DNA of 64,000 nucleotides from Phaffia rhodozyma (Eukaryota > Basidiomycota > Tremellomycetes > Cystofilobasidiales > Mrakiaceae), in contig JACGZH010000003.1 of assembly GCA_014706385.1 (NCBI GenBank), positions 1,133,501 through 1,197,500 on the forward strand, given 5' to 3'. Made by a program: the position numbers and the translations under genes. Below, one piece after another: positions 1 through 64,000 of the stretch; position 1 is the first letter of the stretch; each line of letters starts with the position of its first letter. The notes under the pieces are model-generated. The model had not been told where the DNA came from. It ran no database searches and was given only the letters and a program-made list of their open reading frames with translations.

Positions 1-982
1 TGGGAAAGAACGAGAACGAGAACGAAATCGGGCTTATGAAAAAACGAGAAGGAGGGAGGACGAGGGTGAGGATGAGGATGAGGACGATTGGTTCAACCGG
101 TCGAAATCTTCCAAACCATCGACTTCTGCCGCCAACGGAATCAGCATCAAGGGAAAGTCGAGAGATAAAGAGAACCGATCGGAAAAGAGAGATCGAAAAT
201 CGGATCGAAGCCATCGAGACCGAGACGACGACCGGCATTCGAGTAACCACACTAACATTAGCTCTCGACGAGTCAAAGACCGATCCGAGAAGAGGGAAAA
301 GAAGAAGAGAAGGAAGTCCAAGGACGGCCCGGAATCAGATGATTCCCCCCGGCCTTACGTCAGTGGCGGAACCGGTACAGAACTAGAAGCAGAATATCTC
401 CAAGAAAACCCGCCGTACAGTCGAAAATCTGGCGGGGGCTCATCTGCATCCTCAACAGGTCTAAAACGAGGGTTCTCCTTCAAGTTCAACGCTGGAAATG
501 ACTTACAGTCGACTCCTGCTTCTGGAATTCAGCCTTCCATCTTGAGACGGATGGGAATGGATTCCCCGCAAGCTCCATCTTCACCTTCTGCTTCGAATTC
601 GTCTGGTTCAGGACCTGATAAGAGCAAGTACGGGTCATTAAAGTCCAAAGGTGGAGGAGGAGACAGTTTGAGCTCGAGCTCAATGAAGAAATCCGAGCGG
701 AGAGATGCTGCTCGGAAAGACAGAGAGCGAGATGACGGGGTGAAGGCGATGCTCGATAGGTTCAACGGGAAAGGCAGAATGGACTATCTGGACTCGCCTG
801 ATAGGAGACCGAGAGGTGAAGGAACAGGCGGGGGAGCCGGGACGCCTACGACAGGACGATCGAAGTGTAAGCATATATTCTTGCTGCTGAAGTCGAGTTG
901 ATTCCTTGGATGGACGAGGATCTGATCGGTTTCTCTTCCTCTGTGTTTTCCATCTTTCTCAGATGCTGGCGGATATCGGTAG
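1..982 (+). CDS. Arg/Ser-rich protein of unknown function, C-terminal part
   Basis: Partial gene whose 5' end lies outside the window. The open frame runs from base 2; exons are 2-866 and 963-982, separated by a 96-nt intron (GTAAGC donor, CTCAG acceptor), giving about 294 residues and a TAG stop at 980-982. The first third is highly charged, an acidic stretch followed by Arg/Asp/Ser-rich sequence like RS-type nuclear proteins. The middle is Ser/Gly-rich with a more ordered patch (RGFSFKFNAG), and the tail is Arg/Gly-rich. I recognise no family or catalytic motif. The composition suggests a nuclear or RNA-associated protein, but that is inference. If the last intron is not spliced, the frame stops at 901. 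It converges on the kinase gene. Confidence 0.6.
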
Positions 983-1388
983 TAAAGATTCTTCATCCAG
1001 AGAAAAGCTGTAGATACGATCATGCGTTGTCTTCACGTTGATACACATGTACGCCCAGGATCACAAACGAATGGAGAGGTCACTAGCGGAGCATGATACG
1101 CTCGCGATGAATACAAACACGAACGATCGCGTCATATGGCAGGTATCATTCAACAAAACAAGAGGAGAAACGAGGTAAATTATAGAGACAACATGATCGA
1201 GGAGCATATGAGAAGCAGACAGGCACAAAGGCCAAAGAAAGACAAACAAAACAAGAGTACTGAAGAAAAGAAGGTGTCCACGAAGAGTTAAAGCTAAAGC
1301 CAGAAGACTAGGCAAGTTGTTGATATAATGTAGCAAGGATGTATATAGCTTGACCTGAGAGGACAGGACACTGATGAATACAGAGGAT
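983..1388. other. convergent 3' intergenic region
   Basis: About 400 bases between the stops of the Arg/Ser-rich gene (+) and the kinase gene (-). They hold the 3' untranslated regions of both. I see no credible gene, RNA or repeat here. Confidence 0.6.
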
Positions 1389-4300
1389 TTAGTACGCCGT
1401 CGAGGGAGCATCGACAGGTTGGCAGCTCGTCTATTTCAACCCGCACAAGAATTAAGCGAACCCAAAAAGACAGACCACCATTCAACATTCAGGAAAAGAA
1501 CAGAATCGATATCATGTGTAGGTATATGAACGTACAGTTTTGTTGATAGAGCATTTTATATGAACGACTTGTTTACAGTCGTCACAACACATGAACGGTC
1601 TAGAAGGCTTTACTTTCTGATGAATACCAAATCCCAAAATCATCAGCAGATAACTCCAAAAACAGTTAGTTCGAATGGGGACAGGGGGAAAATAAAGGTG
1701 CGAGGAGGCAACGAACAATCTTGCAAACTCCACATTTGAGCTTTCCGGCATGTCCGCCTTCTGTAACGGCGCCCAATCTACTCGAATCAAAGGTTGTACT
1801 TCCTGCGCTTGACAAGCCACTTCCCATCGATCCTGCCAGACCGTTCGAGAACCAGTTGCCCCATCCGATCAGCCCTGTCACGGGCGCGATCTTTCCGTTC
1901 AAGCTTGGTTTGATCAACGTGAACCGATGGGTCATTGTTGATTTCTTTTGCACTTGAGTCTGGCCTTGTGCTGAGTGTGGTTTAGATCCTGAAGTTGAAC
2001 TAGTAGAAGGTCGTCCATGAGAGTCGAGTTGTCGAACACGAGCAAGCAGATCTACCGCCCGGATCTTGGATGGATACGTTTCTGAAATAGACGTAGGCAC
2101 ATCAGGAGGTGAAAAGGCATCGGATTCGATCGAGGGAGTAAACGCGTAGCCTCTTGTAGGGGAGGCATGCACAGGGGGAGGGGAGGCCGCTTGGTCAACT
2201 AGATGCGCAGCCTCAACGGGAGGAGGTGTGATTGGAATTTCACTAGGTATGTTGATCAAGCTCGTCAGCTTTGGATCCACCGTTATTCGTTCACGAATAG
2301 TCAACGTAGAACCCGATTCATGATTTTCCCAGGCTGGGGTCGATGATCGAGGCAGGATGATGGTAGCTGTGTTATTCTCGTCTAGGTCAGGACCATCAAA
2401 CTGGAATGAAAGGTTGGAGGGAACTGAAGGAGTGTAGATCGCTACATCGGAGAGCAAGTGTTGATAACCTGCAAGTTCTGAAAACTATCATTAACTACGT
2501 TCCTTTTTCCTTTTGAGGCAGACCAGGAAAAAGAAACGAACCCATTGTTTCATTCGCATCCTCGTAGACCGATGGATTACCACCTTCCTTCCCTTCATCA
2601 TCTCCAACAATTCTCGGCACAACCGGGTCATTTCCCCACTTGGCTTTTTTCCGCGCGCCCCCTTCTCTTACTTTCTCTCCGTCAATAATGTCGTGTGCGT
2701 TATCTTTCGGTCTGAGATGATCGCGTCCCAGATCTTTCAAGATGTCCTTCAAATTTTCTTGATCCATATCCCCGTCTTCATCTTCCGTCGAACCGTCCTC
2801 CTCGCGTCCAGCTCTTTGCGTGCGTGAAGTACTCGGCTTATGTCCGGACGAAGTAGAGTGTTTAAGTTCTTTCCCGATCTCTTGACCGAAGGAAGGAATT
2901 CGTTTGTTCGCATTTGACTTGTGTCTAGGTACAAGTTTCAGAGAACCAACGTGCTCGACTTCCTTCTCTCTGGAGAGGACATCAAGCTCAATCACACGGA
3001 GTCTACGGAGAACTTCTTCCATCTTGGGTCGACATTTTGGCTAATGTAGAAGAGTTCAAAACTGAGTGCGCGCTCTTCCCATAAATATAATAGATAGTGG
3101 TAAGTCTGTACTCACCTCTACAGTTGCACATTCCAAGGCAAGATCGATGAATGCCTCCGGACATCCAGGCGAAGCCAGATCTCTGACTTCATCAATGTCC
3201 AACTCGAATGTCGGCATAGTTCGCTTGAATGTGTTGCTGTCTACTAATCGACGAGACAAAATTTCGCAGAACTGGGGGACAAGACACGGATGATCGTTTG
3301 TAAATCATAAACTGCGCTCATGATAAAATAGAAAAGAGAGACTAAAGACGTACGATGATCCCTAGAGAGTATCTATTGAACTCGGTATATCAGGAAAAAA
3401 TATCAGCCAAAAGGTATCCTCTAAGCGCAAAATGAAAAGAAAGATCCCTACACGTCTGTGGGCAGGTCAAATCTAGCTCCCATTAAGATCTCAGGGGACT
3501 ATCAAAGAAGAAAGGTTTCGTAGAAGTGAGTTGTCGAGCATGTTTGTCCGCCTGCAGTCTCTCAAAGCATTGAAAAGGGCGTACCATCTGATTTTGTGTA
3601 TCAGCCAAAACATCAGATCCACATCAGTCAAGACCACAAAGTACGTGTACGTATAAATTAAATCAGAAAGAATGCAGCGATGAGACACGAGGACCAGTTT
3701 TCGACTTACGTAGCCGTCTGTTCCACAATAACTCATTCTCTTCATTTCATCCTCATTTCTCGCTACTATTCTTGCAAAACCTGATTGTGAAAGTATAGAC
3801 GTTTGGTGAGCATATTCATCAGAGGAATATGAAAGCAACACAAGTTACGTTCAGCTTTTCACTTTGCTGGCTGACTACATGACGAGACAGACTCAAGAGA
3901 CGAACCGAAATCGGTCATTTTGATCCGCTTGTTTGCAGTTATCAAAAGGTTCTCTCCTTTCAGATCCCGATGTATGCACTACAAAGTAGAGATGAGCACA
4001 ACATGGATTAAGAATTTCATCAGGATCAGCTAGTCATCTCGGGCATGCAGGAGAGAACAATCAAGTCTGACCTTTCGAGCGTGTAGATAGGCGAGCGCCC
4101 TGGCTATATCGGTAGCGAAGCTGATCCGAAGCCTCCATGGAAAATCAGGGTATGTGCGCTTGTCCCAGATGTAAGATCGAAGGTTGCCTTTATTCATAGA
4201 CCACAGATCAGATAGCCCGGCCAGGGCATGAAGGACAGAAAGAAAAAGAGCAGAAAAAGATAGTGGAGTGATACTGACCGTTCTCGATACATTCAGAGAT

Positions 4301-5110
4301 GATACTATAACCAAGAGCGCGAAAGGAAAAGAATGGAAGCCAACCTCAGTACACCAAGTAACGTAGAGAAGGCCACAACATCAGGGCCAGAATAGATATC
4401 AGGCAAACGAACAAAGTCCGACCGTCCGGAGGCGGAGCTCTCGACAAGCCCAAATACTGACGTTTCAACAACGAATCCGATGTTAGTGAGTGCGTTTAGT
4501 CCAAGGCGAATGATAGATGTTGTATGACGATGAACCAACCTGCACAACATTTGGGTGCCTTGCTTCTCTGTAAGAGGCTTGACGGATCATGAACACCGAC
4601 TGGTCAACAAGTCCAATCTTCGGAGATTCTCTTCCTGATTCGTCTTATCCTATTCCCTTCTTTGAAATCTACGGACGAACCTCATAATCCTCCACTCTCT
4701 TTCAAAGTACTTGGCAACTTCATAATCGGTCAAAGGCAGGACCTGGAACACCAGATCGAAACGTCAGCTAAGGAAACCCTTCCTGTTTATAGGAAAAGAT
4801 TGTGGAACCGGCAAAAGGTCCGATGGACCAACCTCTTTGATGGCGATATCAACTCCCAAGTATGTGCCTGTTGGCCAAGTGTACACGAGATTCGAGGCGA
4901 TCGGTTTTGTTATGAGATAATTTCGAATATCCGAAGGTTAGGAAGAAACCAAGAGGGGCTACGAAAACAAGCAGACAAGCCATCTGCATCTACGAGAACT
5001 TCACACATGGCTGTCCTTGACCACATACCTCTGAAGACTACTCCGAAACTACCCTGACCGAGTTTTTCTCCCCATATGATTTGGTCGTAAGGAATAGCGT
5101 CCCATTCCAT
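1389..5110 (-). CDS. TKL-type (LIMK-like) protein kinase with C-terminal C1-like zinc finger
   Basis: Predicted Ser/Thr or dual-specificity kinase, 714 aa from 17 exons: 5029-5110, 4833-4867, 4681-4742, 4540-4567, 4413-4456, 4279-4304, 4072-4187, 3906-3978, 3710-3780, 3585-3587, 3452-3498, 3354-3372, 3116-3271, 2542-3040, 1717-2477, 1536-1616, 1389-1430 (2145 nt). Seen after splicing: glycine loop GQGSFGVVFRG, Lys in DIAIKEV, RHPNVVQYLGL, catalytic HRDLKGEN, DFG, P+1 loop CGTDGYMSPE and subdomain XI RPKMEEVLRRL. The kinase domain covers about residues 8-285. A long Ser/Pro-rich linker follows, and the last about 45 residues give CGVC...CDDCKQVVHIKC then Cys after 7 residues, the C-x2-C-x4-H-x2-C-x7-C pattern of C1 fingers; the usual leading His is not obvious. 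The 3-nt exon and the two 3' introns are the least certain parts. Confidence 0.88.
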
Positions 5111-5585
5111 GATTGCACAAGTCGAGCAGACGGAAAAAGAGGAAAGGACAGGGAATAAGGGAGGGAAGAGGCCGCGGAAGACGTATGGACGAGTGATGGT
5201 CAGTGGCTACAAGCGAGAAACAAACAGAAAGAGTGGAATTAAAAGGAGGAGAGAGAAGAAGATCAGCAAGCAAAGGGCGCAAAGAAAAACAAAGGGGAGG
5301 TGAAGAGAGAGGAAGAAGAAGAAGAAGGGCGCGGTTCCTGTTTCGGTCAGCAAGCGAAATCACATCTTGGTGAGTACAAAGGCAGGAGTCTTTCTGTGGG
5401 ATCAGGCTAGTTTGCGTTCGCCAAGTCAGACGATGTTTGTCTGAAGAGGCATCTGTTAGTTCGTTGTGGATGTCTCGATCTCGGCTGGTCAATCTCGACA
5501 GGCGTAGAGGTGAAAGCAGGAATAAATAACCCATGTTTGAACTCTAGTAGTGTTGACTCCATAAACTCATTCGCCAATGAAACCT
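5111..5585. promoter_or_regulatory. kinase upstream region
   Basis: 475 bases between the kinase ATG and the stop of the small membrane-protein gene, both on the minus strand. The stretch from about 5130 to 5330 is almost all purine on the plus strand, so it is CT-rich on the coding strand, as is common in fungal promoters and 5' leaders. No defined binding site was recognised. Confidence 0.45.
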
Positions 5586-6189
5586 TTACTTCTTTCCACC
5601 CTTCCATTTCTTCCCTGGCAGTCCGCCGGTAGCCGTCTTCTTCTTCTGAATTCCTTCTGGCAACCACTCGTCCTCCCACGTCTTCTCTTCTGACTTTACG
5701 GCCGACGCGTAAGATGTTCCAGTCGAGGTCGAAGTTGATGACGGAGCGGGAACATCTGACTGGTAGAGATGTCGGTGATCAACCTCGACGATCTGTCGAC
5801 CCGGGTTTGGGTTCTCGACATATGCCTTTCGAACCGAGGTGAGGAATCCTGGAGCATTTCGTCCGAGCTAAGAGACGCGTACGGTGAAAAGTGAGCCTGA
5901 CTGAGGCGCGATAGGATACTGGGCAAGAAAGGAGAGAAAAGAAAGGAAAAAAAAACACATACCCCTCGGGATTCCGGTCGAAAATATCTATTGTTGACCC
6001 ATCGGACGGCAACTCCAGCTATTCCAGCGATGAACACATAAATGAAGAGTCTATCTTGGCAAGGAAGACGGTGTGTTTCAGTGCCGAGTGGGAGCAAGGC
6101 AGAACTGCCGAAGGAGAGAGAACTTACGAGGGAAGATCGCTGAACAGACTAGCTGGGAATGGAAGGACTTCCTGCTCTTTGACAGTCAT
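5586..6189 (-). CDS. small single-pass membrane protein, hypothetical
   Basis: Three exons (6128-6189, 5963-6050, 5586-5867; 432 nt) encode 143 aa. Introns are 77 and 95 nt with GTAAGT and GTATGT donors. Residues about 20-37 form one hydrophobic segment (LFIYVFIAGIAGVAVRW), so the protein has a short N-terminal tail and a longer C-terminal part. That part carries NPGRQIVEVDHRHLY, a Ser/Thr-rich linker, WEDEWLPEGI and a very basic end (KKWKGGKK). The lysine-rich tail suggests an ER or other endomembrane protein with a cytosolic C terminus, but I recognise no family. The start is the first ATG of the frame. It is divergent from the PRMT1 gene and could share its promoter. Confidence 0.75.
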
Positions 6190-6512
6190 GATGAGAACAG
6201 AAGATGCTGGTAGTGTATCTGATGATGGTGGTCGTATGTAAGGTGATGCTGGACGATGTTTCAGACGGAATAGGTCTTGCGAGTGCCAGCAGCCAGAGAC
6301 GAACCGGCATATGAACCTGAATGAACCGGACCGGTTTGCTTATGTAAGAACTCTTCTTTATATTTTTTATTTCTTAATTTTTTCTTTAATTTTTTTCTTT
6401 TTTTTTTCTTTTTTCTTCAATCTTTTTCATAGACCTTCCTTGACCACCACCACCACTACCCTTTCCTTCTTTCCCTTCACCTTCTCCCTTTCTCTTTGTC
6501 CCTAGATTCACC
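6190..6512. promoter_or_regulatory. divergent promoter, small membrane protein / HMT1
   Basis: 323 bases between two divergent start codons. From about 6350 to 6505 the plus strand is a long pyrimidine tract running up to the HMT1 start context (CACCATGG), typical of highly expressed fungal genes. No specific factor site could be assigned. Confidence 0.5.
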
Positions 6513-8682
<2,170 letters not shown>

Positions 8683-9027
8683 TCTTCATATTCAATCTTA
8701 CCTTCCCGTCCCCGGAAAGGTCGTAAATATTCTGAATTCAAACATTTGAAATCCCTTGCCTCTCTATCTTCTCATCGCTATCGGCAATCGCATCGACATC
8801 AACCATCGGGTCTTCTTTCTGTCCCTTCACTCTTTCTTCTTTCTTTCTTTGGGTTCATTCGAATAAATGTATACTTTGATTGATACTTTCTCTCGATGAA
8901 ACGGAATTTGATTCTTTTCCATCCTCATCCTTTCTACTTCATTGCCCTTCTTGTCTTTTCTTTTTTGTTTTTGTTTGTTTGGTCCTACATGGATATAGGT
9001 ATTAAGGCCCTCCCCCAAAACCCTTTC

Positions 9028-9060
<33 letters not shown>

Positions 9061-9553
9061 TTCTCCCGATTGTTTCTCCCCTTAAAAAAAGATGTTCGTT
9101 GTCTTGACTACCCCCATCTCATCCACGCGTGCTATTAGATTTTTCTTTCTTTCGTCTCCTTGTCTCTTGTCTCTTTTCCTTGCCGTTGCCATTGTGACCG
9201 TTGGAAAGGGAAGACATCAAAGATCAAGATCAAGTTCAGATATTAAGAGAGAAAGAACGACTAAGCAGAAGAACAATAAGAGGTGGGTGAAAAAAACAAA
9301 AAGAGAGGAGAGAAAAGAAAGAGACAACAAAAAACAGAAACGAAAGCTCTCTTGGACCCAAGGAGGTGGAAACAAGTCAAGAAGAATCAAAAAGAAAGAA
9401 AAGGAAAGAACGATTCATGGTTTTATTCAGTCCCCTCCCGACTGCTCCCTCTCCCTCGAATATCAACGGAAATCACACGGGGTGAAAACAATGGCCTTCG
9501 TGCGCTCTGTACGTCTCCAGACATCCTCTTCCCGGCTTGCAAACGAATCTAAT
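8683..9553. other. convergent 3' region HMT1 / QCR2
   Basis: 871 bases between two facing stop codons. They contain a CT-rich 3' leader, the 32-base C homopolymer listed separately, and a purine-rich stretch at about 9230-9420. Open frames here are low-complexity and unsupported. Confidence 0.55.
9029..9060. repeat. poly(C) homopolymer, 32 bases
   Basis: An uninterrupted run of 32 C on the plus strand in the HMT1 3' flank. Such a run is prone to slippage and to sequencing or assembly length error, so its true length should be treated as uncertain. Confidence 0.95.
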
Positions 9554-11613
9554 TTAGTTGAAACCGAGCTCATCCTAGATACGATTTCCAGATAAACAGA
9601 TAAGGATCCGAAAGGGCTCTTGTCAGAAGAGTGATCAACGGATACACAGTCAAGATGAGATGTAGACAAGGATCTTACAGCAAAGGCCATCTGGCTTAGT
9701 CGAGCCACAGAGACCACAGCAGGCTTGTTCTTGGTGAACCCCTTGAACGCCTGTGTCACATAGAGATCGGATGAAAGCAAGAAAGACAGGCCCAGCAGAT
9801 AAGCTTCTGATACACAACGAACCAACAGGCACCCACCCACACACACACCCTGTCACAAACAGTCACAAGCAGAGAGAGACCGAAACGAACCTTGGCGACA
9901 GATGCAGGGGTGACAGCATCAAGAGCCTTGAACTGCTGCTCGAGCGTGGCAACCTTACCGGTGAACACCTCGGCAGCCACCAACTCGACCGCTCCCACCG
10001 TCGTCTCCGCCTTCGAGGCCAGCTCAAACTTGGCCCGGGCGATGGCCCCGTCGAGCGTCTTCTTGTCGACCTTGCCCTCAGACACCTGCTTGACGATCTC
10101 GGCGACCTTCTTGCCAACCTCGGTCAGCCGCTTGCTTCCCTCGGCCTCGACCACGATGGCGAGCACGGAGGCATCAGTGTACGACTGGACAAACGCCTGG
10201 GCGGTCGAGCCCTCGACGGCCGACGCAGCCTCCAACAACGGAGCAGACCCAGACGACCACTTGAGCGCAGAGCCAGAGCCAAGCAGGTGGGGGATCACCA
10301 AGCCCTCGGCAGAGGGCGCACCGGCCGAGCCATAAGCAACCACAAGGGACGGCTTCGCCTCGGGCAGAGTGTGCAGATCGATCGCCACTCGCTCCTCCCC
10401 ACCGTTGAACGTCTCGGTCTTGACGGCAGGAAGGGCACCGGCCTTGTTTGCAGCCGCCTGCTCCTGGAGCGCGATCGAGAGCTCCTCACCAAAGTACGGC
10501 TCGGCCAGCTTCTTGAGCGTCTCGTGCTCGATCCCAGTTCCGATCAGCGCAATCTCGTCCTGAACGGCACCGTTGAAGAGCGCCTTGACGTCGGCAAGCA
10601 CCACCGGCTCGGCGTTCGACACGTAGAGCGAGTTGCCCAACCCAGATCGGAACAACCGTCGGTGGGCATACTCGACAGCGAGCGTCGACGGCGAAGAAGC
10701 CACCTGGACGGCCTCCTGGGCAGAGATCGGCACGGCCGACTCGTTGAGCTCGTGAAGCTGAAGCTTCGGGAAGAGCGTGGTGGAGAGCATCTTGAGGAAA
10801 AAGTCCCTGTAGGTCGGTCGAAAGCACTCATGGTCAGCGTTCGCCGTGCTCCTTGCGTCTCCTCACGCCCCATCCCAAGCCCACACACAAGCGATCCGAC
10901 CGAGAAGAAAGGACACGACAACGCAGACACCAAACAGCGACAACAAAGACACAAGACACTCACTCGTCACCCTTGAGGAACTCGGCAGTCAAGAAGAGGT
11001 GCTCCCGAGTGAGCGTGGTGGAGAGGACACCACCGAGCTGCTCGGTACCTCGGACGATGCTCAGAGCGGACGACGACTTGTTGCTCTGTTCTCGGTCATC
11101 GTGGTGTCACACCGTGGGCGTACAAGAAAGCCGGGACGACAAACGACCGAGGAAACAACGGAAGGAGGCGACGAAAGAAAAGGACGAAAGCAGAGGACGA
11201 AAGCAAGAAAGCAAGAAGAAAAGAACAGAGAGCAAAGAAGATGATCAGTAAAAGCTCAATCGATCGACCCGTTTTTTTCTCTCCTCTCTATCTCACTCTC
11301 TCCGTCTTGTCCATCCCCCTCCTACTAGACTCCGCCACCCGGATCACTCCTCCCAGTAGACCAGGCCGTCAGAAAGAGAACGAGACCACCCAAGACACAC
11401 CTTGAACTGGAAGTTCTTGAGAACGTTGGCCGCTCCGACAGCAGACTCGTACCTCGATCCGGCCTTGAGGACAAGGGTGAGCGAAGCGGTGGACGAGCCG
11501 TTCTGGACGGAGGCGAGCTTGACCTTGGGAGAAAGCTCAGAGACGGTCGCGATGGACCTTCGTCCGAGGGAGGACGCGACCTTGGCGGAAACCGATCTAG
11601 ACTGGGCAAACAT
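9554..11613 (-). CDS. QCR2: ubiquinol-cytochrome c reductase core protein 2
   Basis: Core subunit 2 of respiratory complex III on the matrix side of the inner mitochondrial membrane; M16 peptidase-like but non-catalytic. Five exons: 11401-11613, 10964-11085, 9891-10806, 9679-9750, 9554-9574 (1344 nt, 447 aa). The N terminus MFAQSRSVSAKVASSLGRR has no acidic residue and is rich in Arg/Ser, a good mitochondrial presequence. Family landmarks are SALSIVRGTEQLGG, LTREHLFLTAEFLKG and the C-terminal end MAFADELGFN. The zinc motif HxxEH of active processing peptidases is not present where expected, which favours Qcr2 over MPP. The last exon is only 21 nt. Intron 1 is 315 nt, long for this window. Confidence 0.94.
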
Positions 11614-12162
11614 GGAGAGATTGAGAGAGGAGGATGAGAGGATGAATGAACGAGTTGATGTAAACGGGCGGCAGACAGAGAAAAAAGAGAAATGGCGGCG
11701 TGCTCATTGGATCAACCTGTTCTGAATCTGAGCTCAACCTGGTCCAAGACTGGCATCAATTTTCAACAATGTGTGTCTGTGCTTCCACCACTTATCATCG
11801 GCGCTGTTGGTGATGAAGACATGCGTATTGTGTCCATTGTGTAAGAGAAGTATATTAAGAAAAGACAGACGAAGGCAAACGAAGCCGATGGCCCGAAAGA
11901 GAAAAAGAAAGTTGATAGATATGAAAGTCGACTAGGGTCGATGTATGTGAAGAAAACTGAAACAATACAACTCAAAAGAAAACTGATCGAAGGAGAAGGA
12001 ACAAATTACCCGAACGTCGTTCGTGTGAAGAGACGAGGGGGGAAGAACGGCCACGCACGACAAGAACGAGGGATGCGAAAGAGAAGACGACAAGAGAAAC
12101 GAAACGACAAGAAACCCGACACGATGCTAAAGGATGCGAGAAAAGAGAAAAACCACTTTGAT
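11614..12162. promoter_or_regulatory. QCR2 upstream region
   Basis: 549 bases between the QCR2 ATG and the glutamine synthetase stop, both on the minus strand. The part near 11960-12160 is purine-rich and probably the GS 3' untranslated region. No specific element was recognised. Confidence 0.45.
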
Positions 12163-14335
12163 TTAGAGAAGAGTAGTCTCGACCATGATACCAGTGACCT
12201 GATAAGGGTCAATGTTGGAAGCAGGTCGCCTGTCCTCCAAGTAACCGTAGCCCTGGGCGGCAACATGTCGGGGAATTCGAATGGAAGCTCCTCGGTTGGC
12301 GACGCCGGAGGTGAAGTCACCAATGTGACCGGTCTCGTGCTTTCCAGAGAGTCGATCCTCGTTGCCCTCACCGTATACGGCAATGTGCTCCAAGTGCTTC
12401 TCGGCGAGTCTGCCAATGGCAGCGTCAATGAACTTCATTCCTCCGGGGGCTCGCATCTCCTTGGTCGAGTAGTTGGTGTGGCAACCAGCTCCGTTCCAGT
12501 CTCCATCCTTGCAGATCTTAGGGTGGAAGGTCACCTTGATTCCCCACTCCTCAGCAACTCGGTGCAAGAGGAATCGCTGATAAACGAGATAGTATACACA
12601 ATGATGGTAAGCATGTACATCCAAACAAGGATTTGATGTAAAGAAGGTAGGAATAGAGAAATCAGGTACGAACAGCGATCGTCAACTCATCACCCATGTT
12701 GATACCAGTGCAGGGTCCAACCTGGAACTCCCACTGAGAGGCCATGACCTCAGAGTTGATACCAGCGATGGTCACACCAGCGTACAAGCAAGCACGCTAG
12801 ATTTGATGTAAGAAAGGAGTTCGATTAGTATAACAGTGGTTAGAGAATAAAAGAAGTTTGCCAGGTGTAACGAACATAGTGGGCCTCGATCAAATCTCGG
12901 GCAAAGACCTTTCCGGTTCCGACTCCACAGTAGTAGGGACCCTGGGGACCAGGGAAACCGCCCTTGGGCCAGTGAAGGGGCCAGCCATCAGCATCGAGGA
13001 GGGAGTATTCCTGCTCAAGTCCGAACCAAGGCTCGTGCTATATTCGACACAAAAGGACATCAGATTGGTGAAAGGAGCAATAGCGTGAAGGAAAGTATTG
13101 CGAACCTCAGCGGCGGCCTTCATGGCCTTGGCGGCGTGGAATCGGTGGTTCATCTCTACAAGACGATAAGGTAGATTGAGAGATCAGTAATTACACTAAG
13201 CTGAATGATAGGTGATCGATGCACTCACTGTTGGGAGTACCGTCGGCGTTGTAGGTCTCACAGCTGAACGATCGGAAACAGGGCCGGATGAGCGGCAGAC
13301 AACATTGAAAAACAACAAGGAAGAATACGTACAGAACCAAAATGTTATCACCTCGTCGGAAAGGATCCTTGAAGATGGCGACGGGTCGGACTGCAAGATC
13401 GTGCGGCATAGACGATATGTTAATACGATGAATCTATCGTTGACAGTTCGGACCTTTCAAGTTGGAAGCTTACGATAAACCTGAAATAGAAGAGAAATCC
13501 AAGGTGGGGGTCAATACATAATCAAGCAAACGAGAAGCAAAGTGTAAGACTTACATCCGAGTCATGTCCAGGAGCCTGTCCAGTGGAAGATCCGTCACTA
13601 AGAGAGGGAGAAAAGATAAGACAATCGAATTGAGATAAGGATTTCTTTAAATCGAGGAAGACAGAGATCGGGCTGAACAACTTACAAGTTCCATTCTAGA
13701 TGGGAAAAACAGAATCGAACATCGGAGAAGGTGAAGGATTATGGGTTGGTTGCCGGGAACAACACTCGGAAAATGTTTGGGGAAAGAGCAAAGGAAAAGT
13801 GAAGGCAATCAAACGCCCATACCTTTGAGCTCGGCAACATCCTTGACTGGCTTATCGACAGTAGCCTAGAAAGAACGGTCAGGCAAGGAGGAAGAACATA
13901 GTGTTAGAGGTACGATCTTGCGCGAACGAGTAAAGGCAAGAGAGAGAAAACGTACGGTCTTGCATCGAAGGCCCTGAAAAGATTCGAAAAGCACGAGCAC
14001 GGATACAGAGACCGAAACGAGCCAATAAGAAGTGAGCTTGACGTCTTCGGGAAATTAATTCTAGCGCGAGGGAGCCCCTCTATTGTCAAACGACCCAGAG
14101 AGATAACGGGACGTACACCATCACCATCGATCCAAATGTACTACAAGTGCGAAAAACATAAGGAAGAAAGGCGTGAGTCTGAGAGCGAGCGAAAGAGAGA
14201 GAGGCAGTACACGAAGGCAATGTTGAAGGACATTCTCACCTCTGCCTGAATCTTTCCTCCCTGGTCGAGAGTCAGATACGGAGCCAAAAGAGCAGGGTTG
14301 TGAGCGAACGCGGGAGCAGAGGTAGAGGACTTCAT
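12163..14335 (-). CDS. GLN1: glutamine synthetase
   Basis: Eukaryotic (GSII) glutamine synthetase, making glutamine from glutamate, ammonium and ATP in the cytosol. Thirteen exons: 14240-14335, 14117-14140, 13956-13973, 13823-13865, 13686-13695, 13555-13597, 13474-13480, 13333-13390, 13229-13263, 13106-13155, 12876-13037, 12674-12796, 12163-12576 (1083 nt, 360 aa, normal length). Seen: [42 protein letters not shown], the catalytic-face [16 protein letters not shown], and [14 protein letters not shown]. Two exons are only 10 nt and 7 nt, yet both encode family-invariant residues (E-W-N-F and V-Y-L), so they are strongly supported. Exons of 18 and 24 nt lie further upstream in the gene. Confidence 0.97.
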
Positions 14336-15383
14336 GATAGAACGGGAGGGAGCGGAGTGGACAAGAGAAGGAAAAGAAAAGAGTACGGGAGAGAGAAGGA
14401 ACGAGAAAGGTACGTGTGGATGGGGGAATAGGATGGAGGGAAAGAACGAAGGAGAAACAGAAACACAGCGTGTTCTTTAAGTATCGTGTGGATGGTGTCT
14501 CATCGAGTCAATCCGCACAGATACACAGGCACCAGCCAGGCACGGTGAGTGACCGACCATAAGCGGTCTGTGCCCAGCGCGATTTGCGCACTAACCGCCT
14601 GAAATTTCAACCGCCCCTGTCCCCCTCACCTGTGCCTCTGCCAAGGTGCCTGATCGCTGCGCACGCCCACGGACCGCTATCCGAATTTGATTCATGAAAA
14701 CTCTACCTTTTCGAATTCTAGATCGCCGACCTTAGATGCCCCCAGATGCCCCAGACGTGCCGGTGTACCGCTGTGAGGACACAGTGTATCTACTGGAGTC
14801 TCCACAGTGAGGATGGAATTCATGCTTATCGCTTCTTTTCTCTTTCCGTCAGGGCTAAAAATCTCTCGCTCTTTATCGCCCGGAGGTATTCTGTTGTGTC
14901 AACAATCGTGTGACCGGATTCTCCTAATCGTCTTTTCTTCTGATCTGGGTCTCTTCTCATCTTATTCTTTTCGAATCAACACCTCGGATCTAACTCGATT
15001 TCACTTCCTGGCTCGGTCCTCGACAGTGGAGATTGTGCTCAAGTCAAATAGTTGTATTATCTGTCTATCTCTATATCTTTCGTCGAAACAATGTCCCTTT
15101 TCCCTTGTTTTGTGTCTCTCTATGGCAATGCTTTCACCATCACTCAGGCAATCCCTTGGGAAATAACAAACTCTAATATGGAAAAGAAAATCGCTACAAG
15201 ATACATTTAAAAGTAGACCGGTTAAGAGAATGAGAAAAGGAGGTGATTAGGAGAAGAGAAAGAAAAAGAAGAGGGGGAGAGAAGGAAAGAAAACATGGTG
15301 GAAAACACACGAGACACTATAAACTCCACCTCCTTTACTCTTTTTCTTTGTTTCTTTATTATGCTTTGTTTTTGTAATCTTCT
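14336..15383. promoter_or_regulatory. GLN1 promoter and PFK1 3' region
   Basis: 1048 bases between the GLN1 ATG and the PFK1 stop (both minus strand). The left part is purine-rich leader up to about 14470, then a GC-rich segment at about 14510-14780. The right part (about 15170-15380) is an AG-rich PFK1 3' region. An open frame at 14807-15166 looks like chance. GLN1 is nitrogen-regulated by GATA factors in fungi (family knowledge), but I could not identify a convincing GATA site cluster. Confidence 0.45.
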
Positions 15384-18300
15384 TTAAAGGTTCAACTCGT
15401 CGTGATGGTAACCCTCGGCCATACCCTTTCGACCACCCATAAGCTCGACAAGAGCCCGGATGTCCGCCCACCACGGGTGCTTTCCTCGTCGCTTCTTCAT
15501 GTCCGTCTCCTTCAACACATCCTCCACCGGGGCAAAGATGATCTTTGAGCCCTGAATCGTGATCACAGCCGCAGACTCATTAACGTACTCTGGCGAAGGC
15601 TCGTCATGTCGAGCCTTGTGGAGCCCAGTCTTTGTTTTCCTAGCCAAGTGGTGCTTCTCGAGGAACTGGATACATCGGGTCGACAATCGGACGGCTCGCG
15701 CTCGGTCCAAAGGCGAAGGGATTCCACCCTGAAGGGTGTGTCCGAGCGAGGCAGACCGGGCGTCGAACAGAGCGCCTCCTTCCTCCTTGAGGATATCGGT
15801 GATGAGCTCGGTGTTATAGACCGACGAAGACTTCTCGTTTCGGATGATCAGTCGACCTTCACTCTTTCCCTTGGTGTCAAGCTCGTATCGCTTCCTGAGG
15901 AACCGAACGTCGGTTCGGAGGAGATCGAGCGAAACTCCGACCTCAGGAGTGTACACGCAGAGAGCTCCGACAGCCAAAGCTCCCATCGCTGCGATGTAGC
16001 CACAGTTTCCACCAGCGGTCTCGACCACGAACACTCGGTTCCTACTCGCGGATGCACTCTGCTTGATAGCATCACAAGCCTCGACCAACGCATTCAATGA
16101 GGTGTCACTTCCGAGCGAGAACTCGGTCAACGGCACATTGTTCGAGATCGTCGCCGGCAAGTGGACCATCGGGATGTGGAACGACGGGTAAGACTTTCGG
16201 GCCTGCTCGAGAATGTGAAGCGCATTGAAGGCCTCGAAACCACCGATGAGCATGAGCGAATCAAACTCGTACTGCTGGAAGGCCGTAGCGACGTGACCGA
16301 GGTCAACATCGGGCAAGGTTCGGTTCGTTCCGAGCTCTGAACCTCCCCGGGTTGCCCATCCGTCCACTCGGAGCCAGTCAAGCTCAGATACGTTTCCGTC
16401 GAGCAAACCGGCGAATCCGTTGTAGATCGCCACAGGGGTGTGGCCCCGAGAGAGACAGTATCGGACGGCCTGTCGAGTAGCGGCGTTCATACCACCGGCA
16501 GGAGCTCCCACGCTAGTTTTCGGAAAAGGAAAAAAAAAAACAGAATCCCAATGTCAGCATTTAGAATATTAATATGTCCAACACCTGCATTTACGTAATA
16601 AAATAGGCCACTCACTGGACGATACCGACTCGCATTCGCTCGGATTTGGGCAATCGGAAAGAGTGATCGTGGGTAGAGGTAGCACTGGCAATGAAAGCCT
16701 CGAGGGTGTCTCCGAACTCGGCGTCTCGCAAAGACATAGCCTTGTCGAAATCTCGGTTCTCGATAGCCTCAGCAACGGCTTGAGTCTGTATTCAAATGAT
16801 TTGAATAAAACGTTACGCTTAGCCTGTGTCGAAACTATAAGTGTTTCGGAAAAAGAAAGAGAAAGCAACAAGGAATACCCACCAATTGGACAGCCTTCTC
16901 CAAGGGATTCCTGACAATCTTGTTCTGAACGATACCAATCACGTATGATGGAGTCTCCGGGTTGGCCTCCAACACAGCGTTGACGGCCTCAACTCCCTGA
17001 AGGGTGGCCAAGATTCGGTCGAATGCACAGGGCACTCCTCCTCGCTGGGTATGACCGAGAGTGGTGACCCTAGTGTCCAAACCAAGTCGGTCGGTAAGGA
17101 CGTCCTTGATGTGGGCTGCCTTGATGGGCTGGAGGTTTCGGTCGAGCGCTCCCTCGGCTACAATCACGATGGACTTTCTCTTGCCAAGCGATCGGTGTCC
17201 CTGAAGGACGTGACACATCTCAGACTCCCAGTCATCACTCGCAGGAGGCTTCTCCGGGATCAAGATGTAATCCGCACCGGTCGACACTCCGGCCAAAAGC
17301 GCAAGCCATCCACAATGTCGACCCATAACCTCGACGACGAAAGCTCGGGAATGGGAAGAAGCAGTGGACGAGATAGAATCGATGGCCTCGCAAATTCGGT
17401 GAAGAGCGGTGAGACCTCCGATGGTCAAATCAGTCATCGCCATATCATTACTACAGAATCATTAAGTAGGCATCGTCAGTCGAATCAAGCAGACAGCTGT
17501 AGCTAACAAAACAACGGATCAAACTCACTCGATGGATCCGACGAGACCGACGATGTTGAGGTGGTTGTGAGTCTTGGCTTGGACCTCAGAGATTTTACCT
17601 ATCAAACAAACACACTGTCAGCCGATGCTCTTTGATGCTATAAAAATTCAGGTAGACAAACCCTGCTCCAAAAGAATCTTGACGATTCCGGTCCATTCCT
17701 TTCGAAGGAAATCGGCTCCAGTGAGGGATCCATCTCCTCCACAAACGACAAGACAGTCGATTCCCTGTTCAATCAAGTGAAGGGCAGCAAGCTGTCGACC
17801 CTCAGGGGTTCGGACTGGAGTTCAGATGAGATTGAGATGATTAACGAGGTGTGTGATTGGGTCAACGCGAAGAACAATGTGATGAACGAGAGTATCTGAT
17901 GGAACTTACAAGCTGCCGAACGGGCTGTTCCAATAAGGGTTCCTCCCTGTATAGAAGGAAAGTATGGAGTATATGAAGATGTTTAGCACGGCTGGGCAGA
18001 TGTATAAAGAGACTAAGAACAGAGGCATACCTCGCCCAACCATCCTCGAACATCATCCCATCCGACTCGAATGATGTACTTTCCTCCGTGGTGACCGGCA
18101 TCTGGGCTCTCGTTAGCCTCATCTTCATCCTCCAAACTGTCGTACACCTGGTACTTGAGGAGCTCTCCACTTCCAAAAGTCAAGGGCTGATCCATGAAGC
18201 CCTTAGGTTTAAGGGTCGAAGCCAATGGGTCCTGGTTAGCTGCCATGGGGAGGGGAATGGTAGACGGGGAGACATCGGTGGTGGGGGTGGAGGGGACGGT

Positions 18301-18735
18301 CTTGTTGACGTGAGAGTTACCTCGGACAAGACCCTCCCAACCCTCTCGGACGACGTAGGTGTGGCAGCCACTATGGAAACGGACGCAGAAACAAAAGGAG
18401 ATTGAGAAATGGGGTACGACCGTGAAAGCGCAGGCGCCAAGACACGATTCAGGGAAAGGAAATACTTACGACTGAAGACCCATTCGAACGACGGATCGCA
18501 CAGCGGCGTTCATACCTAAGAGATCATCAGATGAGGGACAGAGAAAAGGACAAGAACCAGAGCGTATACGTTAGTAGATGAGCACAAGAAAAAGAAGCTA
18601 ACGTTATGGATAAAAGGCTCAGGAAGCCAAATATGACGAACCGGCGGAATCTCCTCCAGAGGTGAGAACGGCGAGCTTCCTCGGGGGAGCGTCATCCTCG
18701 GTAGCAGAGAAAAACTTTGGAGGCTCGATACTCAT
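15384..18735 (-). CDS. PFK1: ATP-dependent 6-phosphofructokinase
   Basis: Key glycolytic enzyme phosphorylating fructose 6-phosphate; eukaryotic double-length form. Nine exons: 18642-18735, 18470-18515, 18031-18370, 17910-17946, 17662-17814, 17529-17598, 16883-17450, 16616-16785, 15384-16512 (2607 nt, 868 aa). The N-terminal half has the catalytic-type motifs [45 protein letters not shown] and [14 protein letters not shown]. The C-terminal half repeats the fold with the altered residues of the regulatory half ([36 protein letters not shown]). An acidic insert after the first Rossmann strands (about residues 75-155) is specific to eukaryotic forms. The N-terminal extension of some fungal Pfk chains is absent, so the start at 18735 gives a compact protein. 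A single gene would act as a homo-oligomer (inference). Confidence 0.96.
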
Positions 18736-19571
18736 AGGTAGAAACAAAAATGAAAGTTTAAAAAGATTTGTCTAGAGTAGGTAAATGAGATTTTTGGGAT
18801 GAGTGTTATAAGTTGTATGTGATGGAAGAAGCGGGAAAAAAGAAGGAAAAGAGGAGAAAAAAACGAAGGGGACAGAACGAAAACGAAATTCTCCCCACAA
18901 GCCCGTCAGGAGAGGAAATTTCCTGCGGGGTTGGGTAGATGCCTGAAGGAAACCCAAAGAGCCTGTACAAAGCCTTGGATAAGCCTGGGATCAACCGGGA
19001 TGGGATGAGTGATGTCATCAGTCAGCCCACTGCCGCTCACCTCTCGGATTGCATAGCCTGGTTACAGTTACGATGTATTGTCAACCAACCCTAGCACATT
19101 TACGCTTATGTACCGGCCATTAACCTTGTCGGAGATGGATGGGGAATCCACCCAGAGGGAGAACAAGGAAGAGGCGACAACGTTCGGTTCTTTCTTCCCT
19201 TTCTCTGTTTCTTTGGACCCAGGAATTCGATATCCAAGATGAGTTCTGAGAAGAACGTGAGAAGAGTATTATACATACAAAAAAGAAGAAAATGATGAAA
19301 ACAGAGACAGACAATGGGGAACAACACGTTAAAGATGGGCGCACATACGAATGAACAATCAGACTGAACAAACTGATCAAAATATAACTTTTATGCCGGC
19401 GTTTTCGGGGTCGATCGATTTGGTCGTGCGGGCCGACCGGGTTCTATTACTCTGTACGTATTGCTTTAAAGAGGACAAGTTCTTTGATCTTCTTGTCTGC
19501 GAATGTCATTCCCTATCCGAACTCTTACTGCCAATCTACCTTCCACTCGCATCGTTCGTTCAATCTCAAAA
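18736..19571. promoter_or_regulatory. divergent promoter PFK1 / GPX
   Basis: 836 bases between the PFK1 ATG (minus strand) and the glutathione peroxidase ATG (plus strand). The region next to PFK1 is purine-rich on the plus strand (18740-18880) and the region next to GPX is CT-rich. No defined regulatory element could be named with confidence. Confidence 0.45.
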
Positions 19572-20815
19572 ATGTCTCCCACGCCTGACTCCTTCTACTC
19601 TCTTGTCGTAAGTTACGGTTCTGTATGCGCTCTGTCTTGAGAACCATCGGATTGACGTTGTCCTCGTATGCGTCTTCTTCATTGTGCATTTGTAATCGAA
19701 AACTAGGCCAACCTTCCTAAGAAAAAGACCATCCCTTTTTCTGATTACAAGGGCAAAGTCGTCCTCGTCGTCAACACCGCCTCAAAGTGGTTCGTGTCTA
19801 TGATTATGATCCGCCTTGCATCATCCGATATAAGGTCAACCCTTCTGAAACCATCTTCTATCTGTCTATTTTCCCCATAAACTCTGGCAGTGGATTTACC
19901 CCTCAGTACAAGGCTCTCCAAGCTTTGTACACTAAGTACGCCGACCAGGGTCTCGCCGTTCGTCCTATCTTCTCTTCATCCAGAATTTTCAACTGGATGG
20001 GCACTTAGAAAGAATACTGATCGAACTGCTATCTGTTCCAAACGACTTGTAGATTGTTGGATTCCCTTGTGATCAGTTTGGGAATCAAGGTACGTTTGGC
20101 TGATTCAATATATGCTTCGTCTATCTTTATATTTGCCTTGGCCGTCAAACTCAAACACGAACCAATATAAAATGCTACAGAACCCGACGGTGATGACGAT
20201 ATCACCACGGTGTGCGAGATCAACCACGGAGTAACTTTCCCACTTGCTGCCAAGGTACGCTCTCCCTAATTGGGATTTCAGTAATAATCTACATCCAAAA
20301 CCGCCTCTCTTATCATCATCTCGAAGTATGCTTTGTCCAGTCCAACGTGAATGGTGATGACACGAACGAAGTGTTCAAGTATCTCAAAACCGAGAAGCCA
20401 GGGCTTTTGGGAACAACCTCCATCAAGTGGTCAGTCATCGCTCTCACACGTGTTTGCGCCTCTGTTTCAGGAGAGCTATCTTATTGATCTACTCTGTTAC
20501 GTCCGTACATAATAGGAACTTTACCAAGGTTTGTCCAAACGCCCTCAGTCAGAGGTTGTATGCCCTAGACGAGCTGTCTCACCCATCTCTCTCGCTTACA
20601 TACGTTTATTATAGTTCTTGATCGACCGAAACGGAAACGTTGAAGGACGATACTCTTCCACCACCAAGCCTGTTTGTGCCTCTCTTTGTCCTTCGCCCGT
20701 CATTCGGTATCGTGAAATGACGAACGATCTCTCTTTTCCTTGCCCTTATAAATCTGCGAAACAAACAGGAAAGTATGGAGGGAAAGATTCAGGAACTCCT
20801 TGCTCAAAAGTAGAC
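19572..20815 (+). CDS. glutathione/thioredoxin-dependent peroxidase (GPx family)
   Basis: Fungal Gpx3/Hyr1-like peroxidase, reducing hydroperoxides. Fungal members use Cys rather than selenocysteine and are usually thioredoxin-dependent (family knowledge). Nine exons: 19572-19607, 19707-19789, 19891-19957, 20053-20089, 20181-20254, 20341-20429, 20516-20528, 20615-20671, 20771-20815 (501 nt, 166 aa). Seen: NTASKCGFTPQY with the peroxidatic Cys, FPCDQFGNQEP with the second (resolving) Cys, the catalytic Gln and the KWNFTK Trp. Exon 7 is only 13 nt. The codons of the peroxidatic Cys (TG|T) and the catalytic Trp (TG|G) are both split by introns. No secretion or mitochondrial signal, so probably cytosolic. 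Confidence 0.95.
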
Positions 20816-21121
20816 TTTCCCATCTCTTCTCTCTTGTGTCCGGTTAGGAAATGTTTTTCTCTTCTTCCTCCTCTTCTTTTTCTCTGTTTCTTTGTGCTCC
20901 CCTGCTCCTCTCTTGTCTGTACTTTGCTCTAGGATTCCCTTCTATCTTGGTTCTATCTATGTATAACGAGACAGATTGATGAAAAGAAGTAAACAAGTCA
21001 GACCATAGATCTTATCGACATGTACACACTTGAGCCCACTTCGAATGAACGAGAACAAGCAGGACATCAAACAAAAGAGAGAGAAGGAAACACAGTTCGG
21101 GCGGAGAAGACCAAGAGATGT
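20816..21121. other. convergent 3' region GPX / caleosin
   Basis: About 300 bases between facing stop codons. CT-rich 3' flank of GPX followed by AG-rich 3' flank of the caleosin; nothing else is recognisable. Confidence 0.5.
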
Positions 21122-22610
21122 TTAGTGTTTCAGCTCGAGATTATCAGGTGCGGAGTAGAAGCCCTCCTTCTTTCTTTGCTCGGCAATCAGGAAGAACGCC
21201 GAGCCCTATATTGAACAAAATCACTCATTGGTTCGTTGAGTCTCCAAAGTCCTCTCAGATCGAATAAGGAGCAAAACATGAGGTGGAAGAAAGAATGGAC
21301 TCACATCATAAGTCGTCCGCATCATTTCTTTAGTAACCAATCCGTCCTCAGGCCACCAGAGGAGGTAAGTTGCGAACCATTCGAAGAAAGCCGCGATCCA
21401 ACCTTGTCCGACCGATAGATACACAAGCGCATACATATGTACGTTAGTCTCAAATTCAGCATAAGAAGGACCAAAAGAACAGACAAAGAGGCAAGGAACG
21501 AACCGATTGGATCAGCGATACCTCTGTTTCCATAGATCATTCGAAGACCGTCCGAGAACGTCAGCCCTCCTTTGTTCTCTTCGTCATATCTATACAACCA
21601 TCGTCATCACCACCATATATATATATAAGCATGATCATAAGCCTTAGTTGATCCTTCTATGCTTTGGGACGAGATGCCAAGCGCGCGCGCATGAAGGGAG
21701 AGAAAGATGACTTGCTTGCTGAAGATCGCTGCGAATTTGGCAGGAACAAATCGACCCTGTACCGAACGAAGAGAAGGCTTTAGCGAAAGCAGTAAAGAAG
21801 AGAAGCCGAGATGACGAGAGAAGAAAGATATCGGACCTCTGTATCATATGATCCGGTGTCACTACCATGTTTAGCTCTATGAATGGTCGGCAAGTAAACT
21901 CGGAAGACTTTTTGACAACGGTATGAAAGCCAGAGATCACGATGAGCGTTCGTCGTCTTTTATATTCTAGTCCTGCTCACTATGCTTAGAACAGGGAGGG
22001 AACTCACATGGATCTGGGATCCAGCTTGAGTTGGTGAAGTAGGAGAATGAGCTATGAATCAGAAACACCGACATCACACACCAAATGATATGGTATCCCA
22101 ACCTACCCTCCCAAATTTATTATTTCCACATCGAACCATTTCTAATCAGCCACCGTGCCATGAGAGAGAACTAAGAGACGTAAGAGAGTGGGCTCACTGG
22201 TGAAACCCTCGAAAGGTATCCAGCGGCCAGATGACACCATCTAGATCTCTATCCCAGAATAAGCAGTGTTGCTGCAAGACGCTGAGATCTTTGTGTTGTT
22301 CTCTCCACCCTGGTGTCCCATCCGGAGTCTCATCGCTCACTGCCAAGTTGGCCCTTGGTAGATCTGTTTTGTTTCGTTCGAACGATAGTTTCGATCAAAA
22401 TGATGAGTTCGTCATCATTCGTGAAAAATCATAAGAGAACGAGAAGGACGACCAAGGGACCCAGAAAGACAGAACCTTACAGGGTCGATCGAGCCTATCA
22501 GCCAAGTCGGCCGGTTCAGCCGCCTTATGAGCAGCGAGATGCTGAGGAAGTACCGCGTCAAACTGACTACCTGGCGCTAATGGAGTGGATCTTCCGTTTG
22601 GGTCATTCAT
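21122..22610 (-). CDS. caleosin-family protein (copy 1)
   Basis: Caleosins are lipid-droplet or ER Ca2+-binding proteins, often haem peroxygenases (family knowledge). Eight exons: 22481-22610, 22198-22363, 22008-22102, 21837-21907, 21716-21756, 21504-21589, 21305-21402, 21122-21205 (771 nt, 256 aa). Seen: GTPGWRE, then QHCLFWDRDLDGVIWPLDTF, one EF-hand with the conserved nearby His; a hydrophobic stretch of about 20 residues; SSWIPDPFF; TIHRAKHGSD with the second conserved His; YDEENKGGLTFSDGLRM; and WWPEDGLVTKEMM. The intron at 21590-21715 has a GC donor (GCAAGT). The chosen ATG (22610) follows a longer upstream open frame, so the N terminus is somewhat uncertain. It is a paralogue of the next gene. 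Confidence 0.92.
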
Positions 22611-23255
22611 TCTGGGACTATTAGATCGATAGGCTTGGGATTCAAGTCCGATAAGAGGAAAGAAGAGTGGGTTGAATGAAGGGTGATGGGGAATACGAAT
22701 CGGACCCACACCGATTGGAGGCCTTCCTGAGTCTGGGCGTTTCCCTGAGATATCTGTGCTCGGATGGATATAGGTCGATTGAGTTTTCACTGTCATTCCA
22801 TTCCGTTCATGTGAATCATTCGCATGAATCAGTGTACAGCATCTATCATTCACATTTTAATCTGATCTATACCTCATCAATCTCATCAACGGCTCATTAT
22901 ATATCTACAGGGTATGAGAAAACGGACGGATAGATAGACGTTTCATATACATACGAGAAGCAGGCTTTCTTCCTTCGACGCGTCATCGGCTATATCATTC
23001 TTTCATTACGTTTAACCCTAATAGTTCTCGAGGATCGCCCTGTCTGTTTTACCTTAAATCTATCTATGGCCGACCAACGTGTGTCCATTTCACCATCGAT
23101 GTCTGATTTCCGTGGAGGACATGCACGAGTAGAAGAAAAAAGAGACTAAAGAAAGGCAACGATTATTATTGAGAGAAAAACACGATGGCCGCCCGGTTCA
23201 ATCTATTACTCGAGCACTGGTGCCCAGACGAGAAAGGCCAAAATAAGAGAGCGAA
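22611..23255. promoter_or_regulatory. upstream region of caleosin copy 1
   Basis: 645 bases between the tandem caleosin genes, holding the promoter of copy 1 and the 3' flank of copy 2. No duplicated promoter segment shared with copy 2 is evident by eye, and no defined element was recognised. Confidence 0.4.
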
Positions 23256-24671
23256 TCATAGTAGATCCGTAGCAGCATTCGGAAGACCTAGTCGTTGTCG
23301 TTCTCTAGCGATCTCGAAAAATACGGAGCCCTGTAGTTCCGGAGTAGAGTAAAAAGGACGCTTCTCATTCGTCAGCTCTCGACAGAAAGATCAAGACTCA
23401 TACCGATAACAGCATTAGTAGACGGAAGAATCAGAGGAAGCAAGACTCACGTCGTAGACTGTGCGCATCTGTTCTTTAGTGATAACCCCATCATCCGGCC
23501 AGAACAGCACGTATGTGATGATCCATCTAGAATTATTGAGAGAACCCCAAGTGATGGGTCAGTAATCGATATCGACAAAACTCTTCTGGGAAACGAAACA
23601 ATTAAAAGGCAGAAGGATAGGACTTGCTCGAAGCTAGCAGCGACGATCCCAGCACCATCGGCTATACATCTATTTCTGTACAACATCCTTAGGCCCTGCC
23701 AAAAAGTGATCCCTCCCTTTCCTTCGTCATCATACTTCGTGAATATCGCCTCAAACTTGTTGGGCACGAATCGACCTTCTGTATCAAATGCGCCTGAGTC
23801 AGACCCGTGTTTAGCCCGATGGATATTCGCAAGTGTTATCCGGCAGACTAAGAATGCCCAGAGGAAAAGAACCATGTTAGGAACAGCGATGCAAACGAGA
23901 GAAGAAAAGAAATACCAAAGACGTACAAGGATCAGGAAAGATACTATTTCCTGAGAAGAAAGAAAACCCAGGATTGATGATCATCATGCCCAGGAAGCTC
24001 ATGATGAGGTTATATCCCAACTGTCCCATCACCACCCATGCGCTCGGTTAGATCAGTAACTTTGTTTTCCCGGACACGAAGCACAGAAGGGGATTATCCG
24101 TTTGAAAAGCGAAGATAAGGACAGACCTGTCTGAACCCTCTAAATGTGTCAGTCATCCAGATCACTCCATCCCCATCTCTATCCCAAAATAGACAGTGCT
24201 GCTCCATCACGCTCTGATGACTGTGCTTCTCTCTCCAGCCGGGCGTTCCGTCTGGCATTTCTGTGCTCACAGCAATGTTTGCTCTCGGAACATCTTTACG
24301 TAGGCGCACATAGGAAAACATCAAATGTAGCGCGCATGGGTGAGCTCTGCGTACTTCTTCTAATAAAACGAGAATAATAAGATAGACGCCGGGAGCGGGA
24401 ACGAACAGGGTAAATGTAGTTTCTCTTCCAACCCTACAGGTTCTTTCGAATGTCTCTTCATCGCCACATGGCCCTCAATGACTGTCGAGAATCCGGTGGA
24501 TTGATCCGACTTCTGGGCCAACGTTGAGACCTGACTCGAGGTAGAAGAAGTTTGGATGGTGGTCTCTGAAGAAGAAGAGGTATGCGAGAGAGAAGGCGAC
24601 GTTAACGGAGGGCTAAGTGGGAGCTCATTCTCGTGATTCTGCTTGCGTATGTTATCTTGTTCGAGATCCAT
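23256..24671 (-). CDS. caleosin-family protein (copy 2)
   Basis: Second caleosin, six exons: 24407-24671, 24127-24293, 23927-24020, 23628-23847, 23451-23526, 23256-23330 (897 nt, 298 aa). It has a longer Ser/Thr-rich N terminus (about 75 residues) than copy 1. Seen: NIAVSTEMPDGTPGWREKH, EF-hand CLFWDRDGDGVIWMTDTF with the preceding conserved His, a hydrophobic segment with Pro (GMMIINPGFSFF), NIHRAKHGSDSGAFD, and YDDEGKGGITFWQGLRML. Compared with copy 1, two introns in the second half are missing (copy 1 introns after DTE and FSK fall inside exon 23628-23847). A different intron (23527-23627) has a GC donor. The haem-ligand His residues of peroxygenase-type caleosins appear to be kept in both copies. 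Confidence 0.92.
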
Positions 24672-25184
24672 CTTGACGAGTGCGTGAATGAACGTAGAGA
24701 GGAGAGAGTTGAGAAGTAAAACAGAATTCCTTATATCGGTGTGCTCTCGGTCTCAGATGTCCATCGTGGCCGAGTAAGTCAGCATAGTCAGTCGACCGGC
24801 AAGCCGAACACAGTCCGAGATCAAACTCGCACCCTCATCGACTTGATCCACACGGTTACCCGATCTCGATCCCGATCAACCGTGGTTACGGATCTCGTAG
24901 CCACTCACGCTCAGCGTCATTGCCAAGAACTTTGATTCACAGTTAGTAAAGAACGATCGATCCAGAATCCAAGCAGAATGTTTCCTCTCTGTCTCCTTAA
25001 GAGCGAGAAATCATTCGTGTATCAAGGAACATCAGAAGAATTGAGACAGACAGAGTAAAACGTCGGGTACATGTCGCTCTGCAATAGACTACACGTTGAG
25101 AAAGAAACGGAGAAGGAAAAAGAAAGAACGGCGTAGATAATGGCGACAAAGTAGGAGTAGACACTTGAGGGCGGTTGGTTCTAC
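24672..25184. promoter_or_regulatory. upstream region of caleosin copy 2
   Basis: 513 bases between the copy 2 ATG and the exchanger stop (both minus strand). I looked at about 24740-24930, which is GC-richer and repetitive in Arg-codon-like triplets, for a tRNA-like A/B box and did not find one. Nothing further is supported. Confidence 0.4.
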
Positions 25185-26595
25185 TTATGAGACCCAGACT
25201 GCAAGACCAATAGATTCAAAGAGATGAGTGTTTCTTCTCACAAGGCGAATCAACAAGACACTGAAGAACAGAAATGATAGAACTTACATGCCAACGCGAT
25301 AACCGAGTAAAGTGCCATGAGGACTAGAAGGCAGAAACAAGAAGGAAGAAAGGTTAAAATAAGCTCAGACTTGAAAAGAAGGAAAGATTGACTGACTCAA
25401 TCCCTCAAGCCAGTTGCTTGTTCCGTCTGCAATGAGAACGTGAACCAGGATGACAGATACAAACAGGATGATTGTCTCGAAATTAGAGAAGAAGAGCTAC
25501 AGGGATGATAGATAATAAAGGGGGTTAAGTATGGTATACAAGCAGATAATCTTGTTAAAAAAGAGAGCGGAAAAACGAACGGTAAGCTCTCGACCCATAG
25601 CCCAACCGATTATCACGAGCAAAGGAATCATTCCTGTGGAATAGAGCGCAACAGAAAACTTGATGAGCATTCCAATCTCGACGGAGAATATCGAGATTAT
25701 TACATGAGACAATAGACGAACCAGCGGCGATCTGAATGCTAGATCCGACGGCTATACCCATCACAAGCTCCATCTTTCCTTTCATGGCCATCCATATAGA
25801 TGTAACGTGCTCGGCTGAGAAGCAAAAAAAGTTAAGAGTAATAGAGAACGACGGCAACGAGTTACAATAAGTATCAAGGTCTATGTTTCTATATCAGTCG
25901 TTCGTATGTCATAACCGAAAGAAGGACTGACCAGCGTTTCCCACTAGAGGAAGTAAGATCAGACCAACGAATGTCTTGGGGATATTCCACTGCTGGCACG
26001 TTTCATCGATCGAACTGACAAGATGGTCTAGCAGAAACAAACAGGGCAACGATCTTGTTAATGCTGGCGCATTTGTTTCTGAGGAGCGTAGTATAGAAAT
26101 GGTACGGACCGGCACAGAAGGCAGTTAAGATGGTGACCAAGGCGAGAGCGATACCAGAGGCCCAGACACCTAGGTAAAAGTGAACGAAGCACATATGCAA
26201 ACGGTCAACATTTGATTGCCTCGTTGATAGGAGCACAGACAGCGGACAAACCCATCGAGACCTCTTCCTCCTCGACATCCTCAGTATCAGCTTCGAACAG
26301 ACTGGCATGACTCTTAAGCTGGAAGTAGAGGTATGCCAAGTAGACGAAGAACAGCACGAGGGATGTTCCCCTCGAGAGAAGAAGAAGCCCGGTTTGAGGC
26401 GCGCTACTATCGGTTTCCAAAAAGTTGACGATCGAGCTTGAGGCGGAACTGTCGATCTTGGAAGAGTGGTAGGCCGCGGGGACGACCAAGGTGATGCACG
26501 AAAGAACCAGAAGGGAGCTCATCCTATATCACAAACAGAGGAGGTAGCGGCAACAACGACGTCAGCGCCCAAATGACGGCCAGCGTAGACGGTGT

Positions 26596-26631
<36 letters not shown>

Positions 26632-27874
26632 AGAAACCCACGTCTGAGCGGCCGTCACTTGGAAGTGAGACTCTGCAAACTTAAATCCACTGGCGAAGAA
26701 ACTCATACCGAGAACGAGAAGAATGTTGCTAAGCTGATGTAGCAGAGAAAGGTTCGATCAAAAATCACCAAGTGTCCAGAAATAGTGATACATGCAAACC
26801 GATTAGCATGGCGAATCTCGGTCGATCACGCTCATTCGCTATCAGCACGAGAAGAGAGATGTACGTACGATGGATCCGAGCAAACTAGTCTGAACGAGGC
26901 GAAGCTGGTTCTGCTGGAGGGCGACGATACCGACGATGAGTTCGACGGCGTTTCCAAACCTGCATACGTCATAGCGCATGGAAGGTGAAACGATTGATCG
27001 TAAACAGCGAATATGGCCGAGAAATGAACCAGGTCAGTACGATGAGCGGAGCGGATGCCGACAAAGACTCTGTGTCCTTTATCTAGAAGGTTTGACGGGA
27101 AAGAGATTCTAACGAACGTCGCGTTGAGAAGACCGCCGATAGTCTGACCAAGAGGAATGGAGAGCTGCTCGGTTGCATCTCCGAGAAGCTTAGCCAGAGG
27201 GACGATAGAGATGAAGGAAAAGACGAATCGAACTTGAGCACTACGTGGTAGAAAAAGATGAGACGTAAGATAGAGAGACGGGTGTTAGGTATATGTGTCT
27301 TGACAACATGAAGGAGAGTCAGAGAGAGAGAGAGGGAGAGAATGAAGCAAGAGCAGAGTGAAAGAAAGAGAAGAACGACCGAGTGATCCAAAACAAATCA
27401 GGGAAGGGGAAAAAATCTTCAACGGACGTACCTCCATCCTAAGAAAGTAGCAAGGAAGGTGAAGGGAACAGCGATGAGGAGGATGTTGAACCAGCTGTAG
27501 AGAAGATGTTTAGCTGAGGCGAGAGCGGTAGGTGCAACCTTGACCGGGTGCCTATGTGGGTTCCCAGAGAGAAGAGGGGTATGTTCGCCGGAGGCTGTTT
27601 CAAGCGCGTAATAGAACAGGTCACGATGGTTTTGTTTACGAGTGACAACCCAAGATGAGCAGATCAGCCTGGATGAACGATCAAAGGCGAAACGGAGCAA
27701 GAGAAGGTGACCAACGCATAACGATAAGAAACTTTTGAAAAGGGTAGTATTGACTCTTGATGTGGATGGGAGATGGGGATCACCGGAGAACGGACACGAA
27801 AAGAAGAAGGAACAGGTAAAGACCCGTTCTGCGGTCGTAAGGCCAAGACAATTTTCGTAGTGCACAGGTATCAT
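25185..27874 (-). CDS. VCX1: Ca2+/H+ exchanger (VCX1/CAX family)
   Basis: Vacuolar-type Ca2+/H+ antiporter, exporting cytosolic Ca2+ into the vacuole using the proton gradient (family knowledge). Twelve exons: 27432-27874, 27118-27240, 26869-26959, 26642-26733, 26252-26523, 26110-26169, 25932-26027, 25722-25814, 25581-25633, 25397-25496, 25288-25323, 25185-25198 (1473 nt, 490 aa). The two signature repeats are present: FGNAVELIVGIVAL and VGNAAEHVTSIWMA. About 11 hydrophobic segments and an acidic loop (ADTEDVEEEE) between the halves fit CAX topology. The last exon is 14 nt. The first 120 residues come from an open stretch with little family similarity, so the true start or an extra 5' intron remains uncertain; KVAPTALASAKHLLYSW marks the certain part. 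Confidence 0.93.
26596..26630. repeat. (AAGA)n tetranucleotide microsatellite
   Basis: About nine copies of AAGA on the plus strand inside intron 26524-26641 of the exchanger gene, next to the 5' splice site (the GTGGGT donor begins at 26641 on the minus strand). On the transcript this is a (TCTT)n pyrimidine tract. Confidence 0.9.
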
Positions 27875-28745
27875 GGATTTTTATTACGAATTAAATCCGT
27901 AGCTCTATTAGGAATTTCATCGAGCTTCTATTAAAAAGTCCATTCGAATCCTCATCGGCGGATCACAGATAGATTGGATAACAAAAAGGAGTGGATTAGG
28001 TAATCATCACGTGTGTTAGCTTTCGCACAGCTTGTGTCAGGAACCAGAGTTAGGTAACATATACACGACAGCGTGACCATGCTCACATTCCATTATTCAT
28101 CATGCCTTCCATTTCGTTATGCTCCTTCTCCTCACCTTATGCGCTTGATAATCCTTCTCAGCTACGTTCCCTTGATTAGTGATAGGATTAGTGATATGGA
28201 TTAGTGATCTGTTGCTTGATAATCTCTAGTTGATAATCCTGTAGTTTAGTAATCGAGTGGCAACCAGGTGGCCACTTCATCGTAGCTAGAACACATAAAA
28301 GGATCGCGTGCGCGCTCCTTCAAGATGTGGTTCTTCAAGTTAGGATCCTTGTTAAATAACCTAGTAGCTACCAGTGCTATTCAATCACGATTCATCCTCT
28401 CTTCCCTGAGCCTGGAAGCCTAAACCTCCACGCCTCGAGCATCCCTAGTCAACTACAGTCACCTTGCGTAACCCTATAACCCGGCCCCTTACAGCTTGTA
28501 ACAATATCGAAAAAACTACAAGCTTGTCCTAATGAACGCCTAATAGCCGTCTGAAACTTTCGTATTGGGCAGCATCATGGTTACGCATAACCACCGAATC
28601 TAGCCACACCCACACCTCTTCATCTCCACTCCTTCTCTCTTTCTCTCCCTTTCCTTTTCTCATTCATCCAGGCGTTCTCTCTTTCTTCTTTTCTTTCTTC
28701 TTGTTCTTTTCTGGTGTCCTTCATATCTAGAGAATATCTCTTCAC
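27875..28745. promoter_or_regulatory. divergent promoter VCX1 / SWI1
   Basis: 871 bases between divergent start codons. A CT-rich leader (28610-28740) precedes SWI1. Around 28140-28240 there is an AT-rich cluster of repeated short motifs, listed separately. Confidence 0.5.
28174..28208. repeat. three direct repeats GATTAGTGAT
   Basis: Exact 10-bp copies begin at 28174, 28186 and 28199, so they are spaced 12 and 13 bases apart. GATAATC motifs flank them (near 28146, 28218 and 28231). Position and regular spacing in a divergent promoter suggest a multi-site transcription factor array; the factor is unknown. Confidence 0.8.
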
Positions 28746-31700
28746 ATGGCGTTCAATAATAATTCTCGGAACATGTTTCCCTCGTTCGATCCGAATTCAC
28801 CCATCTATCCGACCCCAGGCCAGCCCTCACCATCCCAAAGCCAACACCATCTTTCTCTCTCTGCAAACGCGTCCCAACCGGCAGTCGGAAATAATCCTCT
28901 TGCAGCTCAACAGGCCTTTCTCGCCAGGTTTTCCACCAATGCTGTTTCGCCAACGGCAACCAACCCAAATGTCATATCTAATCCCAACACTCAACCATCT
29001 CCCAGGCCGTCTTCGAGCAACTCAGCCTTCTCTTCCGCTCTCACCGATTTCTCTGTCGGACCGACACAAATCCAACAGACCCAACGGACACCCTCCGGCG
29101 GCAACGGTCAGAGCGCACATTTTCTACAACAAAGAGCAGCGAACCAGCAACAGCAGCAGCAGCAAGCTGGGTCATCAGCATCCACAGGGATCAACCCGAA
29201 CCAGCTAGGTCCACAGAGCCAGCAATACCAGCAGCTTCAACTCCAACAGCAGCTTCTCCAACACCAACAGCTTCAGCAGCAGCAGCAACATTTTCAAAAG
29301 CAGCAACAGCAGATGGCAAGAAATAACTCTGGAAACGGGGAACAGTCTTCAGGAGCAAATTTCCCTCCCAGCATGGTGATGAATTCTGATACTATACGCC
29401 AGGTCCGTCCCACTCGTTCTATCTGCTCGTTCGCACGCGTCTTTCGAGACGCGTCTTTACCATCCAGGTTCTCGAGCTCTTATTTCTCTTTTTTTTTTTT
29501 TTTTTTTCGCTGCATCCTTCTTAATCTTATCACTCTTGGCGATATCTCCAGATGCAAGCTCTACAAGAATGGCGAGCTCGTCAACGATCCAATATGGCTA
29601 CAGCTAGCAGTCCAGTTAACGCCAGTCACCACTCGTCCCCATTTAGCGGCAACCCACCGACAGCAACCGAATCGCCTCGAGAAGCAATGGCTGCCCGATT
29701 TAGTCCAATGATGCAATCCAACGCGTTTCCTCCACCAGCTAGCTCAGCTTCGCTCAATCAACCGCCCAGACCACTTTCCTCGGCCTCGACATCCTCTCAC
29801 ATGACCGAGCCTTCCGGAGGTGGCGGTGGAGGGTCGACAACAGCAGGAGGAGCAGGCCTGACCGGTGTCAACCTTCAGCAGTTTCACTCAACTCAATCTC
29901 AATCGCAGTCTCAGGCGTTCAGACAACCTAGACCTCCTTCCGCCGCGCCTGTTTCTCCCTTTCAGCCGTCTCAACAACCTTCTTCCCAGCCACCGCCACC
30001 GCCGCCACCACTGCTGGCGTCGAGTCCGACCCCTCACGCCGTCAACCAACAGCTTGCTTCGCAACCAACAAACCAGAATCCGATGTCGACCCCATTGAGC
30101 AACCCTCCGATGAACCGACCATCATCCCAACCTCAAAATCCTCAACAGCAGCAACAACAAAGCCAATCTCAATTGCCTCAGAAGCTTCAACCCCAATCTC
30201 AGTCTGCACAGCAGCCTCCTCAACTTAGCCAGGTGACTCAACAGCAACTCCAAGCCAAACAAGCTCAGGCAGCTCATTTTCTCAAGATGATTACTGAGTT
30301 CATGATCAGACGAGGTACTCCGCTTCCCAGATGGTTCACACATGGGGAGGGCGTCGAAGGCGGATTATTGGGCACATTTGGAATTGGAAAAGGCGTAGGT
30401 AGCGATGGTGGATCAGGGGGTGGACGCCGAATCGAAGTCTGGAAACTTTGGGCCGGAATAGCCCAGATGGGAGGGCTAAAAGAGGTAAGTAATCACATAC
30501 CAGATTTTTTCGAAGAGCATACACTCTTCTGTCCGCCCTTGAGCTGTAGGAATCTCAAACATCCAATAACCTGTTCCCTCTTCTCTTACACATAGGCTCT
30601 GAAACATCCCCATTTCGTGAAGATTCTCACTCTCCTCCATCTTCCGCCGACACTACCCGAACCAACGCCGTTCGTAATGTTGGCACATGAACCACAGTTC
30701 GCAAATCGACCACCTACAACGAACGCGCTCGAAGTCATCGTGGCCGCTTATTCAAGCATCTGCTATCCTCTAGAGGACTTCAGGGCTAGGCAGATCGCAA
30801 ACAAACTTCAGCAGCAGCAGCAGCAGCAACAGCAGCAACAGCAACAGCCGCCTTCACTACAGCAGCAACCACAGCAACAGCAACCCCAGCAACCCCAGCA
30901 ACCACCCCAGCAACCCCAGCAACCACAACAATTGCAGCTACAGCAACAACAACAATCGCAGCAGCAACAACAACTGCAACAACTGCAACAGCAACAGTTG
31001 CTACAGCAACAACAGCTCGCTCAACAGATCATGCAACAATCTTCAAACTCCTCCACATCCCAGCAATCTTTTCAGCAGCAGATTCAACAACTACAGCAAC
31101 GACAACAGCTACAACAACAGCAGCTTCAGCTTCAGCAGAAACAACAGCAGCAGCAACATATGCACGTTCTCGCGTCCTCTCCTCCAAACATGGCTGGTAC
31201 TGGTGGTGCTAGCGATATCAACGGTGGAATTGGCGGACAAAGTTCTGGACCTTGTCCATCAGAGCAGCAGAATGAGAATGGCCAACCCAGCTCCGACAGA
31301 AACCCTCATTCGGAAGGAAACATCCCTTCAAACAGAACGGCAACGCCTTCCGACTCGTCCCAGCCCTCAACTCTCGCCTCAAACTTGGTCAGCATACCGA
31401 AACAAGGAGGGAACCCATCTGATGGAATTTCTAGAGGGGTGTTACCTCCACCTGGGTCTGTGCAAATCTCAACCCAGATCCAGCCATCATCCATACCTTC
31501 ACAGCCTCCTATGTTATCCGCCGGTCCATCTGTGCCTACAATAGGTCCGACTGGAACCAACGTCGATTCAACAGTTGCAACAGCAGTGACGCCGATACCA
31601 GCAGTATCATCAGTGGCGATCGGTTCGATGCAGCCTCCTCCTTCAGGTTTGTCTAGTCGGGCGCTCACGCCAGGAGCATATCAGACTCCAGTGTCTGCTC

Positions 31701-33824
31701 CGACTGCGCTTCCTGGTTTATCTACACCGCATGGACCAGGGCAGAGGCAAGAGCCGAGCTCGAAAGGAGACGAGAGAGCGCAGACGAGTGGAGAAAAAGA
31801 GACAGGTTCAAGCAAGAAACGTAAAGGTTAGTTCCTCTCTTAATCTCTAATTTCATAGCGAGACTTGCGGGTATGTTGGATTAATTATGAGTTTACCCCT
31901 TGGGGAACATATTATTTCTTGTCAAGCTCACGAAATGCTGGCCAAAGCTAATGCATCGGTTCAAGTCGGTCTTCATTCAACATCTATATCCTCATTGAGA
32001 GTTTCGCCCATCTGACATTCTTGTCCTATCCTTTCTTTTCTTCCCTCCTCTTTTCTTCAGGACACCCCATCGCCGTTCCCGACAGCATCATCTCCTCACC
32101 AATCCTTACCACAGCCAACGCCGCCACCGCCTTCTCTTCCGACGAGCGCTCCTGTGAAGGCTCCGGCACCTGCACCTGCACCTGTTGTCGTGCCTACGCT
32201 TCCCCCTAGAGTGCGAGCCAAGGTATCCTATATGCCTCTTTGTCGGGAATCTCAAACGTACGGTGGGTGGGACATTGACGCTCTCGAGCGGGAACGAGCA
32301 TCAATCATAGCCACTCGACAGACTCGCCCGTTAGCCGAATTAGGAAAGATCGACATCGAGGGTCTCACCATGTCACTTCGGTCGAGACTTGCCTCCGAAG
32401 TTTCGTACGCGCTGACGGCCGTGCAAATGTTGGCCGCTCAACCAGCGCCGGTAGAGGCGGAGCAGAGGTTCGAAGGGATGCTCCCGATCATGTACTGCTC
32501 AGAGTTGTTCGAGGAGCTTGCCGATCTGTTGGAGGAAGTCGTGTTTGGGGAAGGTGGTCTGGACGAAGCCCAAGAGTTTTTGGACAGAGACCCTTTGAAA
32601 GAAAAGGAAAAGGAACAGAAACAGACGGATGGGACAGCTTGGGAATTAACACTTTGTCATTCACTCTTGGTCTTTCAAGCGAGGGAAACGCTGAGTGGTC
32701 CCACCAGAGCTTCCTCCTCCTCTTCTTCGACATCCACCTCCTCCTCTTCGTCGTCATTAATATCAACCTTTTCGATCGCTCGAAGAGCGCAGATCGCATT
32801 GGCTATCCTGGGGATTCTCGGTGATTTGTCCAGTCAAAAGGAGAACCTCCACCCGATGGTGACTTTCGCCCGGTTACTTCGCGTACTTGTTTACATTTGT
32901 GACCCTCGACTAGCCGGTCTTTCGTTCGATCCTTCCACTGGGTTCCTTTCTCCTGCCGAAGATGATCCTTCATGCCCCGAACCAGTTTTCACTGTTTTCG
33001 ACATGATTAAAGTTCGGAAACAGGTACTCGAGATCTACGCGAATATCGGGATTGGGATCAGAGTTAGCTTGGCCGGATTACCGCCAACGTTCATTGATCG
33101 TTGGCTGGATCTCATCACTTCGTTTATCTACAACTCGACCGACAGCCTTCCGTTTGTGTTCGATCGATCGAACCAAGCCGGGGACTACCAGGCTCAGCAA
33201 CAACAACATGAACAGTTTCCCCAACTGCTCAATACCGCCATCGATGCTTTTACCCAAGTGGCCTACCAGGACCACAACCGAACTGTGTTGGGAGGGCTTC
33301 CAGGTGGGAAGTTACTCCGGTTGTACGAATCTTTGGTTCAACATCTACCGATGTCTGTCGAAGAATTTCATCGGTTCGGTACCCACCCGGGTTGGTTCCA
33401 GATCGTCGCTCAGTCCTGTCATTCACTCTATAGTCTTGTCTTTTTAGCCTCTGCGAGCTTGAGAACAGAGATGAGAAGAAAGATAGGCTGTAATGCTGTG
33501 GTATTGAGGTTCTTCCATCGGTTGATTTCTGTCTCGGCTGATCTTGCCCAGAACCCATTCGGTTTCGTAGCCGGCCGACTAGGCGAGACGATCGGTCTGT
33601 TGAGTGAACGTGGGGGTAGCTCAAGGCCGACATTAACCTTCGGGGTATCCGGCTCGTTCGATCGTTCGATCGGCTTGAACGATGAAGGAGAACTCGAGTC
33701 GGCAAGTTCGGATCCTTCTAGTTGGTTGATCGGAGAAGAACACCTGTTGCAGTTCTTGGTTCAAGTGAAAAACTGTGATCCTGTGTTGTTTGGTGATCTG
33801 GATTCGTTGCTCCATGTATATTAG
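28746..33824 (+). CDS. SWI1: SWI/SNF subunit Swi1-like, ARID protein
   Basis: ARID-domain subunit of the SWI/SNF chromatin-remodelling complex. Exons: 28746-29402, 29552-30484, 30596-31826, 31927-31964, 32061-33824 (4623 nt, 1540 aa). The N-terminal third is Gln/Pro/Ser-rich. The ARID spans about residues 460-595: HFLKMITEFMIRRGTPLP, then the split VWKLWAGIAQMGGLKE|ALKHPHF, then VIVAAYSSICYPLEDF. A long Gln-rich block follows. The conserved C-terminal region (about 1000-1540) has RESQTYGGWDI, LTMSLRSRLASEVSYAL and LAQNPFGFVAGRL. The 38-nt exon encodes AHEMLAKANASVQ; it is required to keep frame, but its 3' end could be six bases shorter. A glycine/serine-rich insert (SDGGSGGG) lies inside the ARID. 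Nuclear. Confidence 0.92.
30808..31160 (+). repeat. CAG/CAA polyglutamine tract in SWI1
   Basis: Coding repeat of CAG and CAA triplets, interrupted by Pro and Leu codons, giving a Gln-rich stretch of about 115 residues. A shorter one sits at about 29141-29310. Mixed CAG/CAA codons mean the protein repeat is kept although the DNA repeat is imperfect. Confidence 0.9.
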
Positions 33825-34189
33825 GATACACACATCTACTTATACTTATATCTACATTACTTCTACATACCTTTCTTTCTTCGTTTTTCTTAATTCATGT
33901 AGAAAGTCGATGAAACATACTCCTCGTTGACTTTCTTATTCGAACTCCAATCGAATGAGCAAAAGAAATTCATTCATGCAAGTAAGAACCGTTGAATACA
34001 CAAATTTCTTCTTAGAGATTTAAATTAAAATAGTAAAAAGAGAAGAACAAGGAAAGAACAACACGGGGGGAATAAATAAACATGCAACGGAAAGAATATG
34101 GAAGCCCAAGGGAAGATAACAAGCGACTCTCCTTGTTAAGAAATTCAACTGTTATCTTCTTTTTCTTCTTCTTCTGGTAGTTCCTCCTA
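33825..34189. other. convergent 3' region SWI1 / helicase
   Basis: 365 bases between facing stop codons, AT-rich, with no gene or structured element that I can support. Confidence 0.5.
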
Positions 34190-37100
34190 TCATCTTTTGA
34201 TAGGGCCAGCACCGCCTCTAGGTCCGGTAGGTGGCAACATCCCACCTGGCCCTCCTACCGGTGTACGAGTACCTCCTGATCCACCTTCACCTCCAGGTCC
34301 TCTTCCTCCAGCACCTCCACCTCCACCCCCACCCCCACCCCCGATGGTTCCTGCTCTAGGACCGGCAGGGATCGACGATCTCATCGACGGAGGTCGATAC
34401 GGCGCGTTCTCGTAAGCTGCGTACGAAGCTGGCGGTGGCACACCGGCAGGACCCTCCTGCTGTCTGATCGACATCGAAGGCATCATCAGAGCAGGGGTCG
34501 AGGGTCTGGTGCTCGCTCTAGAGACACCCGCTCCTCTTTCCTGTGCGTATCGATCGAGAATGGCGACGACATCCGAGGTTAAGTTGTCTAGTTCGATGAT
34601 TTCGGTTTGTGAGAGTGAACGATCATCAGACTTTCGGTCGTCCCGTTCGGTCTCGACTTCATGCTCGCCTTCGTCATCTGAGTCTTCATCATCGTTCTCG
34701 TCACCATTGTTACCGTTGTTATCTTTGTTGTTTTGAGAAGGAGTGGCGGCGGTGTTGGTGGCGGTTCTGTTATGAGGGGCGTCTCTTCGATGGGACCGTT
34801 CGCTTCGCCCTTTAACGAGTCCTTGACCAACACCCTCAAACACTCTAAGCATACACGTCTCGAGTAGATCCTTCAACCGTTGCACTTCATCCAACGAATC
34901 CAGACTAGATTGCCCTTGGATCGGCAACCAATCATCACAGATCAACCCTTGGGCTGTTACTTTGAGATGGTAAGCACCGAAGAGCATGTATGTCATGGGA
35001 TCCAGCCTGGTCGTCGTTCGGAGGGAGGAAGGCGCATTCTGGTTGACCGGTCCGATCGATGTCTTTTCAACAAACGCTAGGATTGCCTTTTCACCGATAA
35101 TCGCCGGAGACTCTCCATGTGGGTTCTCTCTTCGATGTTGATTCACACTGCTCGTATGGATATGACATTTCTATTAGAGAAGAAAGCGCGAGATCGCCGA
35201 AAGAGAATGAGAGAAGCCATGCGTCGAGTAAGTCATGAGAATAGAAGGAGGCATAAACAGAAAGGGGAGGAAACCAACCTTGTCCTGGGAGGTTCGGTAC
35301 TGTTTCTGATCGACTCGGATGGCAAAGTTCGGAGCGGATGAGGTCGCAATCAACGCCGCCAATAATGGTAGACTCTCGGAATTCGAGTTCAGCACCGCCG
35401 GCATGGCCGTCAAACTTCGACCGCCATGCCTTGGCAAAGTCATTCCACCTGCACAGATCGCGATCACTCCAGTGTCTACCAGGGCAAACCAGATTTGTTC
35501 CTTGACCTTTTGGATGTTTAAGAAGTTTGTTCGGTTCAAAAAGTTTGCTTGGAGGAAAGCAGAGGCTTCTCTGAACCGACCGGAGGCATGCATTTGGAAC
35601 CAATAGTTGTACGCGCTCACCACCGCTAAGAGATCAGATCTGAATCCAGGAGGGGACCAACTATCCTTGATCTCGTTCGCCTCGGTCATCTTGTCCATCG
35701 GGGCCAAGAACGGATCTCGATCAGAAATCACAGCGGCCAAGGTAAGCGCAGAGTCTAGACATCGGTAGAACGCTCCGTAGAGGACGAGTTTTCCGATCTG
35801 AACTTCGACAGGTAACTCTTGGAGAACCCGGCCGAGCGAGGTGAGCTGCTTCGAGTCTGTCAACGCTCCAACTTGTTTGAGTCGAACAATTGCATTTTCT
35901 ACAGCAGTCGCTGTTGGTGGCTCGATTGCGTCCGCCAAGACTTCCTCCACCTCCATGTTTGGGAAGTTAAGAGCCTGTCGTGGGCGAGAGGAAGGAAAAC
36001 AAACGTAAGGTCAGAGACAGACCAACAACAACAGGAATGAAAATGATAATAACAGCAGGAATCCCCTATCTTGGTTGACAAGCTAAGATAAACGGCAAAG
36101 AAAGCGAAAAAAGAGAGATACACACCTTGATGTGCATAATAACATTACTTAGATCAGACCTCTTCATTTCTACCATTGCGTACTCTGAGAGTACTCTGAG
36201 TCTCGCCTGGGACAAGACTCCGTAGTATTCACCCTCCCGATGACGACCTGCTCGACCTGCTCGTTGGTTCAAGTTAGACTGACCGACCCAAGCACTAACG
36301 AGTGAAGACAGATGTTTCGATGAGTCGTATCGTTTTTCCTTTACTCGGCCGGTATCAACGACATAGACAACGTCAGGAATTGTGATCGACGTCTCAGCAA
36401 TGTTTGTTGCCAGAATGATTCGCCGTTGGCCAGGGCCGGAGGGTTCGAACACTCTTTGCTGTTCGGCCACGGGGACAGACGAATGGAGGATATGAATAGG
36501 GGTTTGGTCGGTGTTAAAGTTTACACCGAGCGGGTATCGATAGGTATCAATCAGGACTTTGTTGACTTGGTTGATGGCGTCGATTCCATCCAAGAATACA
36601 AGCTGAGTATTGAAGAGAAGAACGGCAAAGAGCAAGCAAAGACGTCATTATAGAATGTTCAAGAAGGAAGGAAAAGAAAAACTCCAAACAGGATGTACTC
36701 ACGATGTGACCCTCTTCGGTCGTCTGAACGATATGAGAAATCATCAAGGCCACCAACGCGTGTGGCGTCTTAAGCTCGTCCGACGGCGGGTTTGGTCCGA
36801 ACCCGCCAGGAACCAATTCTTGATTCAAGAACCGGAGAACGTCCTTGTCACCAAACACCCAGCCACCTCTGTTCTGAGGCAGGTTTCTTAACATGGGGAC
36901 CAAGGTATCTAGGAAGTGTTTCTCAACCGGGTACGATCGGCCGGGTACCTCTGCGACCGGTGCGGGTCGACCGGAAGGTTCTGTAAAATACTGTTGAAAC
37001 AATGCTGGATTGATCGTGGCCGACATGAGGACGATCCGGAGGGGGAGGCCTCGATCTCTACGGTCTTTGAGGATTTGCTTAAGAACAACCATGAGCAGGT

Positions 37101-40074
37101 CAACATCGAGATCTCTTTCGTGGACTTCGTCAACGATGATGTGGGAGACGCTGTCGAGCCAGCTTTTTGAACTTGGATCTTCGTTTCCGAGAGCCGACTG
37201 GAGTCGTTTGAGGAAGATTCCGGTGGTACAGAACGTGATCGATCCGTTCGGCTGAGGCATCTTTGTGTCAAACCTAACCTGGTAGCCGACATTCTCACCG
37301 AGTCGTTGATCTCGCTCGGCGGCCACTCGTTGGGCGACTGAGATCGCAGCGATCCTTCGGGGCTGGGTACAAACGACGTTACAGCTCGCGCCGTCCCCCC
37401 GACGGATATAGTCATCGAGGATAATCTGTGGGATTTGCGTCGTCTTACCCGACCCGGTGGCGGCCATACAGATGGTCACCCAGTTGGACTCAATCTTTGC
37501 AAGGATATGATCGGACTTTGAAGATACCGGTAGGCTTGCCCGTTGGTCCCGGAGCTTGCTGATCCGAGGGTTGGCTTGGTAAGCCTCTAATTGAGCCATC
37601 AGCCGTTTCGACTTTGTTTCTAACAACGATGCCGGCGTTCCTGCCGCCGCTCGGACTTCTACTGGCGGGGGTATCTCCACAGCGGCGACGGTTGAGGCGT
37701 CCATCGCTTTAGCGTACAAGCTGGAAGCCTGAATGTTCTTCGATAGATCTCGGATGTCCTCTTCAAGGTCGTCCGAGATAGAAAAGATGACATGGGCGGT
37801 ATTGCTAGCGCCGGCTTCGAATGGGTTCTTAATCTTGAACTCGATCCATAACGGCGGATCCGAAGACTCGAGGTATTGGGTCACATCCAAGTAGCATTTC
37901 GTCAATGCATCTTTCTTACTAGAGCCGGTACCCATGCCAATCTTCCTGCCGCCTACGGTCATCACAGCGTCCCAATTGGTTTGTGGGACCCGGCTCTTTC
38001 GATTGCCGGCTCCTCCAAGTTGACCAGGAGGGGCCGAATCGGAATAAGTGATGATGGGCTTACCGAAACCGAATCGGTTGCAATAGAAGTCCATGAACTG
38101 ACGAGCTCTAGAATGGGTGATGGTCTCTCTGTTGGAGAGCATGATAGTAGCCTCCTGGGGTTGATTGCCCATTAGTGTTATTCCAGAAAGTTTTGGGTTA
38201 AATTTGCCAAAGCCAGTATCGACCTAGAGACAAAGGAGAAAGAACGCAGTGGGTGTATGAGTATATCAAGGTCGGAAAAGGACGAGTCCGGGTTAGCAAA
38301 GGAGGTTGCGTTAGGTATCTATGCGTACACCCTCAAAGGCAATTGGAACGAAGGAGAGACTGACCTGGCCCTGTTGGGCGAGCTGTAAGAGCGCACTAAG
38401 ACAGGCAATCTTTTCGGCCTCTTTTGCGACCGGATGATCGCCGACACCGATGATGCCTAGCTCTTCATCGGCAACGACGGAGCATCTAGAACCCAAGAGG
38501 ACTTGGTCAACAGACTGATGTAAGAAGGGCAGAAGACAAAGATGGATGGATACCTGACGATCGGCGTGCCCTCGCATATACCCTTCACGTTCTTGAATCT
38601 GTTTCCACCGGCGGCGAGACCTTTATGGCTGTTTGTTCTAGAGAGAATATAATTGCTGAGCGGTCCCTTTGGCTCAACCAACCAAGCAGACTTCAGTTGG
38701 GTCTGATATAGGGCCTGGACAGTGTCAAGGGTGTGGAGAGGACCTTCGAGCACTTCGAGCGATGGCTTGTTGGCTTTCGGCGCAGAGTGCTTGCCGTATC
38801 GAGCTTTGTTGTTGTTGTTGTTGTATCGAGGAGGCATGTCGCGAAGAGTACTGTATGGTATGTCGTATGCGCTGTTGTTATCGTAGATGTGATCGTAGGT
38901 CTGGTCGATAGAGGCGTTACTTGAGTCAAAAGATCTTTTGCGACCGGAAGAGTCAGGTTTGTATACGGTAGTGGAGAATGCTCGGATAGGCTGTGAAACT
39001 TTGTTGGGAACGGCCTGAGGTATAGAGAACCGGGGAGAGGTTGGAGTCGAAAGGTTAGCGGAATGAGAAATGGAGCGAGGTCTGAGAGACTGAGCACTAA
39101 CAGTAGGCGACGACGGACGTGCGTATCTTTTGCGAGGCTGAGGAGAACGGGATCTCTGAGGGATTAGTAAAAGAGGTCGAGAGCTATGGAAGCAGTTGAG
39201 AGGGGATGATGAGTGTCAATCAAGGACCTGCTAGAGATAGTATCGACCCGTCAAGGGACTCACTATCTTCTCTCTTGATCTATCAACGGTTCGGAAGAGA
39301 CGTCTCGGTTGAAATCTCTTTTGCGTTCACTCTTTTGGCCTTTAGCACTGGATGATCTGTAGGATGAGGGGTTGACGGAGGAGGTGGTGGTGGTGACCGG
39401 GCCGGGATTTTGGCTATGATCTCTGGGGTTGTTGAAATCTACTGATCCAGGGGCTTGACGACTAGTGTGAGTGACTGATGAGCTAGATAGGCAATTATCA
39501 AGAGATCTGTCTTGACGCGAGCAGTGAGTTGAAGGTACTCTGAAGTTTTCAGGAGAAAGAGACTGAACAAGTTTGAGGGACTGGGCTTTGAGACGATCTT
39601 GAAGGTCAAGTTGTTCGTGAGAGGCTGTCAATGGTCTGACCGACAAGCGGGGAGGTCTATTTGGTACACAGTTGACGGGTGAGTCTGGAGACGGAGAAAG
39701 AAGGGAAGAGGAGAGATAAGATGAAGGAAGATGAGGGAAGAGGCCAGAGAGACAAGAAAAGAAAGAGAAGAAGCAAAGAAAAGGAAGAAAAAAACCGGTG
39801 ATGTCAGCTCGGAACGATGATCACTGAAATGCTCGTCTGGACAACACAAACCTGGCAGAGAGGACAGATGTGTTCTAGAGTTGAATGAAAGATTTGTGTG
39901 CCCTATAGGCATGTAACTTTTGGGAGTGGCGACCTTGATAGTGCCTGCAATCGATGGCAGGAGGGATGTCCGGTCGAGGGTAGAAGAGAAGGGTCTAAAC
40001 GAGGTGCTCGGTTTATGGAAAACTCGACTGAGCCAGGAGTGCATGAACCGATGGGAGGTGTATCTACCGGCCAC
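34190..40074 (-). CDS. DEVH-box RNA helicase with dsRNA-binding domains, possibly mitochondrial
   Basis: Large DExH helicase of the DHX9/MLE-like group. Eight exons: 39852-40074, 39264-39684, 38554-39183, 38365-38485, 36703-38223, 36126-36602, 35279-35974, 34190-35170 (5070 nt, 1689 aa). Seen: two dsRBD-like regions (about residues 355-465 and 495-565, the second with NWDAVMTVGGRKIGMGTGSS), motif I TGSGKTTQIPQ, CTQPRR, motif II VDEVHERD, MSATIN, ATNIAETSITIP, motif VI NQRAGRAGR, HA2 and OB-fold regions, and a Gly/Pro-rich tail. The first three exons are joined by frame continuity. They begin MAGRYTSHRFMHSWLSRVF, Arg/Ser-rich and free of acidic residues, like a mitochondrial presequence. A second such patch (QPIRAFSTTVYKP) lies just before an alternative start, M at 38837, which would give 1359 aa. 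Confidence 0.88.
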
Positions 40075-41402
40075 TTATCAAGCTCTCGTTTGGATTACTT
40101 CTATTGGATCTTGTCAAAACACTCCAGGGATATCCTTAGAGGAGAAAGGAGAAGAGTGAAGGCGAAGGAGATCTAGAAAGGAAAGACCTTGTTTGAAGGA
40201 AAGCGACGAAAGATCGAAAGAGAGGAAGAGAGAAACAGTGAGGAAGGTAAGGTCAAACGAGTGATGTAACCAGCTTGGGTTACGATTCGATTACGAGGGC
40301 GCTCTATACGCTTATATTCGTTTGTCCATTCATCCATCCATCCATCCATCCCGCTCACCGATCATATCATCAATGCCTATTGAAAGAATAAGAATGAGAA
40401 TTCAAAAGAGCCGACAACGAAGAGCGTGATGTTACATCAGAAGGAACAAGCTGTTGGTCTAATCAAATTGCACACCCTCTGGTTCATTCATAGTGATGCT
40501 AAGAAGAGGAAGAGTAGATCTCTATGGAAAAGGACCGGCGTAAGCTCAGACTCGGACTCAGAGCAAAGAGAGCGTGTCTGGCGCAAGACACGCCGTAAAC
40601 AACGCTCGACGCGTCGTCCGGCAATCCTCGAGCGGTATTGTATAGACATTCACATGCACTACGCACAGACAACAGGGCGCACTCTTTGAAGGAGAGGAGG
40701 CGGGTGAGGAGAAGGGGAAGGGGAAAAAAAGAGAGATGGAGAGAAAGCGAGAGTGTCTGTAGCGCGCACATACACCATCTGTGGAACAAGATGGAGCGCA
40801 GGTACGGCACTAATATTAGGGCATACAGGCCATCACCGAATGCTGCCTGGAACACCTCAGGGAGAGACATCCGATACGAGCACATTGACAACAAGGGCAT
40901 GTACAGTAGGAACCTACACATACGCGCGCGCGCGCGCGCGCCAGAACGTTCGCCTACAATAAATGACACCATAGAGCCCAGGGCACCCGATAAGAGCACA
41001 GATACAGAGACAGACCCATTGAGGCGATATATCATAGACAATGTCCAACAGACTTCAGGGCACGAACACCAAGGGTCCGGATGCAGACCTTAAGGCACAG
41101 ACACTAAGGGAGCTAGGAGGAAAACCCCCCAAAATAGATAGATATCTGATTGTTACCTTAAGTCTTCTGGTCCCTCCCTCGTACACGTTGGCCCCTTGTT
41201 CTGCTCTCCTCGCTCTTCTCTCTTTCAACCCTCGACCTCGACCTTTCCTTCTCTCCTTCTCCTTTCTCTTCGTTGGCTCGCTTCTCCCTCGTTTTTCCTT
41301 TCCTTCTTCCTCTCTCTTTCAGGTCTATCCGTTCACAGTTCATTTCCTTCGTTTCCAATCTCTCTCGTTTTCCTTGTTCCATTCACTCGCTCTCCCGTCG
41401 TA
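40075..41402. promoter_or_regulatory. divergent intergenic region helicase / ELO
   Basis: 1.3 kb between divergent starts. It contains (CATC)5 at 40331-40350, (CG)9 at 40923-40940 and a CT-rich leader (41160-41400) before the elongase ATG. Open frames on both strands between 40499 and 41093 have no recognisable domain and a repetitive composition, so I do not call a gene. Confidence 0.5.
40923..40940. repeat. (CG)9 dinucleotide run
   Basis: Alternating CG, 18 bases, preceded by ACATA. Such alternating purine-pyrimidine DNA can adopt the Z form in vitro (general knowledge); any role here is unknown. Confidence 0.9.
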
Positions 41403-43662
41403 ATGCTCTACGAACTTTTGGCCAACAATGTGCCTGAAAGCTTGCACCTCCCACAGTCCTGGCAGACCTACACTCCCGGTTCCACCCCGTTATCTACCGT
41501 CAAGAGTGTCACCCTTGCGATGATTACCTACTTTATCGTCATCTTTTCCGGTAGGGAACTCATGAGGTTCGTGTCTTTTCCAAAACAATGTTGTTCTTTT
41601 TTTCTATTTTTTTCTTGTTTTATTTTTGTATTGTTTTTTTTTCCTTGGGGATGAGCCCAAAGACTACACATCGCCGCGCCCTTCCGTCGTTGTCTTTTTT
41701 CTTCATCTTTTTGCTAGAATCACCTTCTTGCTGGTCCCTGAACTCGTCCAGGGCGACTTCAGGCCGATGTGCAAACTTATCGCCTATCTCCTTTCTTTCC
41801 CGCGTCTGCATTGATGGCTGATCTGCCGTTGTTTCAACCCTTTTTCTTTCACTCTTTCTTCCTCTCCTTTCGTTCGCTCCCCCGACTCAACCCGGTCTAT
41901 CTTCATTCCTTTCTATCCCGGTTGCTCTCTCTCTCCTCGATGCTTCGTCTCTCTCTCACTTCCTCCGTTCCACAGGAAGATGCCCCCTTTCAAGATGCAG
42001 TTCCTCTTCCAGGCACACAACTTGCTTCTCTCCCTCGGATCCGGTCTCCTCCTCGCCCTCATGCTGGAGGAACTGTGAGTGACTTGTCAAGCTTTGAGCT
42101 CTTCGTTCTGGCTTTCTGTCTACAGCCACGAGGTTTCTCTGGTTGACCCGGCGAACCATTCCTTTCTGCCTCTTGCCGTTTAGCCTTCCCATGATTGGCG
42201 GAAGTGGCTTCCACTACTCGATCTGCCACCCCGGAGCGTTCACTCCTGTCCGTTACCTTTCTATCACAATCAGTTCAGAGACGCATAAGAGCTCACCCAG
42301 CTGCCTTTTATAAACTCCCTTCCCTTTCCCACATCAGCGACTTGAGACCTATTACATCATTAACTACTTCTTCAAGTACTATGAGCTCATCGATACCGTC
42401 TTTTTGGTTCTCAAGAAGAAGCCTCTTGGTGAGTTATCTGTTTAGATTCAATACGCTCTAATTACCGTCGGGTTTTGACCTATCTATCGTACTTTGAGCC
42501 AGCTTTCCTCCACGTCTTCCACCACTCTGCTACCGCCGTCCTGTGCTTCACTCAGCTTGAGGGAACTACCAGTGTGGTGAGTGCTGCAGCTCTTTCCAGC
42601 ATCGTCTCTTATCAGTACCTGGCTCTGACCCGAGGTGCCTTTTCTGCTTCTTGACCCTCCGGTAGCAATGGGTCGTGATCACTATCAACCTCTTGGTGCA
42701 CACCATCATGTGTATGTCGTTCATATGAGCATTCCTCTTCTTTTCGTTTGATCCAACTCTGATTCGACATGATATGTTCACTCATTTCACTACTAGACTA
42801 CTACTACTTCGCCACTGCTGGAGGAAAGAAGCTCTGGGTGTGTACCCGAATCTTCCTTTCCCTGGACCTTATCGACCAGTAGTGCAAATGAAAGTTGACC
42901 GCGTTTACTTTTGACCCCCACTTCCTCCATAGTGGAAGAAGTACCTGACCACCTTCCAGATCACCCAATTCGTCATTGATCTTTGCATCATCTACTATGC
43001 CAGCACGTTGCTTTTCCTTGCCCGTTCGTCCTTCCCAAACCGAAAACGCGTTGAATTCCACAGACCATAGTCTTGTAGTATTCGATCCCCTGGTCGATTT
43101 CTTCCCTTTTTCTTAAATTCAGAGATCATGACGGATATCTGAATTCAAGGTGTGAACAACGTCCCAGAGTCGTCTGTTCCCTTGGCTTGGACTCTTAAAC
43201 ATGGTCTCGTCGACCATCCTACATACTTTATGTTGTAATCACACACCTGCCATCGTTACAGACCAGGGGTGCGCGTTTGCTTGAGCCGACCACTGACCTT
43301 TATCCTTTCCGACTGAATTGATATCTACTTTACAGGTTGGGGACGATTCGCTACCGCCTACGCTCCTTGGCTCCCCAGCGGTGGTGATTGCGCCGGTTCG
43401 CCCGGAGCTGCCGCCTTTGGTTGCGCTCTCATCAGCAGTTACTTGTTCTTGTTTATTGCGTACGTAGCCATGATTTGTTTTCTTGTATTTCTCTTCTATT
43501 GCTGATTGTTTTTTTATCTTATTAAATCTTACTCTTTCCCCCAACAGTTTCTTCAAATCTACTTACAAGAAGCCCCAGGGAAAGGACGTCCGAGGCGGTA
43601 AAGACTCGAAGGTTGTTCGAGAAGGCAAGGACGGAAGTGCCGTCATCACTGAGAAGAAGTAG
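41403..43662 (+). CDS. ELO: very-long-chain fatty acid elongase (ELO family)
   Basis: ER membrane 3-ketoacyl-CoA synthase of the Elo2/Elo3 type, elongating fatty acyl-CoA for sphingolipids. Exons: 41403-41566, 41976-42074, 42184-42247, 42338-42428, 42503-42576, 42666-42711, 42797-42837, 42933-43023, 43336-43459, 43548-43662 (909 nt, 302 aa). Seen: KMPPFKMQFLFQAHN, YYIINYFFKYYELIDTVFL, the histidine box FLHVFHHSAT, KKYLTTFQITQFVIDLCIIYY, LPSGGDCAGS and a Lys-rich ER-type C terminus. Intron 1 is 409 nt. The intron at 43024-43335 is the weakest call: a GTTCGT donor keeps frame and gives LLFLARWGRF, but a hidden small exon cannot be excluded. Confidence 0.93.
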
Positions 43663-44304
43663 AGTGTGTCCTCTCGATATGGAAGAAATGTTGATTTCAG
43701 CCAAGAGTTTCTATTAGTAGTAGTCGTCTCTAGTTCCTGGCTTTTGTCGTATATCTCGATCTTTTCTTCCCTTCTTTATCTCTCTTTCCCTCTCCGAGCC
43801 ATCTTCACGAGCACGATTATCCGGTCATCCATCCAAGCGTTGCTCTCTCCCTCAAAATGCCGTCGTAACAGCATCCTATCGTTTCGACTGGTTTTTCCTC
43901 ATCCCATGATCCCCTACATCTCATTCCTCGTGCCTCTTCTCTTTTTCTCCTTATAGTCCGCCACATTCATTTTCCAACCCATACAGTACTATTTCTTCTT
44001 TGTAATACAAAGCCACTTGAGAACCATTTGTTAGTATGAAAAGTATAGAGAAAGGTGAAAGAGCAAGTGAGCTTTGTCTGGCACGGCTTAGTTACGCCTA
44101 AAACGAGAATTACATCACCGTTCTGGTTTTTTCTCCCCTGGACGTTCCGATGGGAAATTCCGTTTACCCCAAAGTTCACAAATTAATGGGGAGAGAAAAA
44201 AGTTTTGTCCTTCTTCTCTTTGTCAACCATCCGATCTCATCTCATCAACGACGACGACGAAAGAAGACTCTATCTCTCTCAATCAACCAAATACTCTCTT
44301 AAAT
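43663..44304. promoter_or_regulatory. ELO 3' flank and ACB1 promoter
   Basis: 642 bases between the elongase stop and the acyl-CoA-binding protein ATG, both on the plus strand. CT-rich up to about 43950, then AT-richer. No specific element recognised. Confidence 0.45.
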
Positions 44305-45131
44305 ATGTCCGCTGCTCAATTTGATAAGGCCGTTGCCATCGTCTCTAAGCTTCCTCCGACCGGAGATGTTAGGCCTTCCGATGACGATAAACTCATCGTG
44401 AGTTTCTCTCTTTCTGAGTCTTTCCCCGCAATGTTTCTTGGTTTTTTTTTCTGTTTGGAGAGCGCAAAGAACTAATACCACATGCTCTTCTTTCTCTTTC
44501 GATCAGTTCTACGCTCTGTTCAAGCAGGGTTTGTTCTCTCCTCTAAGCTTTCTCTTCAGGTTCGAAAGTAAACCGTACGAGAGAGGCTGACCAGAACCTT
44601 CCCTTCTAAACCTATCCGGATGTCCTCTGCCATCTTTTCTCTCCTTCCGCCTTCTTTCTTTCTCGTTTGATGCGAATGGACGAGAACAGCTTCTGTTGGA
44701 GACTGCAACACTCCCAAGCCTGGATTGAGTGAGACCATCATCTGTGCCTTGATTAGACTGCCTGGAACTGTCACTCATTCCCTCTCTTTCCGTTCCTCTT
44801 TCGAACGCGCATTTAGTGGACTTTGTTGGTAAGGCCAAGTGGAACGCTTGGACCCAAGTCAAGGGAAAGTCTACGGAGGATGCCAAAAAGGAGTATGTTG
44901 AGCAGCTCAAGCGGGTTCGTCTTTTCTTGCTTTCTTCCCGGTGCCTCTTCCTCTTGTCCGTTTTGGATCACTATGCTATGACGTCCTTTCGTCTCGCGGA
45001 TGATAGATCTGAACATGCGCTTGTCTTGTCCTTTCTCTTTACTTCTTTCCTTCTTACGGGATTAGGTTCTCTCCAAGGCTAGTGGAAACGCTGAGGCAGA
45101 TGCTTACCTCAAGGAGCTCGAGAGCGCTTAA
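44305..45131 (+). CDS. ACB1: acyl-CoA-binding protein
   Basis: Small cytosolic carrier of long-chain acyl-CoA. Five exons: 44305-44397, 44507-44528, 44690-44728, 44817-44914, 45066-45131 (318 nt, 105 aa, normal for ACBP plus a short N-terminal extension). Seen: the conserved core FYALFKQASVGDCNTPKPG and the YVEQLKR helix, with WNAW between them. The two central exons are only 22 and 39 nt. The Met before DFVGKAKW is assembled across an intron (A|TG). It lies directly downstream of the elongase on the same strand. Elongases use acyl-CoA that ACBP carries, so the adjacency may be functional, but this is only inference. Confidence 0.95.
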
Positions 45132-46215
45132 GCGATGATCTTTCATTTGAACCTGAGATTCTCTCTTTCGGCTTGATGGAGAAATGTTGTCTTCTTGCTC
45201 TCTCTCTCTCTCCCCACCGCATCTCGATCTCATCTCTCACCTAACTAGTTACTGGCCGTTTCCTTTCAATCCACGTTTATAACCCTATGATCCTCAACCC
45301 TCATACCAAACGATCGTCGGACTTTTTTTTCCCTTCCCTTTCGTCCCTCGCTCCTTATCGCTTGCTTTGTTACCTCTTGGTTGAGTTCACGCTATCACGA
45401 ATATACATGACCATACCACGATGATGATCCCGTATGCGTAGTAGAAGAACAGGGGTGTGTTTTGACACCCGAATGTGAAGGACCGGACGGGTTGGGAGGA
45501 GAGAACGGACCGATGGAAGAGAAAGGAGGGGGGAAGATGATCATCGTCCTGATGAGACCGGTGCACTCAACACGTTGTATGTCGGGAAGTCCGACGTCCG
45601 ACATCGGACGTCGATCGGGAACAACCTTTTTTTTTTAATTCTAGTTTGAGTTTTCGTTTCCTCTTGCGCCAAGGACTGACCGTCTCTTTACACGATCTCC
45701 GTCTGGCCCGGCCGGTTTTTTTTTTCTATTTTCATTTTTTCTTTCTTTGTATGAACGCTGTCGCAGTACCACGGCACCACAATGTCGTGGCTCAAGGAAT
45801 TTGAGAGTTGAGATACATAAATATGAATATCCCTTTTTTTAAGAAAACAGGAGAAAAAAAAGGTTTACAAACAAAACGTTTTAGATTGAAAGCGGGGAGG
45901 GTAAGAGGGAGACAGTGATATGTATAGAGAAGCAGAGCACAAAGGTAGAAAAGGTTGAGAGGCGGGGGTTGGGATTGAAAAGTCAAAGAAACAAACGGGA
46001 AAGTTGATTTGTGCTAATACGCTAATGATCACTAGGTGTAATATTTAAAAGACAAATGAAGAGAGGCATTTGGGGGTTTTGTTGACAGGGGGGGAACGGA
46101 GGGAGGGGAACGTTGGGTTTGAGCCAAAAACGTGAGTCATGAAAAACAGATGGGACAAAACAGAGTTGAGAACCGAGAAGAGAAGGGGGGGAAAAGCTAG
46201 AAAGAATTCAGGCAC
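45132..46215. other. convergent 3' region ACB1 / SSC1
   Basis: 1084 bases between facing stops. Mostly low-complexity, with poly(T) runs near 45630 and 45720 and a near-perfect inverted repeat at 45592-45613 (listed separately). No convincing gene. Confidence 0.5.
45592..45613. repeat. inverted repeat, 10-bp arms, 2-bp centre
   Basis: CGACGTCCGA, then CA, then TCGGACGTCG: the second arm is the exact reverse complement of the first. In RNA it would form a strong hairpin. Each arm also carries GACGTC, the core of CRE-type bZIP sites. It is followed about 15 bases later by a run of T on the plus strand. Confidence 0.85.
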
Positions 46216-49241
<3,026 letters not shown>

Positions 49242-49248
<7 letters not shown>

Positions 49249-51371
49249 GTCATGTCGATCTTTCCCTCGACGTTCTCCACCACCCTCGTCTCCGTCACTA
49301 CGGCGTCGATCAGGCCGGCAGGCGTCACATCGAACGCAGGGCTTTAAAGAGAGAGAGAGGGGTAGAGTCGGAGTCAGAGTCTGGCCTGCACACAATATCC
49401 TCTTTCAACCTGCACAAGACTCACTTGTAGCATTGAGAGTAGTCCAAAGATCCAACTCCGTTCGGCGTGATCTGCACAGTCGCCAGACTGACATCAGAGG
49501 ACGTCTGGGCCTCCCCGTTGATAGAAAGCAGTTTACCCGATACCGAGCAGAGCTCAGTCGCCGGTCGCTGTTCGATCGGAATGCTGATGTTGAATTTCAT
49601 ACAACCCACAACAGAGAGAGAGGGAGAGAGAAATCCCTGTGTCAGCCGTCGCGACATGATGCCAACTCCGAGAAAACACACAGCGCTTACCCGGATCCAT
49701 CGGCAACAGACACATCAATCGTCGTCTCTGGAGCGACAATGACGACCTTGACGCCGTGCCTCTTGGCCAAGACGGCAGCATTGTACGTGCCAACCTATCG
49801 GTAGGAGAAAAGGCGCCGGACGAGAATTAGAAGAACGGAAAAGAGCAGAGAAAGTACGGCGGTGAGCCGACGATCCGGATACAGATCCGCCAAAGTACAT
49901 GATGAAACTCAACAAAGAACAAACCTTGTTAGCAGTATCTCCGTTTCGAACCACCCGGTCAGCACCAACCACAAGAGCATCGATCTGGTGGTGCTGGAAC
50001 AACGAGCCGACCATAGTATCAGCCAATAGAGTAGACGGAATCTGGAGCGTCAAGAGCTCAAGAGACGTCAAACGTGATCCTAGCGGTCAAGGTCAGAGGA
50101 GGAAAAAGTTAGCGTTCAAGCGCTTGAATGTGAACTGTTCACAGAAAAAATAAGGACATACCCTGGTGGTAGGCTATCGTGTCAACGACAGATAGACAAG
50201 CATGTCAAAGAAGGCAAGGAGAGGTCGGATGTTTAGAAGACTAAAAAGACAACTACCTCGGGGTCTATCTGTATAACAAAATTTTATTCTCACGAGCAGT
50301 CTGAGTGTAGAAAGCCCGGCCGAGCCGACCGGTCTGGTGAAGGTTGGTGATCACTCCCAAAGCCGTTCCCATTCCGGATGTAGCTAGAGAACCAGTGTTG
50401 CAGACCTGGATGAAAGCGGTACCGTTGAAGAGCACAAGGGCCAGAAATTAGGTCAACGAAGATTGCGTACGATACAAGAAAGAGACAAAACGACATACAG
50501 TCAAGATCCTGATATCGTCCTTCTTGCCGGTTACTTTAGAGATCCAGTCCGCTCCGTGCTTGGACATCAGGATGTTTCGAGCAAGGTCCTCGTTGTGAAC
50601 CTGTTTCCTCATCAGCGCCCATGATCTTGTCAGCTCTATCAACATCCTCGCAACCTTGGTGACCCTCGTCCTAGTCTCATCCAGACCGAGGTACTCACAA
50701 GCTGGCCGGCCTCAACCACGAGCTTCGCACTCTCCTCAGCAGACTTTCCGGCCTTGAGGGCATCCTCTCCAGCCTGCTGCATCCTCTTCATGCCTTCTCC
50801 GAGGTTCACAGCCGTCGGCCTGGCTCCGTTGAGGTATTCGGTCGACTTGGTGAGATACGTCAAGAAACTCTGCTGATCGGTGAGGTGATCCGGCAAAGGA
50901 GAGGCCATGAGGGATCGTGAAATGTTCTGAGCAAGAACCAGGCAGGCTAGAGAGGCGAGCGCCGGAGCACCTCGGATCTAAACATATTTTCATTGTCAGG
51001 CCGAGTTGAAAGTATACATGAAGTTGAATGAGAGCAGAAAGAAAAAAAAAATGAAAATCATAAATTAGGGGGAGAGTAATAGAGGAAACCAAGCATACCT
51101 TCATAGACTTGATGGCATCGTAGCCTTCCTCCAGAGTTTCCACCTTCTCCCATCGAACCACATGGCTACACAAACATGACGAGAGTATCAATCGTCAGCT
51201 CCTTAAACGTCGATATATAGAAGGAGAGCATGACTCGACCCAGCCTCTCTTGTCGAACGAGCAAACTCACGGCAAAAGAAGCTGGTTGATGATAAGAATC
51301 GCTCCATCGTCTCCAAACTTGATGGAAGACATCATAGCAGGAGCTCCTTGAGAGGCAGTGGAGTCGGACAT
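49242..51371 (-). CDS. MRI1: methylthioribose-1-phosphate isomerase
   Basis: Enzyme of the methionine salvage pathway, converting 5-methylthioribose-1-phosphate to the ribulose form; eIF2B-alpha-like fold. Ten exons: 51271-51371, 51099-51165, 50699-50977, 50499-50600, 50294-50405, 50162-50173, 49925-50079, 49691-49794, 49425-49583, 49242-49341 (1191 nt, 396 aa). Seen: [13 protein letters not shown], the catalytic-Cys loop [33 protein letters not shown], the catalytic-Asp loop [20 protein letters not shown], and NPAFDVTP. Exon 6 is 12 nt and encodes the conserved PYHQ. The Met at 51371 is preferred over an upstream in-frame Met because it fits family N termini. It is divergent from the molybdopterin gene only 199 bases away. 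Confidence 0.95.
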
Positions 51372-51570
51372 GCTGGCTGATATGTGAGGTGTTGGTTGAG
51401 TGCAAGACATTTGGTCGGATGGTGCAATGTTAAGGAAACCACGGCTGAAAAACACGTGACTGCGCGCATCATCGTTATTCCATTAGCCTAGACACAGATC
51501 ATGTTGAAATGACCATCAGCACTTGTGCGTCCGAGGATCTTCGAGTAGAGCTTATACCCTTTTCGTAGCA
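51372..51570. promoter_or_regulatory. short divergent promoter MRI1 / molybdopterin gene
   Basis: 199 bases between two divergent ATGs, so the two genes must share or abut core promoters. No element was assigned. Confidence 0.55.
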
Positions 51571-54117
51571 TGTCCACTTCCAGATACAGAGCAGCAGTTC
51601 TCACCGGTAAGCATTCCTCGAGGCTCTTGGTTCTGAGAGTGAACCGGTAGTCGGCTTGTTCATCAATCATCTTCTACTCCGCTCGTTTCGTTCAGTCTCG
51701 GATACGGCGGCGGCCGCTCCTCACGATCTATCTCTCGATACTACAGGACCCTATATCCGCTCGCAACTTATTGGGATTCAAGGCCTTTTTGCTTCCGATC
51801 ATATGGTAAGCCAAGCGGTTGTGTCTGATAGCGAGGACGATATCCGGAAGATCGTCCGAACATGGGCCGACGAAGGAGTTGACTTGGTGATCACCACAGG
51901 AGGGACTGGCTGGGGAGCGAGAGATGTGACCGTTCAGGCAAGTATGCTGAGTTTACATATCGCTTCGATGCTCTAATCATGCTCCTATCTAACTCTTTTC
52001 TGATGACATTGCATACCACATCACAGGCGTTGGCTCCGCTGTTCAGTAAACACCTTCCGGCGCTCTCACAAGCCATCACGGCATATGGTCTTTCCAAAAC
52101 CCCGCTGGCCTCTCTTTCTAATCCTATCTGTGGCCTGATCAGTCCTGCCACTCGTCTCTCCCGTACACTCGTTGTTGCTCTTCCTGGAAGTAAAGGAGGG
52201 GTCAAAGATGGGATGGCCGTCCTCGCGCCTTTGCTCTTACATGGTCTATCCTTCTTGGGGGAGTCTCCGGAGTGCAAAACGCAGATCGAGAGCCAACATG
52301 GACCGAGAACAGTGAGTGATCCGGTGGACACTCAACCTTTCAAGAATCAAGGCCATACGTGCATCCATCATTCCGATAGAGCGGGAGAACATCATAGACA
52401 TCATCCCAAACCAAATACTGCAGGTAAGTTTAGCCGATTCGATCATGGGTTTCTCTTATTTCGTGCGAGATCTCCTGATGATCATCTTCGGCTAGCGCAG
52501 TCTCCGCGCGGCAACGCAAATCGCCCCATCCTTTGATTCCCTTGAAGGACGCGGTTCAAATAGTTCACGATATAGGAGCGATGATCGGCTTGGGAACCGA
52601 AATCCGTCAGGTAAATTCACCACTCGATATGTTGTCTGATGTCAATCATATTTTCTGTTTTATCATCTGTGTTGATCAACTATGCCTCATGTAGTTGGAC
52701 TCTAGCCTAGCCGGATATATTATTGCCGAGTCGGTCGAGGCCGAGCACCCTCTTCCCCGTTGGCACTCGACCAACGTAGACGGATACGCGGTTCATGTAG
52801 AAGACGGTCCTGGAGAATATTTGGTGAGGCCCCGAGGATCTGGGTTACCTTTGCAAAGAGGTCAGATCGAAAGAGTCAACACCGGGGGGCCTATACCCGA
52901 AGGAGCCGACACGGTGATCATGGTTGAAGATACCGAGCTTGTTTCTGCCTCTGAAGCCGGTGAAGAACTCATCGTCCGGATACTCTCTTCGTCCACCAAG
53001 AAAGGCGCTAACGTTCGACTTCCAGGGTCCGATATCCCGCAGGGCGAGATCGTTATGTCCGCTGGTGAGTTGATCACCCGAGGCGGTGGAGAAACTGGTG
53101 TGCTTGCCTCTGTTGGTAGAAAAAGAGTCGTGGTCAAAAGGAAACCTAAGATCGCCCTTCTGAGTACTGGATCGGAGTTAATTAATCTTTCACTGGACAA
53201 GCCTTCGGAGGCGGAGGCGACGATCAACACAGAAGCTGGCCAGTGGGGTGGAATCTATGACTCAAACAGACCAAGCTTGAGATGTGCGGCCGAGGGAATG
53301 GGTTATGAGGTTATAGATATAGGTGTGGTGAGAGATGAAATTGGCGCTCATGAAGAGGCGATGAGGAAAGCATTGGAAGTGGCGGACGTAGTGATCACGA
53401 CCGGAGGGACGAGCATGGGAGAGGGTGATCTTGTCAAAGTAGGTCTTGAGATGACCTGATACTAAGCTGGAGACAAAGTCTTGCTCTGAACTGACCGAGG
53501 GTTCCTCATCTTGGTCTACTTTCAGCCTCTCTTGGAACATACTTTCAAAGCCAACATTCACTTTGGGAGAGTCGCCATGGCTCCTGGAAAACCTACTACA
53601 TTCGCTTCGGTTCCTAACCCATCATTAGCGTCGTCATCATCACCATCATCGACGAAAGAAAGTCACGGAGACAGGATCTTCTTCGCCCTTCCAGGAAACC
53701 CTGCATCCGCGCTGGTAACGTTCTGGGTGTTTGTTGTACCCGTTCTTCGAGCGCTTGGTGGATGGCCAGAGAAAGAAAGAGGTCTAAAACCAATCTGGGT
53801 TGAGGTTCGTCTGTGCGCGTATTCCTTCTCGCTAGGTTGGGTTGTGTACTGATTGAGCTTTCGTTTGCACATCCACAATTGGTCACTTCTCTATCAAGTT
53901 GGCTCATGCGCTTCCCAAATCAGATCGACCGACATATCATCGTTGCACGCTCTCTTTCAGCCCGACAGGATTACCCAAAGTGACTTCCACTGGAGGTCAA
54001 CGGTCGTCCCGAGTGGCTAGTCTGAAGCGAGCTGAGGTGTTGGTGCTTGTTGAGGCGGGCGATTCAGGAGAGGTCCCACAGGGTTCTAGGGTTGAGGGAC
54101 TGCTCTTGCCTATCTAA
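51571..54117 (+). CDS. cnxE: gephyrin-like molybdenum cofactor biosynthesis fusion (MogA-MoeA)
   Basis: Bifunctional enzyme: the N-terminal G (MogA-like) domain adenylylates molybdopterin and the C-terminal E (MoeA-like) domain inserts molybdate. Exons: 51571-51607, 51696-51937, 52027-52423, 52501-52610, 52695-53438, 53526-53804, 53899-54117 (2028 nt, 675 aa). Seen in G: LTVSDT, ITTGGTGWGARDVT, ALPGSKGGVKDG. Seen in E: SPHPLIPLKDA, STNVDGYAVH, VNTGGPIPEGADTVIMVEDT, LLSTGSEL, ITTGGTSMGEGD, FALPGNPASALVTF. The linker is His-rich (IHHSDRAGEHHRHHPKP). The G-then-E order matches fungal cnxE and animal gephyrin, not plant Cnx1. The intron at 51938-52026 uses a GC donor (GCAAGT). The product serves nitrate reductase, sulfite oxidase and similar enzymes. 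Confidence 0.95.
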
Positions 54118-54263
54118 GATACTTGGTTTCTCAATAAAACTGCTTTGCTTTGCATTCTCATCTTTTGTCCTTCCTTCCTCCTTTCCTTTCACTCTCTTTC
54201 CGGTTCTTCTGTCTCGTCCAGCTCGTGATACTGTGTCATCTCTACATTGACATTCGAAATACT

Positions 54264-56114
54264 CTACCGTCGTCCCCTTTTACCCCAACCCCCATCGCCG
54301 CCCAACATGGGCTCATCCGGTCTCCTTCGCTTTACCCCGTTCATCTCATCATCTCCATCTACTTGAGCATGCTTGTCCATCTCGACATCTTCGTCTTCGT
54401 CTTTCCCTGAAGTATCGTTGAGGGACCAAGAGCAAAGGACAGAATCTTCTGAACCAGTGTACATCGTCTGAGACTGTCCGGACCAAAAGAGTCATGAATG
54501 CATAGGGTTGGACAAACCCATCATGAAGAGAACAATCATGAGCCCGACGAACAGAAGACGGAGTCGTCAGAACGAGTAGAGAAGAGAAAGATGCGGCGTA
54601 CGGAAGAATCATAGTAGGCAGCTCGGACGACATCCCGGTGACCCCTGAAACCGCCTCGGAAGGTTTTAGATATGACCATGTCTTCGTCGTCTCCGTTTGA
54701 TGCGTTGAAGAGTGCGATGTTTCCACTGAAAATTGATTTGATGAAACAGCGTTCAAATCACTTCCCATACGTATAATGAGGAAGAAGGAAAAAGGAGAAG
54801 AAGAATAGAACGAACGCGTTGTCTCCGACCAAGCAACCGCCGATTCTAGAAGACGAAGCTGTCGATAAAGAGGGTACAACATCGATCAGATAGTCGGTTG
54901 TCCATGCCTGGGTCGAAGGAACGCCTTCAGGCGTATCCAGTCTCAGAGACTCGGCTTTCGATCGAAGCGTGAACTGTTATTTGTTCAATCAAAAGGAATC
55001 CACAATGCTTTTGTCAATAATCTTTATGTAAGAAAGATCCAGGCTATATTTGAGAAAGGAAGGAAATTTACGTCGCTGGCATCCCACCTCTCGACTCCAT
55101 CCATATCATTTCTCATCCAGACTCCCCAGCCTCCGTTCTCTTCCCATCCGGCTGCAGCCACGCTGGCCTCTCCGTTTCCAACACCGAGTGTGCTCTCGTC
55201 TTCATCTTTCTCGAGCGCGTTGCTGAGCGCGAGCAGGCCATCGGTCGAACCGGAGAGTAAGATAGCCGATGACTGCGGTTGAGCGGGTGGCGGAATATCT
55301 GGATCGGTCGAAGGTTGCAGAGGAAATGTAAGAGAGTGAAGGGAAGAGGGCGCAAAGGAGAGGGTGGTGATGTCATCTGAATGGAGGGTCGAATGCGTGT
55401 AGAGCGGTTGAGATGGTGACCGGGGATCCCTGGTGAATATGGTTCATAGAGGTCAGACATCGTTCATGTGTATTTGTTTCTGAGACCATTCCAGAGAAGA
55501 TAGACATAGCTACCAGTATGCTATCAGCGCTTCGTGGTTGGTGAGCTCGGTTCCAGCTGCTAAAAGGTGGTGCTCAGCTGAAGAAGCAAGGGATAGAAGG
55601 GGGACGGTCTTGCCTCCCGGAACTGTTTGTGTGGTTGTTCATGTGTCACAGGGAACGAGAAAAACAGGAATGAATGAATCCCATCTCATATAATTTCATT
55701 GAACGAGACTCGAAGAACAAGTAGAGAATACGCTGACCCACCTCGCATCACTTTGTTGGTTGCCTTTCCTCCTTTGACCCTGCTATCCCAACCAAGGATT
55801 CCTCCCTCCTTTCCGCACGTCCACACCAAACCCTCCGCACCATGCTGACCTACAACACCTGAGATCTCTCCACTCCCATTAGGAGCAATCCACTTATCAA
55901 CCACTTGAAAGGATGATCTGTCGACGACCGTCAGGTTGGACGTCGCATGAGTGAGAAGGAGTGAGGGCGAGTTAGCAAGCGGGTTGATCGACAGGATGTA
56001 TGCCGTCGGATCCGGGGACGACGGAGCAGGCTGAGAAGGAGTTGGCGGAGCGGTCAAGGAAAGGATCTGAGAAGGTGACAAGTGTGGGCTCTGCCCAGGC
56101 TGAACGAAAGACAT
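54264..56114 (-). CDS. WD40 repeat protein, WDR89-like
   Basis: Six exons: 55742-56114, 55514-55622, 55072-55429, 54816-54973, 54602-54725, 54264-54473 (1332 nt, 443 aa). Seen: WD-repeat-like elements such as LVWTCGKEGGILGWDSR, HSDDITTLSFAP, LLSGSTDGLLALSN, FRGHRDVVRAAYYD and MYTGSEDSVLCSWSLND, then an acidic/basic tail ending GGWGKRGRR. The order and the GHRDVVR/TGSED-type last repeat fit the poorly characterised WDR89 family; this assignment is from memory of the family. Function is unknown; a beta-propeller scaffold is the safe statement. The start at MSFVQPGQ was chosen because the upstream frame lacks family-like sequence. It converges on the molybdopterin gene with only 146 bases between stops. 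Confidence 0.85.
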
Positions 56115-56314
56115 TGAAGAGGATCCAGACGAGGTGTTGTTGGGCTGATGGTGTTTAGCCAACACATCAACTACCAAAGATAAAAATCTAATCTCTCGGA
56201 GGGATGGCTTATGTAAGCGGGTATGCTGATCAACATCTAGGGTGAAAGCGAGGATGAGGATATCAACCATCAACCATCAATCGTCAACCATTAGCCATCA
56301 GCCATCACACCTGT
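56115..56314. promoter_or_regulatory. short divergent promoter WDR89-like / GAA1
   Basis: 200 bases between two divergent ATGs. The GAA1-proximal part is a heptamer array (listed separately). Confidence 0.55.
56263..56311 (+). repeat. seven degenerate heptamers (TCAACCA type) next to the GAA1 start
   Basis: Tandem 7-base units from 56263: TCAACCA, TCAACCA, TCAATCG, TCAACCA, TTAGCCA, TCAGCCA, TCACACC. The array ends three bases before the GAA1 ATG and so forms most of the proximal 5' leader of that gene. Confidence 0.85.
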
Positions 56315-59207
56315 ATGGGCCTTCTAGCTAGGTTGAAAGGTCTCAGACGCTCTTCTTCAGGTCCGCCTGTCACCGAGTCTCAACGCTTGATTGCTCGGTA
56401 TGATAGAAGACAGTCAATGGAGACCAAACTCAAGAGTTATGGCTCCCTAGTTTCGTATGTCATTTCCGATGATGATTCTTTCCTTTCGTCTGTAGCCAGC
56501 CTGGCAAGCAGTCAATCAGCAGCTGACTATGTTTCTGTTGTCTCTGATGGACTTTCCGTCTTCGTTTAATCAACCAGAACAGTGCTAATAGTGATTGGCT
56601 CATTGTGGTTGCTCTGTATTCCTGTACAACAGCTAGGAGAGAGAGTGCGGGTGGACGAACATGCCCTGCAGCCCGGCCAGGTGAGTTGGCAAGATTCGTG
56701 TCCTCGATGGCTTGCTCAGTTATCTGCGCTGATGACTGCTACAACGATCCCATCAATTTGTAGGCTAGCATCAAGTACGGTTGGGATTCTGTCCAGCTAG
56801 CGGACCGGTATCTTGAAAAGATATCTCGTTGGCACGCCCAGAATATGTCCTCGCACGAGTTTCGTCATCTCGACTTCTCCCTTCTTCACTGCGATCTAAG
56901 TGAACTGATCTGAGAATACTCTTTCTTTTTTCTTCCTTGGTTTCGTTTGATCATCAGGCTAAGCGCCCATCTTCAAGCCGAGTTTGCGGCGCTCGGACTC
57001 CCTACCTCGAGTCAGCCATACACTTTTCAGACATCCCTTGGTTCTAAATCCGGAGAGAATACCTGGGCGGCATTTGTCCCACCTCGGACGAGTGGAACGG
57101 AAGCGATCGTTCTAGCCGCCAGTTGGGAAAGTCTTGCTTTCAAAGGTGATTTTTCAGAGGGGATTGAAGAGTACAACACAGTGGGATCCAATAACGGAAG
57201 AGAGAGGATGAGGAACATACGAGGAGTTGCTATGTTATTAAGTATAGCAGAGTACCTCCGAGGTCAGTCACGTTTTCCATCTGTTGCGCCGTTCTTCCAG
57301 CATTTTTCTTAGTCCAACATTGAGCTGATCTTATCATCTGTCTTCTCAAACATCTGGTCGTGAATATTCTCCAGGCACTAACCACTACGCTAAGACCATC
57401 ATCTTTGTCATATCAGACGACCATCTCGAAGGGATGCAGGCTTTCCTTTCTTCCTACCATGGAACCCATCAGTCGAGTGCGTTACTATTTTCTTTCTCCT
57501 TATTATTGTTTTGAACACGGATCTGATGTTTTGTTTCAAACAAACTCTAATTCATCTAGACTTGGTTGCTGGTGACTTGCGAGGAATGCCAAAGGGAGTC
57601 ATTTGGACCGCGCTCTGTGTGGATTACCCAGGTCATAGTTTCAGCCATATTGGTTTATATTTCGGTGTGTAGATTCCCTCTATGATCTTGTACTCGCCCC
57701 CTGGAACTCAATCCTTCTCATCTTGATAATATGAATGGCATACGGGAGAAAGAGGGCACCAACGGTCGGCTGCCTAACCAGGATGTGCTCAACAGTGTAT
57801 CCACCATAGCCCAGTACTATACCCAAATTCCTGTCCAGCTTTATAAACTCTCAGCCGACCTACCTTCACTTGACGAGTTCTCAACAGCATGGCCTAGGCT
57901 AAGCAAGATAATCCGCTCATCGGGTACGTGGCATCTATTGGCAAGTTATGCGCGAGAAGCGAGAGGCCTCTGGGAGCATTGGTTTTGGGCTGGCTTGGGT
58001 CGAAGCTCAGGCGTTCATGGCGCTTTCTTGCAGTATGTTAATTATTTCCCAAGGGAAAGCGTTCCTTTTCTTTTTCTTCTTTCTTTTTTTTTCTCTCACT
58101 TTTTTGAGGAAAAAGAAGTCTCAGAAACCTTAACCGTCCTTTCTTTCCCTCCGTTTTTATGTCGTAAAGATATCGGATCGACGCTATCACCTTGTTTGCT
58201 CGACCTTCTTCCGGCCCACACGGCTTCCATGCTCTCGGCAGACTGTTAGAAGCTTCCCTCCGATCGACAAACAACCTGCTGGAGAGACTGCACGCCTCTT
58301 TGTTCTTTTATCTGTACCCATTCCCAGGATGGACCGTCCAAGTGGGAAGCTATCTGCCTGCAGGAGTGTTGATCGGCTCAGGGATCACCATCAGAGGACT
58401 CGTACGTTGGGCGCAGGTGGCGGATGGCGGGAGACCGGTATTGAGGGCGGCGGCACTGGTGGTGGGAACCCATTTAGGTGGTTGGTTGACTTTCTGGATT
58501 CTGACTCGATCCGGAACGTTCCGTGCCATGTTGGTACGTCTAGTCCTTTTGATGTTTCTCTACTTGCTTCCTCGTTGTTGAGAACGGAGAGGTTAATCAT
58601 AAGGAGAGAAAAAAATTCACGTGGGATATCGAATTAGCAAACGACGACTTTCCAACCTGCGCTCTTGACAACCCTCGCCCTCCTTTTCAGCCTGATCACC
58701 TTTTCCCCTCTCTCTTCTTCCTCAACAACGACGGCGTTGGAAAAAGGATCCAGAAGGACACTAGAAGTGACGATCCGGACGTTCACTCATCTCATAACGG
58801 GTCTCTTGATACCCACACTCTCAATGTTGAATTTCCCCCAAGCGACATTACTAGGATCCGTCCTTCTTCCGCCCCTGTTCTTCCACCCTTTCCCTTCCAA
58901 TCCTCTCCCTTCTGTGTCAGAACGATCGACGACACAAAAAGTTCTAGCAAAGACGACGGTCCTACTCAAACAAACATCCATCATCCTCTTCTCGCCACCT
59001 GGTATCCTCATACTCTGTGCTCTCCTTCGATCTGACTCTCACTCGGACAGCTCGGTGAGTCTATCCGGGTTTGAGTCTGTCCGAGAGGGTGTGATCCGAT
59101 TGATCGAAGAGGGTGAGGTCTCTGGTGATTGGTGTTGGGTCGGGGTCTGGGTGATCTGGTGGCCGATCTGGGTCCAGAGTTGGCTTGCCGGCTGGCTCGC
59201 TAGTTGA
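56315..59207 (+). CDS. GAA1: GPI transamidase component Gaa1
   Basis: ER membrane subunit of the GPI transamidase that attaches GPI anchors to proteins. Nine exons: 56315-56454, 56578-56680, 56764-56858, 56958-57262, 57375-57476, 57560-57664, 57753-58032, 58170-58533, 58638-59207 (2064 nt, 687 aa). Seen: an N-terminal hydrophobic segment (TVLIVIGSLWLLCIPV), the luminal M28-like region with ENTWAAFVPPR, NIRGVAMLLSIAEYL and DLRGMPKGVIWTALCVDYPG, then GVHGAFLQYRIDAITLFAR and PSSGPHGFHALGRLLEASLRS, and several C-terminal membrane helices. Intron 3 (56859-56957) has an unusual GTTTCG donor, so that junction (HELSAHLQ) is less certain. A 22-nt frame-jumping alternative at 57924-57945 was rejected. 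Confidence 0.93.
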
Positions 59208-59442
59208 AAATTGAAAAGACAAAAACGAAAAGATGTGTGCATTGCTAGATATGATGAATAAAGCATAGTCTTCCCGAAGGAGGGCAACACCCAGTCAGAC
59301 AGAGTGTCATAAGTTCACGTTCTGGAGCAGACTTTGACAGTGTCTCAATGGGAATCGACACGAGAAGATTTCGAGCGGGGAAGAAGACAGTAATAAGAAA
59401 AAATCATGGATTACAATCTTATGGGCGCGTCTAACTCTACAT

Positions 59443-61010
59443 TCAGTTCTGAGCGATGAAGAACCACTTGCTGACTATTGATCACGAAAGAACAAGCAAG
59501 AACGCCAGGTCAGCTATTAAATTCTTGAAAACGACCGTATAAAAACAGAGGAAAGGCAGACAGGGACACGCACTAGAAGGATCGATGGGGGCAGCAGGCT
59601 GGGCGTTGGCCTCGGGAACGTTGGCAGCGGTGGTGAATCCAGAGGAGGACTCAACGGTGGTGTTGGCAATGGAAAGATCGTAGTCCTTGGTCTTGGCGGG
59701 GCTCTCTCCAGAGATAAGCTTCCTCCAGGCCTCGTGGCACTCGTGGACGATCTCGGTAGCGAACTTCTTGGACTTGGCCTCTCCGGAGAAGGCGAAGACG
59801 TTCTCGGGCTTACCGTCGGGAATCTTGTAGATTCGGAACCACTCGTTGGTCGCTCGGACCAATCCAGGGAGGTGGGACTCAACATCCTCAATGTCGTTCA
59901 ACTTGGAGGCGAGGGGATCATTGACGTCGACGACGATGATCTTCCAGTCGGTCTCTCCCTCGTCGAGAAGGGCCATAAGACCGAGGACCTTGACCTGCTT
60001 GACCTGTCCGACGTATCCAACCTGCTCTCCGATCTCACAAACGTCGAGGGGATCGTTGTCACCAGCGGCCTTGGTCTCGGGGTGAACCTGGGAGGGGTCC
60101 TCCCAAGTCTGGTAGCGCGGAGAGAAAGGTAAGGATAGGAGCGAGCAAGAGGTCAGCAGGATGTTTGTATGATAACGGGTTGTCAGACGTGGTAGGAAAA
60201 GGGAGAACGAACCTGGGGGAAGGCACCGTAGTTCCAGATGTAACCGTGGTGAGGGAAGCAGTTTCGGACGAATCTGAGCTTGCCCTACAAAGATATGAAC
60301 CGGATATGTTAGACTTCGGCCGGTTTAATCTATAAGCGGGGATGAATGCAAGCTAACCTTCTTGGTGTCCTGGAGGATGGGGTTCAAGTGCTCCTCTTTG
60401 GAGATCTCCATCTTGGCCTGTATGCGGTGCCAAAAAGAGAAAAACTTAGACTTGGTATGTTCTTGGTCGCACTGGTGGGAGATTTAAAAGGGAGTACGAA
60501 CGTTGGTCCATCGAGGAACCTCGACAACCATGTTGAGGATGGTCTTGGACTCATCAGCGAAGAGAGGGATGTCGCTGAAGGGAGAGAAGAGCGGAAAGAA
60601 ACGATGAGCTTGAGCATTCCTGTCGGCTAAGATGAACTAGTAGGAGCTCTGAACGAGACAAGAGAAAAAGATCTTACTGGAAGGGAGAGACGACCTTGCC
60701 GTCCTTCTCGATGTACACTCGGTGCTCTACATCACAACGCACAATTCGTGCGATAAGTCACAGGCAACGTCCGAAGGGTACAACACACCAAACAGGCTAG
60801 CTTACCGAGGGTATTAGGAGCCTAGAGAAGGGAAGAAAAGAGGAACGAGAGAAAAGAAAGAAAGAAAAAAAAAAGGAAAAGAGAGATGGCGTGATTAGCT
60901 TTATGAACGAATAGAAGAGAGAAGAGAACGACAACAAGCGCATGCTTTTGAGCAAACCAAAAAAAAGAAAGAAAGAGACGTACTCCAATAACTCTGGGGG
61001 TGTAGGACAT
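59443..61010 (-). CDS. IPP1: soluble inorganic pyrophosphatase
   Basis: Hydrolyses pyrophosphate to two phosphates, driving biosynthetic reactions in the cytosol. Eight exons: 60984-61010, 60806-60821, 60678-60726, 60502-60574, 60358-60417, 60213-60284, 59574-60108, 59443-59474 (864 nt, 287 aa, the usual size). Seen: [13 protein letters not shown], the family signature [45 protein letters not shown] and the C-terminal [11 protein letters not shown]. Exon 2 is only 16 nt (A-PNTL-E). Exon 1 has 27 coding bases. The last exon starts after CAATAG; the alternative acceptor five bases on breaks the frame. Confidence 0.97.
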
Positions 61011-61447
61011 GGTGCGGGAGTTGACGATGGAAGAAGAGATGTGACGGAGGGTCTGATTGAGGCGTGAGGTCGCTATGGTGGGCGCTTTGTGTGTTTTCCG
61101 GTGGGGAGTAGAAAAGAAAAACGACAAGGCTGGGAGAGAAGGTTAAGAGAGAGCGGGGACATAGGTAGATAGATGAATATATATTTGAATAAATAGATGG
61201 ATAGTCGATCAGGCACCCGTGTAGATGAATACACAGACAAGTACATATGTCTATATCTGAAATTTTTTTGATTTTTACTACTTATGTTATATATACGTAA
61301 TTATACATACTTGATTGATTCGATTCATATATCTATTCACTAACCCTAACACAGTCCGATACAACCTACATGATCTCATTCCGTTCAGTTTCCATCAGCT
61401 CACTCAAACATTCTTCCTCGTCTTCTATACACACACACATCCTCTAG
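61011..61447. promoter_or_regulatory. divergent promoter IPP1 / RED-like gene
   Basis: 437 bases between divergent ATGs, AT-rich at 61150-61330. No specific element recognised. Confidence 0.45.
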
Positions 61448-63422
61448 ATGAACCAGGTCGGCCCTCCTTCTCCTCTGTCTCTAATGTATACATCTGGTCA
61501 GCCCTTCAATTGATATCGAACTCACCTTACTCCTCCTTTTCTTCCAGGAATCCTTTCGTCAATTCTTGTCTGCACCGCGACCAGACTCGGCCTCGGCCGC
61601 CTCTGCAGGTTCATCCTCTACTCGGTCACTAGGAGGAGCCGGTCCCAAACGAGGCTACCAGCCTCCACCTTCCAAGAAGGAGAAACCGTTCGTTGAATTG
61701 CTTCTTCTTTTCACTTCAACGCGTCCAATCACTTATTTCTCTCTTCCCACCATAGAGCCGAGGGATCTAGTCAGGCGTTCAAGCCTCGGAAAGTCAGGAA
61801 ACCGACAGATGAGAAGGAACAGTCCAAGTATCAAGACCGAGCATCCCAGAGACGAGCAGGGCTGGAAGATGAGTACTCGGGTGTCATCGCGCTCAAGGAT
61901 GAATTCGAGAGAAGAGCGGCAGCAGAGGGTGAGGACGCAGCCGCGTTGGAAGAAAAACGAAAGTACTTGGGCGGAGACGCCGACCATTCAATCTTGGTCA
62001 AAGGTAAGCACCTTCTTTCTTCTCCCTTCAATAACATCTGTCTGAAGGAACAGGGAATGTGTTAAGAAATGATCCTCTAGGCTCCTGTTTCGTTGGCTCA
62101 TTCTCGTCTTCTTTCTCTTATCGCGTCGCGTCGCGATGGTCACATCCAATCAGGGTTGGACTTTGCTTTACTGGCTAAAAACAAGGCGGAACTTGAGGCA
62201 TCCCAAAACCAGATAGACGACGACGAACTTGAACAGGCGTTCAATCACGGACAGTCTTCCAGCACCTTTAACGCTGATCCCTTGCCGGCCACAAAGAAGA
62301 GATCGAGAGAAGAGATTCTCGCTGCGGTCAACAGCAAGAAGCGCGCGCTCGGATCGGCCGCTCCTTCCGTCCCGGACGCACCTAGATTGAATAGCAAGTT
62401 TAAGCCGATCGGCGAGAAGGAAAAGGAGAAGAAAAAGAAAAAGAAAAAGAACGAGGCCGTCGGACTAGAGGGAGAGAAGAAGATGAGAAAGAAAAAGAAG
62501 AAGGTGACGGATGGTCAGCCCGAGGACGGATCTGTTGTCAGTACTTCGGGTGGTGTGCCAGACGCCTCATCCGTCGATCCATCTACGGCAACTATGGTCG
62601 ACCCCATCAAAGCACCCTCCCCGGAGTCACTTCCAGCGCCTTTGCCGGCCAAACAGAAGGTGTACGCTAAACCACTTGTCCAGCCTTCGTTGGACGAGGA
62701 TGACATCTTCGGAGGCGTCAGTGATTACGAGCCCGACGCGGATGATGATGACGATGATGATGACGGCAGTGCTCAAGATGATCATGATCAGCTCAAGACC
62801 GAGACTGATCCAATCGCTCAGCCTTCGTCTGGTCGCGACTGGTTCGGATCCAATCCTACCACTTCCTCCTCTGTTCCTACTTCATCCTCGATCGACCACT
62901 CAGCCCCTGTCTCCGCCTCTGTGCCTGCTCCTGGGCCAGAGTCGAGTACGACCTCTACGAGGATGAACCGATCGCCATCTCCTTTAATCCAGTACAACCC
63001 TACAAGGCTATACTCCCGCTCGCCTTCCCGGTCACCCACACCTCCACCGACGGCCGGATCTGGCCGGCTGGTTCCTCTATCCGGTTCAGCCGTGCCGTCC
63101 GTCAAAGAACTCCTTGCCCACAGCGAGGAAGCCGAGGCGGTTAGGATCAGAAAGAGTAAGAAGGCAGCCTGGAGGGCCAAGCAGGGTCTGGCCAAACAGG
63201 AGGATGGGGTCGAGGATGAGGACGAAGGTGGCAGAGGTTGGAGAAAGGAGGAAACGGGTGAGAAGGATGAGGAGAAACGGTTGAACAGAGGTATGCCTTT
63301 TCTATGTTGTTCATCCTTCTCTTTTTTCTTGAGTGTTCTGAACGACTTTCTTCTTCTTTTTCTCCGCTACAGAGTACCGTCAATATGAGAGATTCCAAAA
63401 GAAAAAAGAAGGCACGAGTTGA
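61448..63422 (+). CDS. RED/IK-like spliceosomal protein
   Basis: Homologue of RED (IK, Smu2), a B-complex spliceosome factor that works with Smu1 (family knowledge). Five exons: 61448-61456, 61548-61687, 61756-62003, 62154-63290, 63373-63422 (1584 nt, 527 aa). Seen: NQESFRQFLSAP, the RED_N core YQDRASQRRAGLEDEYSGV, then ALKDEFERRAAAEGED and KYLGGDADHSILVKGLDFAL, followed by LLAKNKAELEA. The middle is low-complexity with Lys-rich and Asp-rich (DDDDDDDDG) blocks. The C terminus ends EYRQYERFQKKKEGTS. The first exon carries only 9 coding bases (ATG AAC CAG) before a GTCGGC donor; this start fits the family N terminus but rests on that one splice. Confidence 0.88.
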
Positions 63423-63625
63423 ACAATATCAATATGTTCTCTAATACCCACTACATTCGTTTTGTTCCTATCTACTCGAAAAGAGAACACGTCCATCTTA
63501 GATGTTACAAGAAAGAAAACGTGAGCAAAAGATACATCTCAGTTCAAGCGCACAACTACAGAGCTATAACATTCTCTTAAAGAAACAGAAAGCAAAAACA
63601 AGAGAGACAGGCAAAGACCGAAAAT

Positions 63626-64000
63626 CTAGAGGACGCTGGTGAAAAACTTGCACAGGTTGACAAACGACTCGTAAAAGTCGGCTTTCTGAGTCTCGTCTTT
63701 AAAGTCGGCTCTAGCGGCAGCCCAACCGTGTCGTCTATCCTCATAGAGCTTGTACTTGTTCTTGGAAGCAAACTCGTTCGTGGAGAGCGCCTTCTCGAAT
63801 TTGGCCATCTGTGTTTTCGCAGTAGAGAGTATTGATTCACAGATCAGCGAGAGTAAGGGTTTAACAACCCGACGCACATTCGGAAGCGAAACAAAAAGAG
63901 AGACGTACCAGCTCTTTATCCTCGTCACCACTAGGCCAAAGAGCAACAGGGACGTTCAAGTCCTTGGTGTCTTCCTCAGCTAATAAAGACGGGTGGAAAG
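63626..64000 (-). CDS. dienelactone hydrolase family protein, C-terminal part
   Basis: Partial gene; the 5' end lies beyond the window. Exons 63909-64000 (incomplete) and 63626-63808, joined by a 100-nt intron with GTACGT donor. The 91 visible residues include VPVALWPSGDEDKEL, with the Asp of the alpha/beta-hydrolase triad, and KLYEDRRHGWAAARADF, with the catalytic His in the HGW(A)AR context typical of dienelactone hydrolases. The end, DFYESFVNLCKFFTSVL, is the usual final helix. The nucleophile Cys/Ser lies in the missing part. Substrate is unknown; many fungal members are uncharacterised. Confidence 0.82.

Follow-up and report, generated by a model that had tools for sequence, protein, structure and literature searches.

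Micro-exons as short as, or shorter than, the one considered here have been described outside the fungi. The portions available of the respective sources report a 3-bp micro-exon of human RPS24, documented by junction reads and capillary electrophoresis (PMC11162997), as well as ultra-short plant micro-exons, including ones of 1 nt, for example in APC11 and VPS55, which were verified with RNA (PMC8831610). For basidiomycetes, the accessible parts of the literature give larger values: the shortest cDNA-defined exons of bglA in basidiomycete yeasts measure 5 bp (Sirobasidium magnum) and 6 bp (Rhodotorula minuta) (PMC9142197), and the shortest of the P450 micro-exons of Phanerochaete chrysosporium measures 6 bp (PMC1184071).

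We analyzed a candidate exon consisting of a single ATG codon in a kinase gene of Phaffia rhodozyma, located in a 64-kb window (the whole stretch of DNA analyzed, 64,000 nt). With a micro-exon defined as a spliceosomal exon of at most 30 nt between two spliceosomal introns, the candidate, judged from the DNA alone, is 3 nt long and bordered by GT-AG introns on both sides. As far as the partially available sources allow comparison, it resembles the RPS24 exon in its 3-nt length and its internal position between introns, but the latter is alternatively spliced and vertebrate, whereas the Phaffia exon is apparently constitutive and fungal and encodes a conserved kinase residue. With the plant micro-exons it shares its ultra-short size, its omission from annotation and the need for it in a conserved protein, although the plant exons are shorter and RNA-verified, whereas the Phaffia exon is known here from genomic sequence. 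Like the bglA genes, it belongs to a basidiomycete yeast and combines many short introns with an ultra-short exon; the bglA exons, however, are of 5-6 nt, lie in a different gene and were defined by cDNA comparison. The P450 genes of P. chrysosporium are a further basidiomycete case of micro-exons, in a family whose introns are small, but those exons are of at least 6 bp and belong to another family. No 3-nt fungal exon was reported in the open-access PubMed Central literature on fungal or Phaffia micro-exons and splicing, as far as its partial coverage extends, and none this short appeared in the available parts of PMC3990503, PMC13149111, PMC8042270, PMC8022950 and PMC11121469; the Phaffia exon is possibly the shortest on record for fungi. 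A preliminary description of the locus considered exons of this size very rare; rare they are, but examples of 3 nt in human and 1 nt in plants were already known.

Structure of the kinase gene and the candidate exon

The candidate lies in a gene on the minus strand (1389..5110) modelled with 17 exons and a 2136-nt coding sequence including the stop codon, the frame of which is open throughout and yields a 711-aa product; all 16 introns are GT-AG and span 73-161 nt. The kinase domain occupies the N-terminus of the model protein and a weak C1-like zinc motif its C-terminus. The best PDB match is LIMK1 (E 2.8e-43), with LIMK1 and LIMK2 structures at the top, and Pfam searches with the full protein returned PF07714 at 164.8 bits and PF00069 (Pkinase) at 162.0 bits. 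Among the best 120 of 1538 protein matches, several orthologs bear the name TKL/LISK/LISK-DD1 and most carry PF00130 as a C-terminal C1-like zinc domain; the C-terminal motif of the Phaffia protein scored 22.2-22.5 bits for C1_2 (cut-off 26), 14.0-18.5 bits for C1_1 (cut-off 26.5) and 23.2 bits for PHD (cut-off 24). The gene product is, as judged from these matches, a LIM-kinase-like TKL/LISK-DD1 kinase. A search of the Phaffia genome assembly (19.8 Mb, 15 contigs) recovered possible kinase paralogs, the matched stretches of which are at most 44% identical to the model protein, and the 64-kb window gave no Rfam match at gathering thresholds.

Exon 9 (3710..3780, minus strand, as are all features of this gene; 71 nt) ends in C-G-T-D-G-Y, with GGC TAC closing at 3710, and exon 11 (3452..3498, 47 nt) opens at 3498 with TCCCCTGAG, where TCC CCT GAG begins S-P-E-I-L-M-G; both flanking ends agree with those proposed in the preliminary description. 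Between them lie intron 9 (3588..3709, 122 nt, GTAAGT...TCAG), exon 10 (3585..3587, ATG, encoding Met180 of the model protein) and intron 10 (3499..3584, 86 nt, GTACGC...ATAG), so that the ATG is immediately preceded by acaaaatcag and followed by gtacgccc. The two intron sizes given earlier were correct, whereas the total is 211 nt (122+3+86) and not 216. Exon 12 (3354..3372, 19 nt, Y-S-L-G-I-I) is a second micro-exon.

The undivided interval had also been called unusually long for an intron. This is true relative to the median of 91 nt for the 27 introns modelled in the kinase gene and in a plus-strand neighbor (6513-8608, 5' part modelled), which we take to be PRMT1-like, but the first intron of that neighbor is 214 nt, and intron length was therefore dropped as an argument. 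Across the kinase gene and the PRMT1-like gene without its 3' end, 5 of 29 exons are at most 30 nt (3, 19, 26, 26 and 28 nt, with the second exon of the neighbor being one of 26 nt), and very short exons are therefore part of the local landscape. According to the available part of a genome study, Phaffia has 7.5 introns per gene with an average length of 111 nt and, together with other Cystofilobasidiales, exceeds the rest of the fungi compared there in introns per gene (PMC5103461).

The splice sites bordering the ATG are only middling in strength, which counts against the exon: with a matrix built from the other introns of the kinase gene, the intron-10 donor ranks 14th and the intron-9 acceptor 11th of 16. 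The PRMT1-like gene uses the same GTACGC donor for its intron 8. Branch-like CTGAT motifs start 40, 29 and 17 nt from the 3' end of intron 9, and a CTCAC motif starts 32 nt from that of intron 10; because a CTNAY motif within the last 60 nt is also present in 9 of the 14 other introns, hence in 11 of the 16 introns of the gene, these motifs are weak evidence. A recursive splicing site, that is, a zero-length exon with AG directly before GT, is ruled out by the 3 nt separating the AG from the GT.

For the segment spanning exons 9 to 11, we listed every way of removing one or two GT/GC...AG introns, each no shorter than 40 nt, and kept those with products retaining CGTDG...PEILMG. A single one-intron solution was obtained, with GYSPE as the product and the frame kept, along with two two-intron solutions, one GT-AG/GT-AG, yielding GYMSPE, and the other using a GC donor, yielding GYTSPE. 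Accordingly, the ATG at 3587-3585 is the sole GT-AG solution restoring G-Y-M-S-P-E, in agreement with the earlier claim that nothing else supplies the Met; the gene structure and the uniqueness of this canonical solution are direct observations, and no alternative exon with a Met codon emerged. The GC-donor exon, ACT, was rejected: Thr occurs in 0 of 263 listed matches with a contiguous motif, and the acceptor reads AGAG.

Chance occurrence was assessed with 20,000 dinucleotide-preserving shuffles of the 211-nt interval, with the ends fixed and at least 50 nt required on each side. Any AG-N3-GT appeared in 11.9% of the shuffles, AG-ATG-GT in 0.39%, and YAG-ATG-GTDNG in 0.015% (3/20,000); a chance 3-nt candidate is not rare, but one encoding the expected residue is. 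With both strands counted, the 64-kb window contains 15 instances of AGATGGT and a single YAGATGGTDNG, the one at exon 10. An internal AG-N3-GT with 50 nt on each side was found in none of the 25 other modelled introns, just 7 of which are long enough (at least 103 nt) to hold one.

Conservation of the methionine and apparent introns in relatives

A Met or similar residue had been expected between G-Y and S-P-E, and the family bears this out. Y-M-S-P-E is present in all 119 matches other than the Phaffia deposit among the best 120 of 1538. A further 164 proteins comprised 119 new ones from the best 120 of 439 matches and all 45 of another search; 144 of these are contiguous over the site, with Met in 141, Val in 2 and Leu in 1, and the other 20 include four with Met in an altered motif (CGTDGYMSPSI in three, GADSYMPPEN in one), P0278, where Met stands between insertions, and 15 that do not read across. 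Human LIMK1 has Met at the equivalent position (WMAPE). Deletion of the Met from the model protein lowers the Pkinase score from 162.0 to 151.3 bits and that of PF07714 just from 164.8 to 161.3 bits. The conservation is directly observed, and the residue encoded by exon 10 is, by comparison with these proteins, a near-invariant kinase Met. In the related kinase fragments P0261, P0262 and P0263, which read GYMSPSI in place of GYMSPEI, the APE glutamate is lost while HRD and DFG are kept.

Among the relatives, P0278, a fungal fragment 88% identical to the Phaffia protein in the shared segment, appears to have introns at the same place. It is known here from the protein translation of contigs, and intron positions were read back by codon logic; its translation runs ...MSYCGT-GEQSRISRTTAPELINFPFA-DGYM-VHPRLATLVLFFLTIVAISSQ-SPEILTGAEFDLPTDVFSLGII..., the frame seemingly passing through the introns, and its Pfam kinase score is 19.3 bits, below the cut-off of 31.7. 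Of its two intron-like insertions, one falls precisely at Met|Ser; the other precedes the upstream site of Phaffia by 8 nt. By this logic, the upstream intron would be of about 60 nt and interrupt the Asp codon between its first and second bases, whereas the downstream one would be of 63 nt and begin right after Met in phase 0, so that the middle exon at the equivalent site seems to be 11 nt long. The Met|Ser intron is thus probably common to Phaffia and P0278, while the position of the upstream intron differs, that of P0278 being 8 nt earlier. The region is uninterrupted in the P0267 fragment, and P0272 and P0277, inspected by eye, have an apparent intron after Asp and none after Met. The pattern across relatives would fit introns having been gained or lost repeatedly within a short stretch. 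This apparent 11-nt exon of P0278 is a natural comparison for the origin of micro-exons by intron placement. When prokaryote genome contigs were scanned with P0278 for contaminant fungal DNA, 64 pattern matches came up, none of them a relative.

As a separate observation, made by eye, the open frames of P0269, P0271, P0272, P0274 and P0277 enter apparent introns directly after CGTD (CGTD-VS...), so that in other fungi an intron seems to lie two codons before the Tyr|Met intron of Phaffia.

The deposited protein and competing explanations

A deposited Phaffia rhodozyma protein, P0001, is identical to the model protein residue for residue except at two differently spliced places, a match that identifies the source as P. 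rhodozyma (Tremellomycetes, Cystofilobasidiales) or a strain nearly identical to it. At the first of these, exon 9 is joined to exon 12 in another frame, with exons 10 and 11 skipped, and the splice from exon 12 enters exon 13 internally, with 3240 as the first base; the resulting GTDGY-ILSRDHH-SNTFKRT was reproduced here. Seven residues, ILSRDHH, thereby replace 34 (MSPEIL to RRLVD), with S-P-E among those lost, and the Pfam scores are 125.0 bits for PF07714 (vs 164.8) and 114.2 bits for PF00069 (vs 162.0). At the second place (window positions 2542-2441), P0001 is without GYQHLLSDV, the first base after the acceptor being 2441 rather than 2468; because the ortholog P0010 has a stretch, GHQRLLEE, that by eye resembles GYQHLLSDV, the earlier acceptor (2468) is probably right. 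The first departure most likely reflects faulty gene prediction, and the likeliest cause would be the missed micro-exon, an error of a kind described as pervasive in plant annotation in the available part of PMC8831610.

We consider it highly probable, from the sequence comparisons, that the ATG is a real 3-nt kinase exon, probably constitutive, that arose from closely spaced introns and is spliced stepwise by intron definition. That the true mRNA instead joins exon 9 to exon 12, as in P0001, might be argued from the match of this protein to the model elsewhere, but the other frame of exon 12, the 7 residues in place of 34 with the drop in Pfam scores, the presence of the motif in every one of the 119 remaining orthologs among the best 120 of 1538 matches, and the loss of GYQHLLSDV where P0010 keeps a like stretch make this extremely improbable. 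We also regard as quite unlikely, although a little less so, that there is no exon and that a single 211-nt intron is removed, leaving the Phaffia kinase without one residue (G-Y-S-P-E). The frame would be kept, the 214-nt intron of the neighboring gene means that length is no objection, and the PF07714 score without Met (161.3 vs 164.8 bits) is still high; yet those same 119 orthologs all have the residue, the 144 later contiguous matches have Met, Val or Leu there, the chance of an ATG that has both splice signals and enough space on either side would be 0.015-0.4%, and the apparent intron of P0278 begins right after the same Met.

Another explanation retains the exon as real but has it alternatively spliced, with inclusion giving the active kinase and skipping giving a product one residue shorter, probably impaired and invisible to NMD. 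Skipping of exon 10 leaves the frame unchanged (G-Y-S-P-E), whereas retention of intron 9 or intron 10 shifts the frame and leads to a stop in exon 11, and both splice sites next to the ATG, the intron-10 donor and the intron-9 acceptor, rank low among those of the gene. Weak sites are, however, common in this gene and the alternative isoform is only hypothetical, and we hold this explanation to be improbable, if less so than the two preceding ones; because it shares the real exon with the preferred explanation, their odds overlap and need not sum to one. Among the matches listed in the protein searches (best 120 of 1538, best 120 of 439 and all 45), there was no Phaffia fragment or transcript-derived protein across the junction, a point against the preferred explanation.

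Proposed splicing and significance

Under the preferred explanation of a real, constitutive exon, exon 10 would supply Met180 in G-Y-M-S-P-E, ahead of the kinase P+1 region, and would most likely be included constitutively. Its most likely origin is the placement of two introns with just three nucleotides between them, in a lineage that is extremely rich in introns. The preliminary description held such an exon hard to explain by exon definition, but this is no real obstacle: short introns, here with a median of 91 nt, can be recognized across the intron, which is the expected mode for introns of this kind. The intron-9 acceptor and the intron-10 donor, only 3 nt apart, are probably not occupied simultaneously; in a two-step removal, excision of the first intron would leave an ordinary exon edge for the second. 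Because both flanking introns are of normal size, stepwise intron definition would account for exon 10. We infer splicing in vivo, constitutive inclusion, the order of removal and the evolutionary path from the gene structure and the comparison with relatives.

A broader proposal, namely, that this is the shortest fungal exon observed so far, that a hidden class of such exons is widespread in Cystofilobasidiales and that exon 10 may serve as an NMD-proof, frame-neutral kinase switch, appears improbable to us as a whole. If true, that class would consist of ultra-short exons derived from closely spaced introns and invisible to current annotation. An exon of 3 nt probes how small an exon can be and still be spliced in a short-intron fungus, and the case of exon 10 illustrates how a gene model loses an essential kinase motif. 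The gene models of Phaffia, which are used in astaxanthin engineering, may hold more such errors.
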